Positions 1 to 64,000 of a stretch of 64,000 nucleotides of DNA are shown one piece after another. Made by a program: the position numbers and the translations under genes. The DNA is taken from positions 1 to 64,000 of IMG/VR virus record IMGVR_UViG_3300021092_000036; one strand, written 5' to 3'. Below the pieces are notes generated by a model. That model had not been told where the DNA came from. It was given only the letters and a program-made list of their open reading frames with translations, and searched no databases. The stretch's first letter is position 1, and each line of letters opens with the position of its first letter. The stretch comes from a virus.

Positions 1-25
1 GATAATATTAAAAAAAATATAAAAT

Positions 26-379
26 ATGACAACTAACATTTTAACATGGTTCATTTTAAGTTACGGATTAATGAACATTATGGTATTCTCCTCAATATTT
101 GAAGGGGTTAGAACTTTTTTTAATAATTGGGGGGATAATGAATACGCCCTATTTAGACCTGTTGGGCAATTTATTTCTGGAATTTTATCGTGTCCGATGT
201 GTTTTGGGTTTCATGGAGGATGGTTTTTATCACTAACTATTTTTTCACCGACATTTATGTTATATGAAACTCCATTATGGATTAGTTGGTTTTTTGACGG
301 AATAATTTCGTCAGGGTCAGTGTGGGCGATAAATGCAATTATAGAATGGTTTGAAGAAAATAGACCAACAAAATTGTAA
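26..379 (+). CDS. DUF1360-like small membrane protein
   Basis: A 117-residue hydrophobic protein with about three membrane segments. Residues 56-66 read CPMCFGFHGGW, which matches the CPxCxGxW core that I remember from DUF1360, a family of small membrane proteins common in phages and bacteria. Its biochemical role is unknown. The ATG at 26 is the only good start and is followed by an uninterrupted frame. It overlaps none of its neighbours once the next gene is started at 384. Family assignment is moderate and existence of the gene is near certain. Confidence 0.75.
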   Translation: MTTNILTWFILSYGLMNIMVFSSIFEGVRTFFNNWGDNEYALFRPVGQFISGILSCPMCFGFHGGWFLSLTIFSPTFMLYETPLWISWFFDGIISSGSVWAINAIIEWFEENRPTKL

Positions 380-383
380 TAGT

Positions 384-899
384 ATGCCAAAGTTAATGGA
401 TTTTATAGAAAAACAAATTCAGAGTAAAAAAGAGCAAAGATGGGTAATACCTTCTGAAGACCTTTTTGCACTCTTCGAATCAATGGGTATAATGGATGAG
501 CATGATACTTTAATGGATATACTTGAATACTTGGAAGAAAATAAAATTGATATTAATTTTAAGAGTGAAGCCCAAGACGTTACTTTTAGAAAATTCAAAT
601 CAATTGAACAATCTTATAAAATAAGAAAAGTGTTAGGTGTTAAGAAAGATGAGATTAAAAAACACATCAACAAAGTAATGAATACTAAAGTGTATCTTGA
701 CGACGCTTATTTCAAGACGTTTATGACTGATGATGAGGAAGTTATCACAGAACTTAAAAAGGATATACCATCCTTTGATAAGGATTTAGAAAATTTACAA
801 AGTAAGATTGATAAGGAAAGGACTGACCAAATGATTAGACAAATTGAAAAAAATCCCATTGACCAAAACGTAATTGACATCATAAGAAATAATATGTAA
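384..899 (+). CDS. Conserved phage protein, unknown function
   Basis: A 171-residue soluble, charged protein I do not recognise. The frame stays open back to a TTG at 351, but that would overlap the upstream membrane protein gene; the ATG at 384, five bases after the upstream stop, gives a normal N-terminus (MPKLMDFIEKQ). It is mostly predicted helical, with a lysine-rich middle and an acidic second half. It precedes a small basic protein and the gp46-like ATPase in the same direction, so it is probably in the same replication/recombination operon. Confidence 0.8.
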   Translation: MPKLMDFIEKQIQSKKEQRWVIPSEDLFALFESMGIMDEHDTLMDILEYLEENKIDINFKSEAQDVTFRKFKSIEQSYKIRKVLGVKKDEIKKHINKVMNTKVYLDDAYFKTFMTDDEEVITELKKDIPSFDKDLENLQSKIDKERTDQMIRQIEKNPIDQNVIDIIRNNM

Positions 900-916
900 A
901 TTTAAATAAAAAATTT

Positions 917-1183
917 ATGCCACAATCAAGAAAACGAGGGGGTAAAAAATCCCACAACAAAAGAGTAAAAGATAGAAACCAAAAATTGGAAATGGAACGT
1001 AAAAAAATGAATAAGTTGTATTCTGAAATGATGGAACAAAAATTAAAAGAGTTTACGGATAAATTTTCAGGTTTAACTGAAAATGAAGAATTAAACGCTG
1101 AAAATATTACTGACGTAGTAGTGGAAGAATCAACCCAAGAAGAAAAACCAACTGAAGACCAAATTTCTAAGTTAGAAAAATAA
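917..1183 (+). CDS. Small protein with basic N-terminus
   Basis: An 88-residue protein. The first 32 residues are very rich in Lys and Arg (PQSRKRGGKKSHNKRVK), followed by a helical stretch and an acidic tail (EESTQEEKPTEDQ). Such a bipolar charge pattern fits a nucleic-acid-binding or protein-bridging role, but this is inference. The stop at 1183 is one base before the ATG of the gp46-like gene, so the two are almost certainly translationally coupled. Confidence 0.75.
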   Translation: MPQSRKRGGKKSHNKRVKDRNQKLEMERKKMNKLYSEMMEQKLKEFTDKFSGLTENEELNAENITDVVVEESTQEEKPTEDQISKLEK

Positions 1184-1184
1184 A

Positions 1185-3557
1185 ATGGATTTATTTAATC
1201 CACCTGTAAATTTTAATTACAAAATAATGATAAAAGAATTGGATTTTACCAATTTGGACAACCCATATCTACAAGTGATATGGGAAGACCATGCTGAAAA
1301 TTTCACCCAAGAAAAAATTAAAAGTGTTAGACATTACTTCCAAAAGAAGTACAACACGACAAATGTTAATGTTATAACCAAAACTAAAGTTTCGGAAGAT
1401 GTTACTCACAATGTTGATATATCATTTAATATCTTGGATAAAAATTATCAGGTAGAACTTGTTAAATCTTATCTTGAAAACAAATCACAAAAAAACATTA
1501 TTGATGATGTTTCAAACTTGGACAACATTGTTGATAATAAACTATTGGCTAATGAAACTGACGTAACACCATTCAAAAGATGGTTCATTAAAAACATAGA
1601 GTTTTCAAATTTCCTTTCATACGGAGAAAACCAAAGAATTGATTTTGATAAATGTAACGGTATTTCAGTTGTTGAATCAAATCCACCAAATTTTGGAGGA
1701 AAAACAGTATTAAGTGTTGACTTACTACTATTCTTATTCTTTAATGAAACAACTAAAACAAGTAAAGCTGAGGAAATATTCAATAGATTTACAGATAAGA
1801 ATAAAGTACACGTTAAAGGTGAGATTGTAATTGACGGTGAAGAATATATTATTGTTAGGAACATTGAAAGAAAGAAATCTAAAAGTGGGGATTGGAATGT
1901 AAAAACAGAATTAGACTTCTTCAAAAAGTTATCCGATGGTAGTTTACAAAATTTTACAGGGGAACAACGTAGAGAAACTGAATCATTCATTAAAACATCC
2001 ATAGGTTCTAAAGACGACTTCTTAATGACAATATTAACTACCGCAACTAATTTAGAAGATTTGATTGACTCTAAACCAACTGCAAGAGGTCAGGTACTTT
2101 CTAGGTTCATGGGATTGGATTTCTTAAAAAAGAAAGAAGAAGTTGGTAAAGAAATATATAGTGAATTCTCCAAATCAATGTTATCAAACGTATATAGTAG
2201 TGAAAAACTTAAGACTGATAACGAAACATACTCTGAACAAATTAAAAGTTTTGATGAGAACAACATGACCCAACAAACTAATTTAATTGACGTTCAAAAT
2301 AGGATAATAAAAGGACAGGAATACCGAGACAACCTACTCAAAAGTAAACATACTGATATTGATAAAGAGATTAGTTTGTTATCACCTGATAAAGTTTTAG
2401 GTGAAATAGAATATTTTAAAACGCAAAAAAAAGGTGTTGAAAATCAATTATCATTGATAAATGTTATTGAACCATCTGAGTTTTACCATGAGGACAAACA
2501 CGATGAGGTCAAAGAACAATATAATGAGATTTACAAAAAAATTATTCAAGTTGATACCGAGATTTCATCAATTAATAAGTTAAAGTCTGAAGTAGAGGGT
2601 GGAATCAAGTGTGAACACTGTGGTATTGAGTTAATGAACGCAGCAATCACAAATGCTAAAATTGCGGAACTTGACGGACTTATCGTGCAAAAGACCACAA
2701 AAACGATTGTTATGCAGGATTTATCCTACAAAGAACAAAGTTTTGTTAAGTTAAAAAAAGAGTTTGATGAGTACGAAAAAAATAAGTTAATCAAAGAAAA
2801 ATATGAACTTAGTATTGAAAGTTTTGACTTGAAAATAAAAGGGCTTGAAGAAAAACTCTCAAAGTATAATGAATTACAGGATAAGATTTCTGCAAATGAA
2901 AAACTCGAGACACAGATAATAAAAGCGGGTTTAAGAATTGATGAGTTGGAAGCTGAGAAAAATTCTATAACAAGAAAAATTGATAGTAACAATTATCAAA
3001 TTTCTTCGTATAAAGAAAAGATAGAACAAAATAATATTAAGATTAAAAAGATTTCTGAAGAATCTGAGAAAGAAAAGATATATAAAACATACCTTGAGAT
3101 TTATGGTAAAAATGGGATTTCTAAAATGATTATGAAAACCATGATGCCATTAATTAATTCAGAACTACAAAGATTGTTGGAAGATAGTTCTCACTTTAGA
3201 TTAGAAATTAGAATCAACGATAAAAATGAAGTAGAATTTATTATGATTGATAATAATACCCAAGTTGAAAAATTAATGTCGTCAGGTTCAGGATATGAAA
3301 GAACAATTGCCTCACTAGCGTTGAGAGCGGTCCTAAGTAAAATATGTTCATTACCTAAACCTAACATTATTGTATTTGATGAAGTATTTGGTAAAATATC
3401 AAACGATAATTTAGAAATGGTTTCAGAATTCTTTATTAAAATTAAAGAATATTTTGAGAAAATTTTTGTTATCACCCATAACCCATTGGTATCCAATTGG
3501 TCGGATAATGTAATTAAAATACGTAAAGAAAATAATATAAGTTTTGTCACCCAGTAA
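1185..3557 (+). CDS. gp46/Rad50/SbcC-like recombination ATPase
   Basis: A 790-residue SMC-type ATPase resembling T4 gp46, the ATPase partner of nuclease gp47 in end resection and recombination-dependent replication. Visible: Walker A-like NPPNFGGKT at about residues 166-174, an ABC signature variant SSGSGYERT near 699, Walker B NIIVFDEVFGK near 727-737, and an H-loop VITHN near 762. Between them are long coiled coils with a zinc hook CEHC near 476. An N-terminal extension of about 130 residues before the ATPase head is unusual; typical gp46 starts with the KI..xNFxS strand found here at 137-143. The signature has SGSG instead of SGGE. No gp47 nuclease gene is in the window; it may lie upstream. 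Confidence 0.93.
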   Translation: MDLFNPPVNFNYKIMIKELDFTNLDNPYLQVIWEDHAENFTQEKIKSVRHYFQKKYNTTNVNVITKTKVSEDVTHNVDISFNILDKNYQVELVKSYLENKSQKNIIDDVSNLDNIVDNKLLANETDVTPFKRWFIKNIEFSNFLSYGENQRIDFDKCNGISVVESNPPNFGGKTVLSVDLLLFLFFNETTKTSKAEEIFNRFTDKNKVHVKGEIVIDGEEYIIVRNIERKKSKSGDWNVKTELDFFKKLSDGSLQNFTGEQRRETESFIKTSIGSKDDFLMTILTTATNLEDLIDSKPTARGQVLSRFMGLDFLKKKEEVGKEIYSEFSKSMLSNVYSSEKLKTDNETYSEQIKSFDENNMTQQTNLIDVQNRIIKGQEYRDNLLKSKHTDIDKEISLLSPDKVLGEIEYFKTQKKGVENQLSLINVIEPSEFYHEDKHDEVKEQYNEIYKKIIQVDTEISSINKLKSEVEGGIKCEHCGIELMNAAITNAKIAELDGLIVQKTTKTIVMQDLSYKEQSFVKLKKEFDEYEKNKLIKEKYELSIESFDLKIKGLEEKLSKYNELQDKISANEKLETQIIKAGLRIDELEAEKNSITRKIDSNNYQISSYKEKIEQNNIKIKKISEESEKEKIYKTYLEIYGKNGISKMIMKTMMPLINSELQRLLEDSSHFRLEIRINDKNEVEFIMIDNNTQVEKLMSSGSGYERTIASLALRAVLSKICSLPKPNIIVFDEVFGKISNDNLEMVSEFFIKIKEYFEKIFVITHNPLVSNWSDNVIKIRKENNISFVTQ

Positions 3558-3588
3558 TTTGTAGATTCAAAAAGGTTTATTAAATTTG
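3558..3588 (+). promoter_or_regulatory. Host-type (Bacteroidota) promoter for sigma operon
   Basis: TTTG at 3558-3561, exactly 19 nt spacer, then TAAATTTG at 3581-3588. This matches the known Bacteroidota -33 TTTG / -7 TAnnTTTG pattern. It sits 22 nt before the ATG at 3611 and would transcribe the gene pair ending in the phage sigma factor. Confidence 0.7.
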
Positions 3589-3610
3589 TAAAACAATTAG
3601 TTTATAGTTT

Positions 3611-4147
3611 ATGGAATACATTTTATTCGTTTTCGCAACACACAAAAATCAAGGAGCGTTTGTTAAAGTCTTAGCTGAAGATATAGTATCGGTAGTTGGT
3701 AAATCAGATATTAAATATTATTACGGACCTGAATCATCAATATTTGTATTTAAAACATTTGATGAGGAACAAAAGATACACGACTACTTTTCAATGGTAT
3801 TGGGAGATTCAGGTATAGTTTATTTCCTTATCAGACATGAACCTGACAAAATGTCATATTGGTTAGACCCAAAAATCGAGAATCACTTGTTTAATACTGA
3901 CAATCCTTCCAAAGAAGACACAAATACTTTAGAAGAACAATTAGAGGTACAAAAATTGTTTTTTGGGGATTTGGAAGAAGAAACAGACATGGTATTAACC
4001 GAATCTGAAGAAGATGATTTATTAAAAATCAAAAAAAATAAGAAAAAAGAAATTACTTTTGATGAATTATTTGATAAAATAGCGGATTATGGTTATGAAT
4101 CACTATCATCATACGAAAAAGAATTGTTAAAAAAATATACAAAATAA
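3611..4147 (+). CDS. Conserved phage protein upstream of sigma factor
   Basis: A 178-residue protein, unrecognised as a whole. The N-terminal 90 residues are alternating strand/helix (MEYILFVFATHKNQ), the middle is acidic, and the C-terminal 30 residues (DELFDKIADYGYESLSSYEK) resemble a short helical tail I know from Bacteroidota membrane proteins as a 'DExLDKIsekGidSLs..E' module. The stop is one base before the sigma-factor ATG, and a consensus host-type promoter precedes it, so it is co-expressed with the sigma factor and may act on it. Confidence 0.75.
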   Translation: MEYILFVFATHKNQGAFVKVLAEDIVSVVGKSDIKYYYGPESSIFVFKTFDEEQKIHDYFSMVLGDSGIVYFLIRHEPDKMSYWLDPKIENHLFNTDNPSKEDTNTLEEQLEVQKLFFGDLEEETDMVLTESEEDDLLKIKKNKKKEITFDELFDKIADYGYESLSSYEKELLKKYTK

Positions 4148-4148
4148 T

Positions 4149-4949
4149 ATGAAGGAAAAAAACTCAGGGATTCCTATTAATCAGGAAGAAATACAACATT
4201 ATCTGAAAGATATAAGAAAGATTAAGGTTATGACACCTGAAAGGGAGAGAGAATTAGCTAAACTAATGAAGTCAGGTAATTTGACATCTCGACAAGTAGA
4301 ATCTATTCACAAAGAATTACTTGAAGGTAATCTTAGATTTGTGATTACAGTTGCAAAACAGTATCAAAATCAAGGTCTTGATTTTCCTGACTTAATTGCT
4401 GAAGGTAATCTTGGGTTGATGAAAGCAATCAAAAATTTTGATTGGGGTAAAGACCTTAGATTTATCTCATATGCGGTTTGGTGGGTAAAACAATCTATTT
4501 TACAATCATTGAATGATAATGCAAGGACAATCAGACTCCCTGTAAATGTAATCCAAGATTTACATCGAGCTAAGAAAGAAGTTGAAAGTAACGGAGGTAG
4601 TTTAGACGACAAATTTTTAAATCTACCATCAACCATTGATTTGGATATGAACATCAACGATGAATTCGACACTCTATTGGACATAATCAAGAATGATGAT
4701 GCAGATATGCCTGACGGAGTTTTCAATAGTAAAGATATGTTAAAAACCCAACTTATGGTATTACTTAATAGTTTAGATGAAAGAGAACGAGTTATTATCG
4801 AGGATTACTTTGGTTTTACAGGGACCCCTAGAACTCTTGAAGAAATTGGTGGTGATTTTAAACTTACCAAAGAAAGGGTTAGACAGATTAAAGAAAAAGC
4901 CCTCAGAAAATTGAGGAACGATGGGTCGATATTATTCGACTATATGTAA
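4149..4949 (+). CDS. RNA polymerase sigma-70 family factor
   Basis: A 266-residue sigma factor of the RpoD/SigA class. Region 1.2 is at residues 9-37, region 2 at about 57-122 (LRFVITVAKQYQNQGLDFPD; FISYAVWWVKQSI), a short region 3, and region 4.2 helix-turn-helix at about 230-258 ending TKERVRQIKEKALRKLR. It lacks region 1.1, like the roughly 290-residue primary sigma of Bacteroidota. It presumably redirects host RNA polymerase to phage promoters. The best candidate targets in this window are the TATTTAT motifs described separately; that link is inference. It has its own host-type promoter (3558) and is followed by a strong terminator. Confidence 0.95.
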   Translation: MKEKNSGIPINQEEIQHYLKDIRKIKVMTPERERELAKLMKSGNLTSRQVESIHKELLEGNLRFVITVAKQYQNQGLDFPDLIAEGNLGLMKAIKNFDWGKDLRFISYAVWWVKQSILQSLNDNARTIRLPVNVIQDLHRAKKEVESNGGSLDDKFLNLPSTIDLDMNINDEFDTLLDIIKNDDADMPDGVFNSKDMLKTQLMVLLNSLDERERVIIEDYFGFTGTPRTLEEIGGDFKLTKERVRQIKEKALRKLRNDGSILFDYM

Positions 4950-4954
4950 AAAAA

Positions 4955-4992
4955 GAAAAACCTTCTATTTATTATGATAGAAGGTTTTTTAA
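4955..4992 (+). terminator. Intrinsic terminator after sigma factor
   Basis: Stem AACCTTCTAT/ATAGAAGGTT with an 8-nt loop followed by a run of T, six bases after the sigma-factor stop. Confidence 0.85.
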
Positions 4993-5011
4993 TTTTATAA
5001 AAAATATTATT

Positions 5012-5341
5012 ATGAAAAAATTTATTGAATTTATTAAAAAATATAGAATACATATTCTATCAACTTTATTATTTATATTCTTTTTTAGGTCTTGTATAAA
5101 ATCAGGAGAAGTTAGAAAATTTGAAAAAAATGAGACTAAACAAACAGAAATGGTTGATAGTTTAACTAAAATTATAAATGGTCAAAAAGACACTATTAAA
5201 AATATATCTGAGGTAATTAGGATTGAAAAAATTAAAGTACATACTGAGTACGATAATTATATCTCAAGTAAAGATAGAGGTGAACAATTAATGCAGTTAC
5301 ATATGGTTGTTAAAAAAAATATTAAAGAATTACAAAAATGA
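5012..5341 (+). CDS. Single-pass membrane protein, lysis-block candidate
   Basis: A 109-residue protein with a basic N-terminus, one membrane segment at about residues 13-28 (IHILSTLLFIFFF) and a long helical, coiled-coil-like remainder. The topology (short cytoplasmic N-terminus, one helix, coiled periplasmic part) is that of an inner-membrane spanin or tail/lysis accessory protein. It overlaps the next gene by four bases (ATGA) and lies upstream of an endolysin, so a lysis role is plausible but unproven. Confidence 0.75.
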   Translation: MKKFIEFIKKYRIHILSTLLFIFFFRSCIKSGEVRKFEKNETKQTEMVDSLTKIINGQKDTIKNISEVIRIEKIKVHTEYDNYISSKDRGEQLMQLHMVVKKNIKELQK

Positions 5342-6117
5342 AGAAAATTTGGGAATGGATAAAGAATAATCCTAATAGGACTATGTTCTTAGTCCCTATA
5401 ATTTTAGTTGCAGTGATTTCAATTTCCCATGTGGTCTCTTGGTATAATATCGCAAATCCACTAAGTTGGGCAATTTATCTTTCAATAGCGATTGAAGTAG
5501 GGGCAATGACCGCTCTTGTTGCTGCAACTAATAAAATTAGAGGTGGTGTTTGGTTTATGTTTGGATTAGTAACGTTTATTCAAATGATAGGTAATATATT
5601 CTTCTCATATAAAGAGATTGACCCTAATGGGGATTTATTTAAATCTTGGGTGGAATTAACAAGTCCTGTTTGGGAAATGATTGGTTCTGACCCTTCAGAT
5701 ATTCCTGCTATGAAAAGATGGTTAGCTTTCTTAGAAGGTGGTTTATTACCAATAATATCATTAACCTCACTACATTTTTTTGTAAAATATGAAGATGAAA
5801 CTAAAAAAATATCTGAAGATATTGTAGAAGAATTAGAAGAAGAACCTAAATCTGATTTGAAGAAAGAATCTGAAAAAGTATGGAAAAAAGTTAATGAACT
5901 TAAAGAAGAAGGTAAACTACCCACAAATCCAACAGAAGAAGAAATCGAGGAAGAACCAAGTGCATTGGCGTTTACACCTTACCATGTTGAAGAAGATATT
6001 ATTGAAGATGATAAAATTTTAAGTGACGATTTAGTCGAGGCTTATTTATTTCCTTCCAAAACCGAAGAAAATAAAGAAGACAGAGTTAGAAGATTAACTT
6101 ACACAAAAAAAGTTTAA
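5338..6117 (+). CDS. Multi-pass membrane protein, unknown
   Basis: A 259-residue protein. The N-terminal 150 residues have about four hydrophobic segments (near residues 15-34, 40-62, 68-85 and 132-147), and the last 110 residues are a charged, glutamate-rich cytoplasmic tail. I do not recognise the family. Because it lies directly upstream of the amidase endolysin it could be a holin or a holin regulator, but it is large for a holin. The start overlaps the stop of the previous gene. Confidence 0.75.
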   Translation: MKKIWEWIKNNPNRTMFLVPIILVAVISISHVVSWYNIANPLSWAIYLSIAIEVGAMTALVAATNKIRGGVWFMFGLVTFIQMIGNIFFSYKEIDPNGDLFKSWVELTSPVWEMIGSDPSDIPAMKRWLAFLEGGLLPIISLTSLHFFVKYEDETKKISEDIVEELEEEPKSDLKKESEKVWKKVNELKEEGKLPTNPTEEEIEEEPSALAFTPYHVEEDIIEDDKILSDDLVEAYLFPSKTEENKEDRVRRLTYTKKV

Positions 6118-6144
6118 CCTAATAAACTTCAAATTAGTTATGGA

Positions 6145-6750
6145 ATGTTTGATGTTGAAAAGTATGGAGAGTTTAAATCTTTAGGAAAAAATAAAAAAAA
6201 GTCACAAATAATATTGATACATACATCAAGAAATGTTGAGAATTATTTACAATCCTTAAAATACCGATACAACGGAAAATTTAAGAAAATCCCAAATTAT
6301 ATAGTAACCAAAAATGGTAAGGTACTACAATTGTTAAATAACAATGAGTACTCAGAAATATTCCCTAAAGAGAGTATTAACAAGAACTCTATTGTGATTT
6401 CTTTAGAAAATTTAGGTTGGTTACAAAAAGAACCTCTAAAAGATTATTACGTTAACTGGATTGGTGATATTTATAAAGGTAAAGCTTTTGAAAAAAAGTG
6501 GAGAGACTATTTTTTTTGGGACCCGTACACTGAAGAACAGATAACCTCAACTGTTGAATTAATTAAAAAATTGTTTGAGGAAACAGGGATTAAAAAGAAT
6601 ATTATCGGACATAATACAAAAATAAACGGAGTTGAGAAATACGAAGGAGTGACAACTAGAAGTAATTATGATTCAATTTTTACTGACGTTAGTCCCTCAT
6701 TCAGTTTTGAAAATTTTATAAAAGAAGTTGACAATGAACAATTCACATGA
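6145..6750 (+). CDS. Amidase-2-like endolysin
   Basis: A 201-residue protein with the fold signature of N-acetylmuramoyl-L-alanine amidases (Amidase_2/PGRP), which cut between muramic acid and the peptide stem. The three zinc ligands expected for the family are present: H26 in ILIHTSR, H156 in IIGHN and D181 in TDVSPSF; E88 sits where the catalytic-site acidic residue usually lies (ISLENLGW). There is no signal peptide, so a holin or membrane damage would release it. Downstream genes look like spanins. This is one of two amidases in the window. Confidence 0.85.
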   Translation: MFDVEKYGEFKSLGKNKKKSQIILIHTSRNVENYLQSLKYRYNGKFKKIPNYIVTKNGKVLQLLNNNEYSEIFPKESINKNSIVISLENLGWLQKEPLKDYYVNWIGDIYKGKAFEKKWRDYFFWDPYTEEQITSTVELIKKLFEETGIKKNIIGHNTKINGVEKYEGVTTRSNYDSIFTDVSPSFSFENFIKEVDNEQFT

Positions 6751-7369
6751 TGAAATAAAAAGATTATTAAAAGCGTCAAGAAATCTATTGGATAACGGTA
6801 ATTCATTGTTCGAAAATAATGACATAAAGAAACAATATGGAATTATTACAGAACAAGAATATGAGACTGCTGATATAACTAAGAAAATAAACATAGGTAA
6901 ATCCATCGAAGATTCTATCGATAAAGATGAGGAGGAGTACGAAACTGCGGATGATGTTGATGGAGATGTGGAAATTGAGAAAAAAGACGAAAAAAAACAA
7001 GCGTACAGAATCTCGGGGGGTATTTTAGTACTTCATGGTAGAGATAAAACAGAACTTGAATTAACAACCGATGAAAAAATTGCTTTCCAAGAAACTATGG
7101 ATGAGTTTGTTACTGACGTTTCTGATTTAGTTGATTTTAATAAACTTAACGTATATCAAAATAATGTTGAGTGGTCAGGTAAGATTATAGATTATGACAT
7201 TGAATTTATGTATACAATCGGTGAAGATAGTGGAATCTACATAAATGGGGATATGATAAAAACTGACAAGGAATTTATTGAAATGATTACCAAATTACAA
7301 AAATATTACGAAAAATTTAAATCTAAATGGGCTAAGATATTAGCATCAAGAAAAAAAACAAAACAATAA
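6734..7369 (+). CDS. Conserved phage protein, unknown
   Basis: A 211-residue soluble protein. The frame extends to a TTG at 6728, but ATG 6734 two codons later is the better start; it overlaps the endolysin by 17 nt. Residues 35-85 are highly charged, containing the repeat pattern EYETAD twice (about residues 38 and 70). The C-terminal half (from about residue 95) is a compact alpha/beta region. Function unknown. It ends on the first base of the next ATG, in the lysis block. Confidence 0.75.
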   Translation: MNNSHDEIKRLLKASRNLLDNGNSLFENNDIKKQYGIITEQEYETADITKKINIGKSIEDSIDKDEEEYETADDVDGDVEIEKKDEKKQAYRISGGILVLHGRDKTELELTTDEKIAFQETMDEFVTDVSDLVDFNKLNVYQNNVEWSGKIIDYDIEFMYTIGEDSGIYINGDMIKTDKEFIEMITKLQKYYEKFKSKWAKILASRKKTKQ

Positions 7370-7734
7370 TGAAAGAGTTTTTAAAAGAATTTTTTATTAG
7401 AAATTATAAAAATATTATTTTAACACTATTAGGGGTTTTATTAGTTTATTTATTAGTTAGAACTTTCACACCAACACCAGATAACTCAGAATTAATTAAA
7501 TATAAATTAGAACATTTAAATAAAGAGATTAATTCAATAATGGAACAAAGAAAAAAAATTGATGAATCCATTAATCTTTATAATGAGAAAATTAGAAAAA
7601 TAGACTCAACGATATCTAAAATAAAAATAGAGAAAAGTGTCGTTAATAATTTTTACGAAATAAAAGAAGGTAAACTTAGTAAATCAACCGCAAGGGAAAT
7701 CGATAGTTTACTTAGAGCAAGATATAAATATTAA
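7369..7734 (+). CDS. Inner-membrane spanin-like protein
   Basis: A 121-residue protein with a basic N-terminus, one membrane helix at residues 16-32 (IILTLLGVLLVYLLVR) and a long coiled coil ending in a short conserved-looking tail (TAREIDSLLRARY). That topology matches inner-membrane spanins of Bacteroidota phages, which link the inner membrane to an outer-membrane partner to complete lysis. The start overlaps the previous stop, and the next gene, one base downstream, has a signal peptide, which would fit a spanin pair. Assignment is by topology and position only. Confidence 0.6.
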   Translation: MKEFLKEFFIRNYKNIILTLLGVLLVYLLVRTFTPTPDNSELIKYKLEHLNKEINSIMEQRKKIDESINLYNEKIRKIDSTISKIKIEKSVVNNFYEIKEGKLSKSTAREIDSLLRARYKY

Positions 7735-7735
7735 A

Positions 7736-8170
7736 ATGAAAACTTTGTTAATAACACTATTACTTTCTATTTCCACATTTGGTTTTACACAAACTAATAA
7801 AAATAGTACAACACCAAATAATAAGATTGACACAACAAAACTTTGTTTTCCTGTTGAAGTGGGCAGACAGATTTTAATTGATTTAAATGATTGTGATAGA
7901 ACTGAAGAAATTTTAAAATTAACTGAAAAAGAAGTTCTTCAGTTAAATAATAAAATAATCCAAAAAGATAATGTCATTGGGTCCTTGAATTTAAAGGATA
8001 GTTTATCTTCCGTAGTTATGGTTAAGACTGAGGAAAAATTTAAAATTGTTTATGATGAAAATGAGAAATTAAGAAAAGATATCAAGACAATGAAAACAAA
8101 ACACACAATTATTGAATCCGTTACCGCTTTTTTTGCGGCGACATTAGTTTATATAATAGCATTTAAATAA
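7736..8170 (+). CDS. Exported coiled-coil protein, spanin partner candidate
   Basis: A 144-residue protein with a Sec signal peptide (residues 1-18, MKTLLITLLLSISTFGFTQ), a Thr/Asn-rich linker, a coiled coil at 55-115 and a C-terminal membrane helix at about 126-143 (VTAFFAATLVYIIAF). The segment LCFPVEVGRQILIDLNDCD resembles a region I associate with lysis-cassette proteins in Bacteroidota phages. A protein anchored at its C-terminus with a periplasmic coiled coil could span the periplasm alone or pair with the preceding gene. Stop overlaps the next ATG. Confidence 0.6.
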   Translation: MKTLLITLLLSISTFGFTQTNKNSTTPNNKIDTTKLCFPVEVGRQILIDLNDCDRTEEILKLTEKEVLQLNNKIIQKDNVIGSLNLKDSLSSVVMVKTEEKFKIVYDENEKLRKDIKTMKTKHTIIESVTAFFAATLVYIIAFK

Positions 8171-8415
8171 TGGCATTAAGCGCGTCAGATAAGAGAGAAA
8201 TTGAAACTTTAATTAAGAAGGAAGTTAAAGATTTTATTGGTAGTAATACAATGAAACAGTATGAAGATAAAATCATAGACATAATGGCTAAGGAACTTAG
8301 AAGAGGTAAATTAGAAACTGAGGCTAAAGAACTTGTAATACGAATATTTACGGAGTTCTATGAGTACATGTGGACCCAAAGAAGTACTTGGTCACCAAGA
8401 CTAAGAAGAGCATAA
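8170..8415 (+). CDS. Small conserved phage protein
   Basis: An 81-residue basic, helical protein ending in YEYMWTQRSTWSPRLRRA. I do not know its function; the pattern looks like a small virion assembly or neck protein that is widely conserved in phages of marine Bacteroidota. Its TAA shares a base with the next ATG, so it is coupled to the following virion-like gene. Confidence 0.75.
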   Translation: MALSASDKREIETLIKKEVKDFIGSNTMKQYEDKIIDIMAKELRRGKLETEAKELVIRIFTEFYEYMWTQRSTWSPRLRRA

Positions 8416-9302
8416 TGATTAACGAAGAAGAATCAAAAATAGGGAAAGCGTTAAGAAACGCTATGGGTAATGAATTTGGTGCCTTATCGTCACAAATGAG
8501 TGGTACCGAGTTTTTAACTTCGGCTAATAGTATGTTAAAAGGAATCCAAGAGGATGACGACATTGAAGAAGAGTGGTCAGAAAAATACAAGAAAAGTATT
8601 GATTGTAACAACCCCAAAGGATTCTCTCAAAAAGCACATTGTCAAGGTAGAAAGAAAAAAAGTGAAAACAAAGAAGCGACTGGGTCAGGTTCGGCAGGAG
8701 GGTTTACCTCACCACTGTTTTCAATTAACAAAAAACAATTAGAGGAGATAGGTAAGGATATATATAATGAAAATTTTGAAGCTCCAAAATTAACAATGTT
8801 CTCCGATGAAGCACCCAAAAAAATAACTAATAAAAAGAATGATATTATCAAAAAAACTTTTAAGAAAAGTGATGTTGATAAGATTATAAACTCTAAAAAA
8901 TTAAAAACCCCAATAGGAAAGATAAGTTCAATGAAACCTATAATGGGAGAGAATGAAGAACCTACCGAAGAAATTAAAAAGGTTGAAGCAACTGAAGCCA
9001 CAGGTTCAGGTTCTGCAGGGTCGTATGTAACTCCTGCGGCTTGGGCTAAGTCAATGAAAAAGAAAGATTGGAGAGGTAAGTCAAAAACACAAATACCAGG
9101 GGGTAAGTTTGTTCAAGTTAAAAAGAAATGTAAAAAATTCCCATATTGTAATCAAGGTGATATTAAGGCTTTAACATTGACAAATGAGAATGAAGACCTA
9201 CTTGAGGTAATCAAAAACGTTAGTCGTAAACAAGGTATTAATGAAGATATGCTTAAGAATATCATATTTTATGAATACCAAAAATACAAATCCAATAAAT
9301 AA
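8415..9302 (+). CDS. Virion-like protein with repeated ATGSGSAG motif
   Basis: A 295-residue basic protein started at ATG 8415 (a longer frame from 8370 would overlap the upstream gene). Features: a cysteine motif SIDCNNPKGFSQKAHCQG at about residues 61-78, two copies of EATGSGSAG at about 87 and 194 (the second followed by TPAAWAKS), and a C-terminal motif KKCKKFPYCNQGD near 237-249. I recall the same motifs in large-phage structural or packaged proteins, but the function is unknown. The two copies of the glycine-rich motif suggest linkers between modules. Confidence 0.75.
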   Translation: MINEEESKIGKALRNAMGNEFGALSSQMSGTEFLTSANSMLKGIQEDDDIEEEWSEKYKKSIDCNNPKGFSQKAHCQGRKKKSENKEATGSGSAGGFTSPLFSINKKQLEEIGKDIYNENFEAPKLTMFSDEAPKKITNKKNDIIKKTFKKSDVDKIINSKKLKTPIGKISSMKPIMGENEEPTEEIKKVEATEATGSGSAGSYVTPAAWAKSMKKKDWRGKSKTQIPGGKFVQVKKKCKKFPYCNQGDIKALTLTNENEDLLEVIKNVSRKQGINEDMLKNIIFYEYQKYKSNK

Positions 9303-9305
9303 AGA

Positions 9306-9312
9306 TATTTAT
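9306..9312 (+). promoter_or_regulatory. TATTTAT motif, putative late promoter
   Basis: TATTTAT 14 nt before ATG 9327, a gene whose product has an IxE leader. Member of the long-spacing class. Confidence 0.5.
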
Positions 9313-9326
9313 TAAATAAAAAAGAA

Positions 9327-10895
9327 ATGAAAAAAGTTAATAATCAATACATCGATAGATTAGTGAAAAAATTCATTAACGAGAATATACACGAAAAGGC
9401 CGATGATATCATGTCACAAATTAATGAATTAGGTGGTATGGAAGATAACCACCCTAAGTTTGGTAAACTTAATATTGCTAAGATGTCTGACAAAGAACTT
9501 GAATATTTATTAAAACAACCTATGGATGACATTGAGATTGAAAGAGATGACGAAGAAGAATATGATGAAGAACCATTATATGAGGTTGAATTGAGTGAAT
9601 CAGATGTTTGTGAATGTGGTTCAGGAACTATGGTTTCTGAAGGTATGTGTATGGAATGTGGTTTACCTAAAATGGATGAAGGTATTTATGATGTTGCAGA
9701 ACCATTTGGTGATGAAGAACAATCTTTCGATTATATTGAGGAATATGACGATATTGATTTTGATTTTGAAGAGGATTTTGAGGAAGAAAAAGATGATGAA
9801 ACCATGAGAAGTCGTTTCTTTGATAAAGAAGATGAAGAAAATGAATGGGACTCTGAAGAGGAAGAAGAGGAGAATTCCGCATTTTGTAAATATCAAAAAC
9901 AAATGTTTGGACCTAATGATGAAAGATATAGAGAGAAATGTACAGGTAAGTCAGCAAATAGAGACTTGGCTTCTATGAAGATGAATATGAATGAAAAACT
10001 TCATGGTAGACAAAGAAACCTTGATAAAAACCATAATGGTAGAATCGATGCTGAAGACTTTAGAATGTTAAGAAAAGGAAACAAAAGACACATGGATGAA
10101 ACTGACATGGAAGAAGGTAATGCTTTCACAGGGGCTTTAGATAATGCAAGAGAGGAAGGAAGAAAATCATTCAAAGTCGGTGGTAAAACTCTACCTGTTA
10201 GAAAAGAATCGGTTAAACTTACTGAGTCAGAAATAGTTAATTTAATTGAAAATATTATATTGGAAAAAGAATCTAAAGGTTTGAAGAATTTAGCAAAACC
10301 TAAAGGAATGGCCGAATATGAAAGAGCTTATAAAGGTTCGGGTAAAGAAAATAAAGATTATCTTGCATCGGTAACTAAAAAGATGAAAGACTATTTAAAA
10401 GATGGTTCGGAAGGAGAATATGAAACAAACCCTAAGAATTTCCCTATGAGTAATGGAGACTTGAAAAAAAGTAAAATTAAAGGGTTTAACATGAGTGATG
10501 AAGGACAAGAGTTTATCGATGATTACCTAAGACCAGGTCAAGAAAACATTAGTTACGATGAAATACACCCAAGTGATGAGTGGATGGATGAAATCATTGC
10601 GGGGTCTTCTAAAACAGGTAACAGTGATGAGTATGCTAATTCAGTTAAAACTGATGTTAATAAAAAAATACTTAAAAAACAAAAAGCACATAAATTAGAT
10701 ATCTTATCTAAAAAAGCGGCTAATAAATCACCACAACCTATCTTTGCGACAAAAGATAAGAAACCTGGATATTCAGATGGTGATGGTGTTAGATTGACCA
10801 CTACCGAAAGTAACAATCCTAAAAAAGAAAAAATATTAAATGAAGAATTTAATAGGATAAGTGAACTTATGAAATATAATCGTAACACTCAATAA
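9327..10895 (+). CDS. Large acidic leader-bearing protein with EF-hand
   Basis: A 522-residue, very acidic protein. The N-terminus (YIDRLVKKFINENIHE) fits the leader pattern shared by many proteins here. Residues about 90-115 hold a zinc-ribbon-like CxC...CxxC set (CECGSG, CMECG). A later pair of cysteines lies in NSAFCKYQKQ and REKCTG. Around residues 231-247 is a canonical EF-hand loop, DKNHNGRIDAED, with Asp/Asn at ligand positions 1, 3, 5 and acid at 12. A second leader-like stretch, SEIVNLIENIILEKES, lies near residue 300. I infer a packaged or scaffold-type virion protein; calcium binding is a prediction. Confidence 0.75.
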   Translation: MKKVNNQYIDRLVKKFINENIHEKADDIMSQINELGGMEDNHPKFGKLNIAKMSDKELEYLLKQPMDDIEIERDDEEEYDEEPLYEVELSESDVCECGSGTMVSEGMCMECGLPKMDEGIYDVAEPFGDEEQSFDYIEEYDDIDFDFEEDFEEEKDDETMRSRFFDKEDEENEWDSEEEEEENSAFCKYQKQMFGPNDERYREKCTGKSANRDLASMKMNMNEKLHGRQRNLDKNHNGRIDAEDFRMLRKGNKRHMDETDMEEGNAFTGALDNAREEGRKSFKVGGKTLPVRKESVKLTESEIVNLIENIILEKESKGLKNLAKPKGMAEYERAYKGSGKENKDYLASVTKKMKDYLKDGSEGEYETNPKNFPMSNGDLKKSKIKGFNMSDEGQEFIDDYLRPGQENISYDEIHPSDEWMDEIIAGSSKTGNSDEYANSVKTDVNKKILKKQKAHKLDILSKKAANKSPQPIFATKDKKPGYSDGDGVRLTTTESNNPKKEKILNEEFNRISELMKYNRNTQ

Positions 10896-10923
10896 TTCAC
10901 AATTACATATTAGTTATTATATT

Positions 10924-10959
10924 TTCTCCATAAGAAACAATCTTATGGAGAATTTTTTT
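10924..10959 (+). terminator. Terminator hairpin overlapping next start codon
   Basis: A perfect 12-bp stem, TTCTCCATAAGA at 10924-10935 and TCTTATGGAGAA at 10941-10952, 5-nt loop, then seven T. The ATG of the next gene (10945) lies inside the 3' arm, so the hairpin could both terminate and hide the start codon. Confidence 0.8.
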
Positions 10960-11412
10960 AATTACGTAACAAAGCCATTACCCCCTGAAGACGTTGACAT
11001 ATGGTTCAAGGGTAATAATATAATTCCTGAAAAATTGGAGTTATATTCAGATTTTAGCCATTCTTTAAATCTTTTAATCATTAACACTTATTTGGGTGAA
11101 CAACCTCAGTCAAATGAAACTAAGATTACATTAACTCAGGAAGACAACATAAAACATTTTGAATGGTGTTGGGACAAACAAATCGATAATTTTAAAAAAG
11201 AAGGTATTTCGTTTGAGAAACGAGGAGAACACTTTGATTATTTCAAATCGTTTTTTGATGAAATATTTTACAATCAAAAAGAAGAAAAGATTAGAAAATC
11301 TATTGAAGGTTTTTTTAATGATTTATTTGACATGAAAAAACCATTTACAAAATCAGATTTAGATATGGTCTCAACAATTTATAAAATGTTGGATAAAAAC
11401 ATGACAATATAA
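10945..11412 (+). CDS. Conserved phage protein, unknown
   Basis: A 155-residue acidic helical protein (PLPPEDVDIWFKGNNIIPEK near the N-terminus; HFEWCWDKQIDNFKKE in the middle). I recall very similar proteins in large marine phages but no function. The start is remarkable: ATG 10945 is buried in the 3' arm of a strong terminator stem. The next in-frame Met (about residue 110) is far too late, so 10945 seems to be the true start and expression may depend on readthrough or hairpin melting by ribosomes from upstream. Confidence 0.75.
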   Translation: MENFFNYVTKPLPPEDVDIWFKGNNIIPEKLELYSDFSHSLNLLIINTYLGEQPQSNETKITLTQEDNIKHFEWCWDKQIDNFKKEGISFEKRGEHFDYFKSFFDEIFYNQKEEKIRKSIEGFFNDLFDMKKPFTKSDLDMVSTIYKMLDKNMTI

Positions 11413-11492
11413 AAAAAACGGTTCTAGTATTTACATTAGAACAAAAAAAATTAACTTTTATAGTAATAAAATATAAACAATTTTTTAAAAAA

Positions 11493-11675
11493 ATGGAAAC
11501 TTTAGAAAAAATCAAATCATTGAATGAAGAACTATCGGTAGACGTAACAAAATTTTCAAAAGGTAATAAGAGTGCTGGTACAAGAGCTAGAAAAGTTGCT
11601 CAAGAACTTAAAGGTTTGTTACAAAAGTTGAGAAGTGAAATCTTAGATGGAAGAAAAAAAACTGATAATGAATAA
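11493..11675 (+). CDS. Histone H1-like (Hc1-type) DNA-binding protein
   Basis: A 60-residue lysine-rich protein. The core SKGNKSAGTRARKVAQELK matches the Bacteroidota histone H1-like family, whose members I remember as '...KGNKAAGTRVRKGMQELK...'. Those proteins are abundant small DNA-binding proteins in flavobacteria. A phage copy could help compact phage DNA, replace host nucleoid proteins, or alter transcription. No promoter with both boxes is visible; an A-rich leader precedes it. The end overlaps the start of the next gene. Confidence 0.8.
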   Translation: METLEKIKSLNEELSVDVTKFSKGNKSAGTRARKVAQELKGLLQKLRSEILDGRKKTDNE

Positions 11676-11856
11676 TTTAAATACAATATTTTTATTCCTT
11701 TTTATATTTTCAGTTTTAACCGTTGTTAGAACGGTTTTTAGGTTTGTAAGAGCCCTATCACAAAATCCACCTAAACCCTTGGAGTTTGGTGATAGGGAGC
11801 TTATATTTTTGGGAATTACAGTTTCATACTGTTTAACATATATAATATCCGCATAA
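11668..11856 (+). CDS. Small two-helix membrane protein
   Basis: A 62-residue protein with membrane segments at about residues 5-22 and 46-61. An alternative ATG at 11647 adds seven residues but overlaps the Hc1 gene more; 11668 gives an 8-nt overlap. No family recognised. Confidence 0.65.
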   Translation: MNNLNTIFLFLFIFSVLTVVRTVFRFVRALSQNPPKPLEFGDRELIFLGITVSYCLTYIISA

Positions 11857-11858
11857 CT

Positions 11859-12305
11859 ATGAGTCTATATAAAGAATTTTCTACTTTATTCCCATATCTA
11901 CAATCAGTTAGAAAGATAAAAAATTATCTAACTTTCGATGTAAGTTTTCCTAACACATGGAAATTACCTAAACGATTCGTAGATGAGAGTAAAGTGGTTG
12001 AACAACAATCGCAAATACCAAATGAAAGACTATTTTCATTTGTTTCTCAGATAGAAGAAAAAGACATTGAGACATTGAGTCAAAATATCCAAAGCATTAT
12101 AAAACATAATTTGGACAGAGAAGAAAAAGAAAAATTATTCCAAACTAAGGTGGAAGAATTAAAAGGTCTCTTTGAAAAGACTAATTTGAATTATCTTAAA
12201 CAATTAAAATTTGACATTAAAACCACTAAAATTCAATTAGAAGACGATGAAGAAGAAGTCAGAACAACAACTGGATTGGTTAATGAGAGAGATGGCCAAG
12301 GATAA
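11859..12305 (+). CDS. Conserved helical phage protein
   Basis: A 148-residue protein with an N-terminal aromatic-rich segment (LYKEFSTLFPYLQSVRKIKN), a middle coiled-coil region and an acidic DDEEE stretch near residue 130. Function unknown. It overlaps the following gene by 59 nt, which is long and suggests tight co-translation or that the last residues are dispensable. Confidence 0.7.
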   Translation: MSLYKEFSTLFPYLQSVRKIKNYLTFDVSFPNTWKLPKRFVDESKVVEQQSQIPNERLFSFVSQIEEKDIETLSQNIQSIIKHNLDREEKEKLFQTKVEELKGLFEKTNLNYLKQLKFDIKTTKIQLEDDEEEVRTTTGLVNERDGQG

Positions 12306-12438
12306 AATCGAATTGGAGAAAGAAAAAAACGATTTTATTAAAAAAATAAAAAAAATGAATAAGGAAGAATTGCTTCCTAAAAAACCTGAAAAATTAAGTT
12401 TATGGAGACGGCTAAGGATGATGTTAATGGGTTACTAA
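12247..12438 (+). CDS. Small lysine-rich protein
   Basis: A 63-residue highly charged helical protein (MKKKSEQQLDWLMREMAKDK; ends LSLWRRLRMMLMGY). The C-terminal Trp/Arg-rich amphipathic segment could touch membrane. It overlaps both neighbours (59 and 37 nt). Existence is likely but not certain because of these long overlaps. Confidence 0.55.
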   Translation: MKKKSEQQLDWLMREMAKDKIELEKEKNDFIKKIKKMNKEELLPKKPEKLSLWRRLRMMLMGY

Positions 12439-12653
12439 CCAAGTTTGCGATACTCTCAACATCGTTATCAGAAATATACCCTAATGGAAAATCTGTTGTA
12501 GTTTTTTCATTAAATAAAGAAGACTTTGAATTTACAAAGGCTCAAGTTAGTAACTTCGATAAAAATAATACTCAATTTAAAGTTGAGATATCAGGGATTG
12601 AATTTATTTTTTTAAGGGATGAGTTGTTGAATGTCTCTGAAGATAATTCTTAG
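12402..12653 (+). CDS. Small protein, unknown
   Basis: An 83-residue acidic protein of mixed strand/helix character (SVVVFSLNKEDFEFTKAQ). It ends with TAG at 12651, one of the few amber stops used in this window. The 3' end overlaps the end of the convergent gene 12604-13269 by 50 nt. Confidence 0.65.
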   Translation: METAKDDVNGLLTKFAILSTSLSEIYPNGKSVVVFSLNKEDFEFTKAQVSNFDKNNTQFKVEISGIEFIFLRDELLNVSEDNS

Positions 12654-13269
12654 AAAAACCTTTCCTAACTAAAATATCGTATATATATTTCCTTTGATTA
12701 GTTGAATAATCTTTAACTAATAAACAATCAATCCTCCTCTCATTTTTAAATTTTTCTGTTAGCGTATCAATAAACCTATCAGAATCGTCCAAACTCTTAA
12801 ACGTGAATAATTTAAAATCATCATCAATTTGCAACACAATTTTATTATTCAACTTGGAAATTAATTTATAACCATCTTTTTTTAGATAGGTTTTAATAAA
12901 AGTATCAGTATTTATTTTCTTACCTGTTGAGTAATCCACAAAATTCTCCTCTATTAAATACGGAGACACTTTTGATATTTTAAAATCAGAATCATCTAAA
13001 TCTACTTTAATCTGTCGGCCAAATTCATCCTTAGTAAATAAATGTTCCGAAGGACCTTTTTTACGTTCTAAAAGAGCTATTTCATAAGATGATATATAAC
13101 CGTTTTCATACCCTATAGGAAATAACACATCATCACTCCTTTTCAATAAATCATTATAAAACTCGTTCGCTTTTTTATATGTTTTGAATTTATTGATTAT
13201 TTTCTTTTTTACTTTATTTTTAAAAAGAACTATGATATAGTTTTGTGTGTGTTCCATCACATATAACAT
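12604..13269 (-). CDS. Conserved phage protein, unknown
   Basis: A 221-residue basic alpha/beta protein (HTQNYIIVLFKNKVKKKI; ends STTHPLKK). I do not recognise a family. Two Met starts are possible, 13269 and 13257; a TATTTAT motif lies 14 nt before the first, favouring it. It is convergent with 12402-12653 and divergent from dnaJ. Confidence 0.75.
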   Translation of the reverse strand: MLYVMEHTQNYIIVLFKNKVKKKIINKFKTYKKANEFYNDLLKRSDDVLFPIGYENGYISSYEIALLERKKGPSEHLFTKDEFGRQIKVDLDDSDFKISKVSPYLIEENFVDYSTGKKINTDTFIKTYLKKDGYKLISKLNNKIVLQIDDDFKLFTFKSLDDSDRFIDTLTEKFKNERRIDCLLVKDYSTNQRKYIYDILVRKGFSKNYLQRHSTTHPLKK

Positions 13270-13283
13270 AATATAATTTGATT

Positions 13284-13290
13284 ATAAATA
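13284..13290 (-). promoter_or_regulatory. TATTTAT motif, putative late promoter (minus)
   Basis: On the minus strand TATTTAT ends 14 nt before ATG 13269; a second overlapping copy starts four bases further upstream (13288-13294). Confidence 0.4.
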
Positions 13291-13300
13291 AATATTGTAA

Positions 13301-14236
13301 ATGAATCAGGATAATTTCTATCAGACACTTGGAGTTAATGAAAATGCGACACAAGATGAAATAAAAAAGGCATATCGTAAATTAGCGGTTGAACATCATC
13401 CAGATAAAGGAGGGTCGGAAGAAACTTTTAAAAAAATATCTGAAGCTTATGATACTTTGGGAGACCAAAATAAAAGGACTCAGTATGATAACAGTAGACG
13501 TAATCCTTTTGGTGGGATGGGAGGTTCATCTTTTGATGATTTATTCGGTACGTTTTACACTAATAGAAAAAGAACCGTTCCTGATAAAATTATCGATATT
13601 GAAATAGGGACTTTAGAATCATTTAATTCATCAGATAAAGTAATTAACTACCAAAGGAAACACGCTTGTGATAGTTGTAATGGGTCTGGTGGTGATAAGA
13701 TTACTTGTGGTACTTGTAATGGTATTGGGTTTACGGTTGTTACGATGGGTACAGGTTTATTTACACAACAATTTAGACAACCTTGCAACACATGTAGAGG
13801 TATGGGAGAAGTGTTTAAAACCAAATGTGGAACTTGTCATGGAGAAGGGACTAAATCAGATTTTGAAAGTTTGAAAATAAAATTACCACATGGTGTTGAT
13901 GATGGACAATTTTTTAAAATGCAAGGTAAGGGAGATTATCACCATGGAATGTATGGTAATTTAGTTATACGAGTTAAAGTTATTCCTGAAGAAAATTTCG
14001 AAAAAGTTGGAAACGATTTAATTTATAATGCGTTCTTAACTTTAAATGATTTAAATGAAATTGGGTTTAATTTACCTCACCCTTCAGGTGATTTGTTTAT
14101 TAAGTTACCCGAAGATTTCGACACGTCTAAACCCTTGAGAGTTAAATCCAAAGGATTTAGAGGTCAAAATGGTAATGGTGACCTTTTCATTAAATTATTT
14201 GTTAAATATAAAAGAGAATTAAATATTAGCAAATAA
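13301..14236 (+). CDS. dnaJ: DnaJ/Hsp40 co-chaperone
   Basis: A 311-residue DnaJ. Residues 1-65 are a J domain with the HPD motif (HHPDKGG) that stimulates Hsp70 ATPase. A short Gly/Phe linker ([10 protein letters not shown]) follows. The zinc domain has all four CxxCxGxG repeats: [24 protein letters not shown] and CGTCHGEG, at about residues 124-190. The C-terminal substrate-binding domains are shortened compared with host DnaJ (about 370-380 residues). The phage copy probably works with host DnaK in capsid assembly or replication-complex remodelling; which is not visible here. Confidence 0.95.
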
Positions 14237-14371
14237 TAATTTAAATAATTGAATGGTACCGTAAATTGATGTGAATAGGATATAAAATGATAAAACTACC
14301 ATTATCCAATGAGTTCCACTCAAACCTTTTTTCTTACATTTTTTACAACCGACTTCGTTTTCCATAGACAT
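14219..14371 (-). CDS. Small CxxC membrane protein
   Basis: A 50-residue reading frame in the otherwise empty stretch between dnaJ and the methyltransferase. It encodes [19 protein letters not shown], with a CxxC knuckle, followed by one membrane helix ([17 protein letters not shown]). The sequence TATATTTA lies just upstream on the minus strand. It overlaps the dnaJ 3' end by 18 nt. Amino-acid composition and the sensible topology argue for a real gene; a second in-frame ATG at 14365 is an alternative start. Confidence 0.55.
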
Positions 14372-14464
14372 GTTTTTTTTAAATATACTCACTATTAAAT
14401 ATAATGTAAAATAAATTACTTGGTGACACTTCCTTTTAAATAAAAAAAATCTTATACTTGAATT

Positions 14465-15307
14465 ATGTTATCTTATATTGGTGGAAAAAGTAAAATAGGA
14501 AAGTGGATAGTCCCTTTCTATGATAAAAATATGGAGACATACCTTGAGACTTTTGGAGGGATGTTTTGGTGTTTTTTCAATATGGATTTGAAGGGATACC
14601 CGAATCTAAATAAAGTTGTCTATAATGACTTTAACCCTCTAAATTACAACCTATTCAAGTGTGTTCAAAACCCACAGGAATTGTTAAGAGCAATTAACTC
14701 AATTGAGTGTCAACAACAAGGTATTGATATTACACCATTACATCTAAAAGAACAATTCATCAGGTTTCAGACTGAAGTTTTTAATGAAGGTTTCAGCGTA
14801 GAACCTGGTGATTATGAAACCGCTGCAAAATATGTTTATATTCTAACACAAGTTTTTAGTGGGTCTAAACCTGAAACATCATCATATATAGACCTTAAGG
14901 GTAAGTATAAATCAAAATATTTAACATTTAGAGATAAATTATCTAAACCTGATTGGATTGACCACTTCTTAAAAATAACGGATGTTGAGAATATGGATTT
15001 TGTGGATGTGATTAAAAAGTATGATTCTGAATCGACTTATGTTTATTTAGACCCTCCTTATTGGAAAACTGAGAATTATTATTCTAATCATGATTTTGAT
15101 AGAGACGACCATGAAAGAATAGCAAATACTTTAAAAGAGATTAAAGGTAAATTCTCATTATCTTATTATGATTTCCCTTTATTATCCGAATGGTTCCCTA
15201 AAAATGAATACATATGGGAAACAAAACAATTTGCAAAAGCCGCGGCTGCAAAGAAAGGTGAAAAACAAAATATGGGAGAGGAAATATTAATTATGAATTA
15301 TTTATAA
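14465..15307 (+). CDS. D12-class DNA adenine methyltransferase
   Basis: A 280-residue N6-adenine methyltransferase of the Dam/D12 class. Motif X/I region YIGGKSK is at residues 4-10 and catalytic motif IV DPPYW at about 196-200. A TETFGGMFW segment near 27-35 is the expected FxGxG-type AdoMet motif. Length is normal for the family. It probably methylates phage DNA, to escape host restriction or to mark replication; target sequence unknown. TATACTTG four bases before the ATG is a plausible host-type -7 box. Confidence 0.93.
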   Translation: MLSYIGGKSKIGKWIVPFYDKNMETYLETFGGMFWCFFNMDLKGYPNLNKVVYNDFNPLNYNLFKCVQNPQELLRAINSIECQQQGIDITPLHLKEQFIRFQTEVFNEGFSVEPGDYETAAKYVYILTQVFSGSKPETSSYIDLKGKYKSKYLTFRDKLSKPDWIDHFLKITDVENMDFVDVIKKYDSESTYVYLDPPYWKTENYYSNHDFDRDDHERIANTLKEIKGKFSLSYYDFPLLSEWFPKNEYIWETKQFAKAAAAKKGEKQNMGEEILIMNYL

Positions 15308-15315
15308 AGACTGAA

Positions 15316-15322
15316 TATTTAT
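15316..15322 (+). promoter_or_regulatory. TATTTAT motif, putative late promoter
   Basis: TATTTAT 15 nt before ATG 15338, whose product starts with an IVE leader. Confidence 0.5.
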
Positions 15323-15337
15323 TATAAAAACCTAGAA

Positions 15338-16723
15338 ATGAAAATTACTTCACTTTTATCTAAACTTATTGTTGAACAAACTAGGTTCCAAGTAGTTTAC
15401 GACAAATATACCAAGCCAAATCCTAAAGCATTGGAAAAGAATAAGAAGGCTCAAGGTATTATGGATTTTGACACTTTAAAAAATATTATATTTGCGGACC
15501 CAACAACTAAAGCACCTGAAAATTTTAATATTGAAGGAGCATCAGTTAATGATATGGAATCCGTTAAAGTTGGTAAATATGTACAATGGTTACTCAAAAA
15601 TTTCGCCAGTCCTAAACAAAATGAATTAGACCTTCCTGAAAATTTACCATTAGATTTTGCAAGTCGTGAGTTTAAAAACGCTATTGCTGAATATCGAAGA
15701 TTATATATGGAAGATTTATATAAGACGACTGACGATTTAAAAAAGTTTGAAAGAGCAAAACAATACCTACCTCAAGACCAAAGAGATATTAACAAGTTCA
15801 CACCAAGAACTTTGTTTGACACCATTAAAGATTTCCAAATACCTGAAAAGAAAAGAGCTGAATTAGAGAAAAAAGAAGCAAAAAAATCAAGAGAAGGATT
15901 TAATCATGCTGGTGGAGAGATTTTATTTGAAGGACCTAATTGGACTTTAATTAAAGTTGAAGACCGAGGCCAAGTTGGTAGAGACGCGGCTATTTGGTAT
16001 GGAGGTTTCCATGAGTATGACCAAGGAGAATCAAGATGGTGTACGTCATCACCAGGTTTAACATATTTCAATGGATATATTAAAGATGGACCATTATATG
16101 TAGTTTTCCCAAATGATGATAAAGGTCAAGTTGGTAAAAAAACAGGTTTACCGTTGGAAAGATATCAATTCCATTTCCCATCTAGCCAATTTATGGATAG
16201 ACATGATAGAGGGATTAATTTGGTTGAGTATCTGAATGGACCGATGTCAGAACTTAAAGAATTCTTTAAACCTGAGTTTGCAAAAGGTTTAGTAACTAAG
16301 GGAACTAATAAAGTTGAAATCAACTATCCTGAAAGTTCTGCTGGTAAATTCGTAGCATTATATGGATTTGATGAGTTATTTGAAAGTTTACCTGACAATA
16401 TTGAACACTTATTAATCAATAATAAATCTAAAGAAGACATTGCTTTAGACGTACCTGAATCACTTGGTAGATTTACACAATGTACGGCATTACTTTTCCA
16501 AAACTTAATTAAGAGTTTACCTGAAAGTATTGGTAAAATGAAAAATCTTAATTTCTTAGCAATACCTGGTAACAAACATTTAGTGAGTTTACCTGAGTCA
16601 ATTGCAGATATTGAAGGTTTGGCATTCATTAACTTAAAGGAAAGTAATCCTAACGTAAAAATACCTGAAAGACTACAAGAAAAGTTAAGTGATGAAGGTA
16701 ACGGGTTTTATTATGTAGGTTAA
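15338..16723 (+). CDS. Leader-bearing leucine-rich-repeat protein
   Basis: A 461-residue protein. Leader: MKITSLLSKLIVEQ. The middle (about residues 185-310) contains ESRWCTSSPG, then DGPLYVVFPND and YQFHFPSSQFMDRHDRG, a block I recall in many phage proteins of unknown function. It looks distantly like the PcfJ-type 'C-G-Y / Q' core seen in 17890-19578. The C-terminal 120 residues carry about four degenerate leucine-rich repeats (FESLPDNIEHL, KSLPESIGKMKNL, VSLPESIADIEGL), a protein-binding fold. I infer a packaged virion protein, possibly an effector. TATTTAT lies 15 nt before the start. Confidence 0.75.
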   Translation: MKITSLLSKLIVEQTRFQVVYDKYTKPNPKALEKNKKAQGIMDFDTLKNIIFADPTTKAPENFNIEGASVNDMESVKVGKYVQWLLKNFASPKQNELDLPENLPLDFASREFKNAIAEYRRLYMEDLYKTTDDLKKFERAKQYLPQDQRDINKFTPRTLFDTIKDFQIPEKKRAELEKKEAKKSREGFNHAGGEILFEGPNWTLIKVEDRGQVGRDAAIWYGGFHEYDQGESRWCTSSPGLTYFNGYIKDGPLYVVFPNDDKGQVGKKTGLPLERYQFHFPSSQFMDRHDRGINLVEYLNGPMSELKEFFKPEFAKGLVTKGTNKVEINYPESSAGKFVALYGFDELFESLPDNIEHLLINNKSKEDIALDVPESLGRFTQCTALLFQNLIKSLPESIGKMKNLNFLAIPGNKHLVSLPESIADIEGLAFINLKESNPNVKIPERLQEKLSDEGNGFYYVG

Positions 16724-16729
16724 TTTTAT

Positions 16730-16737
16730 TATCTTTG
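16730..16737 (+). promoter_or_regulatory. Host-type -7 box TATCTTTG
   Basis: TATCTTTG at 16730-16737, 15 nt before ATG 16753. The -33 box is poor (TTTTA around 16706). Confidence 0.5.
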
Positions 16738-16752
16738 TAATAAAGTTAAATT

Positions 16753-17040
16753 ATGAAAAATATTGAAGTTGAATTATATCTTAATCAATTTGTAAATTTT
16801 TTTGATAAAAATCCTAATGACTTAATTGATTTAATTGGTGACTCATTAAAGGAGGATTTTTATAAAAAGGTTGAAGAAACTTGTTATAAAAACATTGAGA
16901 ACGGTGATGAGGTTTCTCTAACTCAAAAACAAATAATTGATATTGTTGTCGAATTAAATAAAGAATCTTTTGAAAAGATTGAATCTAAAGTTATCGGGGT
17001 CTTCCAAAAAACAAAATACGGAACATTTTCTCTAAATTAA
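16753..17040 (+). CDS. Small acidic protein, unknown
   Basis: A 95-residue acidic helical protein (MKNIEVELYLNQFVNFFDKN). No family recognised. It is preceded by a host-type TATCTTTG box and is followed by a separate, stronger promoter, so it is probably an early monocistronic gene. Confidence 0.75.
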   Translation: MKNIEVELYLNQFVNFFDKNPNDLIDLIGDSLKEDFYKKVEETCYKNIENGDEVSLTQKQIIDIVVELNKESFEKIESKVIGVFQKTKYGTFSLN

Positions 17041-17071
17041 TTTGTTTTAATGATTTTTTGTTATATCTTTG
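17041..17071 (+). promoter_or_regulatory. Consensus host-type promoter
   Basis: TTTG at 17041-17044, 19 nt spacer, TATCTTTG at 17064-17071. Full match to the Bacteroidota pattern, 22 nt before ATG 17094. Confidence 0.75.
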
Positions 17072-17093
17072 TAGACACAAATAAGATATAACT

Positions 17094-17849
17094 ATGATGA
17101 CATTAGAACAGATTAAACAAAACACCCCTTCAGTATTCGCAACCTCACCTTCTAACAAGATGTCCAATAAGTACGTTTTCGTACCAACTTTGGATATTCT
17201 TGATAATTTTCAAAGAGAAGGGTGGAATGTATCTTCCGCAAAACAAACAGGAAAAGGAATTCACTCAGTCCATGAACTTAGACTTAGAAATGGTGAACTA
17301 CCTAAAGTTGGTGACTCATTAGTTGAAGCAATCATCAGAAACTCTCATAATGGTTATGCAACACTTTCAGTTAGTGCTGGACTACACAGATTGGTATGTA
17401 GTAATGGATTGACAGTACCAACATCTTTAGCAGAATCATTTAACGTTAAACACCAAAGATTTGATTTGGACGATGTTAAACGATTAACAGAATCTTTCGC
17501 GGGTAAATTACCTATCATACAGGATTCAGTTGGTCGAATGATGGGTAAAGAATTATCTGATAAAGAAAGAATTGATTTTATTAAACAAGCAATAAATCTT
17601 AGATGGAAATCAGGTCACGTACCAACAACTCTTGACGTTATGTCAATCGTTCACCCAAGACGTGAAGAAGACATGGGTAAAGACGTTTGGACAACGTTCA
17701 ACGTAATTCAAGAGAACTTCGTAAAAGGAGGTTTGAAATATACTACTGACAAAGGTAGAAAAACTGAACTTAGAGGTTTAAAAAGTATTATGGCGGTTAG
17801 TCAAGTTAATACTAAACTTTGGGAACTCGCAGATACTTACTCATATTAA
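17094..17849 (+). CDS. DUF932 family protein
   Basis: A 251-residue member of DUF932, a family found in phages and plasmids near replication and recombination genes. The recognisable block is LRLRNGELPKVGDSL followed by RNSHNGYATLSVSAGLHRLV and CSNGLTVP at about residues 62-105. The biochemical role is not established. Two adjacent Met codons (17094, 17097) are equally possible starts. A consensus host-type promoter and a downstream hairpin suggest an early monocistronic transcript. Codon use is slightly richer in GC than neighbours. Confidence 0.85.
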   Translation: MMTLEQIKQNTPSVFATSPSNKMSNKYVFVPTLDILDNFQREGWNVSSAKQTGKGIHSVHELRLRNGELPKVGDSLVEAIIRNSHNGYATLSVSAGLHRLVCSNGLTVPTSLAESFNVKHQRFDLDDVKRLTESFAGKLPIIQDSVGRMMGKELSDKERIDFIKQAINLRWKSGHVPTTLDVMSIVHPRREEDMGKDVWTTFNVIQENFVKGGLKYTTDKGRKTELRGLKSIMAVSQVNTKLWELADTYSY

Positions 17850-17855
17850 AATAAC

Positions 17856-17880
17856 GGGGGAATCATTTTCCCCCTATTTC
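17856..17880 (+). terminator. GC-rich hairpin, weak terminator
   Basis: GGGGGAA/TTCCCCC stem after the DUF932 stop, with only a short T-rich tail (TATTTC). Confidence 0.5.
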
Positions 17881-17889
17881 ACATTATTT

Positions 17890-19578
17890 ATGGAGGAATT
17901 ATTTAAATTTAGACACGACAGATATATTGTAACTGAACATGATTCGTACTGTAAACTTGAGGACGATACCGATGAGATTTTAGGTATTAAAATAGATAAA
18001 AGTACCTACAAGAACTACTTCCAATTCAAGACGGAACATAGTAATGAAGAGTCATATCTTAAAAATTACGCCAATCCTTTATGTAGTGTTTACCACACTA
18101 GAGTCAGTGTAATTGTTACTAAAACAGATGATAAGACGTGTATAAAATTATTTAGATATCATAGAAATAGAAACGTTGGTAAAAAGTATTTTAAGGTACA
18201 AACTGACGTGACGTACTTAACCTATAATTTTAAAACAAATTCTTTATATTATGGAGGTATAACCAATTACCATTTAAAACGTAAATTTAGAAAGAAAGTA
18301 AGTAGAAATTCATTTAACACTGACCCTGTTAATAGAATGAAGTCATTAATTAACTCTGAATTATCTAACATTCTTAATAGAAATCCCGAACTGTTGATTA
18401 ATAAGGGAGAAACCGTTCAAAAAATTTTCAGTACCTTCTTTAATTCTTCACTGGAATTTGAGAACTATTCTAATATGTCACACGAATATATTTTATATAA
18501 AATGTATTTGGATAAGAATGACATTAAAACACCTAATAATTGGGGCGTATTCATGTTGTCACATCCTCACCCGAAGAAGAAAGATTTTGTTAAATATAAA
18601 ATGAAGTTTATAGATACCTTCATGGGTTTATATGGGCTCAAAGGAGATAAAATAAAAAAAGTATTACACAGGGTTGAAAAATTTAATGGGCCAGGGTTTT
18701 TAAATAGTACCTTCGACTTATTTGGTAAGGACTTTATAATGTCTCAACCTGAAAAGATTCTTATTAGTATTCTAGAAAGTAATTATCACCATAGTGGGTG
18801 GAAGGAAGATTTATTCCAAAGTAAAAAAGAAAAATACAACTCATTTGAAGTCTTTAAATTAATGTTAAAGGGTGAGATTGACAGTCATACATTTTATGAC
18901 CATTTAAGTATGATTCGTAATCTAAGAAGATTTGAAAGTGTTCGGTGGGAATCAAATGATTATCAGACATTTATGGACGAACACTTCAACGTATCAGAAC
19001 GTTTAGGGTTTTACAATAATGGAGACTTTACCAGGTTTTATAATGAAGAATTTGTTGATAAAGTTCAAGAAGTTGTGGATGAAACTTATTACCCTGTAGT
19101 TTTAACAACGTCAAGGGAATATAATGTGGAATCCCATCTTCAGTCAAATTGTGTTAAAGGGTATATTAATAGAGCAGGTTCATTTATTATCTCACTTAGA
19201 AATGGGTCTGACGATTCTAAAGAAAGAGCAACAATTGAATATCAGATTAAGTTAGAAAATGAAAAGGTTAGATTGAAGAGAGTTCAAACACTCGGAAGAT
19301 TTAACCACCAACTTGACGAATCATGGAATAGACCGATATTATTATTGGATATCCGAATTGAAAAATTGGTTAATGAAAAACTATTTGATTTACCCAAAGT
19401 AGAGTTAAAGGTTGGTTATAAAACATTTAACTCAGGTAGTAGATTCACTGAGGAAATCGGGATGATGAACTTCCAATACGGACCTTATTTAAAGTGGGAC
19501 GATGAACGAATTACAAACGTAAGTGCCCGTAATACTATTGAGCCTTTACAATTATTTGGTGAAGAATTAAATTTTTAA
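17890..19578 (+). CDS. PcfJ-like protein
   Basis: A 562-residue protein. Near residues 412-480 it contains ESHLQSNCVKGY, GSFIISLRNG, RATIEYQIK and RVQTLGRFN, the order of motifs in the PcfJ-like family (C-V-x-x-Y, I-x-S-L-R, A-T-I-E, Q-x-x-x-x-x-N). PcfJ-like proteins occur in plasmids and phages; their activity is unknown. The first 400 residues are not recognised and are rich in Lys/Tyr/Phe. It directly follows the DUF932 gene hairpin and is one base before the next gene. Confidence 0.8.
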   Translation: MEELFKFRHDRYIVTEHDSYCKLEDDTDEILGIKIDKSTYKNYFQFKTEHSNEESYLKNYANPLCSVYHTRVSVIVTKTDDKTCIKLFRYHRNRNVGKKYFKVQTDVTYLTYNFKTNSLYYGGITNYHLKRKFRKKVSRNSFNTDPVNRMKSLINSELSNILNRNPELLINKGETVQKIFSTFFNSSLEFENYSNMSHEYILYKMYLDKNDIKTPNNWGVFMLSHPHPKKKDFVKYKMKFIDTFMGLYGLKGDKIKKVLHRVEKFNGPGFLNSTFDLFGKDFIMSQPEKILISILESNYHHSGWKEDLFQSKKEKYNSFEVFKLMLKGEIDSHTFYDHLSMIRNLRRFESVRWESNDYQTFMDEHFNVSERLGFYNNGDFTRFYNEEFVDKVQEVVDETYYPVVLTTSREYNVESHLQSNCVKGYINRAGSFIISLRNGSDDSKERATIEYQIKLENEKVRLKRVQTLGRFNHQLDESWNRPILLLDIRIEKLVNEKLFDLPKVELKVGYKTFNSGSRFTEEIGMMNFQYGPYLKWDDERITNVSARNTIEPLQLFGEELNF

Positions 19579-19579
19579 T

Positions 19580-19918
19580 ATGGAAAAAATACCCACACAT
19601 TGTATTGATATTTTTGTTAAAACCTTTGATGAATATCCAAGTGTCATTGAGATACCCATCCCATTAAAAAATGAAGGTATTATTAAAAATATCGATAAAT
19701 TAATTGGTAAATCAGAATTAATTTGGACACACATCCATAAGGCAGTTCCAGTATTTGGTGGGGATAAAATAAACGATGATATTACTCAGTTACTTATGTA
19801 TGATAAATCTGGGATTATGTTATATGTTCATAACAATACTAAGATATTTATATTCACGACAGTAAATAGATTAAATGTTACAGAATTTACTGTTAATAAT
19901 ATCTTAAAAACAAAATAA
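19580..19918 (+). CDS. Small protein, unknown
   Basis: A 112-residue alpha/beta protein (CIDIFVKTFDEYPSVIEIPI). It sits between the PcfJ-like gene and thioredoxin with spacings of 1 and 3 nt, so it is in that operon. No family recognised. Confidence 0.7.
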   Translation: MEKIPTHCIDIFVKTFDEYPSVIEIPIPLKNEGIIKNIDKLIGKSELIWTHIHKAVPVFGGDKINDDITQLLMYDKSGIMLYVHNNTKIFIFTTVNRLNVTEFTVNNILKTK

Positions 19919-19921
19919 ATT

Positions 19922-20230
19922 ATGGAAATTACACAAAAAGAATTAAGAGAAAAAATCGATAACGGTGAAAAAATGATTGTTGATTTTTGGGCACCTTGGT
20001 GCGGACCATGTAAAATGATGAAACCTATATTTGAAAGAGTTGCTGAAACATCAGATGTACCGATGTATACAATAAATGTTGATGAGAATAGAGAACTAGC
20101 TATTGAGTTAGGAGTTAGAGCAATCCCAACAATCAAGACCTTTAATGAAGGTAATGAAGTGTCAAGTAAAGCAGGACTGTTACAAGAGTCTCAATTAAAA
20201 GATTTGATTAATACATTAACAAATGGATAA
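19922..20230 (+). CDS. trxA: Thioredoxin
   Basis: A 102-residue thioredoxin with the complete active site WCGPC at residues 26-30 (FWAPWCGPCKMM) and cis-proline segment RAIPTIKTF near 63-71. It reduces protein disulfides; in phages it commonly supports ribonucleotide reductase or polymerase processivity, but no such partner gene lies in the window. It overlaps the glutaredoxin gene by 8 nt, so the two redox proteins are coupled. Confidence 0.95.
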   Translation: MEITQKELREKIDNGEKMIVDFWAPWCGPCKMMKPIFERVAETSDVPMYTINVDENRELAIELGVRAIPTIKTFNEGNEVSSKAGLLQESQLKDLINTLTNG

Positions 20231-20510
20231 TAAATTAGTAGTAGTATACACCATGAAAGGTTGTCCTTGGTGTGAAGTGTTTAAAACACAATTAAAAGAA
20301 AGTAATGTGGAGTTTCACGAAAGAGACATCGATGACTACGAAGAAGAATTTAATTTATTTGCTGAAATAACTGGTAGTGATTATGTTCCTGCGTTTATGT
20401 TAGTGGAAGATACTGAAGATGAAGAACCTGTTCCGCAATTATATGCACCACAAGTGAATTATGAAAATATAGAAGAAGGTGTAGGTATCATTAAGGATTT
20501 TATTCTTTAA
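20223..20510 (+). CDS. Glutaredoxin-like protein
   Basis: A 95-residue glutaredoxin with active site CPWC at residues 14-17 (MKGCPWCEVF) and cis-proline DYVPAFML near 58-65. It is a little longer than usual because of an acidic insertion (DTEDEEPVPQ) where the glutathione-binding TVP/GG part normally is, so substrate may differ. It overlaps thioredoxin. Confidence 0.9.
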   Translation: MDNKLVVVYTMKGCPWCEVFKTQLKESNVEFHERDIDDYEEEFNLFAEITGSDYVPAFMLVEDTEDEEPVPQLYAPQVNYENIEEGVGIIKDFIL

Positions 20511-20513
20511 ATA

Positions 20514-21038
20514 ATGAATTTAAGTTTTTCTAAAAAAGGAGTACGACATGAACCAATAAATAATTGGTTACTACCTGATGGAACTATAATTGCAATATAT
20601 CAAGGTAGTAGAGGGGGTAATCCTGATTTAGATTTCATTGTTAAATATAAAAATGGTAAGAATAGATTAAGAACCCCATCACATACTCATTGGATTGTTG
20701 ATTTAATTATTAAATCTGAATACGCTCCTTATGAAGTTAAAAATTTTGTTTCTGAATGGTTTGAATTATATGACTTAATAGAACCGTTTAAAACTAAAGA
20801 TGAAATGAAGTCTTATAATTTTTTATATTATGAATACTTTGTAGAAAAGTATGAAACAATAACTAATGTAGGTCCACTAAAAATCGAGTTTTTATGTTCA
20901 CTTTTAGAATTATTCATAAAATGTGAAAAACAAACTGAAGGGGCCTTTATGTTTAAAAAATTACTTGAATTGGTAATCGAATATTGTGACGGGGAAAAAG
21001 ATTTTTATCAGATAGTGTCACATTCTAAGAGAGTATAA
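20514..21038 (+). CDS. Conserved protein, unknown
   Basis: A 174-residue protein. The N-terminal half is strand-rich (WLLPDGTIIAIYQGSRGG; LDFIVKYKNGKNRLRTPSHT) and contains HTHWIVDLIIK, the second half is helical. I have a weak memory of 'RTPKHIHWxxDLLxK' proteins in bacterial and phage genomes, function unknown. It ends at a bidirectional terminator. Confidence 0.7.
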   Translation: MNLSFSKKGVRHEPINNWLLPDGTIIAIYQGSRGGNPDLDFIVKYKNGKNRLRTPSHTHWIVDLIIKSEYAPYEVKNFVSEWFELYDLIEPFKTKDEMKSYNFLYYEYFVEKYETITNVGPLKIEFLCSLLELFIKCEKQTEGAFMFKKLLELVIEYCDGEKDFYQIVSHSKRV

Positions 21039-21040
21039 AT

Positions 21041-21071
21041 AAAAAAAGGGCTCAAATTGAACCCTTTTTTT
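21041..21071. terminator. Bidirectional terminator
   Basis: A7GGG...CCCT7 stem-loop (one mismatch in the upper stem) between convergent genes 20514 and 21213. Confidence 0.8.
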
Positions 21072-21213
21072 ATTTCTTGTTGTAATACTTCTCAACAACC
21101 TTTTTAATAGATTCTTGAATGTTTGGTGATTTAACTTGTTCTTTAGCAGGTTGAGCACTTTGTGATGGTTGTTGTGCCGCCTGATTTCCTTTGTTTTTAC
21201 AACCGCATCCCAT
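21070..21213 (-). CDS. Small MGCGCK cysteine protein
   Basis: A 47-residue protein beginning MGCGCKNKGNQAAQQPSQ and ending in a basic helix (ESIKKVVEKYYNKK). The frame continues upstream as a hydrophobic stretch without good start context, and MGCGC at 21213 is a typical small-phage-protein start. The cysteine-rich N-terminus may bind metal; a lipoprotein is excluded because no signal peptide precedes it. Confidence 0.6.
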   Translation of the reverse strand: MGCGCKNKGNQAAQQPSQSAQPAKEQVKSPNIQESIKKVVEKYYNKK

Positions 21214-21300
21214 ATTTAAGTTTTTTAATAGGTTTATTATACCAATAAATATCACCCAAATTGATTTAATAGTAAACAATACCTTATTTATTTTTTAGGG

Positions 21301-21307
21301 TATTTAT
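21301..21307 (+). promoter_or_regulatory. TATTTAT motif, putative late promoter
   Basis: TATTTAT 4 nt before ATG 21312. Short-spacing class; the product carries an IRE leader. Confidence 0.55.
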
Positions 21308-21311
21308 AATT

Positions 21312-22703
21312 ATGAATCGTAGAATTTTTTTATCGGAAAATAAAATGAATAGATTGTTAGGGTTGATAAGAGAACAATCCGAGGAAGAATATTATAAAAT
21401 ATCCCCTGAAGAATATAAAGAACTTTTAAAACTTTCAGGTTACCATGGACAAGGGATTAGTAGATTACCTAAGTTTCAGGGTAAACCATTATGGATAACG
21501 GGAGATTTAGATGTTTCAAATACACCCATGGACTCATTGGGTAATGTAAAATATGTTGATGGTAGTCTTAGTATTAGTAGGACCAAAATCTCTAATATTG
21601 ATGGTATTACAGTTAGAAAACATGTTTGGGATAGTGATTCCCCAATAGAAGCAAAAAGATTAGCGGCGGAACTTAGAGAAAAAAGGTCTGAGGGTAATCG
21701 TAGACGACTTGGTAATATATGGGACCCTGAAGATACTGACGATGAAGGTATAAAAGCTAACGCACTTTTTAAATTTTTAGTTGATAACGGAGATGTTGAA
21801 GTTTTGAATAATGAAGATAAGGAAAAATTAAAAGAGTTGAATACTGAACTTGAAAGACTTGAAAACGAAGAAGAATATACTGAGGAAATTGAGGAAAGAA
21901 TATCTGAAATTGAAGATGAGATATCAGACCTTGGTGAAGATGAAGGAGATGTTTACGATTTAAATCCAATGAGATGGACGCATTATGGATTAACAACCTT
22001 TGAGGTTTTATTACCAGGGTTTAAAAATAATGAATACACTGTTGGTACTTCGGAAGAGATGGATGACGCAGCTTTAAAATATGCTAAAAATTATATTGAT
22101 GACGTAGGAATGGATGGATTCAGAAACCATTTTGTTGAAAATTATATAGATGAGGATTATCTAAGAGATTATATAAGGGAATGGTATGAAGATGATATTT
22201 GGCAAAATCCTGAAGTTTATTTTAATGACGATGATTTTGAATTAACTGCAGAACAAGAAAGAAGAATTAGTAAACTTGAAAATTATATTTCCGAACTTGA
22301 GGATTATATTTCAGACCTTGAAGAAAAACAAAATGAGGCTTACGATGAATTAGAGGACCCTGAAGAATATGACAAAAAGTATTACGAAATCCAAAAAATG
22401 ATTGACGAAGTTGAGGAAAAAAAGGATAAGGCTCAAGATGAGTTAGATAGTATTGAACCAGATGATGAACCAAGTCAAGATATGGTAGATGATAAATTGG
22501 AAGGTATTGTAAATAGATACATGAGAGACCCTATGAATTTTATTAAAGTACATAGTTTAAATTTGGAAAATTTTGTGGATGAGGATGAATTAGCTCAAGG
22601 ATTGGTTGACGAGGATGGATGGGGAGTTATGAATGGAAATGATGGTACTTATGATGAAGTAGAATTTGATGGGGAAATTTACTATATTATGAAAGTGAGT
22701 TAA
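21312..22703 (+). CDS. Leader-bearing acidic coiled-coil protein
   Basis: A 463-residue, very acidic protein. Leader MNRRIFLSENKMNRLLGLIREQ contains two (I/L)xE sites. Residues 55-95 look like short leucine-rich or beta-solenoid repeats (LWITGDLDVSNTPMDSLGN; VDGSLSISRTKISNIDG). Two coiled coils lie at about 170-215 and 318-385, flanking a DYxR/EWYEDD region. The C-terminus is again acidic. It resembles the C-terminal half of 50218-52203 in composition. Probable virion or packaged protein. Confidence 0.75.
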   Translation: MNRRIFLSENKMNRLLGLIREQSEEEYYKISPEEYKELLKLSGYHGQGISRLPKFQGKPLWITGDLDVSNTPMDSLGNVKYVDGSLSISRTKISNIDGITVRKHVWDSDSPIEAKRLAAELREKRSEGNRRRLGNIWDPEDTDDEGIKANALFKFLVDNGDVEVLNNEDKEKLKELNTELERLENEEEYTEEIEERISEIEDEISDLGEDEGDVYDLNPMRWTHYGLTTFEVLLPGFKNNEYTVGTSEEMDDAALKYAKNYIDDVGMDGFRNHFVENYIDEDYLRDYIREWYEDDIWQNPEVYFNDDDFELTAEQERRISKLENYISELEDYISDLEEKQNEAYDELEDPEEYDKKYYEIQKMIDEVEEKKDKAQDELDSIEPDDEPSQDMVDDKLEGIVNRYMRDPMNFIKVHSLNLENFVDEDELAQGLVDEDGWGVMNGNDGTYDEVEFDGEIYYIMKVS

Positions 22704-22749
22704 CCACCTATTCATTTTTAAAAAAACTTTATCTATATTTTAAGTAGTT

Positions 22750-23532
22750 ATGACAAGGAAAAATAAAATAAAGTTTGTAATGGATACCGATTGGTTGTTC
22801 AACGGAATTATAGACTCAGAACAAAAACAATATATTTTATTGGATTACTTTCAAAAGTTAAATAAAGATTTAGAACAAATGAAAGTTTATCCGATGTTTA
22901 CAGAACTTTCATTACATTTAGGTAACATCCAAACACTTATTAATCAAGATAAAATTTTATACTCTGAAAAAAAGTTATCATCATTTGATGATGAATATAT
23001 TTTATCTGATTTAAAATTAAAAGACATACCTGTACTTGCGGATGATGAATACGATGAGTACCGAAAAATACTTAAATTCAGTCACCCAAGACTACAAGAC
23101 TATTTTGGTATTACAAAATCAGTGTGGTCAATAGTTTATGATTCCATCACCGTAAATTTAAAGAAAAACAAATCTAATATAGATTCCAAAATGGGATTCT
23201 TTTATTATCAAGCTAAAGAAAAATTATATATTTGGAGATATAATATTAGAAAACAAAAAAAAGAAGATACCCAACCAAAAACATTTTTAAAATTAATCTA
23301 TGAAAGTGACAATTCGGATTTGACACCTACTGATATTATTCTTAACTTTTTAAGTAAAGATATTAAAGTTAAAAGTCACAAGTATCCTGTATTTGAAGTG
23401 TTATGTAATGAAATTTTTCCTCTTGAAGAAACTCTAATACCAATCTTTAAAAGAAAAATAATGAGTTACATAACCCAAACAATTAAAAAAGAAAGTAACA
23501 AAGTAAAAAAATTATTACCTAATGGGGTTTAA
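22750..23532 (+). CDS. Conserved phage protein, unknown
   Basis: A 260-residue alpha-helical protein (KFVMDTDWLFNGIIDSEQKQ). It resembles a conserved phage protein I cannot name. It begins an operon whose next genes overlap by 11 and 23 nt and that runs into glutamine synthetase. TATATTTT 8 nt before the ATG may be its -7 box. Confidence 0.75.
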   Translation: MTRKNKIKFVMDTDWLFNGIIDSEQKQYILLDYFQKLNKDLEQMKVYPMFTELSLHLGNIQTLINQDKILYSEKKLSSFDDEYILSDLKLKDIPVLADDEYDEYRKILKFSHPRLQDYFGITKSVWSIVYDSITVNLKKNKSNIDSKMGFFYYQAKEKLYIWRYNIRKQKKEDTQPKTFLKLIYESDNSDLTPTDIILNFLSKDIKVKSHKYPVFEVLCNEIFPLEETLIPIFKRKIMSYITQTIKKESNKVKKLLPNGV

Positions 23533-23725
23533 TAAAAGGTTTATAAAATTTGAAAATATTTTAAATAGGTTAGAAAATAACGAACCTTTAAGTAATTACT
23601 TTTCCGCAGATGCTTTATTCTTAACTGACAAAAAATCTAAAAAAATACTTGACCTACACAATCAAGGTGTAGAAGATTCTATTATATTAAAAATTATAAA
23701 AAATGGAGAACTCGACAAAAATTAA
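23522..23725 (+). CDS. Small protein, unknown
   Basis: A 67-residue helical protein overlapping both neighbours (11 nt before, 23 nt after). No family recognised; context is the operon leading to glutamine synthetase. Confidence 0.65.
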   Translation: MGFNKRFIKFENILNRLENNEPLSNYFSADALFLTDKKSKKILDLHNQGVEDSIILKIIKNGELDKN

Positions 23726-23894
23726 AAAAATGTTGTCTAAATTAAGACAACCATTGGGTATTGATTATATATCCAAAAATCTTTTAAATGTGAGTGAGAA
23801 TGTGGCGAAAAATATTTTAGATGAATTAGTTGAAGACGATATATTAATTAAAGTCGATAATGAATATCGAGTAAAAGGAAGTAAAAAATTATAA
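23703..23894 (+). CDS. Small winged-helix-like protein
   Basis: A 63-residue protein whose pattern (IDYISKNLLNVSENVAKNIL then DDILIKVDNEYRVK) fits a minimal winged helix: recognition helix followed by a two-stranded wing. It may bind DNA and regulate the operon; it ends two bases before glutamine synthetase. Assignment is by secondary-structure pattern only. Confidence 0.6.
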   Translation: MENSTKIKKMLSKLRQPLGIDYISKNLLNVSENVAKNILDELVEDDILIKVDNEYRVKGSKKL

Positions 23895-23896
23895 AT

Positions 23897-25012
23897 ATGA
23901 CAAAAATAGAGTATATTTGGCTTGATGGTTATACACCAGAACCAAATTTGAGAAGTAAAATTAAAGTAAGTAATATTGACGTTACAGATTTCACATCAAT
24001 CCCTGAATGGAATTTTGACGGTTCTTCTACCTTACAGGCTGAAGGTGATAAATCAGATTGTATTCTAAAACCTGTGAGAATGTATCGTGAAGTAGGTTGT
24101 GTTGATAGGGTTTATGTATTATGTGAAGTAATGAATTCTGACGGAACACCGCATGAAACAAATCAAAGAGCTAAATTGGGTGAGGAAGATAGAGACATGT
24201 GGTTTGGGTTTGAACAAGAGTACTTTATACGAGAATTGGGAGGACAAATATTAGGACATACTAAAGGTTTTATTGAACCACAAGGTAAATATTATTGTGG
24301 TGTTGGACATAATGTAATAGGTAGAAATATTGTTGAAGAACATATGGATTTATGTTTAAGTATGGGTATAAATATAACAGGTGTAAATGCTGAAGTTGCT
24401 TTAGGTCAATGGGAATACCAAGTATTCTCACAAGGTAAATTAAAAGCTGGGGACGACCTATGGATGTCAAGATATTTAATGGAAAAACTTTCAGAAAAAT
24501 ACGGTTATTGGATTGAATATCACCCTAAACCATTGAGAATCGGAGAATGGAACGGGTCAGGGCTCCACACTAATTTTTCAACACACAAAATGAGAAATGA
24601 GGGTGGGGAAAAGTATTTCAATTCTTTATTTAATGCTTTAGAATCACGAAGAGATACTCACATTGAAGTTTATGGTTCCGATAATGATTTAAGGTTAACA
24701 GGTAAATATGAAACACAATCAATTAATAAATTTAGTTGGGGTGTAAGTGATAGAGGAGCCTCAATACGAGTACCATTATCAACCGCTAAAGAATGGAAAG
24801 GTTATATTGAAGATAGAAGACCTGCATCAAATGCAAATCCTTACGAAATTATAAAAGTTATTTCTGACACCATTGATATGGCAAATGAACTTGATGAAAC
24901 AGTTCAAAATATGTTTAGTAATGTAAGTGTTAAAAATTTTGATGAGGTTGCAAAGAAATATAATGGTATTCTTACAAGTGAGGAATTATTGAACGAATAT
25001 AAAGAAGATTAA
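23897..25012 (+). CDS. Type II glutamine synthetase
   Basis: A 371-residue glutamine synthetase of the GSII (eukaryote/flavobacterial) type, which makes glutamine from glutamate, ammonia and ATP. All key segments are intact: WNFDGSST at 38-45, substrate/metal acids in WFGFEQEYF near 102-110, NAEVALGQWEYQV near 163, NGSGLHTNFS near 217-226, and the arginine segment DRRPASNANP near 306. Length matches GSII rather than the roughly 470- or 720-residue GSI/GSIII. It looks functional and is an unusual auxiliary metabolic gene for a phage. It follows a wHTH-like gene and precedes DUF3310 in one operon. Confidence 0.95.
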   Translation: MTKIEYIWLDGYTPEPNLRSKIKVSNIDVTDFTSIPEWNFDGSSTLQAEGDKSDCILKPVRMYREVGCVDRVYVLCEVMNSDGTPHETNQRAKLGEEDRDMWFGFEQEYFIRELGGQILGHTKGFIEPQGKYYCGVGHNVIGRNIVEEHMDLCLSMGINITGVNAEVALGQWEYQVFSQGKLKAGDDLWMSRYLMEKLSEKYGYWIEYHPKPLRIGEWNGSGLHTNFSTHKMRNEGGEKYFNSLFNALESRRDTHIEVYGSDNDLRLTGKYETQSINKFSWGVSDRGASIRVPLSTAKEWKGYIEDRRPASNANPYEIIKVISDTIDMANELDETVQNMFSNVSVKNFDEVAKKYNGILTSEELLNEYKED

Positions 25013-25013
25013 A

Positions 25014-25232
25014 ATGAGTGAACAAGTAAATCATCCAGAACATTATGGAGGAGAATCAAACCCATATGAAGCCATTAAAGTGATTGATGCTTGGGACTTG
25101 GGGTTCAGTTTGGGAAATACCGTAAAGTATATCTCAAGAGCGGGGAAAAAAGATTCTGATAAAGAACTTCAGGACCTTAAAAAAGCTCTTTGGTATTTAA
25201 ATCATCATATTGAAACATTGGAAAATAAATGA
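25014..25232 (+). CDS. DUF3310 (SaV-like) protein
   Basis: A 72-residue DUF3310 member, recognised from VNHPEHYGG at residues 5-13 and FSLGNTVKYISRAGKK at about 32-47. The family is widespread in phages, sometimes fused to nucleotide-related enzymes; its activity is not established. It starts one base after glutamine synthetase and overlaps the lipoprotein by four bases. Confidence 0.9.
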   Translation: MSEQVNHPEHYGGESNPYEAIKVIDAWDLGFSLGNTVKYISRAGKKDSDKELQDLKKALWYLNHHIETLENK

Positions 25233-25879
25233 AAATTATTTATTTTTTATTAATCTTATTTTTAACTTCTTGTGTTGAATTAATTGATGATTTAAAAATA
25301 AATTTAGATGGGTCTGGGACTTTTAAATATACATTAAATCTAAGCTCAAGTAAGACTAAAGTAAGTTCGATATTAGCTTTAGATAGTTTAAATGGTAAAA
25401 AAGTTTTAAGTAAAACAGACATACAAGAAAAAATCTTAAATTTTAAAAAGTCGTTAATACAACAAGAAGGAATAACCAATGTGGTAATAACGGAAGATTA
25501 TGAGAATTATATATTCAAAATACTGATAGATTTTAAAAATGTTGAGGATTTAGAAAAAGGATTGAAAACATCAATTAATAAATTGTATGAGTTCAAACAA
25601 TATAATCACGATTGGATATCATTTAAAGATAAAACTTTAGTAAGGGATTTGCCTAATTTTTATGATGTTATAACAACTGATTTTATAGGGTTAGACATTG
25701 ATAAATTAAAAACAGGTAGTTATACTTCTATAACAAGATTTAATACAACTATTAATAATTTTGAAAACAAAAATTGTATAAAATCTAAGACAAATACCGC
25801 TTTAATGATAAAAGTAACCCCTGATATTGTTTTTAATAATACTAAAATTTTTAATAACAGTATAACTTTAGATAAATGA
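25229..25879 (+). CDS. Phage lipoprotein
   Basis: A 216-residue predicted lipoprotein: signal peptide with lipobox LTSC, Cys at residue 15. The mature part begins with a beta-rich segment containing LDGSGTFKY, reminiscent of bacterial lipoproteins with an 'NxDGSG' start. Phage lipoproteins made early often block superinfection or modify the envelope; this is inference. Its TGA overlaps the next small ATG. Confidence 0.8.
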   Translation: MKIIYFLLILFLTSCVELIDDLKINLDGSGTFKYTLNLSSSKTKVSSILALDSLNGKKVLSKTDIQEKILNFKKSLIQQEGITNVVITEDYENYIFKILIDFKNVEDLEKGLKTSINKLYEFKQYNHDWISFKDKTLVRDLPNFYDVITTDFIGLDIDKLKTGSYTSITRFNTTINNFENKNCIKSKTNTALMIKVTPDIVFNNTKIFNNSITLDK

Positions 25880-25971
25880 AAAAAATATTAAAAAAAATTA
25901 ATGATTATTTTTCTTATATAAGAAAAGAAAAAATTAATGCAATGGTTCATTGCGGACGGGGATTTAATTAA
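25876..25971 (+). CDS. Small basic protein MKKILKKINDYF
   Basis: A 31-residue frame starting at ATG 25876, overlapping the lipoprotein stop (ATGA) and ending five bases before the methyltransferase ATG. Its sequence, ending INAMVHCGRGFN, resembles short proteins common in Bacteroidota phages. The tight tiling supports it and also supports the later methyltransferase start. Confidence 0.5.
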   Translation: MKKILKKINDYFSYIRKEKINAMVHCGRGFN

Positions 25972-25975
25972 GAAT

Positions 25976-26827
25976 ATGATAGAAACTGAAAAAATAATAA
26001 ATGGTGACTGTGTTGAGGTTATGAAAACATTACCAGAATCATCAGTCGACCTTGTTGTTACTAGTTGTCCTTATGGTGTTGGTATTGATTATGATGTTCA
26101 TAATGATGATGTTGAATTTGAAGATTATAAAATCTTTAGTCGTGATTGGTTATCTCAGGTATATCGGGTATTAAAAGACGATGGAAGAATTGCGTTAAAC
26201 ATTCCCTACGAAATTAACAGACAAAAGAAAGGTGGGAGAATATTTTTCGTATCTGAGATGTGGCAAATTATGAAAGAGATTGGATATGGTTTCTTCGGTA
26301 TTGTTGACCTTGAAGAAGAGTCCCCACATAGAAGTAAAACCACTGCATGGGGTTCATGGATGTCACCATCAAGTCCTTATATTTATAACCCAAAAGAATG
26401 TGTTATTTTAGCTTATAAAAAATACCACATTAAAAAAGTTAAAGGTGAACCACAATGGAAAGGTCAAATAACCGATGTTGAACAACCTGACGGAACTACA
26501 AAAAAGAAAGTTATATATGAAGAAACAGATAAAAAAGAATTTATTCAACTTGTGTATGGTCAGTGGAATTATTTTGCTGACACTAGGTCACTCACCAAGG
26601 CTAGTTTCTCCATGGACATACCAACCAAAGCGATTAAAATATTGTCCTACAAGAACGATATAGTTTTGGACCCGTTTGTTGGTAGTGGAACTAGTTTAGT
26701 AGCTGCTCAAATACTTGATAGAAGATGGTTAGGTATTGAATTGTCACCCGACTATTGTAAAGTAGCTGAATCAAGAGTTAATTTATTTAAGACGTTAGAA
26801 CAAATAAAAGAAATCCCACAATTATAA
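25976..26827 (+). CDS. Beta-class DNA (N4/N6) methyltransferase
   Basis: A 283-residue methyltransferase with permuted (beta-class) motif order: catalytic motif IV TSCPYG near residues 29-34 (usual form is S/N/D-PPY; here Cys replaces the first Pro), AdoMet motif I DPFVGSGTS near 230-238, and the IELSPDYC segment after it. SPPY-like forms suggest N4-cytosine, but specificity cannot be read. ATG 25976 is preferred over 25937 because the latter overlaps the small gene before it and adds no family sequence. The unusual SCPY should be checked for activity. Confidence 0.88.
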   Translation: MIETEKIINGDCVEVMKTLPESSVDLVVTSCPYGVGIDYDVHNDDVEFEDYKIFSRDWLSQVYRVLKDDGRIALNIPYEINRQKKGGRIFFVSEMWQIMKEIGYGFFGIVDLEEESPHRSKTTAWGSWMSPSSPYIYNPKECVILAYKKYHIKKVKGEPQWKGQITDVEQPDGTTKKKVIYEETDKKEFIQLVYGQWNYFADTRSLTKASFSMDIPTKAIKILSYKNDIVLDPFVGSGTSLVAAQILDRRWLGIELSPDYCKVAESRVNLFKTLEQIKEIPQL

Positions 26828-26840
26828 GTGGGATTTTTGA
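26811..26840 (+). terminator. Terminator after methyltransferase
   Basis: AAATCCCAC/GTGGGATTT stem followed by T run; the stop codon lies in the loop. Confidence 0.75.
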
Positions 26841-26850
26841 TTTATGTAGG

Positions 26851-26857
26851 TATTTAT
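26851..26857 (+). promoter_or_regulatory. TATTTAT motif, putative late promoter
   Basis: TATTTAT 17 nt before ATG 26875, right after a terminator, so this gene needs its own promoter. Confidence 0.55.
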
Positions 26858-26874
26858 ATTAAAAACATTTTCTA

Positions 26875-28044
26875 ATGAATAATGCTTATATAAATGAATC
26901 TGAATTTAGAGAGAAGTTAGTCCAAATTTATAAAGAGGAACAACTTAACTATATTAATGAAAAATGGGAAAAATTATCAGGTAAAGATAGAACTTTTGTT
27001 ATTGAAACTTTAAAGTCTCTTTTTCCTGAAAAATCATATCTTTTGAAAGAATCAAGATGGTATAACACTGTAGGTGATATTGTCGGTATTTTCGACCCTA
27101 CAGGTATAGTGGACCTTGTAAACGGTATAAGTTATTGGAGACAAGGGGATAAATTATTCGCAATATTATCTTGGATATCGGTTTTACCTGTGTTAGGTGA
27201 TTTAATAGCTAAACCAGTTGTTGGTTCTTTAAAACTTGGGGGTGATGCGGTTAAAGCATTTAGAACTGCGTCAGCAGTTGGAGACGCGGCTAAAGTTGCA
27301 GAAACTGCAAAAGCTGCGGGAGGACCAATATCAAAATTAGTATCCTCAACACCTAAATGGGGTACTACTTTATTAAGTAAACTTGGTACAAGTGGGAAAG
27401 CGTCGGGCTCAATGATGAAAGGAGTCACAGATTACGTTAAAGTTTTTGACGACGCTGGTAAGTTAATGAAAAACAAGCAAAAAGTTAAAAGTGCGGTCGA
27501 ATTTAGCAAGGACGCGATAAAACTTGGTAAAGGATTTAAAGATGCTAGTAAGATAGGAAAAGGAGTTTCAGGGGCTAAAACATTGGCAGCAGCTGAAAAG
27601 GCACAGTTAGGTGTTTTAACAAAACAAAACCCTGTTAGAATATTTAGAGATTATGGTACGGGTAAAAATAGTTGGTTATCGTTTATGAAATCTGATGCTA
27701 GTTTAGGGTCTAAATTACAAGCGGGAGTACCAAGAATTTTCGGAGGAAATCCCGCTACCAGGTCACTTATGAGAAGAACTAAGTTTTATGCTGGTTTTTT
27801 AGATTGGTTAGGGGTTGGTAATTTTGTAGGGCCTGAAGAAATTGAAAATGCCGTGGGAGGTGCTGACGAAGCAAATAAATTATATTCAGAATACGCTCAA
27901 TTACCCCAAGCCCAAAGACTTTGGGCTGATGATATGGGAGGTAATGTGGCTCCTCCACCATCAACTATCATGTCACCACCAACACAATCATCAAGCGGAG
28001 GAGGTATTGACCCCGTGTCTATATTAACAAAATTATTTATTTAA
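26875..28044 (+). CDS. Hydrophobic, alanine/glycine-rich virion-like protein
   Basis: A 389-residue protein. The N-terminus (NESEFREKLVQIYKEEQ) fits the leader pattern. Residues 65-115 hold a hydrophobic module, IVGIFDPTGIVDLVNGISYW then LFAILSWISVLPVLGD, typical of membrane-inserting regions in polymorphic toxins and some phage internal proteins. The next 170 residues are Ala/Gly/Lys-rich helices, and the C-terminus is Pro/Ser/Gly-rich (PPPSTIMSPPTQSSSGGG). I infer a packaged protein able to insert into membranes, perhaps during DNA ejection. It is a stand-alone unit: terminator before, TATTTAT motif 17 nt upstream. Confidence 0.75.
   Translation: MNNAYINESEFREKLVQIYKEEQLNYINEKWEKLSGKDRTFVIETLKSLFPEKSYLLKESRWYNTVGDIVGIFDPTGIVDLVNGISYWRQGDKLFAILSWISVLPVLGDLIAKPVVGSLKLGGDAVKAFRTASAVGDAAKVAETAKAAGGPISKLVSSTPKWGTTLLSKLGTSGKASGSMMKGVTDYVKVFDDAGKLMKNKQKVKSAVEFSKDAIKLGKGFKDASKIGKGVSGAKTLAAAEKAQLGVLTKQNPVRIFRDYGTGKNSWLSFMKSDASLGSKLQAGVPRIFGGNPATRSLMRRTKFYAGFLDWLGVGNFVGPEEIENAVGGADEANKLYSEYAQLPQAQRLWADDMGGNVAPPPSTIMSPPTQSSSGGGIDPVSILTKLFI
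28034..28040 (+). promoter_or_regulatory. TATTTAT motif before GTG start
   Basis: TATTTAT inside the end of the previous gene, 11 nt before GTG 28052. Spacing differs from the two main classes, so weaker. Confidence 0.3.
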
Positions 28045-28051
28045 CTATATA

Positions 28052-29458
28052 GTGAAAAGACTTATCAAAGAGAGTGGTTTAAGGGACATTAGAAAATTAG
28101 CTAGAAGATACCCTAAAGCCGAAATATACTTTCACCAAGATTTAGATGGAGTTGCCACGGCAATCGCTATGAAACATTACTTAGAAAGTAATGGTATTAA
28201 TGTTATTGATACTCACGTAATCCAATATGGGGATAAAGAATTTGCCGTAAAAAAAAATGATGCGACTGGTGATGTGATGCCTGTTTTAGTGGATTTCGCC
28301 CATGGTAAACCAATGTTTGTTATACATACAGACCACCATGATAGACAAGCAGGTGCTGAAGACACCAAGTCAACATCTTTTAGACAATCAAGGTCAAATG
28401 TTGAAACCATTTCACAAGTAGTTTCACCAAAAGAAATCTTCTCAAGTGACGACTTATTGTTAATATCTACTGTGGATTCGGCAAATTATGCGGCTAATAA
28501 AATAAGTGTTGACGAGGTTATCAATTATCTTTTCAGATTAGATAAAGAAAAAGGATTACAAAAAAATAAAATGGCTTTAGGGTTAGTTGCAAATAAATTA
28601 TTATTGGCGTTTAAAAACAAACCAGGTTTCCTTGAAGAACTTGTAATGACCACAACACCATCAATCATGAACCTACTTCAAAACATAAAAAGAATTATGG
28701 TTGAAAAGGGTTACGTAGGGCAAGAACAGTTACAAAAAAACAAAGAAGGATATATCCAACAGATGAAATCACACCCTAATGTTAAAGTTATGGGTAATGT
28801 TATCGTACAATACGGTGGTGGTAGTACAATGGTACCAGGTTCTTATGATAGGTACACACCATTTAAAAATAATCCTGAAGCTGATTTTTTAGTTATCGCT
28901 TGGCCTTTAGGTTTAGTACAAGCGTCTTGCAACCCATTTAAGGAAGATAGAGAATTGAAAGGTGTTAATTTAGGTGAGATGGGTCAAGAAGTTTTATCTA
29001 AATGGGAGTCACAACTTAAAAGAAGAGATATACCATTATCAACTATAAAATGGGTTTCTGAATTTTCTAAAGAATTTGGTGGACATTCCGTTGGTTTTAC
29101 TTTTAAAGATTTTGTTGCTATCTACGGAAATGATTTTAAAACCATGGAAAATGGTAAACAAAAATTAAAGGATATTGGAGAAATGATGAACCAACCATTT
29201 ACATCTTTAAGTGAAGAAGAAAAAGAGATGTTGGATAATATTACTGTAACCGCTTGGGATGTTATTCAGGCCAATAGTGGAGGACACAAGTGTATTACGA
29301 ATATTTCAGGTTTAAATTATATGGGTAGAAGTAAAAGACCACCTGCCAACAAATACAAATATAACCCTGATTCTGACGACGCTCCATATGTAAAATTTAC
29401 CAAAATGGTTCAGAGTGAATTTGTTAGAGTTTTGGAGGATAAAATTAAAAATGGATAG
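28052..29458 (+). CDS. DHH-family phosphoesterase with leader
   Basis: A 468-residue protein starting with GTG; the next Met is at residue 40, within the catalytic domain. After a leader-like start (KRLIKESGLRDI), it has DHH motif I FHQDLDGVATA (28-37), motif III IHTDHHDRQ (91-99) and, near residue 409, SGGHKC, matching the GGH of DHHA1 domains. DHH/DHHA1 enzymes are Mn-dependent phosphodiesterases (RecJ, NrnA/pAp phosphatase, c-di-AMP hydrolases). This one might degrade nano-RNA, pAp, ssDNA or cyclic dinucleotides; the last would fit anti-defence. Specificity cannot be read. Ends with TAG. Confidence 0.85.
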   Translation: MKRLIKESGLRDIRKLARRYPKAEIYFHQDLDGVATAIAMKHYLESNGINVIDTHVIQYGDKEFAVKKNDATGDVMPVLVDFAHGKPMFVIHTDHHDRQAGAEDTKSTSFRQSRSNVETISQVVSPKEIFSSDDLLLISTVDSANYAANKISVDEVINYLFRLDKEKGLQKNKMALGLVANKLLLAFKNKPGFLEELVMTTTPSIMNLLQNIKRIMVEKGYVGQEQLQKNKEGYIQQMKSHPNVKVMGNVIVQYGGGSTMVPGSYDRYTPFKNNPEADFLVIAWPLGLVQASCNPFKEDRELKGVNLGEMGQEVLSKWESQLKRRDIPLSTIKWVSEFSKEFGGHSVGFTFKDFVAIYGNDFKTMENGKQKLKDIGEMMNQPFTSLSEEEKEMLDNITVTAWDVIQANSGGHKCITNISGLNYMGRSKRPPANKYKYNPDSDDAPYVKFTKMVQSEFVRVLEDKIKNG

Positions 29459-29786
29459 TATCACCAATATTGATATATAGACTTTTACAAGTACCTCCCT
29501 TAACCTCCAATATCGTATCACCCTCACCACAAAAATTATCACATTCTTCAGTTTTACATGGAGGACAATTATGATGTATTTCGGTTATTTTATTACCATT
29601 AATAAAAATGATATCTAAAGGTATAATACAGTTCTTCATCCAAAAACAATGTTGACCTTCATTCATTAAGAACAACATACCATTAAATGTTGAATTAAAT
29701 TTACGACCCATCATCCCTTTTTGAGTGTCTTTTTGTGAAAAGACTGTTTTGATTTTAAATGTATTATTTTTTATCTTTAATCTCAT
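29445..29786 (-). CDS. DUF192 family protein
   Basis: A 113-residue DUF192 protein: GMMGRKF near residue 24, NGMLFLM, HCFWMKNCIIPLDIIFING at about 46-63, a cysteine cluster CPPCKTEEC and a final Gly-containing strand. DUF192 is a small beta fold of unknown function found in all domains and in phages. The family usually has a secretion signal; none is present here. TATTTAT lies 4 nt before ATG. It overlaps the end of the DHH gene by 14 nt. Confidence 0.88.
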   Translation of the reverse strand: MRLKIKNNTFKIKTVFSQKDTQKGMMGRKFNSTFNGMLFLMNEGQHCFWMKNCIIPLDIIFINGNKITEIHHNCPPCKTEECDNFCGEGDTILEVKGGTCKSLYINIGDTIHF

Positions 29787-29790
29787 AATT

Positions 29791-29797
29791 ATAAATA
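29791..29797 (-). promoter_or_regulatory. TATTTAT motif, putative late promoter (minus)
   Basis: Minus-strand TATTTAT 4 nt before ATG 29786. Confidence 0.5.
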
Positions 29798-29811
29798 TAC
29801 CAACTATTGTA

Positions 29812-30228
29812 ATGAATCAACCTAAGAGATATGCAGGGATAATTGTTAAATGCGGGGACGAAGTTCTCATGTGTCAACGTAATTATGAAGGTGATATGTC
29901 AGGACAATGGTCTATACCTTGTGGGAATGTTGAAGATAGTGAAAATGCAATGGTCGGTGCTAAAAGAGAGTTTTTTGAAGAGACAGGTCATAAACTTAAA
30001 GACAAAATCAAACTTGTTGGGTTTATGAATGGTAAGACTAAAGGTAAAAATGATTCTGAAGGGTTATTTTACGTTTTTCTTTATAATTCTGACAAAAAAT
30101 TAATACCTGATTTAGAAAATGCTCAAGATGGGGACGAACACATCGATTACGGGTATTTCAAGTTAGATAAACTCCCAATCAAATCAAATACCCAGTTACA
30201 TGGTATTATTGAAAAAATTTTAAAATAA
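29812..30228 (+). CDS. Nudix hydrolase
   Basis: A 138-residue Nudix protein with a full Nudix box at residues 38-60 (GNVEDSENAMVGAKREFFEETG; key residues G38, E44, R52, E53 region, E56-E57, G59). Nudix enzymes cleave nucleoside diphosphates linked to another group. Substrate unknown; phage members act on oxidised nucleotides, NAD-derivatives or ADP-ribose. The frame extends further upstream, but ATG 29812 precedes a normal first strand and avoids the divergent DUF192 gene. Confidence 0.9.
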   Translation: MNQPKRYAGIIVKCGDEVLMCQRNYEGDMSGQWSIPCGNVEDSENAMVGAKREFFEETGHKLKDKIKLVGFMNGKTKGKNDSEGLFYVFLYNSDKKLIPDLENAQDGDEHIDYGYFKLDKLPIKSNTQLHGIIEKILK

Positions 30229-30306
30229 ATTATATTTTTTAATAATATTGATATATTTATATCTTACATAGCCCCAACAACCCCTTTCTTTAAGTTGGTA
30301 GTAATT

Positions 30307-30343
30307 AACCCTAACAAATTTAGCCATTTGTTAGGGTTTTTTG
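30307..30343 (+). terminator. Strong intrinsic terminator
   Basis: Perfect 13-bp stem AACCCTAACAAAT/ATTTGTTAGGGTT, 6-nt loop, then T run, directly before the SmpB promoter. Confidence 0.9.
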
Positions 30344-30354
30344 TTTTTATTTCG

Positions 30355-30362
30355 TATATTTG
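30355..30362 (+). promoter_or_regulatory. Host-type -7 box TATATTTG, near-leaderless
   Basis: TATATTTG ends 5 nt before ATG 30368, so transcription would start at about the start codon. Confidence 0.5.
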
Positions 30363-30367
30363 CTCCT

Positions 30368-30799
30368 ATGGGTAAAGTTTATATTGAAAATAGGAAAGTA
30401 AGATTTGAATATCACATATTAGAAACTTATACTGCTGGTATCGTTCTACAAGGGACCGAGATAAAGTCCATTAGAAACGGTAAGATATCCATGAACGACT
30501 CATTCTGTTATTTTAATAATGGGGAATTATTTGTTAAAAATATCCTCATATCTGAAACTAAAGATGCTTTTACTCACAATGCAAAAAGAGATAGAAAACT
30601 TTTGTTAAAAAAGAAAGAATTAAATCGATTGAGTAATAATTTGGTGAAAGGTTTTACTATTTTACCATATAAAGTTTTTATGAATGATAAAGGTTTGGTT
30701 AAAGTTGAAATAGTGTTAGGTAGAGGTAAAAAACTATACGATAAAAGAGAAACAATTAAAGAAAGAGATATATATAGAGAACTTAAAAAAGAATATTAA
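30368..30799 (+). CDS. smpB: SmpB, tmRNA-binding protein
   Basis: A 143-residue SmpB, close to the usual 145-155. Recognised by VRFEYHILETYTAGIVLQG, EIKSIRNGKISMNDSFCYF and the C-terminal GRGKKLYDKRETIKERD, which is the conserved ribosome A-site tail. SmpB works with tmRNA to rescue stalled ribosomes. I saw no tmRNA in this window, so it would act with host tmRNA or one elsewhere in the phage. The start at 30368, not the longer frame into the terminator, is supported by the TATATTTG box and by alignment to family N-termini. Confidence 0.95.
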   Translation: MGKVYIENRKVRFEYHILETYTAGIVLQGTEIKSIRNGKISMNDSFCYFNNGELFVKNILISETKDAFTHNAKRDRKLLLKKKELNRLSNNLVKGFTILPYKVFMNDKGLVKVEIVLGRGKKLYDKRETIKERDIYRELKKEY

Positions 30800-30800
30800 T

Positions 30801-31103
30801 ATGGAAAAACAAATTAGTGCCGTAGAATGGTTATTTGCTAACCTAAATATTTCAAAATCCACCCGCTATATCAATATTGAAGTATTTGAACAAGCCAAAG
30901 CAAAAGAGAGAGTTCAAAAGGCAGAGGAATACCTAAAAGGATTCAAAGATGGTAAAGAATATCAGATAAAATTAGATGAATTAACCTTTGGTTCAAGTAA
31001 ACAAATTATGAGTACAGATATTCCAATTACCAATAAAGACAAAGAAGAATTGAATAAAATATTAAACAGAATACAAATGAATTTAACCTTTAAATCAGAA
31101 TAA
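30801..31103 (+). CDS. AVEWL-family small protein, copy 1
   Basis: A 100-residue protein beginning MEKQISAVEWLFANL. It contains the block FEQAKAKERVQKAEEYLKGF (residues about 34-53), also found almost unchanged in 31728-31916, then an insert and a tail ending in TFKSE. Proteins starting 'KTAVEWLxxQ' and ending 'ETFKSE' are common in Bacteroidota phages and prophages; function unknown. First member of a five- to six-gene tandem array in which each stop codon is embedded in a similar sequence. Confidence 0.75.
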   Translation: MEKQISAVEWLFANLNISKSTRYINIEVFEQAKAKERVQKAEEYLKGFKDGKEYQIKLDELTFGSSKQIMSTDIPITNKDKEELNKILNRIQMNLTFKSE

Positions 31104-31322
31104 ATGAAAAAAGCAGAATTAGGTCAATTTTTATTATGGGAAAAAAGATTGGCAAAAATCATTGGCAAAGCATATAATGAACAAGCCATTATTGAAATGA
31201 TTGAAAACAAGTGTTGCCCACATTGTAAAGGTGATTTAGGTAAAGAACAAATACACGTTATTGTATCATCCCCTATGTATCAAAAAGGTGCAGAGCCAAT
31301 AGAATCAATTAAATCAGAATAA
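31104..31322 (+). CDS. Small CxxC protein in tandem array
   Basis: A 72-residue protein. The middle has CCPHCKGDLG, a zinc-knuckle-like pair; the last residues are SIKSE, matching the KSE end shared across this array. It starts directly after the previous stop. No function known. Confidence 0.7.
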   Translation: MKKAELGQFLLWEKRLAKIIGKAYNEQAIIEMIENKCCPHCKGDLGKEQIHVIVSSPMYQKGAEPIESIKSE

Positions 31323-31323
31323 G

Positions 31324-31500
31324 ATGAATAACCCATTTAGAATTATAGACCGAAGTAAAAATAAACTTGGAAAACATATTGACTACTGTAAAGAAATGAT
31401 TGAAATATGCAATAGAAAATCAAATAAATTAAAACCTTATTATTTTAAAAAACAAATTGAAATAGCAAAAAGAAAATTATTAACCTTTAAATCAGAATAA
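31324..31500 (+). CDS. Small basic protein in tandem array
   Basis: A 58-residue lysine-rich protein (MNNPFRIIDRSKNKLGKHID) ending LLTFKSE, the same end as its neighbours. It fits exactly between two array genes, with the junction taaGATG on both sides, which is the main support. Confidence 0.7.
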   Translation: MNNPFRIIDRSKNKLGKHIDYCKEMIEICNRKSNKLKPYYFKKQIEIAKRKLLTFKSE

Positions 31501-31501
31501 G

Positions 31502-31726
31502 ATGGAAAAACAAATTAGTGCCGTAGAATGGTTAGAAAATGAATTTAAAGAAATGTGTAAAGATTTTGGAGGTCTTCATACAGATTTTATTGAAAGATTT
31601 GACCAAGCCAAGCAAATGGAAAAGGAGCAGATAATAGAGTTTGCAAATAATTATGGATTTGACATTTGTGCTTATGATTATGAAAGAGCAGAACAATACT
31701 ACAAAGAAACATTTAAATCAGAATAA
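31502..31726 (+). CDS. AVEWL-family small protein, copy 2
   Basis: A 74-residue protein whose first 11 codons (MEKQISAVEWL) are identical in DNA to those of copy 1. Middle: RFDQAKQMEKEQIIEFANNY; end: AEQYYKETFKSE, the form typical of this Bacteroidota phage family. Function unknown. Confidence 0.75.
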   Translation: MEKQISAVEWLENEFKEMCKDFGGLHTDFIERFDQAKQMEKEQIIEFANNYGFDICAYDYERAEQYYKETFKSE

Positions 31727-31727
31727 G

Positions 31728-31916
31728 ATGAAACAGACAGCAGTAGAATGGTTATATGATGAAATAAAACACATTATACCAAATGATTTTGTAGTAAAAT
31801 TTGAACAAGCCAAAGCAAAAGAGAGAGTTCAAAAGGCAGAGGAATACCTAAAAGGCTTCAAAGACGGTAAAGAGTACCAGATAAAATTAGATGAGTTAAC
31901 CTTTAAATCAGAATAA
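31728..31916 (+). CDS. AVEWL-family small protein, copy 3
   Basis: A 62-residue protein beginning MKQTAVEWLYDEI. From FEQAKAKERVQKAEE to ELTF it repeats copy 1 (30886-30986) with only a few third-position differences. The frame is open further upstream, but ATG 31728 sits at the standard array junction. Function unknown. Confidence 0.75.
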   Translation: MKQTAVEWLYDEIKHIIPNDFVVKFEQAKAKERVQKAEEYLKGFKDGKEYQIKLDELTFKSE

Positions 31917-31917
31917 G

Positions 31918-32154
31918 ATGGAAAAAAAAAGTATGCACTACGGAGACGTATCAAAATGGATAGAAAAAGTAATTGACTCTTGTGAGACATACCAACAGAC
32001 ACATGCCACCAACCAATTGGTTAGAAATTTTAAAAATCAATTAATGAAAAGGACTCCTGACAAATATTGGAGAGATTATCATTATGACGTTATTTTACCA
32101 CTTGAAAATTTAGTAATATATAAAAGACAATCTTTTATTAATAAAACTGAATAA
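31918..32154 (+). CDS. Last gene of tandem array, unknown
   Basis: A 78-residue basic protein (MEKKSMHYGDVSKWIEKVID). It lacks the AVEWL start but keeps the junction and ends FINKTE, a drifted form of the FKSE end. It closes the array; a new consensus promoter follows. Confidence 0.7.
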   Translation: MEKKSMHYGDVSKWIEKVIDSCETYQQTHATNQLVRNFKNQLMKRTPDKYWRDYHYDVILPLENLVIYKRQSFINKTE

Positions 32155-32158
32155 TAAT

Positions 32159-32189
32159 TTTGGTGATGTAATATTTTTTACTATCTTTG
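32159..32189 (+). promoter_or_regulatory. Consensus host-type promoter
   Basis: TTTG 32159-32162, 19 nt, TATCTTTG 32182-32189; 33 nt before ATG 32223. Confidence 0.75.
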
Positions 32190-32222
32190 TATTCTACAAA
32201 CAGATACAAATACCCTTACGCC

Positions 32223-32999
32223 ATGACACAGAAAGAACTACAACAGAAACATATCAAAGAAACCATTGCTAGTGTACAAAGAAATGCGGACACATTTAAA
32301 GCTGATAGAAATAACTACGAGTCTGAGTGGGTTAAGTACTTTAACGAGTTACTTAAATACTCTCCTGACTTTGAATTAAAGAGAACACCTAGAACCCAAA
32401 GATGGCAAGTACAACCTTATATTGTCGACGCTGAAGGTAAATATAATTATAACTCACAAAGAGTGTTAGTTGGAGAGATTTCTTCTGATTTTAATGATAT
32501 GGAGATTGTTTACACAGGTAAACTACCTGAAGGTGAAAATTGCCGAATCAGAATTTATGTTGAAGAGCATAAAACAAAACCAAGAGGTTCATGGAGAACT
32601 GTTAACCACGGTTACAAACTTAAAGTAACATGTAATTGGGAAGATGATAAAAAATACTTCAAAACAGGACGACCTGTGGTTGAAAAGGTTAAAGCATACG
32701 TTGATGGTCTTTGGAATACGTATAACCATAAACAAAAACAAGCTGAACTTAAATCAAGAGCTTTTGAATTAGCCTTTAATAAATATTGGGGTTATAATAC
32801 GGAAGTTAATTTCGGTGGAAGAACTGAAAATGGAATCAGTACTAACCATAAACAAATAGTAGTTAAACATAGTAACGGAAGTGTTATTGTCCTTTCTTAT
32901 AAAGATGTTAATGGAGACGTAGTTTTCAATATTGACCGTACTTACATGGGTAATAACAGTGTAGATTCTATAATCGAAGCATTAGGAAAAATGAAATAA
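32223..32999 (+). CDS. Conserved protein, unknown
   Basis: A 258-residue protein with a helical N-terminal 45 residues (MTQKELQQKHIKETIASVQR) and a mostly beta-strand remainder. No family recognised. Start at ATG 32223: the longer frame begins inside the -7 box. Strong host-type promoter, so likely early and well expressed. Confidence 0.75.
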   Translation: MTQKELQQKHIKETIASVQRNADTFKADRNNYESEWVKYFNELLKYSPDFELKRTPRTQRWQVQPYIVDAEGKYNYNSQRVLVGEISSDFNDMEIVYTGKLPEGENCRIRIYVEEHKTKPRGSWRTVNHGYKLKVTCNWEDDKKYFKTGRPVVEKVKAYVDGLWNTYNHKQKQAELKSRAFELAFNKYWGYNTEVNFGGRTENGISTNHKQIVVKHSNGSVIVLSYKDVNGDVVFNIDRTYMGNNSVDSIIEALGKMK

Positions 33000-33005
33000 T
33001 ATTTC

Positions 33006-33013
33006 TATATTTG
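33006..33013 (+). promoter_or_regulatory. Host-type -7 box TATATTTG
   Basis: TATATTTG 19 nt before ATG 33033; no clear TTTG -33 box. Confidence 0.4.
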
Positions 33014-33032
33014 TCTAAATAAAATAATTGGT

Positions 33033-33308
33033 ATGAACACATCGACTTATAACATCAGAATCGAAAACGAAAAGTTTGGAAAACTAATCAACGAGACATT
33101 TGTTGACGCAACTCAATTCAAAATCTTCTTGAAAATGGTTCACGGGTGTCTTGAACTTAAAAATGACTTGACGTTCTTTAACGGAGTTGATTTCTTGGTA
33201 CACGTACCGTACAAACACTTAGTAGATTCAGTTGTACTAACTTCAGTTGAGAAGTATGACTTGGCGGACCACGCAAAAAGTAAAATTGAGGCTTTAGTAA
33301 CTAAATAA
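33033..33308 (+). CDS. Small protein, unknown
   Basis: A 91-residue alpha/beta protein (NIRIENEKFGKLINETFVDA). Codon use is richer in C/G at third positions than most of the window (many gac, ttc, cac codons), a pattern shared with 37410 and 17094, all host-promoter genes. Function unknown. Confidence 0.75.
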   Translation: MNTSTYNIRIENEKFGKLINETFVDATQFKIFLKMVHGCLELKNDLTFFNGVDFLVHVPYKHLVDSVVLTSVEKYDLADHAKSKIEALVTK

Positions 33309-33316
33309 TATTGAAT

Positions 33317-33529
33317 ATGGAATGGTTAATTGCTATAGGTATCACCCTATATATCATCTACAGATTTTGGAAAATAGTTTTGAAATGGTTATTGATTGGA
33401 ACTGTTGTTATGTTTATATTTTTAGTTCTGAAGATAAAAAATTCTTTTAACGGTGTAACAACACAAGATTCTAATACTGAAATTGTGGATGATAACACTA
33501 TGAATAAAGTTATAGATTATGTAGAATAA
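33317..33529 (+). CDS. Small membrane protein
   Basis: A 70-residue protein with two adjacent membrane segments (residues 3-18 and 24-43; MEWLIAIGITLYIIYRFW, LLIGTVVMFIFLVL) and a polar tail. Started at ATG 33317, since 33311 is TTG. Unknown. Confidence 0.65.
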   Translation: MEWLIAIGITLYIIYRFWKIVLKWLLIGTVVMFIFLVLKIKNSFNGVTTQDSNTEIVDDNTMNKVIDYVE

Positions 33530-33534
33530 ATTTA

Positions 33535-33690
33535 ATATAGTCTTCTGATTGGTATGGTAAACTACCAACAACTATGGAGGGTAGTTCAGGAATGTTCCTT
33601 AATATTAAATAATAACGTTTCTTTGTTCGTAAAACAAAGTGGTGGATTGCCTTAATCGGCCCCAAGGGAGAGTAACATCTCCCTTTTTTT
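33535..33690 (+). ncRNA. Possible structured noncoding RNA or leader
   Basis: About 160 nt without a frame. Several hairpins are visible: TTGGTA/TACCAA (about 33549-33568), CTTTGTT/AACAAAG at about 33620-33640, GATT/AATC, and the final GGGAGA/TCTCCC with seven T at 33666-33690. This could be a small RNA or a long attenuator-type 3' region of the upstream gene. A weak TAAATTTA lies at 33527. Confidence 0.35.
33666..33690 (+). terminator. Intrinsic terminator
   Basis: GGGAGA-gtaaca-TCTCCC followed by seven T. Confidence 0.85.
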
Positions 33691-33700
33691 ATTTTTATGA

Positions 33701-33707
33701 TATTTAT
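33701..33707 (+). promoter_or_regulatory. TATTTAT motif, putative late promoter
   Basis: TATTTAT 4 nt before ATG 33712, 10 nt after a terminator's T run, so it is the only room for a promoter. Confidence 0.6.
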
Positions 33708-33711
33708 TGTT

Positions 33712-34506
33712 ATGGGTAATATCATAATAACAGAAAAACAATTAGAAGAGTTAGTAAAAACAATTAAAGAAAGTTCAGAAGGAGAGCTTGAAGAGGGGTT
33801 TTTAGGTGATTTAGGTCGGGATATAGGTACTTTAAAATTTGGTAATATTTTTGCTGGTATTAAAGGTGCTTTCACAGGTAAAGGATATAGTTTAAGTAGG
33901 AATATGAACATTATTAGAAATTCTTTAAAAAGAATACGTAGTAGTGAAAAAACTATGTTATCGGTAATGAAAGAATTGAAACATGTTGAAGTAGAATTTT
34001 CCGAACTTGAAACAACAGACCCTATAGTATCAAGTATAATATCTAATTTGAGGGGAGCTATTTCTAATTATGATAGTTATAGATATTCAGTTAAAAATTT
34101 ACAAAACATAGTAACTAATTATTATGATTCTGAAAAAACTGATGAGAAGAAAGGTTCTACATCAAATAAATCAACAACATTAGTTAACCCAACACCTAAA
34201 ACTCAGACAACATCAATACCTGTTAGAGAACCTGACAATTTTAAAACCTCTAAAGAAACGGTTAATGTTAGACAACCTGAAGTAAGTACAAACATTAGTC
34301 CTAACATTGACAATGAGAGAAATTTTAGAGATTGGATAAGTGGTGAATATAAATTAGCTGATGATGACTCGATATATTATTTAACTGCTAGTAAAAAATG
34401 GGAAGTTCGTAAACCTACAGGAAATTACAGACCGTTGAAAGATGTCTTGAGTAAAGATGAATATGATAAACAACTTGAAAAATTAAAAACCGCAAATAGA
34501 AGATGA
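33712..34506 (+). CDS. Leader-bearing protein, unknown
   Basis: A 264-residue protein. Leader MGNIIITEKQLEELVKTIKE with two IxE sites. Residues 30-60 are Gly-rich and hydrophobic (GFLGDLGRDIGTLKFG), then helices to 145, then a Thr/Ser/Pro-rich linker (150-200) and a short C-terminal domain (WISGEYKLADDDSIYYL). ATG 33712 is chosen over the longer frame because the TATTTAT motif lies exactly 4 nt upstream. The stop overlaps the next ATG. Probable packaged protein. Confidence 0.75.
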   Translation: MGNIIITEKQLEELVKTIKESSEGELEEGFLGDLGRDIGTLKFGNIFAGIKGAFTGKGYSLSRNMNIIRNSLKRIRSSEKTMLSVMKELKHVEVEFSELETTDPIVSSIISNLRGAISNYDSYRYSVKNLQNIVTNYYDSEKTDEKKGSTSNKSTTLVNPTPKTQTTSIPVREPDNFKTSKETVNVRQPEVSTNISPNIDNERNFRDWISGEYKLADDDSIYYLTASKKWEVRKPTGNYRPLKDVLSKDEYDKQLEKLKTANRR

Positions 34507-34805
34507 CAAAAATAGTTATTTCAGAAAAACAATTGGGTAATTTATTCGGGTCATTAAAAGAAAATCATAAAGGGTCTAGTATGACTAAACAACAATTATT
34601 TACAATTGCCACATTAGCCTATAAGATGTGGGAATCGATGGACGATAAAGACGAAATTGAGGATTGGATGGTTAGTAAAGTTGCTCAAGCTGAACAAAGC
34701 GTTATTGCCGTTGTAAAATCATTTATGTATGATGAATTTGTTGACAATAAACAAATGGATGGTATGGGTAAACTTGACTTTGACGATTTAATTATCGGAA
34801 AATAA
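34503..34805 (+). CDS. Leader-bearing conserved phage protein
   Basis: A 100-residue protein: leader MTKIVISEKQLGNLFGSLKE, then a conserved helical domain (FTIATLAYKMWESMDDKDE; WMVSKVAQAEQSVIAVVKSF). I recall this domain in virion proteins of large phages, function unknown. It is translationally coupled to the previous leader-bearing gene by a 4-nt overlap, so both probably ride on the TATTTAT motif at 33701. Confidence 0.75.
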   Translation: MTKIVISEKQLGNLFGSLKENHKGSSMTKQQLFTIATLAYKMWESMDDKDEIEDWMVSKVAQAEQSVIAVVKSFMYDEFVDNKQMDGMGKLDFDDLIIGK

Positions 34806-34827
34806 ATTACAATATTTGATTATTATG

Positions 34828-34862
34828 AACCTTTATCATATCATTATGGTAAAGGTTTTTTT
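34828..34862 (+). terminator. Terminator abutting next start codon
   Basis: 13-bp stem AACCTTTATCATA/TATGGTAAAGGTT with 4-nt loop and T run that ends at the ATG of the epimerase gene (34863). Confidence 0.85.
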
Positions 34863-35381
34863 ATGGAATTTGCTAAACTAATAAATAATAAGGTTTTTAA
34901 AGATAATCGAGGTAATTTTGCACCATTATCATTAAAATACGAAAATTCACCAATCATAGAATTAAATAAAAATTGGGTACAAAGTAATATAAGTGTTAAT
35001 CCTGTTAAACACACTCTTAGGGGATTACATTTTCAAATAGGTGATAAAGCACAATGTAAATTAATTAAAGTCATAAATGGGTCAATTATTGACTTTATAG
35101 TTGACATCAGGCCTGAATCATCTGAATATATGTCAGTCCAAACGTTCGGGATGGACCCAAATGATGAATTGATAGTACCAAGAGGATATGCTCATGGGTT
35201 TATTACATTAGAAGATAACACTATTGTCCAATATTTGGTTGATAATGATTATTCACCTGAAAGTGAAGGTTCCATCTATTGGAAAGAGGTTGATGTGGTT
35301 AAAAATATTTTAAAAAGATATGAAAATTCTATGATAATTTCAGATAAAGATTTAATAACTAAAAATTTAAACAATGAATAA
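34863..35381 (+). CDS. dTDP-4-dehydrorhamnose 3,5-epimerase-like (RmlC)
   Basis: A 172-residue cupin of the RmlC family, which epimerises dTDP-4-keto-6-deoxyglucose on the way to rhamnose. Catalytic His is in LRGLHFQ (H56) and the family motif PRGYAHGF is at about 114-121. It has the usual length. A phage copy may alter host surface sugar or glycosylate virion or DNA; no other rml gene is in the window. Its ATG touches the T run of a terminator, so expression probably relies on readthrough. It overlaps the following small gene by 8 nt. Confidence 0.88.
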   Translation: MEFAKLINNKVFKDNRGNFAPLSLKYENSPIIELNKNWVQSNISVNPVKHTLRGLHFQIGDKAQCKLIKVINGSIIDFIVDIRPESSEYMSVQTFGMDPNDELIVPRGYAHGFITLEDNTIVQYLVDNDYSPESEGSIYWKEVDVVKNILKRYENSMIISDKDLITKNLNNE

Positions 35382-35547
35382 AGAAACGATAAACCCAATC
35401 CAAAACTTAGATGAAAAAACTATGGTTAGTTTAATAACAAGTTTAATTAAACAATATCCTAATGATTATGAATTAGGTAAGACCTTGAGAAAAATCTTTA
35501 AAGAAAATGAACCACATTTTAAAATATTATCAGAACAACAATCTTGA
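35374..35547 (+). CDS. Small acidic helical protein
   Basis: A 57-residue protein (MNKETINPIQNLDEKTMVSL; ends ILSEQQS) in the gap between rmlC and the next gene, overlapping both by 8 and 41 nt. It resembles short phage proteins with a 'LITxLIxxYPNDYELGxxLR' helix pair. Unknown function. Confidence 0.6.
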   Translation: MNKETINPIQNLDEKTMVSLITSLIKQYPNDYELGKTLRKIFKENEPHFKILSEQQS

Positions 35548-35782
35548 AATAAAGATACCTAATAATGAAAATAAAAAAGTTCTGATTAAAATATTAAATA
35601 TTGAAAATGGGGTTGACCAAGAATGGGGTAATGATATTGTAGTGGTTACTATAAATGTAATAAATAAAGAAGACTTTAGATATTTTACAGAAAGTATGTT
35701 TGAATTCTTCATAAATAAAGAAATAAAACAACACCTATCGTTATTTTCAATTGAAGGGGAAGTTGTATTAAGTTTAAGATAA
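35507..35782 (+). CDS. Small protein, unknown
   Basis: A 91-residue alpha/beta protein (KVLIKILNIENGVDQEWGND). No family recognised. It overlaps the previous small gene by 41 nt. Confidence 0.6.
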   Translation: MNHILKYYQNNNLEIKIPNNENKKVLIKILNIENGVDQEWGNDIVVVTINVINKEDFRYFTESMFEFFINKEIKQHLSLFSIEGEVVLSLR

Positions 35783-35789
35783 AACCTAA

Positions 35790-35796
35790 TATTTAT
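35790..35796 (+). promoter_or_regulatory. TATTTAT motif, putative late promoter
   Basis: TATTTAT 15 nt before ATG 35812. Confidence 0.5.
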
Positions 35797-35811
35797 ATTA
35801 AAACAAATACA

Positions 35812-36255
35812 ATGAAACAAGATTTATTAAAAGAAAGATTATTTGAAGAAGTTAAAAAAAGAGGTTTAATCACGGAACAAAAAACAGGGTCTAAAGATTT
35901 TACTGAGATGATTTCTTTATTACTACACTCAAGAACACAAATACATACATTTCATTTACAAACTAAATCTTATGCTGAACATATAGCTCTTAATGGGTAC
36001 TATGACGGTATTGGGGATATAGTAGACGGTTTAGTAGAATCTTACCAAGGCAAATACAGTATTTTGAAAGGATATCATAATTATAAACTTGAAGATTATA
36101 AAGATAATACTAACACAATTAATTATCTTAAGGACCTATGTGGTAAAGTTGAGGAACTTAGAGATTGTTGTAAAGATTCCTACATACAAAATCAGATTGA
36201 TACGGTATGTGAGTTAATCAATTCTACATTATACAAATTAAGATTCTTAAAATAA
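35812..36255 (+). CDS. DUF5856/Dps-like phage protein with leader
   Basis: A 147-residue helical protein. The N-terminus ends the leader with GLITEQ (residues 18-23). The rest, SLLLHSRTQIHTFHLQTKSY followed by YYDGIGDIVDGLVESYQG, matches DUF5856, a ferritin/Dps-like four-helix family in large phages; His/Asp/Glu spacing (HTFHLQT, D, E) would suit metal binding. If packaged, it might protect DNA or bind iron. Family assignment is good, role is inference. Confidence 0.8.
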   Translation: MKQDLLKERLFEEVKKRGLITEQKTGSKDFTEMISLLLHSRTQIHTFHLQTKSYAEHIALNGYYDGIGDIVDGLVESYQGKYSILKGYHNYKLEDYKDNTNTINYLKDLCGKVEELRDCCKDSYIQNQIDTVCELINSTLYKLRFLK

Positions 36256-36276
36256 AACTATGGAATTTTTTTTGAG

Positions 36277-36305
36277 ACCCTCACTGTTTTTAGTAGGGGT
36301 TTTTT
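36277..36305 (+). terminator. Intrinsic terminator
   Basis: ACCCTCACT/AGTAGGGGT (one mismatch, one G-T) with T run, about 20 nt after the DUF5856 gene. Confidence 0.75.
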
Positions 36306-36388
36306 GTTATAATTAATTTATGACTGAGACAGTAAACCCTAAACGATTAAGGTTTTTATGAACTATGGTAATTTATATCTTACCAAGA

Positions 36389-36395
36389 TATTTAT
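36389..36395 (+). promoter_or_regulatory. TATTTAT motif, putative late promoter
   Basis: TATTTAT 5 nt before ATG 36401. It singles out this ATG over the longer upstream frame. Confidence 0.55.
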
Positions 36396-36400
36396 TATTG

Positions 36401-37351
36401 ATGAAAAATTTAATCAGATTAATTGTTGAGCAACTAGAAGGTGAGGGAGAAAATCCGTTGTCAGAAAAAGAAATTAGATTCTTTAAATATATCAACAAAA
36501 ATAAAGACAAACACAGTAAACAAGGAGACTTACTAAAGTTATTCAAATCGATGATGCCCGTCATTGGTAGACCAGAAAGTGACGCTAGATTTTACTATGA
36601 AATCTATACCGCAAATTATAGACCTGAAGGGGATTATGAAAATTTAGATAAATCCACTTTTAAACATTATAGGGAGTTTAAACAAAGAAGAACACCTAAC
36701 AACTCAGCGTACGAATATAGTTCGGTTAAATTACCATTTAAAGGGTCTAGTTTGGAAGGTTATTGGGATGTTAACGATAATAATGAATGGTACTATGTGG
36801 TGACATCTTATGGATGGTATCCGATTTACCTATATATTAATAATCAGTGGTATAGAGTAAGTAATTCTTATTCATCAAGTACATCAAAACACTTATCAGG
36901 GGCAAATCCAATCAGAAGAAGGACTTATGACCCAAATATTAAAGATGATATCCTATATGTAACTCCTGAAGAAATTAACAATATCATGATTGGTAAATCC
37001 ATGGAAGACATTAAGAGTAAACGAATACGAGACGCTATTACAACCTTCAAAAATTACGGGTTATATTCTAAGATGATAACAATTGGTTGGGGTAACGATA
37101 AAAAGAAAGTTAAGTTTACAATTAAAGATGTTAAAGAACATAATGGTAAAATTTTATTTGACATCAGAATAGATAAGGCAGGCACTGTTGAAGGAACAAA
37201 TAGGATGATTGTTAATCCTGAAGGTTATGTTGTACCTAGTCCGTTCTCAGAAGATATTGAAAATGGTATTGAACAAAGATTAATATCTGATTTTAGTGAG
37301 GTATTAAAAAATGATAATACCGAATTTAAATTTTATCACCCAAAAAACTAA
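36401..37351 (+). CDS. Leader-bearing protein, unknown
   Basis: A 316-residue protein. Leader MKNLIRLIVEQLEGE is one of the clearest (I-V-E). Then helices, an aromatic-rich region (NNEWYYVVTSYGWYPIYLY near 130-150), and a C-terminal alpha/beta part. No family recognised. Start fixed by leader and TATTTAT spacing. Probable packaged protein. Confidence 0.75.
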   Translation: MKNLIRLIVEQLEGEGENPLSEKEIRFFKYINKNKDKHSKQGDLLKLFKSMMPVIGRPESDARFYYEIYTANYRPEGDYENLDKSTFKHYREFKQRRTPNNSAYEYSSVKLPFKGSSLEGYWDVNDNNEWYYVVTSYGWYPIYLYINNQWYRVSNSYSSSTSKHLSGANPIRRRTYDPNIKDDILYVTPEEINNIMIGKSMEDIKSKRIRDAITTFKNYGLYSKMITIGWGNDKKKVKFTIKDVKEHNGKILFDIRIDKAGTVEGTNRMIVNPEGYVVPSPFSEDIENGIEQRLISDFSEVLKNDNTEFKFYHPKN

Positions 37352-37357
37352 ATTTTA

Positions 37358-37388
37358 TTTGTAGGTTTCTAAAAAATGACTATCTTTG
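37358..37388 (+). promoter_or_regulatory. Consensus host-type promoter
   Basis: TTTG 37358-37361, 19 nt, TATCTTTG 37381-37388; 21 nt before ATG 37410. Confidence 0.8.
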
Positions 37389-37409
37389 TAAAACAAATAC
37401 AGAGATACC

Positions 37410-38144
37410 ATGACAACAGACATCGCAACACAAGTTAAAAATTATCAAGGAAAAAACACATTCATCCTTAAAATGAAGGATGCTCTAACAAAATACGGTT
37501 CTTTGACCGTAAATCAAAAATCAGCAGTTGAGAAAATTTTATCTAACCCTACCGAAGCTAAAGAGGTAGAATTGACAGGTGACTTGAAAGTTATTGCTGA
37601 CTACCAAGGTACTAACTCATTTGTTAATGAGTTGAAAAGTAAACTTGAGAAGTACGGTAAACTTTCTGACAAACAAGTTTCCGCCGCAATCAGAACAATC
37701 CAATCTGACGAGAACAAAGCAAATACTCGTAAATTGAACCTACCTACTATTGGTGAAACAGTTAAAGTTGGACGTTCAGTTGGTCAAAAAATGAAAGAAC
37801 AATACGGACTACAGTTTAACCCAATCCTTTTGGATATCACTAAGGTGTTGGCAGTATCACCAAAGGCGGTTAAGTTCTCAGGTAAGATGACGGTTAAACG
37901 TGGAGATGTTTGTGTGTGTTGTGCTAAGACACTTACTGATGAGTTTTCAATGTTAACTAAAATGGGTAAGACATGTGCTAAACACATGGGTGTTGAATAT
38001 ATCACAGACGCAAGTCAAGCAGAACGTTTCCGTAACGAGTACTTAGCGAAAGTTGAGGAAATCGGTGAAATGGAGTTTTGGGTTCCTAAATCCCGTATCA
38101 TCAAATGGGATGGTAAAACTGAAGTCATTTTGAAAATGATTTAA
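37410..38144 (+). CDS. Protein with duplicated N-terminus and zinc-finger-like end
   Basis: A 244-residue protein. Residues about 5-45 and 59-101 are two copies of one module (NYQGKNTFILKMKDALTKYG versus DYQGTNSFVNELKSKLEKYG). Residues about 165-197 carry CVCCAKTL and KTCAKHMGVEYI, a C2-C-H set like small zinc fingers of the DUF6011 type. Codon use is richer in C-ending codons than most neighbours, suggesting high expression under its consensus host-type promoter. A terminator follows, so it is a monocistronic early gene. Function unknown, nucleic-acid binding plausible. Confidence 0.8.
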   Translation: MTTDIATQVKNYQGKNTFILKMKDALTKYGSLTVNQKSAVEKILSNPTEAKEVELTGDLKVIADYQGTNSFVNELKSKLEKYGKLSDKQVSAAIRTIQSDENKANTRKLNLPTIGETVKVGRSVGQKMKEQYGLQFNPILLDITKVLAVSPKAVKFSGKMTVKRGDVCVCCAKTLTDEFSMLTKMGKTCAKHMGVEYITDASQAERFRNEYLAKVEEIGEMEFWVPKSRIIKWDGKTEVILKMI

Positions 38145-38152
38145 TACCCAAG

Positions 38153-38182
38153 AAGGGGGTTTAGTTTAACCCCCTTTTATTT
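38153..38182 (+). terminator. Intrinsic terminator
   Basis: AAGGGGGTT/AACCCCCTT stem and T run after 37410 gene. Confidence 0.85.
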
Positions 38183-38193
38183 ATTATTGTTAT

Positions 38194-38391
38194 ATGAAAG
38201 ACAACAAACACGAACTAAATGTTAAAGAATACCTATCTAAACAATTGTTATGGTATTCGGTAATATCTTGGTTCGAAGATAATTTAAACCCAACCCAATG
38301 GTCAATATTTGATAATGTATTTTTAATTATTATATTTCTGATATTCCAACTATTCATATTGGGAACATGTGTAACTGAAACTAAAATTTAA
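38194..38391 (+). CDS. Small membrane protein
   Basis: A 65-residue protein with a membrane segment at about residues 40-57 (NVFLIIIFLIFQLFILG). It follows a terminator; a TATTTAT at 38178-38184 overlaps the T run, 9 nt before the ATG, spacing unlike the main classes. Unknown function. Confidence 0.65.
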   Translation: MKDNKHELNVKEYLSKQLLWYSVISWFEDNLNPTQWSIFDNVFLIIIFLIFQLFILGTCVTETKI

Positions 38392-38403
38392 AATTAAAAT
38401 AAT

Positions 38404-38619
38404 ATGCAAACATTAGTATTTAATACGACTGAAAAAACTGTTAAGTTTTACTCAGATAGAAAAGAAGAAAGTCAAGTTTTGGCGAGTTACAATAACGTAC
38501 CTACAGTTAAAGTACATGAGGGTTATTATGAGGTGATGTATAGAACCGAAGAAATGCAGAGTCCTGTTCCTGTGTTACGTACCCCTGTATCAAACACTAA
38601 CATGTTTATCGAGAAATGA
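38404..38619 (+). CDS. Small beta-rich protein
   Basis: A 71-residue protein (TLVFNTTEKTVKFYSDRKEE) rich in valine and strand-forming residues. It looks like a short conserved phage protein; no function known. Confidence 0.7.
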   Translation: MQTLVFNTTEKTVKFYSDRKEESQVLASYNNVPTVKVHEGYYEVMYRTEEMQSPVPVLRTPVSNTNMFIEK

Positions 38620-38673
38620 TTTGACTTTTGGGGGTTATCACCTATCATTGAATAGTAAATTAAAAAACAACAT

Positions 38674-39111
38674 ATGACTGTAAAACAAGCATTAAAGTTG
38701 AAGAATAAATTGGTTAAAGAAATTACCGAAGAACTACAAAAAGCTCAATCCTACAATAGTGTCGAGGTAGGTTCACTAAGACCATATTCTTCATCAGAGT
38801 CGTTGGAAAAAGTTGAAAAACTTACCAATGATTTGGTTGAATTGAAAACAAAGATTCACCAAGCGAATTCACCAGTGTATGACAAGATTTTCAGATTGTC
38901 TGAATTGAAGTCATTGGTGTCTAAAATCAAAATGTTGAACTGTACTGAAGGTACATCAACAGATTACTACTCAAGACGTAGTGAAAATATACCTGTAATG
39001 ACCTCAGAAATTTCAATCGTAGAAAGAGATAGTGTGGTAAAAATTATGGAGGATGAGATTGAGTCAATCCAAGACGAGTTGGATACCCACAATGCTCTAA
39101 CTCAAATTTAA
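38674..39111 (+). CDS. DIP1984/septicolysin-like coiled-coil protein
   Basis: A 145-residue helical protein. The order QALKLKNKLVKEITEELQKA, a middle segment LVELKTKIHQANSPVYD and KSLVSKIKML resembles the DIP1984 family (formerly 'septicolysin'), short helical proteins of unknown role in bacteria and phages. Match is from memory of the pattern and moderate. Confidence 0.65.
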   Translation: MTVKQALKLKNKLVKEITEELQKAQSYNSVEVGSLRPYSSSESLEKVEKLTNDLVELKTKIHQANSPVYDKIFRLSELKSLVSKIKMLNCTEGTSTDYYSRRSENIPVMTSEISIVERDSVVKIMEDEIESIQDELDTHNALTQI

Positions 39112-39306
39112 TATGTGGGATAGTTGAGTGATGATGTTTACAAACTATTGTTCAGAACCGATGTTATGATGTTGATTTAGTACGGTCCTTTAGTCAAGAT
39201 TCAAGCGTTCAACAGTTATCAATCAAATCTTAACACTCTGTATTCTGACATTATGACCTCACTTGAACAGATATAAAAAAACCCCTTTTCGGAGGGGTTT
39301 TTGATT
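39112..39306. other. Non-coding 195-nt gap with terminator
   Basis: No frame of note. It ends in a bidirectional terminator. The upstream 160 nt are less A-rich than usual for gaps here and could be the end of an RNA, but I see no consensus promoter. Confidence 0.4.
39276..39302. terminator. Bidirectional terminator
   Basis: AAAAACCCC-ttttcgga-GGGGTTTTT between convergent genes 38674 and 39307. Confidence 0.9.
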
Positions 39307-39993
39307 TTATTGTATTTTTGCGAATAAAACGGTATCTAATTCCGATTCTTCATAATTTTCTTGAAAAAATAATTCACATTCATTGTCTCCACTATAAAAA
39401 GTAAAATAACCTTGAGAACCTTCATTTATTTCCCATCCGCCATAAAAGTCTTCTAACCAAGTGTATAACGTATCTAATACATCTCTAGATAAAGGTTTAT
39501 TCGGTTCACCACTATTACCAAATTGGATATAATCCATTATTTCTCCAGAGTCACCACCACCTGAGAAATCGACTCTACCTTCTGAGATACCTTTAGATTT
39601 CATAAACTCTACTAATTCAGTCCCTGATTCACCAAACTTTTCACTAATTATTTCCGTATCACCTGAATCTCGAGTTGTTAAGATATACGAAGCCACCTCT
39701 ACCTCAATTTCCATATCATCACAATCAACAATAAACATAACTCTACCATCACCATTATCGCCACCAACCTCATCAAGAATATCATACCTATCAATAATAG
39801 ATTCTACTAATTCATCTATTTCTTTATAACTAGGTACAGGACTTCCTTGACCATACCATTCTCCACTATAATAGTCTAATTGGTTATCATAAACTACATG
39901 TTCACTATAAACACTTGATTTACCATATGATTTTACATAATAGACAAATAATTTTAATGTCTTTTTTTCCTCCTCTGTTAATTGAATTTCCAT
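39307..39993 (-). CDS. Acidic protein, unknown
   Basis: A 228-residue very acidic protein (MEIQLTEEEKKTLKLFVYYV; Gly/Asp-rich middle VGGDNGDGRV; DFSGGGDSGEI). The N-terminus is not a clear leader (QLTEEEK contains LTE). No family recognised. TATTTAT lies 4 nt before the ATG. Confidence 0.7.
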   Translation of the reverse strand: MEIQLTEEEKKTLKLFVYYVKSYGKSSVYSEHVVYDNQLDYYSGEWYGQGSPVPSYKEIDELVESIIDRYDILDEVGGDNGDGRVMFIVDCDDMEIEVEVASYILTTRDSGDTEIISEKFGESGTELVEFMKSKGISEGRVDFSGGGDSGEIMDYIQFGNSGEPNKPLSRDVLDTLYTWLEDFYGGWEINEGSQGYFTFYSGDNECELFFQENYEESELDTVLFAKIQ

Positions 39994-39997
39994 ATAA

Positions 39998-40004
39998 ATA
40001 AATA
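39998..40004 (-). promoter_or_regulatory. TATTTAT motif, putative late promoter (minus)
   Basis: Minus-strand TATTTAT 4 nt before ATG 39993; a second overlapping copy touches the ATG. Confidence 0.45.
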
Positions 40005-40006
40005 TA

Positions 40007-40357
40007 TTAATCTATATTAATGTCCATTGTCCGCATCATCCATATAGGTTTTTCTTTTGCTTCTAAAGCCATAATCCATTCTTTCGCACATGGTATATGG
40101 TTGAAACAATCTTCTCTAACATGTTGCTCACCAACATATCTAGTATATACAGTTTTATCATCACTGTTTATAAACATGGGACCAAATATTTTTTCACATT
40201 CAAAAATACCCTCTGAGTGATGTCTGAACATTCTGTGAGTAGATGTACCATACCAACTTTTAGTTTCGTCAAACCAATTATGGATATGAATATAATCTTC
40301 CCATTTACCACCAAATTTTTTGGCTGAACTTTTAGCATGTTGTATTGGATGTGCCAT
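40007..40357 (-). CDS. DUF6915-like protein
   Basis: A 116-residue His-rich protein: MAHPIQHAKSSAKKFGGKWE, then HIHNWFDETK, HRMFRHHSEGIFECE, GEQHVREDCFNHIPCAKEW. This matches my memory of DUF6915 ('MAHPxxHAxSS...RHHaeGI...EQHV.ED'). The many conserved His and Asp suggest metal binding. Function unknown. Confidence 0.8.
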   Translation of the reverse strand: MAHPIQHAKSSAKKFGGKWEDYIHIHNWFDETKSWYGTSTHRMFRHHSEGIFECEKIFGPMFINSDDKTVYTRYVGEQHVREDCFNHIPCAKEWIMALEAKEKPIWMMRTMDINID

Positions 40358-40412
40358 AATTTTTAATTTAAATATAAATGAATAGTATAATACTTAAACA
40401 AGAATTATTGAG

Positions 40413-40419
40413 TATTTAT
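40413..40419 (+). promoter_or_regulatory. TATTTAT motif, putative late promoter
   Basis: TATTTAT 4 nt before ATG 40424. Confidence 0.55.
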
Positions 40420-40423
40420 TATT

Positions 40424-40954
40424 ATGAAAATAATGTTAACTGAAAACCAATTTGATAACGTTGTCGAACTTGAAAGTTATAAAAAAAGATTCTTTAAATA
40501 TTGGGACAAATTTGGACCTAAATTTGACGAGAAAATGTTAAAATTGTTTGGTTTAAGTCGAGGAGCTATACCAACAAATATTGTATATAGTTGGTTAAGA
40601 GAATATCTCGGTACTGATGTTGAGGAAACTTTAAAAGAATTCTTAAATAAAAAAGTTCATACAATTGACAACTGTGGTGGATATGATTTCACTTTTACAA
40701 TAGATGAATATGAAAAGGATAACCATCAAATTGAAATTAGTTTAACTGTTGATGATATTGAAGGTGAAGTTAGTTTAATTATGGTTGGGGGTGAAACGGT
40801 TACATTAAGAGATGGTATGGATAATGATGAATATGGTTGGGAAATTGAAAATGAAATTGAAGACTGTATTTGGGATTATATGGTTGAGAATGTAGAAATT
40901 AAAACAGGTTATATGTTTGTCTTTAAAAAAATTAATTATAGGTCATTTCTTTAA
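40424..40954 (+). CDS. Leader-bearing acidic protein
   Basis: A 176-residue protein with leader MKIMLTENQFDNVVELES (LTE). The rest is acidic and strand-rich (DFTFTIDEYEKDNHQIEISL). No family recognised. Stand-alone gene between a divergent gene and a host-type promoter. Confidence 0.7.
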   Translation: MKIMLTENQFDNVVELESYKKRFFKYWDKFGPKFDEKMLKLFGLSRGAIPTNIVYSWLREYLGTDVEETLKEFLNKKVHTIDNCGGYDFTFTIDEYEKDNHQIEISLTVDDIEGEVSLIMVGGETVTLRDGMDNDEYGWEIENEIEDCIWDYMVENVEIKTGYMFVFKKINYRSFL

Positions 40955-40968
40955 AAAATAATTTTTAT

Positions 40969-40976
40969 TATCTTTA
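40969..40976 (+). promoter_or_regulatory. Host-type -7 box TATCTTTA
   Basis: TATCTTTA ends 4 nt before ATG 40981; near-leaderless arrangement. Confidence 0.45.
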
Positions 40977-40980
40977 TCCC

Positions 40981-41373
40981 ATGGAAAATTATTTTATCAC
41001 CAAAGAAAACATGAATCAATTTTTAGAATCTATCAACGGGTTAGAAAATGGATTCTATAATGATAGACCACCAATAAAAGATTGTAGGTACTTTGGAGTT
41101 AAAGAAGGATGGAATGGTATTATCAAGGAACTTATTGAGGATTTAATTAAACTTGGATGGGACAAACAACTATGTCAAGTTAAAGAAAAATTCGGAGGAC
41201 TTAGATTTTATATCTACGATGGAAGTAATGAGATACATAATAGAATAATAGAAGCGGAAAAAAAGAGTTATGAGGTTTGCGAAAAATGTGGTAATTCAGG
41301 TAAACTTAGAAATGACATTGGTTGGTACCTAACTCTTTGTGATGACCATTATAAACAAGTTAAAGAAAAATGA
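40981..41373 (+). CDS. Conserved protein with CxxC
   Basis: A 130-residue protein. GWNGIIKELIEDL, QVKEKFGGLRFYIYDG and VCEKCGNSGKL...GWYLTLCDDH form a pattern I recall in many bacterial and phage proteins of unknown function. The four Cys/His positions suggest zinc. It overlaps the next gene by four bases and has a host-type -7 box. Confidence 0.8.
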   Translation: MENYFITKENMNQFLESINGLENGFYNDRPPIKDCRYFGVKEGWNGIIKELIEDLIKLGWDKQLCQVKEKFGGLRFYIYDGSNEIHNRIIEAEKKSYEVCEKCGNSGKLRNDIGWYLTLCDDHYKQVKEK

Positions 41374-41990
41374 CAAACGAAAAAATTTTTGAGTTCTATA
41401 TTAAATTCTTGAAAGGGTCTTTGGATATTAATGGTGTTAAAATAGTCCCATATAAAATGGATTCCGATAATTTAATGTATTTTAAAATCGATAATCCTGA
41501 TGATGTATCTTATAGTGAAATGTCATTGAAAGGATGGATTACTGAAAGTTTAGAAAAATTTTATAATTTTATTGGGATTGATTTAGGAACACCAAAGTTT
41601 GAAATATTAGGTAGGTCGTTTTATATAAATGATACCTTAACTAATGAATTACATGATTTTTTTAAAAGTGTTAATAGAATATCTTGTTACAATTATAATA
41701 TTGAAGTTGAACATTTAGGTTTATCTTTTAATTTTGTTGGGGACAATTCGTTTTTGATTGAAAATTATATAAGACCCATTAAAGCAAGTATTAAATTAAG
41801 TAATGGTAAATTTAAAAAGATTAATTTAGACAACGCTATTGAACTGTACAAAGAGTCCCAAAGACACAGTAAATATGATGAAACTGAAACTAATTATATA
41901 GAGATAGATACTATATTAGACAATGAGTTAGCATTGGTTGACTTTGAATGGATGGTTGAATATGTTGTAACAAAATTTGAAGAATTTTAA
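41370..41990 (+). CDS. PLLFDNS-family paralogue A (divergent)
   Basis: A 206-residue protein related to 44061-44726 and 49507-50205: shared DxNGVxIxPY start (DINGVKIVPYKMDSDN), 'NPxxVSYSExSLKxWIxExLxxFY' and F/N/D...'INxI' segments. It lacks their common C-terminal end (PLLFDNSxxYYTN). Function of the family unknown; three copies in 9 kb suggest local duplication. Confidence 0.7.
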   Translation: MTNEKIFEFYIKFLKGSLDINGVKIVPYKMDSDNLMYFKIDNPDDVSYSEMSLKGWITESLEKFYNFIGIDLGTPKFEILGRSFYINDTLTNELHDFFKSVNRISCYNYNIEVEHLGLSFNFVGDNSFLIENYIRPIKASIKLSNGKFKKINLDNAIELYKESQRHSKYDETETNYIEIDTILDNELALVDFEWMVEYVVTKFEEF

Positions 41991-42373
41991 ACTTCCTTTG
42001 ACATTCTATACCATGAAGAACCACCCGTACTGTTAGGGTTATTTCCGTGCATAGTTTTAAGCTCATCTAACCAATCAAATATTTTAATCCCATATGAATT
42101 ATAAACCTCGATTTGGTAATCACCATTTAGAATCGGAATTTTTTCGAAGGGTATTAACTTTGTGTAATATCCTCTTACATGATGGTCGACAAACCAAAAA
42201 ATATCGAACTCATCATATAAATTTTCTTTAGTAATTGGTTCGTTAATATAAAATTTATAAACCAAGAACGATTCACCTTTACTCAGTGATACATCAATTG
42301 ATTCTATTGAAGGACTGGGTATAGATGAATTTATAATTTTATTTAATGCTAATAATTCTTGGTCTTTAGTCAT
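41987..42373 (-). CDS. Small protein, unknown
   Basis: A 128-residue protein (DQELLALNKIINSSIPSPSI) with a strand-rich middle and a Gly/Ser-rich C-terminus. Its ATG overlaps the stop of the endolysin upstream, so the two are co-translated. Confidence 0.7.
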   Translation of the reverse strand: MTKDQELLALNKIINSSIPSPSIESIDVSLSKGESFLVYKFYINEPITKENLYDEFDIFWFVDHHVRGYYTKLIPFEKIPILNGDYQIEVYNSYGIKIFDWLDELKTMHGNNPNSTGGSSWYRMSKEV

Positions 42374-43251
42374 TACAAACTTAACAACATATCGATTAAT
42401 TCTTGTTGAGGGAACATATCAACTTTTCCTCTTATAACATTAGTATGTGAATACATACCAGGTGTTGAATTTGCTTTGTTTAAATCTAACACGTCAAATC
42501 CATCAGCACCCTTTTCTTTCACCCATTCTACTAAACCAACTCTTGGGTCGATATTATATTTGTTAGCACAATATAAAATCCAATTTCTTAAGACTCTAAT
42601 TTGTTCGTCAGAATAACGATGCCAAAATTGGTGACCTCTAAATGGTTTTGCAAGTTTAACAATTTGACTAAGTTCGGCAATTGTTCCTACATAAGTTTTA
42701 CCATTTACAATTTGACCCATATTACAAACTTCGATTGCCACTGAATTTCTGTGCATTACTGAATTCCCTGTTCCTGTGTGCCATCCATAACCACCTTCAG
42801 GAAAACATTGGATTAATTCACCATCAAATTTAGAGTTACCATTTTTAACTGATTGTCCCCCTAAGATAAATTCTGTTGCAACATTTCCTCTGTTATCTCT
42901 AGCCCACATATCAGCTACTTGATATGGATTTTCCCATCCTGCCGTGTGGTGTAGGAATATCCATTGCTTTTTAACAGGACCCTCAAAGTAAGTACCTTTT
43001 GGCATATAATGTTTAACAATTTGTAACGCGGATTGAACTTCAGTATTCTCAGCGTTATCTGTTGTTAATATCCCCATATGAGCCCAAGTTTTTGGACCAA
43101 CAACACCATCAACGATTAAACCATTTTTCTTTTGATAAGTTTTTACCGCCGCTTCAGTTTTTGAACCAAAATCACCATCTACAGTTAATTTTAAAAATTC
43201 TTGTAAGGTTCTAACTGATTCTCCCTTACTACCTTTTTTTAGTGTTTCCAT
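42373..43251 (-). CDS. Amidase-2 endolysin with peptidoglycan-binding domain
   Basis: A 292-residue wall hydrolase. Residues 5-60 are a PG_binding_1 repeat domain (GESVRTLQEFLKLTVDGDFG; VDGVVGPKTW). Residues 95-285 are an N-acetylmuramoyl-L-alanine amidase with zinc ligands H101 or H102 (FLHHTAGW), H269 and D278 (SHTNVIRGKVDMFP) and the family segment GYGWHTG. No signal peptide. It differs from the smaller amidase at 6145, so one may be the endolysin and the other a virion- or exit-linked lysin; which is which is not visible. Confidence 0.92.
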   Translation of the reverse strand: METLKKGSKGESVRTLQEFLKLTVDGDFGSKTEAAVKTYQKKNGLIVDGVVGPKTWAHMGILTTDNAENTEVQSALQIVKHYMPKGTYFEGPVKKQWIFLHHTAGWENPYQVADMWARDNRGNVATEFILGGQSVKNGNSKFDGELIQCFPEGGYGWHTGTGNSVMHRNSVAIEVCNMGQIVNGKTYVGTIAELSQIVKLAKPFRGHQFWHRYSDEQIRVLRNWILYCANKYNIDPRVGLVEWVKEKGADGFDVLDLNKANSTPGMYSHTNVIRGKVDMFPQQELIDMLLSL

Positions 43252-43275
43252 AATTTTATTTATTATTTGTTTATT

Positions 43276-43653
43276 TTAAAAAATATTTTTAACGTCTAAA
43301 CCCGTTCTTTCTTTAAACCATTCCATTGCTATCGGTTCATAACTCGAACCAAACATATGTCTTAACATTTTATTTACATTATCATCGACAAACCTGAATG
43401 ATGGTAGGTATTGTAGGTCATCTTCAGACCAACCCTCATCATTGGATGGATATTTGAAATATTCAATTACAGAGATAACTCCCATATCATTTATTTTTTC
43501 AGCATCACCGAAATATATTGCTTCAATATTATGACCAGAATCCCAATCAAAAAATTCCTCCTCTTCCCAATGTAGATTTTCAAGATTAAAACTATCGTCT
43601 AAAAATTTAAATACGATATCTTTTAGTTTGGACTCTGTAATTATATATTTCAT
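43276..43653 (-). CDS. Leader-bearing protein, ITES family member 1
   Basis: A 125-residue acidic protein with leader MKYIITESKLKDIVFKFLDD, nearly identical in the first 20 residues to 45819-46205 (MKYLITESKIKETIFNYLDD), and a different body. Start at 43653 is fixed by leader and by TATTTAT 5 nt upstream. Function unknown. Confidence 0.75.
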   Translation of the reverse strand: MKYIITESKLKDIVFKFLDDSFNLENLHWEEEEFFDWDSGHNIEAIYFGDAEKINDMGVISVIEYFKYPSNDEGWSEDDLQYLPSFRFVDDNVNKMLRHMFGSSYEPIAMEWFKERTGLDVKNIF

Positions 43654-43658
43654 ATTAA

Positions 43659-43665
43659 ATAAATA
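43659..43665 (-). promoter_or_regulatory. TATTTAT motif, putative late promoter (minus)
   Basis: Minus-strand TATTTAT 5 nt before ATG 43653. Confidence 0.55.
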
Positions 43666-43675
43666 CTTATTGTAT

Positions 43676-44074
43676 ATGGAAATGGATAAGAATACAAAGA
43701 AAACCTTCGACATGGTTCATAAACTATTGGAAGGTGACCATGTTTTTGAAGGATGGTATTCATTACCATATTCTCATAGTGATGAAGATGTAGTCGATTA
43801 CATTATAAAATATCGAGTTAAAAAAGTGTATTTATGGAAAGACGCAACTGGTGATGAAGAATGTTTGTATGAGGGAACCATCTATATTGAACCCATACAA
43901 ATATCATTAGGTGTTAATGATGATTGGGAACAAGGATTCAAACAAGACGATATCTATGAGAGGATTTGGGATGAATTAGGGGAAACTGTTGTTGATAAAG
44001 TTATTACAATATTACCACACGTTTGTGTTGATTATGGTTGGGATTATAAGAAACTTAATTCTACCAAATCTTAA
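43676..44074 (+). CDS. Acidic protein, unknown
   Basis: A 132-residue acidic protein (TKKTFDMVHKLLEGDHVFEG; ends KKLNSTKS). Start 43676 or 43682. Divergent from 43276-43653 with only 22 nt between. Function unknown. Confidence 0.65.
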   Translation: MEMDKNTKKTFDMVHKLLEGDHVFEGWYSLPYSHSDEDVVDYIIKYRVKKVYLWKDATGDEECLYEGTIYIEPIQISLGVNDDWEQGFKQDDIYERIWDELGETVVDKVITILPHVCVDYGWDYKKLNSTKS

Positions 44075-44726
44075 GTTTTTTACCGTTTTTATCTAAAGGA
44101 TAAATACTGTTAGTATAATACATATACGAGTTATCAAATAATAAAGGATTATTAACAATGAAAGAATTCATTGGGTTAAATAGAGTATATTCATAATCAT
44201 CATAAAACTTATCATCTTGAAATACTCTATCTAATACACCTCCATCAGGTCCTAATTCATCTTCAGTATAAACATGACCTGTTTTTTTATCTATACATTT
44301 CATAAACCTCATCCCAATCTCAATATGAAAATCTTCTTGAGGTTTTATAGTAAACCAATCACATTGTATATCCGCATAAAAATTTTTAAAATCAATTTTA
44401 TTAATCGATTTCATTCTATTAAATAATTCTTTCTCATCTTCACGATTTAAATAATAGTAATTATCTAATTTATTGAAATGAGCCATGTGTCGTTCATATC
44501 CTCTAAATAAAGTATTCGAACCATCAGTTAGTTTACAATAATCATCAAAAATATCCCAAACGTAAGACTTTAAACATTCTATACTATACGATAGACCATT
44601 AGGATTCCCAATATCCCACCAAAGTTGCCCCGTCTCAAGATTTGGTTCAGGGTATAAATAAACTCCGTGAAAATCATATCTTGGTTTTAAATATTTGGTT
44701 AAATAGAATTTAATTTCAGGTCTCAT
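44061..44726 (-). CDS. PLLFDNS-family paralogue B
   Basis: A 221-residue protein, paralogue of 49507-50205. Shared: DFHGVYLYPEPN start, 'NGLSYSIxCLKSYVWDIFDDYC', RMKSINKIDF, and the C-terminal VNNPLLFDNSYMYYTN then PLDKNGKKLKI. An ATG at 44732 exists, but it overlaps the TATTTAT motif, and 44726 keeps the 4-nt spacing seen elsewhere. Function unknown. Confidence 0.75.
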   Translation of the reverse strand: MRPEIKFYLTKYLKPRYDFHGVYLYPEPNLETGQLWWDIGNPNGLSYSIECLKSYVWDIFDDYCKLTDGSNTLFRGYERHMAHFNKLDNYYYLNREDEKELFNRMKSINKIDFKNFYADIQCDWFTIKPQEDFHIEIGMRFMKCIDKKTGHVYTEDELGPDGGVLDRVFQDDKFYDDYEYTLFNPMNSFIVNNPLLFDNSYMYYTNSIYPLDKNGKKLKIW

Positions 44727-44730
44727 ATCC

Positions 44731-44737
44731 ATAAATA
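44731..44737 (-). promoter_or_regulatory. TATTTAT motif, putative late promoter (minus)
   Basis: Minus-strand TATTTAT 4 nt before ATG 44726. Confidence 0.5.
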
Positions 44738-44741
44738 CTTA

Positions 44742-44748
44742 TATTTAT
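44742..44748 (+). promoter_or_regulatory. TATTTAT motif, putative late promoter
   Basis: TATTTAT 5 nt before ATG 44754; forms a divergent pair with the motif at 44731-44737, only 4 nt apart. Confidence 0.5.
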
Positions 44749-44753
44749 CATTA

Positions 44754-45305
44754 ATGAAAGAGGATAGAAAAAAGCGACTAAGAAAATTAGTGGATGAACA
44801 CGGATTACGTGGTGCGGCTGAAATATTGGGATTGAATCAAGCTGATTTAGCAGTTGAACTTAATATACCAATTAACCATGAGTTGGCTAACCAAGTTCTG
44901 TTTGATTTATACCAACTAGGTAAATTACCTGAAGTCTATAGAGAATATGAAATATTTGTTGATAGATTTAATGCGACTTTTGAATGGAGAATGGATTCAC
45001 CAACCGATTATTATGGTGATGATGCTGAATATGAAGAAACGTTCGCAGGATATGCAACTCCTTTTTGGGACGGTTCAGATTATACACCTGTTGAAGCGAT
45101 ATATTATACCGTTACAAAAGACGGTAAAACAATGATTGATAAGGAGATGATGGGAGATTATTTCCAAGAACTTAAATCAATAACTGAATTTCGTAACTTA
45201 GAACATTTATTGGTTTGGTATAGAGACTTTTATTTACCAAATGTATATTATATCTTAAATAGACTTTTTCTACGTGATATAAGAGAAGAAAGTAAACTTA
45301 ATTAA
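44754..45305 (+). CDS. HTH-like protein, unknown
   Basis: A 183-residue protein. Residues 8-36 (LVDEHGLRGAAEILGLNQAD) look like a helix-turn-helix; 49121-49492 starts with a similar segment. The remainder is acidic and aromatic-rich. It could bind DNA or be a packaged protein; unknown. Confidence 0.7.
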   Translation: MKEDRKKRLRKLVDEHGLRGAAEILGLNQADLAVELNIPINHELANQVLFDLYQLGKLPEVYREYEIFVDRFNATFEWRMDSPTDYYGDDAEYEETFAGYATPFWDGSDYTPVEAIYYTVTKDGKTMIDKEMMGDYFQELKSITEFRNLEHLLVWYRDFYLPNVYYILNRLFLRDIREESKLN

Positions 45306-45817
45306 GTTCCAACAAATCTAATAGAATGTTTATCTATTTTAATGTCAGTTGTTTCACCATCATAATAGTCAGCATCTGATTCCGCCCCATCGTAGATATC
45401 AACAGACCCTTCATTTAACATAGAGCCAATAGTAGTCTTTACTAAATCTCGTGAATAAGACCTAATTTTATGAGTGTAACTTCTCCTAACATGCTCAATC
45501 CTGTATTCATCAATATCAAATGAAAAAATAGCACCTTCAGGTCTTTTTAAAGGACCCGATGGTTTAGCGGAATTAAAATCATAATCGGCATTTAATCTGA
45601 TAGTCGCAGCAATATAGTTAGGGTCAATTGGGTACTCAAGACTTAAACCAATTATTGTACCTGCACTTTCACATGAGTCTAAAAACCCACTGTCCTCGAT
45701 TATATCTCGGTCATTAATAATATCTTGAATACCAGGGTGATGCTCGTTACCAACCGTTTTTAATAAGTAAAACAATTGCACATCTTTTAAATTTTCTAAT
45801 TGTGATTTTTCAGTCAT
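45302..45817 (-). CDS. Acidic protein, unknown
   Basis: A 171-residue protein (TEKSQLENLKDVQLFYLLKT). Strand-rich middle, acidic Asp/Tyr end. It starts one base after the stop of 45819-46205 in the same direction, so both share the TATTTAT motif upstream of that gene. Confidence 0.7.
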   Translation of the reverse strand: MTEKSQLENLKDVQLFYLLKTVGNEHHPGIQDIINDRDIIEDSGFLDSCESAGTIIGLSLEYPIDPNYIAATIRLNADYDFNSAKPSGPLKRPEGAIFSFDIDEYRIEHVRRSYTHKIRSYSRDLVKTTIGSMLNEGSVDIYDGAESDADYYDGETTDIKIDKHSIRFVGT

Positions 45818-45818
45818 A

Positions 45819-46205
45819 TTAATTAGGTTCTAAATGTTTTGCGTTTAAACGAAATTTATTATTAATCCAATCTTTCACATATTGTTTAACGTTATCCTCG
45901 GTAAACAAATTAGATAAAGGATTATAAATATAATTAGTGTCTAACTCGATTAAAGGGAAAAAATCGGAAGGGTAAGGACATTCAACTCCTACGACCCATT
46001 CGTAAGCTTCAGGGTCCCTATAGATAGTAAACACATGGTCATAATCAGGGTCCATATCATCACCCCAACTAACAGTTTGGAAATACTCCTTTACTGCAGC
46101 TGGATAATCTGACCTATGTTCCTCAACTCCTTTAAATAACTGAGAATCATCCAAGTAATTAAAGATGGTTTCTTTTATTTTAGACTCTGTGATTAGATAT
46201 TTCAT
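45819..46205 (-). CDS. Leader-bearing protein, ITES family member 2
   Basis: A 128-residue protein with leader MKYLITESKIKETIFNYLDD, matching 43276-43653 over the first 20 residues, then an unrelated-looking acidic body (HVFTIYRDPEAYEWVVGVEC). TATTTAT 5 nt upstream. First gene of a two-gene unit. Confidence 0.75.
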   Translation of the reverse strand: MKYLITESKIKETIFNYLDDSQLFKGVEEHRSDYPAAVKEYFQTVSWGDDMDPDYDHVFTIYRDPEAYEWVVGVECPYPSDFFPLIELDTNYIYNPLSNLFTEDNVKQYVKDWINNKFRLNAKHLEPN

Positions 46206-46210
46206 TTATA

Positions 46211-46217
46211 ATAAATA
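46211..46217 (-). promoter_or_regulatory. TATTTAT motif, putative late promoter (minus)
   Basis: Minus-strand TATTTAT 5 nt before ATG 46205. Confidence 0.55.
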
Positions 46218-46226
46218 TAAGATGGT

Positions 46227-46257
46227 TTTGTTAATTGGATATAATTTAATATATTTG
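46227..46257 (+). promoter_or_regulatory. Consensus host-type promoter, near-leaderless
   Basis: TTTG 46227-46230, 19 nt, TATATTTG 46250-46257; only 4 nt to ATG 46262. Confidence 0.75.
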
Positions 46258-46261
46258 CCGT

Positions 46262-46849
46262 ATGATAGACAACATAGAATTAATAAAACCTTTATTGAAT
46301 TTCTCAGAGTGGGGGGATTTCTACATGTTATATGTATTCAATAGAAAGAAGGACCAACCTGAAGGTGAAAGAGATAATCACCAATCAGTAAGAACAATTA
46401 AAACTTATTGCGTCGATTCCATTCCATATTTAGAAAAAAGATATGATGAGATTAAACAACTTTGTGAAATCTTTAACGCTCGCGCATATATCCATGTCCA
46501 AAAACAAAACCATAAAGATGTATCATTAAATATGTTGGCAACACTTGCTGAACGTATTAGAGACGGTGCGACAAATCAAAAAGGATTATTTAATTCAGTT
46601 GTTGGACAAATTAAAACGCAAGAAAAGAGATGGATTGTTGATATTGATACCACAGACTACCATGCGGTATATGAACTAACAAGATTTATTGAAACATTAA
46701 AACCTGAAGGACCAAAAATTGAGTCGGTATTACCAACAAAGAATGGTTATCATTTAATTACAGGTAAGTTCGATGCTAAAACATTTAGTGAAAAATATCC
46801 TGATATTAATATACAAAAAAAGAACCCAACAGTTTTATTTATACCATGA
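46262..46849 (+). CDS. Conserved protein, primase-like pattern
   Basis: A 195-residue protein. The C-terminal half, RWIVDIDTTDYHAVYELTRF then LPTKNGYHLITGKFD, has the 'D-x-D ... pTKNGyHlit' arrangement I recall from small archaeo-eukaryotic-primase-like or RNA-end-processing proteins in phages. The D-x-D could bind metal. The assignment is tentative. It has a perfect host-type promoter, so it is likely early. Confidence 0.65.
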   Translation: MIDNIELIKPLLNFSEWGDFYMLYVFNRKKDQPEGERDNHQSVRTIKTYCVDSIPYLEKRYDEIKQLCEIFNARAYIHVQKQNHKDVSLNMLATLAERIRDGATNQKGLFNSVVGQIKTQEKRWIVDIDTTDYHAVYELTRFIETLKPEGPKIESVLPTKNGYHLITGKFDAKTFSEKYPDINIQKKNPTVLFIP

Positions 46850-46989
46850 GAACCGAATTAATAGCAGAAAACATTTTGTTTAGAGAACTTAAATATCCTC
46901 ATACATATGATAAAAGAACTACAATCTTAAATCATATTTTAAATGGTATTGTTAGGAATATTAAAGAAAAAATCTTAAATTTGTTTTAA
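46846..46989 (+). CDS. Small basic protein
   Basis: A 47-residue frame starting ATGA over the previous stop (MRTELIAENILFRELKYPHT; ends KEKILNLF). The overlap and absence of other content to 46989 support it. Unknown function. Confidence 0.5.
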   Translation: MRTELIAENILFRELKYPHTYDKRTTILNHILNGIVRNIKEKILNLF

Positions 46990-46998
46990 TGAGTTTAT

Positions 46999-47397
46999 TT
47001 ATGTTTTGGGAGCTGCGGGAGTTTTGGCAGCAGCGTTTTTCTTATCGATTTGAGCTTTAGCCGCCGTAAGAACACGAGCGACAGCTCCAGCCATTAGAGG
47101 ACCAAAACCCGGAGTTTCACCCACTGCATTTCCGTTATCTTTTAATGCTTGCCAAAGTTGTTGAACAGTGGTAACATTACTATATTTTGTAGAGGCTGGG
47201 TAAGCATTGAAAATATAATTAGCAGCCGCAGCGGCACTTTTATTACCAAACTTATAGTCAACAACAATAGAGTTATCTTGGTTTAATTGTAAAAACTGTT
47301 GAATTGCACCGGCATTTGCCTCGATTTGTTCAGTTATCAGAGGTTTTACATTACCCAATGACGACTCCAATAATTCTTTGAACCTACTTATTTCCAT
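46999..47397 (-). CDS. Leader-bearing alanine-rich protein
   Basis: A 132-residue protein: MEISRFKELLESSLGNVKPL then ITEQ near residue 24, the (I/L)xE leader end. The body is a small helical domain (SNVTTVQQLWQALKDNGNAV) and an Ala/Lys/Pro-rich tail, similar in style to DNA-binding or internal head proteins. TATTTAT 15 nt upstream. Probable packaged protein. Confidence 0.75.
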   Translation of the reverse strand: MEISRFKELLESSLGNVKPLITEQIEANAGAIQQFLQLNQDNSIVVDYKFGNKSAAAAANYIFNAYPASTKYSNVTTVQQLWQALKDNGNAVGETPGFGPLMAGAVARVLTAAKAQIDKKNAAAKTPAAPKT

Positions 47398-47412
47398 TTT
47401 TTGATTTTATAA

Positions 47413-47419
47413 ATAAATA
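47413..47419 (-). promoter_or_regulatory. TATTTAT motif, putative late promoter (minus)
   Basis: Minus-strand TATTTAT 15 nt before ATG 47397; an overlapping copy lies 4 nt closer. Confidence 0.5.
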
Positions 47420-47564
47420 CTTTTTAAAAAAACAAAAAATTAAATTATGATTATATCCTCCAACCTATCTTGTATCAAATAAGGTTTTGATGAGTTAGGG
47501 TCAGGAGCTTACGGTTAAACATATGAGGGAAGAATTGCGGTATATTTAATTAAAAAGAACTAAC
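47420..47564. other. Non-coding gap of 145 nt
   Basis: No frame. It has TATCTTG near 47467 and TATATTTA at 47541-47548, 16 nt before ATG 47565. The latter is the likely -7 box for that gene. Confidence 0.4.
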
Positions 47565-47840
47565 ATGCACACAAAACCTGTATTACAAGACTTGAATGCA
47601 AAAGCAACTGGTGAGTATTGTATTATGATTAATATTAATGAGGACCTTTCTTTAGATGATGCAACTGTAAAGATTTTAGGACCCGAAAGGACGTTATTAT
47701 TCTCGATGAAACCACGAACATATGAGTTTGAACTTTGTTTGTATAGTGGTAAACCAATGTTTGTCGAACTACACACGCCATCAGGAACATCAGTTCAATA
47801 TGTTAAAGGGTCGGGAAATGATTTTTACTCAAATAATTGA
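47565..47840 (+). CDS. Small beta-rich protein
   Basis: A 91-residue protein (TGEYCIMININEDLSLDDAT; FELCLYSGKPMFVEL). It looks like a small beta sandwich. No family recognised. Codon use is C/G-richer than average, as in other host-promoter genes. Confidence 0.7.
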   Translation: MHTKPVLQDLNAKATGEYCIMININEDLSLDDATVKILGPERTLLFSMKPRTYEFELCLYSGKPMFVELHTPSGTSVQYVKGSGNDFYSNN

Positions 47841-47843
47841 TTT

Positions 47844-48092
47844 ATGATAACAAAATTTTTATTTTTTTTAAGTCTATTCTTAGTTAGTTGCTCAAATTGG
47901 AAATATAAAGATGTCGAATATGAAAGATGTGTATATTTAGAATCAATACATGCTCATTTTTATTATCATGAAACATGTGAATGGTCTTGTCTAAATATGG
48001 AAGAAGGTGAATATACTTTCGTTGATAGTTTTCGAGTTAAATATAGGACTGATAAGAAAGGTATGGTTAAACAAATAAAGTTAGTAAAATGA
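47844..48092 (+). CDS. Small lipoprotein
   Basis: An 82-residue predicted lipoprotein with lipobox LVSC, Cys at residue 16 (LFFLSLFLVSCSNWKYKD). The mature part has several Cys. It may act at the host envelope, e.g. superinfection exclusion; inference. It overlaps the next gene by four bases. Confidence 0.75.
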   Translation: MITKFLFFLSLFLVSCSNWKYKDVEYERCVYLESIHAHFYYHETCEWSCLNMEEGEYTFVDSFRVKYRTDKKGMVKQIKLVK

Positions 48093-48343
48093 CAGAAAGA
48101 GAATTAATATTATTGGGGTTTAAGAGCGAGGAAATAAAAGAATATGATGAAGATGAGACTTATTACTACGCTCTTGATATTGTGGATGGGTTAACATTAA
48201 TCACCCCAACTAATGATGAGGTAAAAAATGAGGAGTGGTATGTTGAAGTATTTAATACCGACCCGACAATAAGATTTCATAATTTTAACAATGTGAAAGA
48301 CTTGATTGATATTTTAAAAAATGGAATTGTAATTAAAAAATAA
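48089..48343 (+). CDS. Small acidic protein, unknown
   Basis: An 84-residue protein (LILLGFKSEEIKEYDEDETY; HNFNNVKDLIDILKNG). The pattern LILLGFxxxEVxxxDxxxxYYY..D..DGLTLIT matches short phage proteins I remember, of unknown function. Confidence 0.75.
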   Translation: MTERELILLGFKSEEIKEYDEDETYYYALDIVDGLTLITPTNDEVKNEEWYVEVFNTDPTIRFHNFNNVKDLIDILKNGIVIKK

Positions 48344-48344
48344 T

Positions 48345-48491
48345 ATGGAAAACGAAATAAAATACATTGAAGTTTGTATAGGTGTTGGTATGGACCAAAT
48401 AACACCTGAGTATGTTAAAATACCTATTTATCCTGAAACAAAGGAAGTTAAACGACCAAAAAAAGAAATTGAAATTGAATCTGAAAAATGA
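48345..48491 (+). CDS. Small protein, unknown
   Basis: A 48-residue frame filling the gap to the acetyltransferase and overlapping its ATG (ATGA). It encodes MENEIKYIEVCIGVGMDQIT and a Lys/Glu-rich tail. Support is the tiling and plausible composition. Confidence 0.55.
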   Translation: MENEIKYIEVCIGVGMDQITPEYVKIPIYPETKEVKRPKKEIEIESEK

Positions 48492-49009
48492 TTGTTGGTA
48501 AACACACTTATGGTCATCAGAACATAAAGGTTTTTGAATGGGGAGAAGGTGCCAAATTAAAAATTGGTTCATTTTGTTCGTTGGGTGGTAATTTATCTAT
48601 TTATTTAGGTGGTAATCATAGAATTGATTGGGTTACAACATACCCATTTGGACACATAAAACAAAATGTTTTTGATAGGTTTAACGGGGAAGGTCATCCT
48701 CAAACTAATGGTGATGTTGTAATTGGTAATGATGTTTGGATAGGTGCGAATAGTGTAATAATGAGTGGTGTTAAAATTGGCGATGGAGCGGTAATTGCCA
48801 ATAATTCACATATTGTTAAAGATGTTGAACCTTATAGTATAGTAGGAGGTAACCCAGCTAAATTAATTAAGTATAGATTCACTAACGATATTATCACAAA
48901 ATTACTTCAGTTAAAATGGTGGGAAATGGAGGATAAAGAAATAAATGAGATAACACCAATACTTTGTTCAGACAAAATTGAAGAATTTTTAAAAATATTA
49001 AATAAATGA
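48488..49009 (+). CDS. Hexapeptide-repeat O-acetyltransferase
   Basis: A 173-residue left-handed beta-helix acetyltransferase of the CatB/xenobiotic-acetyltransferase class. Visible: start IVGKHTYG, GSFCSLGGNLSIYLGGNHR, and the coil VVIGNDVWIGANSVIMSGVK and IVGGNPAKLI at the end. Such enzymes acetylate sugars or antibiotics. In a phage with RmlC and a glycosyltransferase, modifying surface glycan (O-antigen-like) or phage-linked sugar is the likely role; inference. Catalytic His is probably the one in GGNHR. Confidence 0.9.
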   Translation: MIVGKHTYGHQNIKVFEWGEGAKLKIGSFCSLGGNLSIYLGGNHRIDWVTTYPFGHIKQNVFDRFNGEGHPQTNGDVVIGNDVWIGANSVIMSGVKIGDGAVIANNSHIVKDVEPYSIVGGNPAKLIKYRFTNDIITKLLQLKWWEMEDKEINEITPILCSDKIEEFLKILNK

Positions 49010-49134
49010 AAAAAGTTTTTTATTGGGTATTAAAAATAATTTCTGTACTTTTGTTAATAACCCCATTGGTATTAAGTATACCAGGGTTTTTACTACACGT
49101 ACTATCCGAAGAATTAGATAATGAAGAACACTGA
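49006..49134 (+). CDS. Small membrane protein
   Basis: A 42-residue frame overlapping both neighbours (ATGA with the acetyltransferase, 14 nt with the next), with one membrane helix (VLKIISVLLLITPLVLSI). Likely real by tiling; unknown function. Confidence 0.55.
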   Translation: MKKVFYWVLKIISVLLLITPLVLSIPGFLLHVLSEELDNEEH

Positions 49135-49492
49135 CAAAATATTAAAATTAATTGATGAACTAGGAATTATTAAAACTAGTGAAATGTTAACCATTTCACC
49201 TATAGAGTTAATTAATCAATTAGGTCTAGATATTAAAACAATAGACGACATCAATTTTAAACCATTCGAAGGAGGAGTTGCGGGTAGTATTATGTTTGAC
49301 AACCGTTATGGTGTGTCTGTAGTTTCACACAAATATTCTTATGGTGGTGACAAAGGATTATTTGAAATGGCTATTTTAGATAGTGAGGGTAATCTAACAT
49401 ATGGTACCGATATTACTTCAGATGTTATTGGATATCTAACACCTGAAGAGGTTACTGAATACATGATAAAGGTACAAGATTTAAAATCTTAG
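49121..49492 (+). CDS. HTH-like protein, unknown
   Basis: A 123-residue protein. Residues 8-32 (LIDELGIIKTSEMLTISPIE) resemble the start of 44754-45305. The C-terminal part is strand-rich. It ends with TAG, and that end overlaps the start of the TATTTAT region for the next gene. Confidence 0.65.
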   Translation: MKNTDKILKLIDELGIIKTSEMLTISPIELINQLGLDIKTIDDINFKPFEGGVAGSIMFDNRYGVSVVSHKYSYGGDKGLFEMAILDSEGNLTYGTDITSDVIGYLTPEEVTEYMIKVQDLKS

Positions 49493-49495
49493 TGG

Positions 49496-49502
49496 TATTT
49501 AT
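49496..49502 (+). promoter_or_regulatory. TATTTAT motif, putative late promoter
   Basis: TATTTAT 4 nt before ATG 49507. Confidence 0.5.
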
Positions 49503-49506
49503 TAAT

Positions 49507-50205
49507 ATGTATGAAAAAATAATCAAAATATATTATGAAAATGTTTTGGAAGATGAATATGATTTTAATGGAATTATATTAACCCCTTATCTTAATAGAG
49601 AAGAAAATAGAATTGATTGGGAGGTAGATAACCCACAAAAAGTATCAGTAGCAAAATCAATAATTTTAGATTTTGTCCATGATTTATTTTATGATTTTTG
49701 TTTGTATGTTTCATCAGGAAAAAACGGACAAAGGGAAACGTATGATAATCTACATAAAAAAGCAACTAATTTATCTCTTACATTTAGCTTTCCAAACGGA
49801 AATGTTTTTTTTAATCAAAAAGATAAATTAAAACTTTCAGCATCATTAGAAAAAATTAACCAAATAAATTTCAAAGTAAGGGGAGGTAATCATTACATAT
49901 TTGATATTGAAATTGATGATTATGAGGTTGATAATACTCATGGTGAGGATTTCTACTGTGCATTTGATGTTATTTTTTTATCAGGAACAAAAAACGGAGA
50001 AAAAATAAAAGATAGTGAAATGAAAGAATGTATTGGTAATGTTTTTAGAGATGATGATTTTATTGATTATCAGCATATATTAATGAAGGATTTTTGGGTA
50101 CCTATAGTATATAACCCACTTTTATTTGACAATTCATTAACTTATTATACTAATGATTTTATTCCTTATGATAAAAATGGAAAAAAAATTGTTATTGATT
50201 ATTAA
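49507..50205 (+). CDS. PLLFDNS-family paralogue C
   Basis: A 232-residue protein, paralogue of 44061-44726 and more distantly 41370-41990. Shared: DFNGIILTPYLNREEN, a SxxKSIILDFVHDLFYDFC segment, LEKINQINFKV, and the end YNPLLFDNSLTYYTN, PYDKNGKKI. Start 49507 (not GTG 49492) keeps the TATTTAT spacing. Unknown function. Confidence 0.75.
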   Translation: MYEKIIKIYYENVLEDEYDFNGIILTPYLNREENRIDWEVDNPQKVSVAKSIILDFVHDLFYDFCLYVSSGKNGQRETYDNLHKKATNLSLTFSFPNGNVFFNQKDKLKLSASLEKINQINFKVRGGNHYIFDIEIDDYEVDNTHGEDFYCAFDVIFLSGTKNGEKIKDSEMKECIGNVFRDDDFIDYQHILMKDFWVPIVYNPLLFDNSLTYYTNDFIPYDKNGKKIVIDY

Positions 50206-50206
50206 A

Positions 50207-50213
50207 TATTTAT
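50207..50213 (+). promoter_or_regulatory. TATTTAT motif, putative late promoter
   Basis: TATTTAT 4 nt before ATG 50218. Confidence 0.55.
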
Positions 50214-50217
50214 TAAT

Positions 50218-52203
50218 ATGAATGTAAATAAGTGGGAAAAGTCCGCCGAATTATTATTAAAGGGGTTTCTTAAAAAAATAGACATTGATGATTACTATGG
50301 AGTTGCGGTGGACGCAGTACCTGATAACTATTCAGGTTATGATGTCCATATAACTTTTTTAATGAAAAAACCTTTTAAATTAGGAGATTCCGATATATTA
50401 CATAGCCAAAGAGCTAAATTAGCTAGTGTCATCAAAGACTTCCTACCCGAATTAAGTGATAGAGCCCACATTTCAACGTCCACTTCAACATTAGACAACT
50501 ATAACAAAACAACCAAACCTTGGTACGAAAAATTAAAAAAAGAACGATTACAAGAATCAATCCTAAAAGAGTTACGAGATTATAACTCAATCCACGACCC
50601 TGAAATTATCAATGAAGCTTCTAAAAAGAAAATCCTAATTGATAAAGTTGGTTTGAACGAAGAGAACGCTGAGTACTTAGATAAAATATGTGGTTCATTA
50701 TCAGTATGGATGGCAAACAAACTAATTGACCTACAACTCAATAACATGAAAAGTTGGAGAGGGTTAGAACCTGAACTTACCAAAGAAAGTGCTTTAGAGA
50801 GATTAAACTCAGGAAATATTAAAAATCATTACGGTCAAAAAATTACCGAAATAATGGATTGGATTAGAGTTGGGTTAGATGGTAATGTTAATCAATATAA
50901 AACCCTATCAATACCTGAGTTATTAATAAAATCTAAAGAATGGCATGATTCTTTAGATATTGGTGGTGGAGAAATTAACTATGTTGAAAAACACCCAGTT
51001 ATAAAAGATTTCCGAAACGAAGAAGGTGAAGGTTTTTATTGGGCCGACCTTGAAACAAACGATTCACCTGAAGAATGTTCAAGAATGGGCCACTGTGGTA
51101 GAACGGCTTACGCTAATAATATTTATTCATTAAGAGAGGTTAAAAAATTACCTAGTGGTAAATTTAATATTAACAAAAGTCACTTAACCGCATCAATAGG
51201 TAGAGATGGAACCTTATACCAATTAAAAGGACCTAAGAACTCAAAACCAAAAGAGGAATTCCACAATTATATCCTTCCTTTATTTTTCATCACTGATGAT
51301 GACGAATATCTTATCCAAAGTTTTGGGTCCGAATACGCATCTGACAGAGATTTTAAACTAACTGATTTACCAAATGAGGTTTTAGTTAATCTATATCATA
51401 ACAGACCTGACTTATTTAAAACGAGAAGTTTACAAAGAAAATTAGTTGACCTTGGCATTGTTGAAAAACCTGTGATTGATTATAACATTAAATTAAATAT
51501 TAAACCTGATGATGTTGGTAAGTATGTGGACGGTGATTGGGTTTTAAATAGGAGAAAAGTTAAAACAACAACACCTGCTGGACAAACATATGAAAGAACT
51601 GTTGAGACGTGGTTATTTGAAACAATATTAAGTGGCGATGCTTGGGAATTATGGGGAAATCATGACGTTGATTGGAAATCATCTTTACAATATGATGTTG
51701 ATAACACTAACGAAGAAAAAATACGCCATATATTGAGATATCTTGCTCAAAAAGACAATGAAGATTTTAACGAAGAGACATTTAATAACGAGGATATTGA
51801 AGAGTTAATTGAAGATTGGGATGAAGACTATGAAATACGAAGAGCAATATCAAACGCAACTTCTAATGCTGAATCTGATAGTTATGTTAACTATCTATAT
51901 GATGAATTAAAAGGTGAATTAGCGGAATACGGTCAAGTTGAAAAAATGGATGATGAAGGCGTTATTCTACATGTGAATGTAGAACCGTATTTGAATGATT
52001 TGGATGATGCGTGGTACGAAGAATATGCCGAAAGATGTGACGATGATGTTGAATGTATTTTTGATGAAATGTTATCCGAAGGTGATATTGACAAACCAAA
52101 ATTCAATGTTGACGATAGATGGCATCCTGATATTGATACAGGATACTTTAATGAAATGTTATCGGATTATTTATCTGAAGCCGAACATCACTATATTAAG
52201 TAA
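50218..52203 (+). CDS. Large acidic protein with internal leader-like site
   Basis: A 661-residue protein, the largest in this half. Residues 1-100 form a small alpha/beta domain. At about 107-118, RLQESILKELRD copies the leader seen in 60808 and 61224 (LQESIRRILREE), but internally. Around 290-330, CSRMGHCGRTAY and TASIGRDGTLYQLKGP resemble the core in 15338-16723. The C-terminal 200 residues are very acidic. I infer a virion protein that might be cut at the internal site. Unknown function. Confidence 0.75.
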   Translation: MNVNKWEKSAELLLKGFLKKIDIDDYYGVAVDAVPDNYSGYDVHITFLMKKPFKLGDSDILHSQRAKLASVIKDFLPELSDRAHISTSTSTLDNYNKTTKPWYEKLKKERLQESILKELRDYNSIHDPEIINEASKKKILIDKVGLNEENAEYLDKICGSLSVWMANKLIDLQLNNMKSWRGLEPELTKESALERLNSGNIKNHYGQKITEIMDWIRVGLDGNVNQYKTLSIPELLIKSKEWHDSLDIGGGEINYVEKHPVIKDFRNEEGEGFYWADLETNDSPEECSRMGHCGRTAYANNIYSLREVKKLPSGKFNINKSHLTASIGRDGTLYQLKGPKNSKPKEEFHNYILPLFFITDDDEYLIQSFGSEYASDRDFKLTDLPNEVLVNLYHNRPDLFKTRSLQRKLVDLGIVEKPVIDYNIKLNIKPDDVGKYVDGDWVLNRRKVKTTTPAGQTYERTVETWLFETILSGDAWELWGNHDVDWKSSLQYDVDNTNEEKIRHILRYLAQKDNEDFNEETFNNEDIEELIEDWDEDYEIRRAISNATSNAESDSYVNYLYDELKGELAEYGQVEKMDDEGVILHVNVEPYLNDLDDAWYEEYAERCDDDVECIFDEMLSEGDIDKPKFNVDDRWHPDIDTGYFNEMLSDYLSEAEHHYIK

Positions 52204-52713
52204 TTAAGAGATATAACCCCAGTAAATTAAAATGTCATCTACGTCAAATTTTTCTTCTAACTGTCTATAAACAGTATCATAATCCGATTCACTATTCTCA
52301 TCCAACACAATTTCAATGTTAGGTGAAGTTTCAGTAAACTCATTAATAAATGGAACACCAATCTCACCTATAAAATCTAATATTGGTTTGTAAACGTCAG
52401 TATTGTAGTGCTCAAACCTAATCCAAATAGAGTAAGATTCTGTTGGTAATACGTATTTTGTAACGTCATCCAGCCTCTCATCAAAATCCTCACGAATAAA
52501 ATTAATCATGCGATTATAATCAGGAGAAAATTCAGGTGATTCAGACCAAAACTTTGCATGGTCAACAGTAAAGTAAACTATTATAGAATAGACCAAGTAT
52601 TGTTCATCATACATTTGAGGGTCAACCTCAACCCTAAACTTAATATCATTCTTGAATAATAAGGTTTGATATATCTTATGTAGAGCTTTCTCGATTTGTT
52701 GTTCCGACATCAT
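52204..52713 (-). CDS. Acidic protein, unknown
   Basis: A 169-residue protein beginning MMSEQQIEKALHKIYQTLLF. The frame opens to 52737, but the start at 52713 is placed by the TATTTAT motif 4 nt upstream. Strand-rich middle (YLVYSIIVYFTVDHAKFW). No family recognised. Convergent with 50218. Confidence 0.7.
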   Translation of the reverse strand: MMSEQQIEKALHKIYQTLLFKNDIKFRVEVDPQMYDEQYLVYSIIVYFTVDHAKFWSESPEFSPDYNRMINFIREDFDERLDDVTKYVLPTESYSIWIRFEHYNTDVYKPILDFIGEIGVPFINEFTETSPNIEIVLDENSESDYDTVYRQLEEKFDVDDILIYWGYIS

Positions 52714-52724
52714 ATTTATAAATA
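52713..52724. promoter_or_regulatory. Palindromic TATTTATAAATA, divergent promoter candidate
   Basis: Palindrome containing TATTTAT on both strands: 4 nt before minus-strand ATG 52713 and 19 nt before plus-strand ATG 52739. One element may serve both genes. Confidence 0.45.
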
Positions 52725-52738
52725 TAACATTTAACAAT

Positions 52739-53239
52739 ATGAAGTTTATTATTACTCAAAAACAATATGAATTATTAAAAGAAAGTCTTGATGATGTTTT
52801 AGATTTATACTCTAAAAAAAGTAGAGGTGAAACATTGAAACCATCTGAGATGGATGTGTTAAGAGCATTTGATAAACATCAAAAAAAAGGAGGTAACCCA
52901 GAAGAGTTTGTCTTTAATCAGGATGACGTTTATGATACAGATGAAAGAGAAGGGATGAAGTTTAAATACAATTTAAAAGGAAGACCATTTACATTTGAAT
53001 TTTCAGAAGAAATGGAAAACGATGATGAGGTTGAGTACTATGGTGAAGTTACATTTAATGGTGATGAATTTCTTGGTGTTATAGTAACAGATAAAAGAGG
53101 TTATTTATCAGATTATGACTTCTACAGTACACTAAGTGATGATGACGTTAGACTACAGGATATCTTAAAAGATGAAAATAGCGAGGCGGAAATCCAAAAC
53201 TTTTTCCAAGAAGAGATTATTCCCACATTGAAAAAATAA
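52739..53239 (+). CDS. Leader-bearing acidic protein
   Basis: A 166-residue protein. Leader MKFIITQKQYELLKESLDDV; the (I/L)xE site would be LKE (IITQ replaces IITE). Body acidic, strand-rich. No family recognised. Confidence 0.7.
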   Translation: MKFIITQKQYELLKESLDDVLDLYSKKSRGETLKPSEMDVLRAFDKHQKKGGNPEEFVFNQDDVYDTDEREGMKFKYNLKGRPFTFEFSEEMENDDEVEYYGEVTFNGDEFLGVIVTDKRGYLSDYDFYSTLSDDDVRLQDILKDENSEAEIQNFFQEEIIPTLKK

Positions 53240-53249
53240 AAAAAAGACT

Positions 53250-53257
53250 TACTTTTG
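53250..53257 (+). promoter_or_regulatory. Host-type -7 box TACTTTTG
   Basis: TACTTTTG 5 nt before ATG 53263; near-leaderless. Confidence 0.4.
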
Positions 53258-53262
53258 TTATT

Positions 53263-53661
53263 ATGAAAGTTAGTTTTGATTTTGATGGTACCCTCTCTAA
53301 AAAGGATGTCCAAAAGTTTGCCAAAGAATTGGTAGAGGAAGGTCATGAAGTTTGGATAGTTACTTCCAGATTTAGTAATGAAGCCGTTGCCGATAAAGGG
53401 TAGTATTGGATTAGAAAACAAAACGCAAAGTTGTTTGAAGTTGCGGATGAGTGTGGTATAAAAAGAGAAAATATTCATTTTACAAACCATCAACCAAAAA
53501 TAATCTTCTTAAAAGATAAAGATTTTTTATTTCACTTGGATGATGATATTATTGAATTGATGGATATCATGGATAGTGGTGATAAATGTAAACCACTTAA
53601 TGTTGACCACATGTCGTGGGATTTAAATTGTAGAGAATTATTAGATGATGAGAAATTTTAA
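53263..53661 (+). pseudogene. HAD hydrolase interrupted by in-frame amber stop
   Basis: One continuous frame of 132 codons encodes a HAD-type hydrolase: MKVSFDFDGTLSKKD with the nucleophile DFDGT at residues 6-10, VWIVTSRF (motif II) at about 37-44, and IFLKDKDFLFHLDDD (motif III/IV) near 84-98. Codon 47 (53401-53403) is TAG, in ADKG-stop-YWIRKQN. All sequence before and after is in the same frame with no other damage. It may be a recent nonsense mutation, a sequencing error, or readthrough. A truncated product (46 residues) and a restart from a late codon are unlikely to be active. Confidence 0.75.
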
Positions 53662-53970
53662 ATTTTATAAAGAAGATACAGGTCGATGGTATGTTGACTT
53701 ACCTGAATGGTTATGGGAGCCGATTCATTCTTGGAGATTTTATCTCAAGGAGATAATGAAGTTTATGTTACATTATCCGACACTGAATTCCATGATGCTG
53801 AGAGACTTGAATTATTTGAATTAGGTAGAATTGAGGGAATTGAATTAGGCTCAGGGGCTTGGTACTCACTTACAAGTTATATGGGTATTCCTTATGAGAT
53901 TGAAATGTGGTTATGTGACGTAACAAAGTTTGTATTTGGGGATTTCCCAAAAGTTATTTACTTTAAATAA
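53648..53970 (+). pseudogene. DUF6717-like gene split by a frameshift
   Basis: Frame 1 from ATG 53648 gives MRNFKFYKEDTGRWYVDLPEW and then becomes meaningless. Frame 2 from 53707 gives MVMGADSFLEILSQGDNEVY and ends WLCDVTKFVFGDFPKVIYFK. Together they match one family as I remember it (DUF6717: 'FYKE..RWYvDLPEW...aDLxMVxGADxxLdiL...WLCDVTKFVFG.FP'). The join lies at about 53700-53712, where GAATGG and the following ATGGTTATGG resemble each other, so a short deletion between near-repeats is likely. Either decayed or mis-sequenced; the frame-2 part alone (87 residues) may still be made. Confidence 0.65.
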
Positions 53971-53976
53971 AATCAA

Positions 53977-54219
53977 ATGTTTAGATTTAAATCATTAAAA
54001 GAAAGATATAAAGAATTAATACTTTCTAAAGTTTTCATAAAAGAAGAGGATTTAACCGAAGAAGAGTCATCCATAATAGATGTCACTTATGAGATTTTTC
54101 AAGAAAAACTCGATGATATGAAAATATTAAATGATGAGATTGTTAAATTATCGGTTGAATTGGCGAATCTTAAAGCATCCAATGATAATAGTGATTACGA
54201 ATATGATGATATAAAATAA
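53977..54219 (+). CDS. Small coiled-coil protein
   Basis: An 80-residue highly charged helical protein (MFRFKSLKERYKELILSKVF; coiled coil 45-70). It ends at a bidirectional terminator. Unknown function. Confidence 0.7.
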   Translation: MFRFKSLKERYKELILSKVFIKEEDLTEEESSIIDVTYEIFQEKLDDMKILNDEIVKLSVELANLKASNDNSDYEYDDIK

Positions 54220-54221
54220 AA

Positions 54222-54243
54222 AATGAGGTCATAAGACCTCATT
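54222..54243. terminator. Bidirectional terminator
   Basis: AATGAGGTC-ataa-GACCTCATT, perfect stem between convergent genes. Confidence 0.75.
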
Positions 54244-54484
54244 AATTTATTGTGTCAAGAGTTACAGTAGTCGTTTCACGAAACTCTTTAATTTCTTTAC
54301 GAGTTAATTTACCTCTAACCGATTTTGTCGCTTCTTTGTCAGCAGTTCTAAACGCTTTATTAATCATTTTATCATACTGTTTTTGAGTAACCATTTTACC
54401 GTTAGCTAATTCCACAGTCTTTTGTTGTGTTGCACAAGACGAAACCAAAACAGAAAATACAAATATTGAGAGTACTTTATTCAT
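54242..54484 (-). CDS. Small lipoprotein
   Basis: An 80-residue predicted lipoprotein with lipobox VSSC, Cys at residue 17 (KVLSIFVFSVLVSSCATQQ). Mature part basic and helical (KLTRKEIKEFRETTTV). A consensus host-type promoter lies upstream, so it is probably made early, consistent with an envelope or superinfection role; inference. Confidence 0.8.
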   Translation of the reverse strand: MNKVLSIFVFSVLVSSCATQQKTVELANGKMVTQKQYDKMINKAFRTADKEATKSVRGKLTRKEIKEFRETTTVTLDTIN

Positions 54485-54508
54485 TTTTAAATCTTTTTAT
54501 ATTTATAT

Positions 54509-54539
54509 CAAAGATAGTATTTTTTTCGTATCTAACAAA
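54509..54539 (-). promoter_or_regulatory. Consensus host-type promoter (minus)
   Basis: Minus strand: TTTG (54539-54536), 19 nt, TATCTTTG (54516-54509), 24 nt before ATG 54484. Confidence 0.8.
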
Positions 54540-54542
54540 AAA

Positions 54543-56414
54543 ATGAGGAGATTATTGATTACTGAAGAAGATAAAAAACATATATTAGGTCTTTACGGAC
54601 TACTTAAAGAAGATATTGACCCTAATTCAGGTGGGACTGTTACATTGGTTAATAAATATAAAGCAGGATTTTATACAACAAAGGCGTTAGATTTGGCAAC
54701 AAATAAGACGATAAAGGAAAAATTAGATGCAGAATTAGTCAAGGTAACTGAATTTGTTAAGAAGTACCCTAATTCAATTGTTAGTGTTAAATTCTCATCT
54801 CAAGAATCATCATTACCAAATACGGATAATGAAAAGGCAGGATTTTTTAAAAAACCTGATAATAGACTCAATGTAGGTGAATTAAGTAGTGCTAGAAAAG
54901 AATACATCAATCAATACATCCAATCATATTTTAAAAATTTAAAGGACCAAGGAATAATTAAATCTGAAGTGCAAGTTCCCCCTGTTCAATATGAATTTAA
55001 AAACCCCGTTAAAGTATTTATGGGGACTAAAGAACAAACTCCTTGGTGTATTAAAGGAGACCCACAAATACCAGCAACAGACACACAAGGTTATGCTTGT
55101 ACAGGTGCAAATTATAAAGTTAACGGTAGTACCACAAAAAATTGGTATAATCAAAAACAAGGTGTTTATAAAACACATTTTGACCAATTTTACGCCGAAC
55201 AAAATAGTTCAATAGAAATTACCGTTAAACTTGTCGAATCCACACCAACAACTACAACAACAACCACAGGTAATACACCTGGTGACTATACTAAATGCGC
55301 GACAGGTTTGAATATTAGAGTTTGGGTAAAAACACACCAATGTCAGAACGCGGAATTTTTTATTTTCGCAAACAATCTAATGTTATATAATTCTCAAGGT
55401 GGTATGACTGCAAACCTTAATAATGCGGAAAATTCAAGAGGAATCCCAAGGACAGATTCAGAACCTGTATTCCAACCTGAATATTTGAATCCTGGTTACG
55501 GTTATTTGAAGAACGGTGATGGTACCTTTGGTTCTTATAGTTATGGTAAAATCAATGAGAGTGGTGATTTAAAAGGTAGTAGGTCCGACACATTTAAAAT
55601 AACAAAAGAACAATCTTTAAAGTTATTAAATGAAGGTAAAGGAAAAATTAATCTTTGGATGATTGCGACCACAACGACTGCTCACAAAGATATACCACAA
55701 GTAACAATAACTAAAGAAGATGGGACGGTTATTTATAATAAAGCTCCTAAAATAGTACAAGGTAAGTTATTAACATTGGATGGATGTACATTACAGGTTG
55801 TTGAAGGTTCGGATGAGACAGTTCCTGATGTAACAGGTTATGTTAATTCAATTAGACAAGAACGAATTAATTTACAATCTCAAGCGGAAATAGCCGATAT
55901 TGCAAAATCAGGTAATAAAAAACAGCAAAAGAAAAAACAAGCGGTATTAGATACTAAAGGACAAATATTGGAGAGAGCTTCTGATTTAGTTACACAAATG
56001 ACAACGTTTTTAAATTATTTAAAACCTGCTTTAGAAAAAACCGCACCTGCTCCAGGCTCTGCAAATATGGCGAATGTAGGCTCACCCGAAATTCAATCAG
56101 AAATAGATAAATATTATAATATATTTTATAGTGGACTAACTTATTCAGGAACACCTGAATCACCTGTACCACAATTAGGTAAAGATAGTGATGGTGATTA
56201 TATTAATAAAACTGTTGCAAATGATGATTTATTTGGTGATATTAGGATGTATATGGACCAATTCTATTCAGGGTTTGACGCGGTTTATAAAAATGACGAA
56301 GGGGTTATATCACCAACAGGTATTAGAAGTATAAGTAGTAAAGGTGTTGATAAAGGATTAAGAGGTTCTAAAATACTAAGTAACATTAAAAAGTTAACAC
56401 AGTACACGTTATAA
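54543..56414 (+). CDS. Large leader-bearing protein with OmpA-like region
   Basis: A 623-residue protein. Leader MRRLLITEEDKKHILGLYGL then LLKED, two (I/L)xE sites. Residues 65-140 (LVKVTEFVKKYPNSIVSVKF; LSSARKEYINQYIQSYF) follow the pattern of OmpA C-terminal domains, which bind peptidoglycan. A Thr stretch (about 233-240) links to a strand-rich middle domain with Cys pairs (CATGLN, HQCQNAEF), then a Gln/Lys-rich helix and a C-terminal domain with DSDGDY (possible calcium loop). I infer a virion surface or packaged protein that contacts the cell wall. TATTTAT near 54497 is far upstream. Confidence 0.75.
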   Translation: MRRLLITEEDKKHILGLYGLLKEDIDPNSGGTVTLVNKYKAGFYTTKALDLATNKTIKEKLDAELVKVTEFVKKYPNSIVSVKFSSQESSLPNTDNEKAGFFKKPDNRLNVGELSSARKEYINQYIQSYFKNLKDQGIIKSEVQVPPVQYEFKNPVKVFMGTKEQTPWCIKGDPQIPATDTQGYACTGANYKVNGSTTKNWYNQKQGVYKTHFDQFYAEQNSSIEITVKLVESTPTTTTTTTGNTPGDYTKCATGLNIRVWVKTHQCQNAEFFIFANNLMLYNSQGGMTANLNNAENSRGIPRTDSEPVFQPEYLNPGYGYLKNGDGTFGSYSYGKINESGDLKGSRSDTFKITKEQSLKLLNEGKGKINLWMIATTTTAHKDIPQVTITKEDGTVIYNKAPKIVQGKLLTLDGCTLQVVEGSDETVPDVTGYVNSIRQERINLQSQAEIADIAKSGNKKQQKKKQAVLDTKGQILERASDLVTQMTTFLNYLKPALEKTAPAPGSANMANVGSPEIQSEIDKYYNIFYSGLTYSGTPESPVPQLGKDSDGDYINKTVANDDLFGDIRMYMDQFYSGFDAVYKNDEGVISPTGIRSISSKGVDKGLRGSKILSNIKKLTQYTL

Positions 56415-56437
56415 TTGATTATCATTAAATAAGTGAT

Positions 56438-56445
56438 TATACTTA
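56438..56445 (+). promoter_or_regulatory. Weak host-type -7 box TATACTTA
   Basis: TATACTTA 3 nt before ATG 56449; weak match. Confidence 0.25.
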
Positions 56446-56448
56446 GTT

Positions 56449-56697
56449 ATGATTAATGAAATAGTAGAGTATTATTACGATGAAGAAATCTTGAAAGCCG
56501 ATGGTTTTGATGACGCGGTTATAGGAATTGACCAAAACACAATGAGATTGATATATTCAGTTAGAAAATGTATTGAAATATTGGTTTTACAAGGTATGTC
56601 TCTTGAAGAAGCAATAGAATATTTTGATTTTAACACAAAAGGGTCTTACGTCGGGGAAAAAACACCAATATGGTGTGAAGACATGTTTGAAATTTAA
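56449..56697 (+). CDS. Conserved small phage protein
   Basis: An 82-residue acidic protein: DGFDDAVIGIDQNTMRLIYS and YFDFNTKGSYVGEKTPIW. This strongly resembles a small family present in many phages (pattern 'GFD.AIIG.d.....i.YS...ci..L....EAieyf.fN..gay.GE.TPiw'). Function unknown. Confidence 0.85.
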   Translation: MINEIVEYYYDEEILKADGFDDAVIGIDQNTMRLIYSVRKCIEILVLQGMSLEEAIEYFDFNTKGSYVGEKTPIWCEDMFEI

Positions 56698-56698
56698 T

Positions 56699-56884
56699 AT
56701 GGAAAATAAAGAATTAACGAAACAAGAAAAAGTTGATTTCATAATTCAAACCGAAATCAAAATTCTTTCAGCAATATTCAAAGGACATAAAGCCAGTGAT
56801 GGGGATGAATATAATGACGACAGAGTTTTAATGAATCAATACAGAGTTGAACTTGGTCTAATCAAACCAAAAGAAAAAAAATAA
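56699..56884 (+). CDS. Small charged protein
   Basis: A 61-residue helical protein (ENKELTKQEKVDFIIQTEIK). Start at 56699, two bases after the previous stop. Unknown. Confidence 0.65.
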   Translation: MENKELTKQEKVDFIIQTEIKILSAIFKGHKASDGDEYNDDRVLMNQYRVELGLIKPKEKK

Positions 56885-56902
56885 AAATAATAATAGAGTA
56901 AC

Positions 56903-57112
56903 ATGACTAAAAGTCCATTAATAGAAACACCAAAAGGTGTTGGTAAGTTAGAAAAAATTTATTTATCTGAATTAGGGTTTTTGATGTTGAAATTGTCATT
57001 TGAAAATGGTATATTTATAACATATAATTTAGGAACACATAATATTCAGAATAATATTTTTACTGATAAAATAATGGAATATGAAAAACACGAAGATAAA
57101 AATTTTAGTTGA
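56903..57112 (+). CDS. Small protein, unknown
   Basis: A 69-residue beta-rich protein (GKLEKIYLSELGFLMLKLSF). It overlaps the next small gene by 32 nt. Unknown. Confidence 0.6.
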   Translation: MTKSPLIETPKGVGKLEKIYLSELGFLMLKLSFENGIFITYNLGTHNIQNNIFTDKIMEYEKHEDKNFS

Positions 57113-57254
57113 GAATGAAATAATTGATGCTGAATTAAAAGAAGACCTACATTTTTTAGGTGGGAAAAAGGTAAAGTACAAATTACCAAATGGAACCACA
57201 TGTATAGTATCTGAAAATTTTATTAAAATTTTAGAAAATGAAGAAATTAATTAA
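57081..57254 (+). CDS. Small basic beta-rich protein
   Basis: A 57-residue frame (MKNTKIKILVENEIIDAELK; GGKKVKYKLPNGTTCIVSEN) with good strand alternation, overlapping the previous gene and ending just before a noncoding stretch. Likely a real gene of unknown function. Confidence 0.55.
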   Translation: MKNTKIKILVENEIIDAELKEDLHFLGGKKVKYKLPNGTTCIVSENFIKILENEEIN

Positions 57255-57294
57255 TTTAATTTTTAATAGTTATAACTTCATCATACTCAAATTG

Positions 57295-57326
57295 TTTGGC
57301 AGAATGGAAACAAAACCATATCTTTG
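57295..57326 (+). promoter_or_regulatory. Consensus host-type promoter of noncoding RNA
   Basis: TTTG 57295-57298, 20 nt, TATCTTTG 57319-57326. The -33 region TTTGGCAGA is identical to that of the promoter at 58120. No gene follows on this strand; a terminator does. Confidence 0.75.
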
Positions 57327-57332
57327 TATTGT

Positions 57333-57506
57333 TGAATTGAGAGAGTTAAATCTTAACCGAAAACAAACGAGCCGAGTCTTAGAACAGAGCAGTGAGTACG
57401 TCAAATGACGGTAGTTAAGTGGGTAAGTTGGATGACCCTAACCAACCGCTGAGGTACACCGCGATAGGGTAGTGAACCATTCCCTCACTGAAAAGTGGGG
57501 GTTTTT
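57333..57506 (+). ncRNA. Putative abundant small noncoding RNA
   Basis: About 170 nt bounded by a consensus promoter and a strong terminator, with no substantial frame. It is visibly richer in G and C than flanking gaps (for example CGAGCCGAGTCTTAG, CTGAGGTACACCGCG), as expected of a folded RNA in an AT-rich genome. Hairpins: GTTAA/TTAAC near 57347, CGTCA/TGACG near 57400, ACCCTA...TAGGGT spanning about 57437-57471, and the terminator. It is not a tRNA or tmRNA (no CCA end, no T-arm). Function unknown. Confidence 0.6.
57482..57506 (+). terminator. GAAA-loop terminator
   Basis: CCCTCACT-gaaa-AGTGGGGG (one G-T pair) then five T. Confidence 0.9.
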
Positions 57507-58095
57507 AATTTAATCTAATTTTTTTCTGATATCTCTTACCAAAGAAAGGAGCTCCTTTCATTTGAGTCTTTAAGTATAAAGTGTAAGTTGGTTCTTTATC
57601 TTTAAACTCATTCATTTTTATAATCACACTATATAATTTACCATCAGACATTGCAGTCCCCTCAACAATATCACCATCCCCAAGGTTACCTAAGAATATT
57701 TGTTGTGCAAATTTATCCGCAGCTTTTCTAACGAAATCAATACCTTCATAATACTGAGGGTTTGTAATCTGTTTATTAAATAATTTACCACCTTCCTGAT
57801 ACTCAGGGTCAGATAACCTAAAAAGTCTCTCTAAATAGTGGGTATCGTACTTAATATTGAATTTGATTTGACCTTCCTTATTGTTTTTTATATCTTTATA
57901 AGTACCGTAAAATGGATTGATTTTTGAAATATATCTGTCTAAAATAGGTTTAGCTTGAGGTGGTATAGGTATTTTTGTTTTTTTCTTATTCTCCTCTACT
58001 ATTTTAAAATATAGAGGGTCCACTGAACCTACTCTACGTAATATTATATCATCTTTACTATATTCCTTTATAATCTTTTTGATTAAATGTTCCAT
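57505..58095 (-). CDS. Leader-bearing basic protein
   Basis: A 196-residue basic protein with leader MEHLIKKIIKEYSKDD (IKE). Body: a basic alpha/beta domain with KYDTHYLERLFRL and GDGDIVEGTAMSDG segments; the 'H-x-x-x-R' arrangement loosely recalls small nuclease or toxin folds, not enough to name. Start 58095 fixed by leader and TATTTAT 5 nt upstream; 58143 is too far. Probable packaged protein. Confidence 0.75.
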   Translation of the reverse strand: MEHLIKKIIKEYSKDDIILRRVGSVDPLYFKIVEENKKKTKIPIPPQAKPILDRYISKINPFYGTYKDIKNNKEGQIKFNIKYDTHYLERLFRLSDPEYQEGGKLFNKQITNPQYYEGIDFVRKAADKFAQQIFLGNLGDGDIVEGTAMSDGKLYSVIIKMNEFKDKEPTYTLYLKTQMKGAPFFGKRYQKKIRLN

Positions 58096-58100
58096 ATTTA

Positions 58101-58107
58101 ATAAATA
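58101..58107 (-). promoter_or_regulatory. TATTTAT motif, putative late promoter (minus)
   Basis: Minus-strand TATTTAT 5 nt before ATG 58095. Confidence 0.55.
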
Positions 58108-58119
58108 TATTAAAAAACA

Positions 58120-58151
58120 TTTGGCAGATAACTCGAAACGCATTATCTTTG
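58120..58151 (+). promoter_or_regulatory. Consensus host-type promoter
   Basis: TTTG 58120-58123, 20 nt, TATCTTTG 58144-58151; shares TTTGGCAGA with the promoter at 57295. 43 nt leader to ATG 58195. Confidence 0.8.
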
Positions 58152-58194
58152 TATAACAAAACCGATAGATACAAACCCTTTAAAATATTAGACG

Positions 58195-58347
58195 ATGAAA
58201 ACTTACGACCAACACAAAATGAAAAGAACTCAAATCAGACAAGACCAACTACAAGCTGGTTTCTTCGATGGAAGATTCGTGTCTAGAACTGAGACTCCGA
58301 AAAACGTCTACTCAAGAAAGACTAAACATAGAAAAGATTGGAATTAA
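58195..58347 (+). CDS. Small very basic protein under strong promoter
   Basis: A 50-residue basic protein (MKTYDQHKMKRTQIRQDQLQ; ends SRKTKHRKDWN). It has a consensus promoter, a C-rich codon choice unlike its neighbours (gac, ttc, aac, tac) and its own terminator, the signs of a highly expressed early gene. Such small basic phage proteins often bind host RNA polymerase, ribosome or DNA; here this is inference. Not longer than 60 residues, so easily missed. Confidence 0.75.
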   Translation: MKTYDQHKMKRTQIRQDQLQAGFFDGRFVSRTETPKNVYSRKTKHRKDWN

Positions 58348-58355
58348 TATCCTGA

Positions 58356-58385
58356 ACCCGAGAACACCACTCGGGTATTTTTTTT
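58356..58385 (+). terminator. Intrinsic terminator
   Basis: ACCCGAG-aacacca-CTCGGGT followed by a long T run. Confidence 0.85.
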
Positions 58386-58409
58386 ATTTGAATATTGTAT
58401 TGAATACGA

Positions 58410-58416
58410 TATTTAT
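58410..58416 (+). promoter_or_regulatory. TATTTAT motif, putative late promoter
   Basis: TATTTAT 5 nt before ATG 58422, shortly after a terminator. Confidence 0.55.
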
Positions 58417-58421
58417 TAAAT

Positions 58422-58568
58422 ATGAAAAACTTAATCAGGAAAACATCAAGAGAAGAATCTAATAAGGTACTTGAAAAATTAAAGAGTGATGAGCACCGAT
58501 TACCAACAAAGTTAGATACTTTAGATACATATTTTCATGATATCCAAGACATATTTTGTAAGAGATGA
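58422..58568 (+). CDS. Small leader-like protein upstream of glycosyltransferase
   Basis: A 48-residue protein (MKNLIRKTSREESNKVLEKL). The first residues match the leader pattern MKNLIR-, though the (I/L)xE site is replaced by SRE. Its TGA overlaps the glycosyltransferase ATG, so the two are coupled. Confidence 0.65.
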   Translation: MKNLIRKTSREESNKVLEKLKSDEHRLPTKLDTLDTYFHDIQDIFCKR

Positions 58569-59320
58569 GTGAAAGAGTAATTAAGGAAGATATAAGACGA
58601 ATGTTAGATATTATGGGAGTTTCTCAAAATATCTACAAACCAAAACCTGTGATTGATGTGATAATACTTTCATATTGCAAAGACCCCTCAATAAGAGGAA
58701 TGAATATCAATTGTATTGAAAGTATAAATAATAGCTCCAAAGATTATAAATTTAATATTGTATTGGTTGAAACAGATACTGAAAAAAAACACACATATCC
58801 TCAACCAAATGTAACAGTAATCCAACCGTTTGAAAAATTTAATTATAATAGATTTTTAAATATTGGTTTGAACTTTTGTAAAAATGATTGGGTTTTAATT
58901 ACTAATAATGATACAATCTATAAAAGAAACTTTATTGATAATATGATGATGGCACATCAAAAAGACCCACAATTATTATCTATGTCACCAATGGATGATG
59001 ACAGTGGATACCAAACTGATATGGGGTTTGATAGAGATATTCATTACGGTTATGAAATAATGAAACAACTTGTTGGGTGGTCGATATTATTAAATAAAAA
59101 AGTGTTAGATATTATTGGTAAATTTGACGAAGATTTTACTTTCCTATACCAAGATGCGGACTACGCTAAAAAACTTGAAAAGAATTTTATCAAACACGGT
59201 TGTGTAACCAACGCTAAAGCAAAACATTTAGTTAATGTAAGTCATGGAATGGTTGAACCTAAAGATTATGAAGACATGACAGTAGGTATGGAAAAAATGT
59301 TTAATAAAAAATGGGGATAA
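58565..59320 (+). CDS. Family 2 glycosyltransferase
   Basis: A 251-residue GT-A fold glycosyltransferase. Nucleotide-binding start VIDVIILSYCKD at about 29-40, a metal-site-like ITNNDT near 119-124 and the acceptor/base region GKFDEDFTFLYQDADYAKKL near 189-208. It adds sugar from a nucleotide-sugar donor; acceptor could be surface glycan, virion protein or modified DNA. The first 18 residues (MSERVIKEDIRRML) are leader-like (IKE) and not part of the usual fold. Coupled to 58422 by 4 nt. Confidence 0.88.
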   Translation: MSERVIKEDIRRMLDIMGVSQNIYKPKPVIDVIILSYCKDPSIRGMNINCIESINNSSKDYKFNIVLVETDTEKKHTYPQPNVTVIQPFEKFNYNRFLNIGLNFCKNDWVLITNNDTIYKRNFIDNMMMAHQKDPQLLSMSPMDDDSGYQTDMGFDRDIHYGYEIMKQLVGWSILLNKKVLDIIGKFDEDFTFLYQDADYAKKLEKNFIKHGCVTNAKAKHLVNVSHGMVEPKDYEDMTVGMEKMFNKKWG

Positions 59321-59327
59321 TAATATT

Positions 59328-59672
59328 ATGAGAAATTTAATAAAAAATATTTTAAAAGAAGAGACTGAAGATTTAGATAAAGGACTCCTCAATTATCTAA
59401 GAAGAAGGGTTAATCTTGAAACCAAAGATTTGAGTTTTGGTGATGACAAACCTTTAATTGTTAAAACCGCATCATTCAATATTGACGGGGATTGGTATAA
59501 TATTAATTCATTCATGTCAAAGAAAGAAATGAAATTTAGGATAATGAATATGTTAGAAGAAAATAATCAAATTAATTTCGCAGGGTATGACCCAAATGTC
59601 TTAAATACCGATAGACAAAAAGTTATCAGAACAATAAAATATTTTATTGATGGTATAATGGGGGAAAATTAA
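59328..59672 (+). CDS. Leader-bearing protein, ILKEE family
   Basis: A 114-residue protein with leader MRNLIKNILKEETEDL (LKE). Body related in design to 61224-61553: both continue with LRRRV soon after the leader. Small basic-acidic alternating helices. Unknown function. Confidence 0.75.
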   Translation: MRNLIKNILKEETEDLDKGLLNYLRRRVNLETKDLSFGDDKPLIVKTASFNIDGDWYNINSFMSKKEMKFRIMNMLEENNQINFAGYDPNVLNTDRQKVIRTIKYFIDGIMGEN

Positions 59673-59720
59673 TAACTTATCCAATAGTTAAACGAATATT
59701 AAGAGATAAATAAAAGAAAT

Positions 59721-60113
59721 ATGTTAAAAGAAACTTTAAAAACCCAACTACCAAAAATAAAAAACTTGATTTATATTTCTGAGTCAGGTTTTTATAATGA
59801 TGTTAAAGTTGAACTTGCGGATTCGGAAGTGCATAACAGTAAATTGACCACTGTAATATTAACTTTAACACTTACGGTATACGCTGATGATGACTTTTCA
59901 TCAATGGTATCTTTATTAGACAATATTGAAACAAAAATACACCAAATTTTGGACAGAGTGGCATTTAATGAAGAGGGTTTATTGGTTAGACCTGTCGATA
60001 ATAAAACCATAAGTTTTACAGGAGGAGTATTACTACATGACTTACATTTCTCAATTTTTGAAGATGGTGAGTTAGAAGTAGGTATTGATTGTATGTTTAA
60101 TAAATCGTATTAA
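59721..60113 (+). CDS. Protein with possible leader, unknown
   Basis: A 130-residue protein (MLKETLKTQLPKIKNLIYIS), then strand-rich (TTVILTLTLTVYADDDF). The leader assignment is weak. Overlaps the next gene's ATG by one base. Confidence 0.7.
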   Translation: MLKETLKTQLPKIKNLIYISESGFYNDVKVELADSEVHNSKLTTVILTLTLTVYADDDFSSMVSLLDNIETKIHQILDRVAFNEEGLLVRPVDNKTISFTGGVLLHDLHFSIFEDGELEVGIDCMFNKSY

Positions 60114-60691
60114 TGAGTATGAAATATAAAAGATTAATAACATTTGATTTTGACGACACCCTGTTCAAAACCCCATTACCAAATGAAGGTAAGGAAATAT
60201 GGGAAAGGTCAACAGGTGAAAAATGGCCACATAGAGGATGGTGGTCAAAAAGAGAAAGTTTAGATACTGAGGTATTCGATATCCCTCTAAACCCACCAAT
60301 TTATAAACAATATTTGAAAGCCATTTCGGACCCTAAGAATTATGTTGTATTGGCAACAGGTAGAATAGAACCACTTAGAGCTGAGGTGGAGGATATTCTA
60401 CTTTCGAATGATTTAGTGTTTAAAGAAATTCATTTAAACCCAGGTACCGATACTTTTCACTTTAAAAGAGATTTATTCACTCGATTCATAGATGAATTAA
60501 GACCTGAATTATATGTAATGTATGATGATAGAGATGAACATTTGGTTAGATTTAAAGAGTGGGCTGACACACTACCTTGCAGAACAATTATTGTTGATGC
60601 TAAGACAGGTGAGAAATACGAAACTGAAGGAAATGAAGATACAAATCATTTAAGAGAAAATATTAAAAAAGTCTTAAGGAATTATAAATAA
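60113..60691 (+). CDS. HAD hydrolase, RNA-repair-like
   Basis: A 192-residue HAD enzyme: nucleophile motif TFDFDDTLF at about residues 9-17, motif II VLATGR near 81-86, and YDDRDEH near 139-145 (acid motif IV). The order and the insertion PNEGKEIWERSTGEKWPHRG resemble the 'Swiss army knife' RNA-repair-like HAD family seen in phages. It may remove 3' phosphates from RNA or DNA ends. Start 60113 or 60119. Unlike 53263, it is intact. Confidence 0.85.
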   Translation: MSMKYKRLITFDFDDTLFKTPLPNEGKEIWERSTGEKWPHRGWWSKRESLDTEVFDIPLNPPIYKQYLKAISDPKNYVVLATGRIEPLRAEVEDILLSNDLVFKEIHLNPGTDTFHFKRDLFTRFIDELRPELYVMYDDRDEHLVRFKEWADTLPCRTIIVDAKTGEKYETEGNEDTNHLRENIKKVLRNYK

Positions 60692-60696
60692 AGTGA

Positions 60697-60744
60697 TTGT
60701 ACGATTATTATATTTTGATGTTGTACGATTATTATATTTTGATG
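60697..60744 (+). repeat. 24-bp tandem repeat, two copies
   Basis: Two perfect adjacent copies of a 24-mer starting TTGTACGATTATTATATTTT at 60697-60720 and 60721-60744, in the 116-nt gap before the ART-like gene. Each copy contains TATATTTT. Confidence 0.9.
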
Positions 60745-60807
60745 TTGGATTGTATTTATGTGTATAAATTTTAATAGGATAATCGAAAAAAAACCGATTA
60801 AATAATT

Positions 60808-61227
60808 ATGAAATTACAAGAATCAATAAGAAGAATATTAAGGGAAGAGTTAGATGTGTATGACCCTAATTATTATTTAGAGGATTTTTATGTTATGGAT
60901 TTTATGGATGAAATGTATGATGAAGAAGAAGCTTTAATATTAATTCAAAAACAAATTAATTATGTTAAAAATATTAAGTACCCTATAAAAGTTTATAGGG
61001 GTATTAACACTAAAAATCCAAAAGATGATTACAGTGGAGAACATTGGTCGACAGATATAAGAGTTGCGGAAGGGTTTGGTAATAAAATATTTGTTGGTTT
61101 AATCTTAAACCAAGATTCAATAGATATTGAACAAACAATAAGAACAAGAGTGATGAATCCATTTGAATATGAGATTACAATATCTAATTTTGAGAATGTG
61201 GAAATAATAGACATTTATTACATATGA
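60808..61227 (+). CDS. Leader-bearing ADP-ribosyltransferase-like protein
   Basis: A 139-residue protein with leader MKLQESIRRILREELD (LRE). The body has the R-S-E signature of arginine-type mono-ADP-ribosyltransferases in order: R64 in KVYRGINT, S81-T82 in EHWSTD, and E120/E122 in PFEYEIT (ExE). These bind NAD and transfer ADP-ribose to target proteins. T4 Alt is a packaged, injected enzyme of this class with a capsid-targeting leader, which makes this the key gene for the injected-effector idea. The length is minimal for an ART domain. Overlaps the next leader gene by 4 nt. Confidence 0.75.
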   Translation: MKLQESIRRILREELDVYDPNYYLEDFYVMDFMDEMYDEEEALILIQKQINYVKNIKYPIKVYRGINTKNPKDDYSGEHWSTDIRVAEGFGNKIFVGLILNQDSIDIEQTIRTRVMNPFEYEITISNFENVEIIDIYYI

Positions 61228-61553
61228 ACTTACAAGAATCAATAAGAAGAATATTAAAAGAAGAAACCCAAGCAGGTTTATTTCTTAGACGAAGAGTTAC
61301 TGAGGAAGAGATAGAAGAAGGGTTAAAAGAAGGTTTTATTTACGGCAAAGATTTTTTTAAAAGATATCCACTACTTAAAATGAAAGAGTTTAGGGAATTG
61401 GTTATGAACGTGTTAATGGACGACCTCCATGGTAAATTATCAAATTGGGGGTCAAGAGATTTTGATTATGGTGGTGTGAGAAATTATTTAACGGACATGT
61501 ATATAGATAGAATAAGGGATAAGTATAATGAATTAAAAAACTTTAATTGGTGA
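61224..61553 (+). CDS. Leader-bearing protein, ILKEE family
   Basis: A 109-residue protein with leader MNLQESIRRILKEETQAG, almost the same as the ART-like gene upstream, then LRRRVTEEEIEEGLKEGF, resembling 59328. Remaining sequence helical. Stop overlaps the next start (GTGA). Confidence 0.75.
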   Translation: MNLQESIRRILKEETQAGLFLRRRVTEEEIEEGLKEGFIYGKDFFKRYPLLKMKEFRELVMNVLMDDLHGKLSNWGSRDFDYGGVRNYLTDMYIDRIRDKYNELKNFNW

Positions 61554-62041
61554 AAATAATAATAACAGAGAATCAGTATAAAATGTTATTGGAATCAAAT
61601 TTTGAATCCATGCAAAGTCTTATTGATATGGCTTTTGAAGACTTGAAGGAAGATTGTGAAAATTATTATCTTAATTCTTATACTTGTGAAGAAGTTGAAG
61701 TAATAGAAAAAATAAAAGTTGTAGATGTCCAAAAAGTTTTTGTAAAAACACAAACAACTAAAGAAGATTCTTTTTTACTTATAAAAATTGATGTTGACTA
61801 CAACTATATTAGGGAGTATAAAGACTTGTCTGATTTTGAAATACAACTTCAATGGAAAACAAAACAAATTATTGGAAATAATATCCGTGTTTTAATCAAT
61901 AATCAAAATAACACAAGAAAAAACGAATCTGAAAATAACGACAGAATTGAAATCAATGAACGATGTTGGAAAGGTTATACTCAAAAAGGAATGAAAACAA
62001 TGTTTGGTAAACGATATCCTAACTGTGTAAAAGTAAAATAA
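61550..62041 (+). CDS. Leader-bearing protein, ITEN family
   Basis: A 163-residue protein. The start is GTG 61550, overlapping the previous TGA, giving (V)KIIITENQYKMLLES, an exact leader (ITE). A TTG at 61547 is also in frame. The body is mixed and the end is basic with Cys (RCWKGYTQKG...KRYPNCVKVK). That C-terminal pattern, 'C-K-G-Y.....G.K..FGKRYPNCVK', is one I recall at the ends of phage virion proteins. Confidence 0.75.
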   Translation: MKIIITENQYKMLLESNFESMQSLIDMAFEDLKEDCENYYLNSYTCEEVEVIEKIKVVDVQKVFVKTQTTKEDSFLLIKIDVDYNYIREYKDLSDFEIQLQWKTKQIIGNNIRVLINNQNNTRKNESENNDRIEINERCWKGYTQKGMKTMFGKRYPNCVKVK

Positions 62042-62067
62042 AATGGGGGTTATAACCCCCATTTTTT
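62041..62067. terminator. Bidirectional terminator
   Basis: AAATGGGGG-ttataa-CCCCCATTT perfect stem with T run on the plus strand, between convergent genes. Confidence 0.9.
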
Positions 62068-62674
62068 ATTTAATATCAGTTGATTCTAATAAAGTATATG
62101 AAAACTTATTTCCATGTATTTTAGCCGCTTTTCTACAAATCGACATAAATACATCAAAGTCTTTCACACGTTTAAATACCTGACATCCTTCGGACCAATT
62201 CTCAACCCAAGTTGAATCTAAACCTGCCTTGTGAATATTAATACCAAACATACCAGTATCTGTCACAGTTTCTTCAAAAATTAAATCTCTATTACCATCT
62301 CTCCAAACATTAACATTACCAAGTCTTTGGCAAAGGGCTTCGTATTTACCTTGGTGTTTATCAACCGCGTATGTTGTTCTGTATTGACCAGGAATTAATC
62401 TTGCCACCCCTTTTTTATTATGAAACTGTTGAACTCCTTTTTTACCTGGGTCACAAGTGGCCATCCAGCAATAAAATTGCCATAAACCTTTTTCATCTTT
62501 GAAAGATATCGTAAGACAATCATCAAAAACATTTGTAACTTTTTTATAAACTGCAGGTGAAGTATTTCTCACACCTACAATATTCACATCATAACTTTTG
62601 TTTGACGTGTCTTCAAACCATTTATATCCTTTAGATTTAACGGCCTTTTCTATTTGTTCTTTAGTATAACACAT
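62066..62674 (-). CDS. L,D-transpeptidase (YkuD)-fold-like protein
   Basis: A 202-residue protein. The C-terminal third has GINIHKAG (H148) and WSEGCQVFKR (C164), the H...SxGCxx arrangement of YkuD-type enzymes that act on peptidoglycan stem peptides. Phage relatives, often near tail or lysis genes, have this 'GiNiHrag...wSaGCQV' form. It may trim cell wall during entry or exit. TATTTAT is 15 nt upstream, so I infer late expression. Confidence 0.75.
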   Translation of the reverse strand: MCYTKEQIEKAVKSKGYKWFEDTSNKSYDVNIVGVRNTSPAVYKKVTNVFDDCLTISFKDEKGLWQFYCWMATCDPGKKGVQQFHNKKGVARLIPGQYRTTYAVDKHQGKYEALCQRLGNVNVWRDGNRDLIFEETVTDTGMFGINIHKAGLDSTWVENWSEGCQVFKRVKDFDVFMSICRKAAKIHGNKFSYTLLESTDIK

Positions 62675-62689
62675 GATTATTATTTTATT

Positions 62690-62696
62690 ATAAATA
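62690..62696 (-). promoter_or_regulatory. TATTTAT motif, putative late promoter (minus)
   Basis: Minus-strand TATTTAT 15 nt before ATG 62674. Confidence 0.5.
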
Positions 62697-62721
62697 GTTT
62701 TTAAAATCCAATTTTTTGTTA

Positions 62722-62729
62722 TATATTTG
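62722..62729 (+). promoter_or_regulatory. Host-type -7 box TATATTTG, near-leaderless
   Basis: TATATTTG ends 4 nt before ATG 62734. Confidence 0.5.
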
Positions 62730-62733
62730 CAAA

Positions 62734-63015
62734 ATGAGTATAATATTAGAAAATATTAAAACAATTGTTGGTTACGAAACAAAAAATTTTACAATCGAAA
62801 AAGTTGGTGAAAAATACCACATTGAAATCATAATTGACTATAAAAATAGTGAGAAACTTTACGCTCTGAATAAATTCATAAGACAAAACTATAAACAATA
62901 TATTATTTATAATCTAAACTCAACACTTAAAAAATTAATACCTGAAGAGTTGTTTGTCATATCTGAAAAAGAAATTAATCTTCCTTATATTGTTGTTAAA
63001 CAAAAGATTCAATAG
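62734..63015 (+). CDS. Small protein, unknown
   Basis: A 93-residue alpha/beta protein (SIILENIKTIVGYETKNFTI). Start 62734 rather than 62716 because the -7 box would overlap the latter. Overlaps the end of the convergent gene by 20 nt. Unknown. Confidence 0.7.
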   Translation: MSIILENIKTIVGYETKNFTIEKVGEKYHIEIIIDYKNSEKLYALNKFIRQNYKQYIIYNLNSTLKKLIPEELFVISEKEINLPYIVVKQKIQ

Positions 63016-63562
63016 AACCTGCCCCATAACTTCTTGTGGTTGTCGTTGTAGTTTTTACAATTGTATCAGATTTTTTTGAGGTGTCTGTTGTTGACTTATC
63101 AATCTGAGGTGGAGGTGCAACATTACCTGTTTTATTTGATAATGTTGTTGATGATGAAGTGACTTGAGAACCTTGTTTACCACAAAACTCTCTAATAAAT
63201 GTAATATGAGCTTTTAATTTTGATTTACAACCCTCTTTACAATCCTCCAACTGATTATCGTATTCTTTAAGTTTGTTTTCGGCATCTGATAACTTCTTAG
63301 ATATTTCAACATCGAGTTCTTTTCCATTACAAACTTTTTTAGTGTTGATAGATTGGACCTCTTTTATTTGTTTGTCAATCTCACCTTTTTTCATCGACGC
63401 CAACATACCTGTTTGAGCTAATTTTAATTGCTCAAGTGTGGAAATTATTTCATTTTTCTTTGACTCAACAATTTTTTCATCTTGTTCTCTTAATGTTAAT
63501 TTACTTGACAAATGTCTTTGTTCTGAAAGTAAATTGGCTAAATACATTTTATTCTTTTTCAT
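62996..63562 (-). CDS. Leader-bearing coiled-coil protein
   Basis: A 188-residue protein: MKKNKMYLANLLSEQRHLSS (LSE) and a second LREQ at about residue 24. A coiled coil spans 28-105 with Cys pairs (DCKEGCK), then a Ser/Thr/Pro-rich tail (STTDTSKKSDTIVKTTTTTT). Start 63562 or 63547. No TATTTAT is seen just upstream. Probable packaged protein. Confidence 0.7.
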   Translation of the reverse strand: MKKNKMYLANLLSEQRHLSSKLTLREQDEKIVESKKNEIISTLEQLKLAQTGMLASMKKGEIDKQIKEVQSINTKKVCNGKELDVEISKKLSDAENKLKEYDNQLEDCKEGCKSKLKAHITFIREFCGKQGSQVTSSSTTLSNKTGNVAPPPQIDKSTTDTSKKSDTIVKTTTTTTRSYGAGSIESFV

Positions 63563-63568
63563 TTTATT

Positions 63569-64000
63569 TTAAATTGTTATGTTTAATTTTTCTTTATTAT
63601 AACCTTCTTTTTCTAACATTTGATAAACAATGTTTCTGAATCTATCTCTTGCGGGCCAATTAATATATTGACGAGTTTTACTACTTAAATGGATTTTTAA
63701 TCTACTTTGGTCGTAAGATATTTTTATCATATGTATTGTTTCACCACCTGGTAAAGATTTGATTTTGGATTTAAACTCTTTAACAAACTTTGGATTACTA
63801 AAAGGATTGTTTAATAGTTCTATATCACTATCAAACTTAATATGACCATGTGAAGGATTACCTTCCTCAAACCCCATAAATTGATTTACATAAGATTTAA
63901 ATTCCTCAAAATAATCATAAACACTATCATCATTTTCAGATTTTAAATACAAATCAAAATCAATTTTAAAATTAACTATGATATTATAAGGTCTCTCCTC
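63569..64000 (-). CDS. Partial protein cut by window edge
   Basis: The frame stays open from 63569 to the end of the window, so at least 143 residues are visible and the start lies beyond 64000. Sequence: acidic N-terminal part, then GGETIHMIKISYDQSRLKIH and WPARDRFRNIVYQMLEKEGY. No family recognised. Ends six bases after the start of 62996-63562 in the same direction. Confidence 0.7.
   Translation of the reverse strand, partial: EERPYNIIVNFKIDFDLYLKSENDDSVYDYFEEFKSYVNQFMGFEEGNPSHGHIKFDSDIELLNNPFSNPKFVKEFKSKIKSLPGGETIHMIKISYDQSRLKIHLSSKTRQYINWPARDRFRNIVYQMLEKEGYNKEKLNITI

Follow-up and report, generated by a model that had tools for sequence, protein, structure and literature searches.

Six small open reading frames follow one another on the plus strand at 30801-32154 of the window (the whole stretch analysed here, 64 kb out of the 65.7 kb of an IMG/VR virus record), each starting one base past, or right at, the stop of the preceding one. 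The locus raises the question of how genes this small come to stand in such a row, and of what their repeated ends are. An earlier note, made from the letters of this DNA, had described six genes with a common end and had read them as a recombination cassette in which the ends stay fixed and the interiors are swapped. The six genes are indeed present, and the cassette reading is strongly supported by breaks in homology at the junctions and by reassortment of gene segments; the common end, however, holds for genes 1-5 only, each of which is followed by a copy of the junction, whereas gene 6 has none (Table 1).

Table 1. Positions of the array, its junctions and its left neighbour in the window
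Feature	Position	Strand	Remarks
-7 box TATATTTG, Bacteroidota type	30355..30362	+	before SmpB; probable promoter
SmpB gene	30368..30799	+	left neighbour of the insertion; Pfam PF01668, E 4.7e-49
Inserted block	30801..31917	+	genes 1-5 with their junctions, 1117 bp; absent in L239, L240, L241, L242, L243 and L274
Direct repeat ATGGAAAAA	30801-30809 and 31918-31926		flanks the block
Gene 1	30801..31103	+	AVEWL family, 100 aa; head as in gene 4, body as in gene 5
Extra segment of gene 1	30990-31088		33 aa, GSSKQ...IQMN; between two TTAACCTTT copies
Junction element 1	31085..31106	+	AACCTTTAAATCAGAATAAATG; G absent (TAAATG)
Gene 2	31104..31322	+	72 aa, CxxC-type (CCPHC), non-AVEWL; end IKSE
Junction element 2	31304..31326	+	ATCAATTAAATCAGAATAAGATG; ATCAA in place of AACCT
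Gene 3	31324..31500	+	58 aa, non-AVEWL; FKSE end within the element
Junction element 3	31482..31504	+	exact consensus
Gene 4	31502..31726	+	AVEWL family, 74 aa; three helices predicted
Junction element 4	31708..31730	+	one mismatch
Gene 5	31728..31916	+	AVEWL family, 62 aa
Junction element 5	31898..31920	+	exact consensus; stop of gene 5 and initiation region of gene 6
Gene 6	31918..32154	+	resident right neighbour, outside the cassette; HYGDVxKWIEKVIDSCET

Gain of the block beside SmpB

Domain searches of selected ORFs and of the neighbours of the array found phage-like cargo in the window (sigma-70, DnaJ, SbcC-like, two DNA methylases, glutamine synthetase, NUDIX, glutaredoxin, RmlC and amidase); the glutamine synthetase-like gene of this phage record lies at 23897-25012 (PF00120, PF03951). 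Promoter-like sites of the form TTTG-N-TAnnTTTG were found 5' of several genes of the window (11 against 5.6 expected, with one of 100 shuffles reaching as many), which points to a host that probably belongs to the Bacteroidota. The array stands directly behind SmpB, and the box before this gene is the probable promoter reading through it, the next full -33/-7 match beyond the array being at 32159-32189. A search of the window for a tmRNA partner of SmpB gave none. Relatives of SmpB itself are present in Prevotella Lak megaphages and in at least 92 stretches of IMG/VR.

Relatives of the locus were collected through a search with SmpB (loci fetched for comparison carry L numbers). Comparing related phages for gain and loss of units had been the earlier note's own test, and six relatives lack the block: their SmpB stop is followed by one base, the ATG of gene 6 and then a gene of 258 aa. 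L239 and L240 are 85.8% identical to the window at the nucleotide level over 1.8 kb, and L241 about 79%. The window is collinear with these relatives on both flanks and has exactly 1117 bp more, which end at the resident ATG and span from the ATGGAAAAA of gene 1 to the last base before the ATGGAAAAA of gene 6. Since the short form is shared by relatives of more than one level of divergence, the simplest reading is that the block was gained in the lineage of the window, recently and at a start codon. Additionally, gene 5 is 99.4% identical to L003 over 177 nt and gene 1 is 98% identical to it over 206 nt, whereas the other 5 kb of that contig stretch are without similarity to the window. Gene 6 is 78-80% identical to its counterparts in L239-L243, which is the level of the backbone (78-86%). 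The cassette genes arrived by horizontal transfer, between phages that are otherwise unrelated. The same virus from another sample (L238) is identical to the window for 1983 bp and ends inside the repeat of gene 1.

The NKTE tail of gene 6, which the earlier note had counted among the shared ends, is vertically inherited (GKTE, DKSE, NKSE and QSKE in the relatives) and no start codon comes after it. We therefore rejected gene 6 as a member of the array: it is an old resident without the element, and the cassette consists of genes 1-5. Within the cassette, the three AVEWL starts that had been noticed are those of genes 1, 4 and 5; the first 33 nt of genes 1 and 4 are identical, and the stretch of about 100 nt that had been seen in two genes corresponds to a repeat of about 105-106 nt in genes 1 and 5. 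Five codons differ in this repeat, all silently, and with only silent changes between recent copies the encoded proteins appear to be maintained. Gene 2 had no informative DNA or protein relative among the fetched loci, and gene 3 had weak ones in L362 and L037 (about 45% aa), the element following in a different frame in L037. The 33-aa segment of gene 1, which L003, L010 and L014 have too, looks like an insertion within the joint itself. A second array of like build is found on another contig, with four tandem AVEWL genes one base apart (L367:1875-2705), and in L149 AVEWL units alternate with other small genes.

The joint between the genes

What repeats at the junctions is a DNA element of 23 bp, AACCTTTAAATCAGAATA-RR-ATG. 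Its five copies are the only ones in the 65.7-kb record; all share the strand of the genes, and a reversed pattern gave 0 matches. A pattern scan of IMG/VR with TTTAAATCAGAATARRATG gave at least 120 matches, and over 194 distinct instances conservation was high from AACC to ATG and dropped sharply to weak or background levels outside. With a search pattern that did not include the ATG, this codon stood at most 12 nt downstream in 190 of 192 usable instances, and the exact RRATG was present in 171. The upstream ORF is stopped by an in-frame TAR (129), by TTTAA (28) or by (T)AA (15), so that all three frames are represented, and stops in differing frames imply that conservation of the DNA does not depend on the frame that is read. 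The ORFs after the element fall into 93 families among 171, and 137 of 182 upstream ORFs belong to the AVEWL-type group. Furthermore, a synonymous change of TCA to TCT, which still encodes FKSE, had 9 matches in all of IMG/VR against the at least 120 of the native form. The fixed ends thus go beyond what the earlier note had proposed, as they include a stop/start element of DNA that is restricted to viruses and precedes genes of 93 families. A variant with AAATG accounts for 12 of the 171 instances and its complete count in IMG/VR is 56 stretches, from which we estimate about 800 exact copies of the element. A second type of joint with the same first half, AACCTTTAAACAACAAGAAC(A/T)ATG, was seen in 16 copies (L019, L022, L063, L136 and others), and AACCTTTAAAAAACAAGAAAAATG is a variant that shares this half and in L136 comes right after an apparent tRNA 3' end. 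Other recurrent small cassettes by elements are the MSSEDIGFC, MTPKEKAQ, MFGKYRKPK, MKANELRIGN and MEKKYFIIEVGED families (L006, L063, L102, L149, L187).

In cellular genomes the element is near chance level, and it is restricted to viruses. A GTDB-based collection of 257 Gb contained two exact copies, both in Flavobacterium, and in the Flavobacterium order a shorter pattern hit 3 of the 396 genomes (reversed control, 1). Of 395 Bacteroidota genomes, 2 gave AVEWL matches; one of these results is unlikely to be real, since it consists of six identical matches within a 330-aa frame. With so few matches in Bacteroidota and Flavobacterium-order genomes, a cellular origin of the element or of AVEWL was rejected. 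An RNA element was also rejected, as the sequence had no match in Rfam and folded no better than its shuffles, without a stable fold.

What the element could do is suggested by its sequence. In F. johnsoniae, an A at -3, -6, -12 and -13 raises translation (PMC6847099), and the element has A at all four positions. Among the loci studied, all four adenines were present at 88.5% of 61 element starts versus 13.2% of 1815 other starts. The element also carries stops for two of the three frames; a preceding T adds a stop in the remaining one. Inside 30801-31917 there is no TAnnTTTG promoter box, sigma-70-like matches in the array occur in chance number, and no terminator was found in the array, the lone terminator-like site being at 30307-30338, before SmpB. 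The natural reading is that the element would act as a portable joint of stop and start, by which the gene that follows in an operon stays translated.

The joint is also where similarity between loci ends. Across all pairs of fetched loci, alignments that met an element junction stopped there in 87% of cases, versus 50% at other tight gene junctions, a comparison of pairs that are not independent, so that its P value is indicative at most; counted per junction, the break rates were 83% and 50%. Since half of the other tight junctions are broken too, mosaicism at gene boundaries is general. The ERF annealase gene (PF04404) overlaps its next gene by ATGA in 16 loci, and elsewhere this junction holds the element alone (L088), an AVEWL gene with the element (L134) or other genes with the element (L098, L199). 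The same junction is a hot spot for the insertion of small genes, with or without the element (L149, L134, L199, L098, L088, L121, L178).

Frozen nodes and reassorted segments in the AVEWL family

The AVEWL family, as we name it here, is defined by a MxxTAVEWL head, a QAKxMEKEQ centre and a YYNET(F/Y)K tail in proteins of 58-90 aa, and the enlarged set comprised 254 distinct genes. Gene 4 has head, centre and tail; genes 1 and 5 have the head, EQAK and the FKSE end, with variant centre and tail, and genes 2, 3 and 6 are outside the family. Within the genes the conservation extends to the DNA, in frozen nodes (ATG-AAACAGACAGCAGTAGAATGG; GAACAAGCCAAA-N-ATGGAGAAGGAGCAGATA; GAACAATACTACAACGAAACC). 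The head codons ACA-GCA-GTA are used in 96-98% of cases versus 36-41% in the background. In the centre, QAK has GCC in 82% (background 10%) and MEKEQ has GAG in 94% and CAG in 90% (31% and 27%), and in the tail TAC reaches 98% (35%), ACC 83% (14%) and TCA 100% (42/42, versus 31%).

Between the frozen head, centre and tail lie two variable segments, V1 and V2. We took gene copies in unlike surroundings that had one segment in common at 95% identity or more, and handled 3905 small ORFs identically as controls. The other segment was also common in 11% of the AVEWL cases (n=45) versus 89% of the control small genes (n=88), a count that holds when exact duplicates are not removed, and examples of reassorted segments were found at 100% identity. 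This comparison showed a near-independent assortment of V1 and V2 between conserved segments. In the array, V1 of gene 4 resembles L005 and L006 (88-89% nt) and its V2 resembles L366 and L367 (100% and 96% nt), so that gene 4 is itself a V1/V2 reassortant; V2 of L006 in turn resembles that of gene 5 (93%). In random gene pairs the median exact run at the central node was 14 nt, which is below known efficient pairing lengths, and exchange there may therefore need mismatch tolerance or longer node matches.

The predicted structure of the gene 4 protein has three helices (7-18, 27-50 and 58-71; pLDDT 81.6), and its variable segments lie about the loops. AVEWL proteins had no significant match in Pfam, PHROGs, NCBIfam or PDB folds, and their best BFVD match was an uncharacterized protein of an uncultured phage (E 0.088, probability 0.97); membership of a known protein family or solved fold was rejected on this basis. 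Among isolate phages, megablast gave no match to the region and tblastn none to AVEWL, and blastn with a 60-nt junction query was unspecific. All the AVEWL sequences seen here come from metagenomic contigs.

Probable exchange at the joint, alternatives and known systems

Taken as a whole, the locus is best explained, and in our judgement probably so, as a recently acquired stack of cassettes from a virus-borne pool, with a joint and frozen nodes. According to this, genes 1-5 would be newly acquired mobile gene cassettes, drawn from a large pool of small genes, mostly AVEWL, that circulates in phages probably infecting Bacteroidota. Each unit would run from its start codon to the 23-bp joint with its stops, a strong initiation region of Bacteroidota type and the next start. 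Because the joint would supply all of these, a unit could be added, lost or swapped in an operon without a promoter of its own and without silencing the next gene. Recombination at the nodes would likewise reassort V1 and V2 into chimeric three-helix proteins. That shuffling takes place at the frozen nodes and that the joint is portable is what we consider very likely in this explanation, and part of the conservation of the element could come from recent spread and not from function.

In this regard, lambda Red-beta needs 23-27 bp of identity, and short identity suffices for mosaics by relaxed homologous recombination (PMC3945230). As this requirement is close to the length of the joint, we infer that phage annealases are the likeliest agents, and we lean, with reserve, towards single-strand-annealing recombinases of phages having made the exchanges. 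ERF, a phage annealing-protein family, adjoins several of these genes, which recalls the Rad52-like annealases; in that known case, however, the homology is ordinary gene sequence, whereas here dedicated short nodes occur across unrelated genomes. No annealase was identified among the selected ORFs of the window that were searched, and domain and family searches found no recognisable enzyme or recombinase encoded in the units.

Of the other explanations, the one that survives best, though unlikely, is that the element is a strong translation-initiation region under selection and that shuffling happens there since gene borders tolerate change. Its adenine positions do fit the Flavobacterium measurements, and other tight junctions are broken in 50% of comparisons. 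However, only 13% of other starts have all four adenines, so that a start does not require the exact 23-mer, breaks are commoner at the element, and the frozen nodes far from start codons are exchange points as well. A genuinely mobile element with an enzyme of its own, in which the joint would be the attachment or insertion site of site-specific recombination as in integron cassettes or transposons, seems to us very unlikely: no recombinase is recognisable in the units, the element folds no better than shuffles, no inverted ends surround the block, start-codon microhomology is common to the flanks and exchanges also occur at internal AVEWL nodes, even if such an enzyme would suit the precise ATG boundaries, the solo element, the stacks of unrelated genes that each end in the joint and the restriction to viruses. 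The shared ends could also be a conserved protein tail, YYNETFKSE, under selection, with the DNA repeats as a by-product, as the AVEWL-type majority of the upstream ORFs and the place of the tail within the predicted third helix would have it. The scan with a synonymous variant and the copies out of frame refute this as a full explanation, and it is rendered extremely improbable also by the frozen codons (TCA in 42/42), by the element kept after unrelated proteins that end in another frame and by the solo copy at one ERF junction, in L088. Exact runs at the central node fall short of the length at which typical assembly k-mers would join. Lastly, it is hardly credible that metagenome assemblers made false chimeras by joining differing genes at repeated nodes, for although all records are metagenomic and L238 ends inside gene 1, within the repeat, that contig breaks and does not cross the repeat, 31 or more exact central-node bases occur in only 2% of random pairs, identical V1-V2 combinations recur in contigs of several metagenomes (e.g. 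L006-L009) and the flanks of the insertion are collinear with the relatives.

The preferred explanation, a cassette stack with a portable joint, has partial parallels in known systems. The promoter-stem-loop (PeSL) cassettes of T4-like phages (Arbiol et al. 2010; Comeau et al. 2014), as they are presented in PMC4503421, also have short repeated regulatory sequences at gene borders and shuffled small accessory genes. They consist of promoter and terminator motifs, whereas the joint combines a stop with a translation start, lies within an operon and has neither promoter nor stem, and here shuffling takes place within genes too. No early promoter was found at the cassette borders inside 30801-31917, and no stem-loop terminator at each border, the element being without a stable fold. 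The Start Associated Sequences (SAS) of cluster K mycobacteriophages are likewise short, repeated before starts and virus-specific; as PMC3203893 outlines them, they are almost absent from host genomes and have a proposed role in translation initiation. The element shares their repetition, association with starts and restriction to viruses, but the SAS sequence, GGGATAGGAGCCC, is unrelated to it, was not found upstream of the starts here and belongs to another host group, and the passages of PMC3203893 on SAS do not describe them as breakpoints of homology or as carriers of the preceding gene's stop codon.

The specificity subunits of type I restriction systems, HsdS, also have two variable regions between conserved ones and reassort by crossover in the middle (PMC3874165), but HsdS is a large bacterial DNA-recognition protein and the phage protein has 60-80 aa; the Pfam search found no relation of AVEWL to HsdS, and the shared reassortment is a working likeness only. 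In contrast to integron gene cassettes, the units have no foldable site with inverted repeats at their 3' ends, and whole-segment exchange at 95-100% identity is unlike the adenine-directed mutation of diversity-generating retroelements. We rate the system as a form of phage modular mosaicism in which the portable stop/start joint and the frozen intragenic nodes are unusual. No prior description of the element or of the family was found among the open-access papers searched, a set from which many are missing.

The variety of V1 and V2 would matter, we suggest, for the binding of host or competitor targets; that the proteins bind at all, with a specificity that can be swapped, is a guess, and a role in the host, in defence or in phage competition is proposed tentatively. 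An anti-defence or host-takeover function, as the earlier note had in mind, is not supported by these data. If the variable segments do bind such targets, the pool would be a natural library of small binders. It is quite possible, if short of probable, that phages, probably of Bacteroidota, pool combinatorial tiny genes whose frozen joints serve as standard connectors for new binding proteins, and the same reading, held with the same reservation, would make the pool the viral equivalent of diversification by the joining of segments, with a connector that is also a translation signal. The locus offers a concrete and countable mechanism for the gain of tiny genes by phages, in which gain and chimerism are both plug-in events, and it makes testable a long-standing question: whether the mosaic structure of phages at gene boundaries arises from random breaks that selection then filters, or from dedicated short sequences that steer it. 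For Bacteroidota, in which the start of translation is poorly understood, it would also supply an expression joint that needs no promoter.
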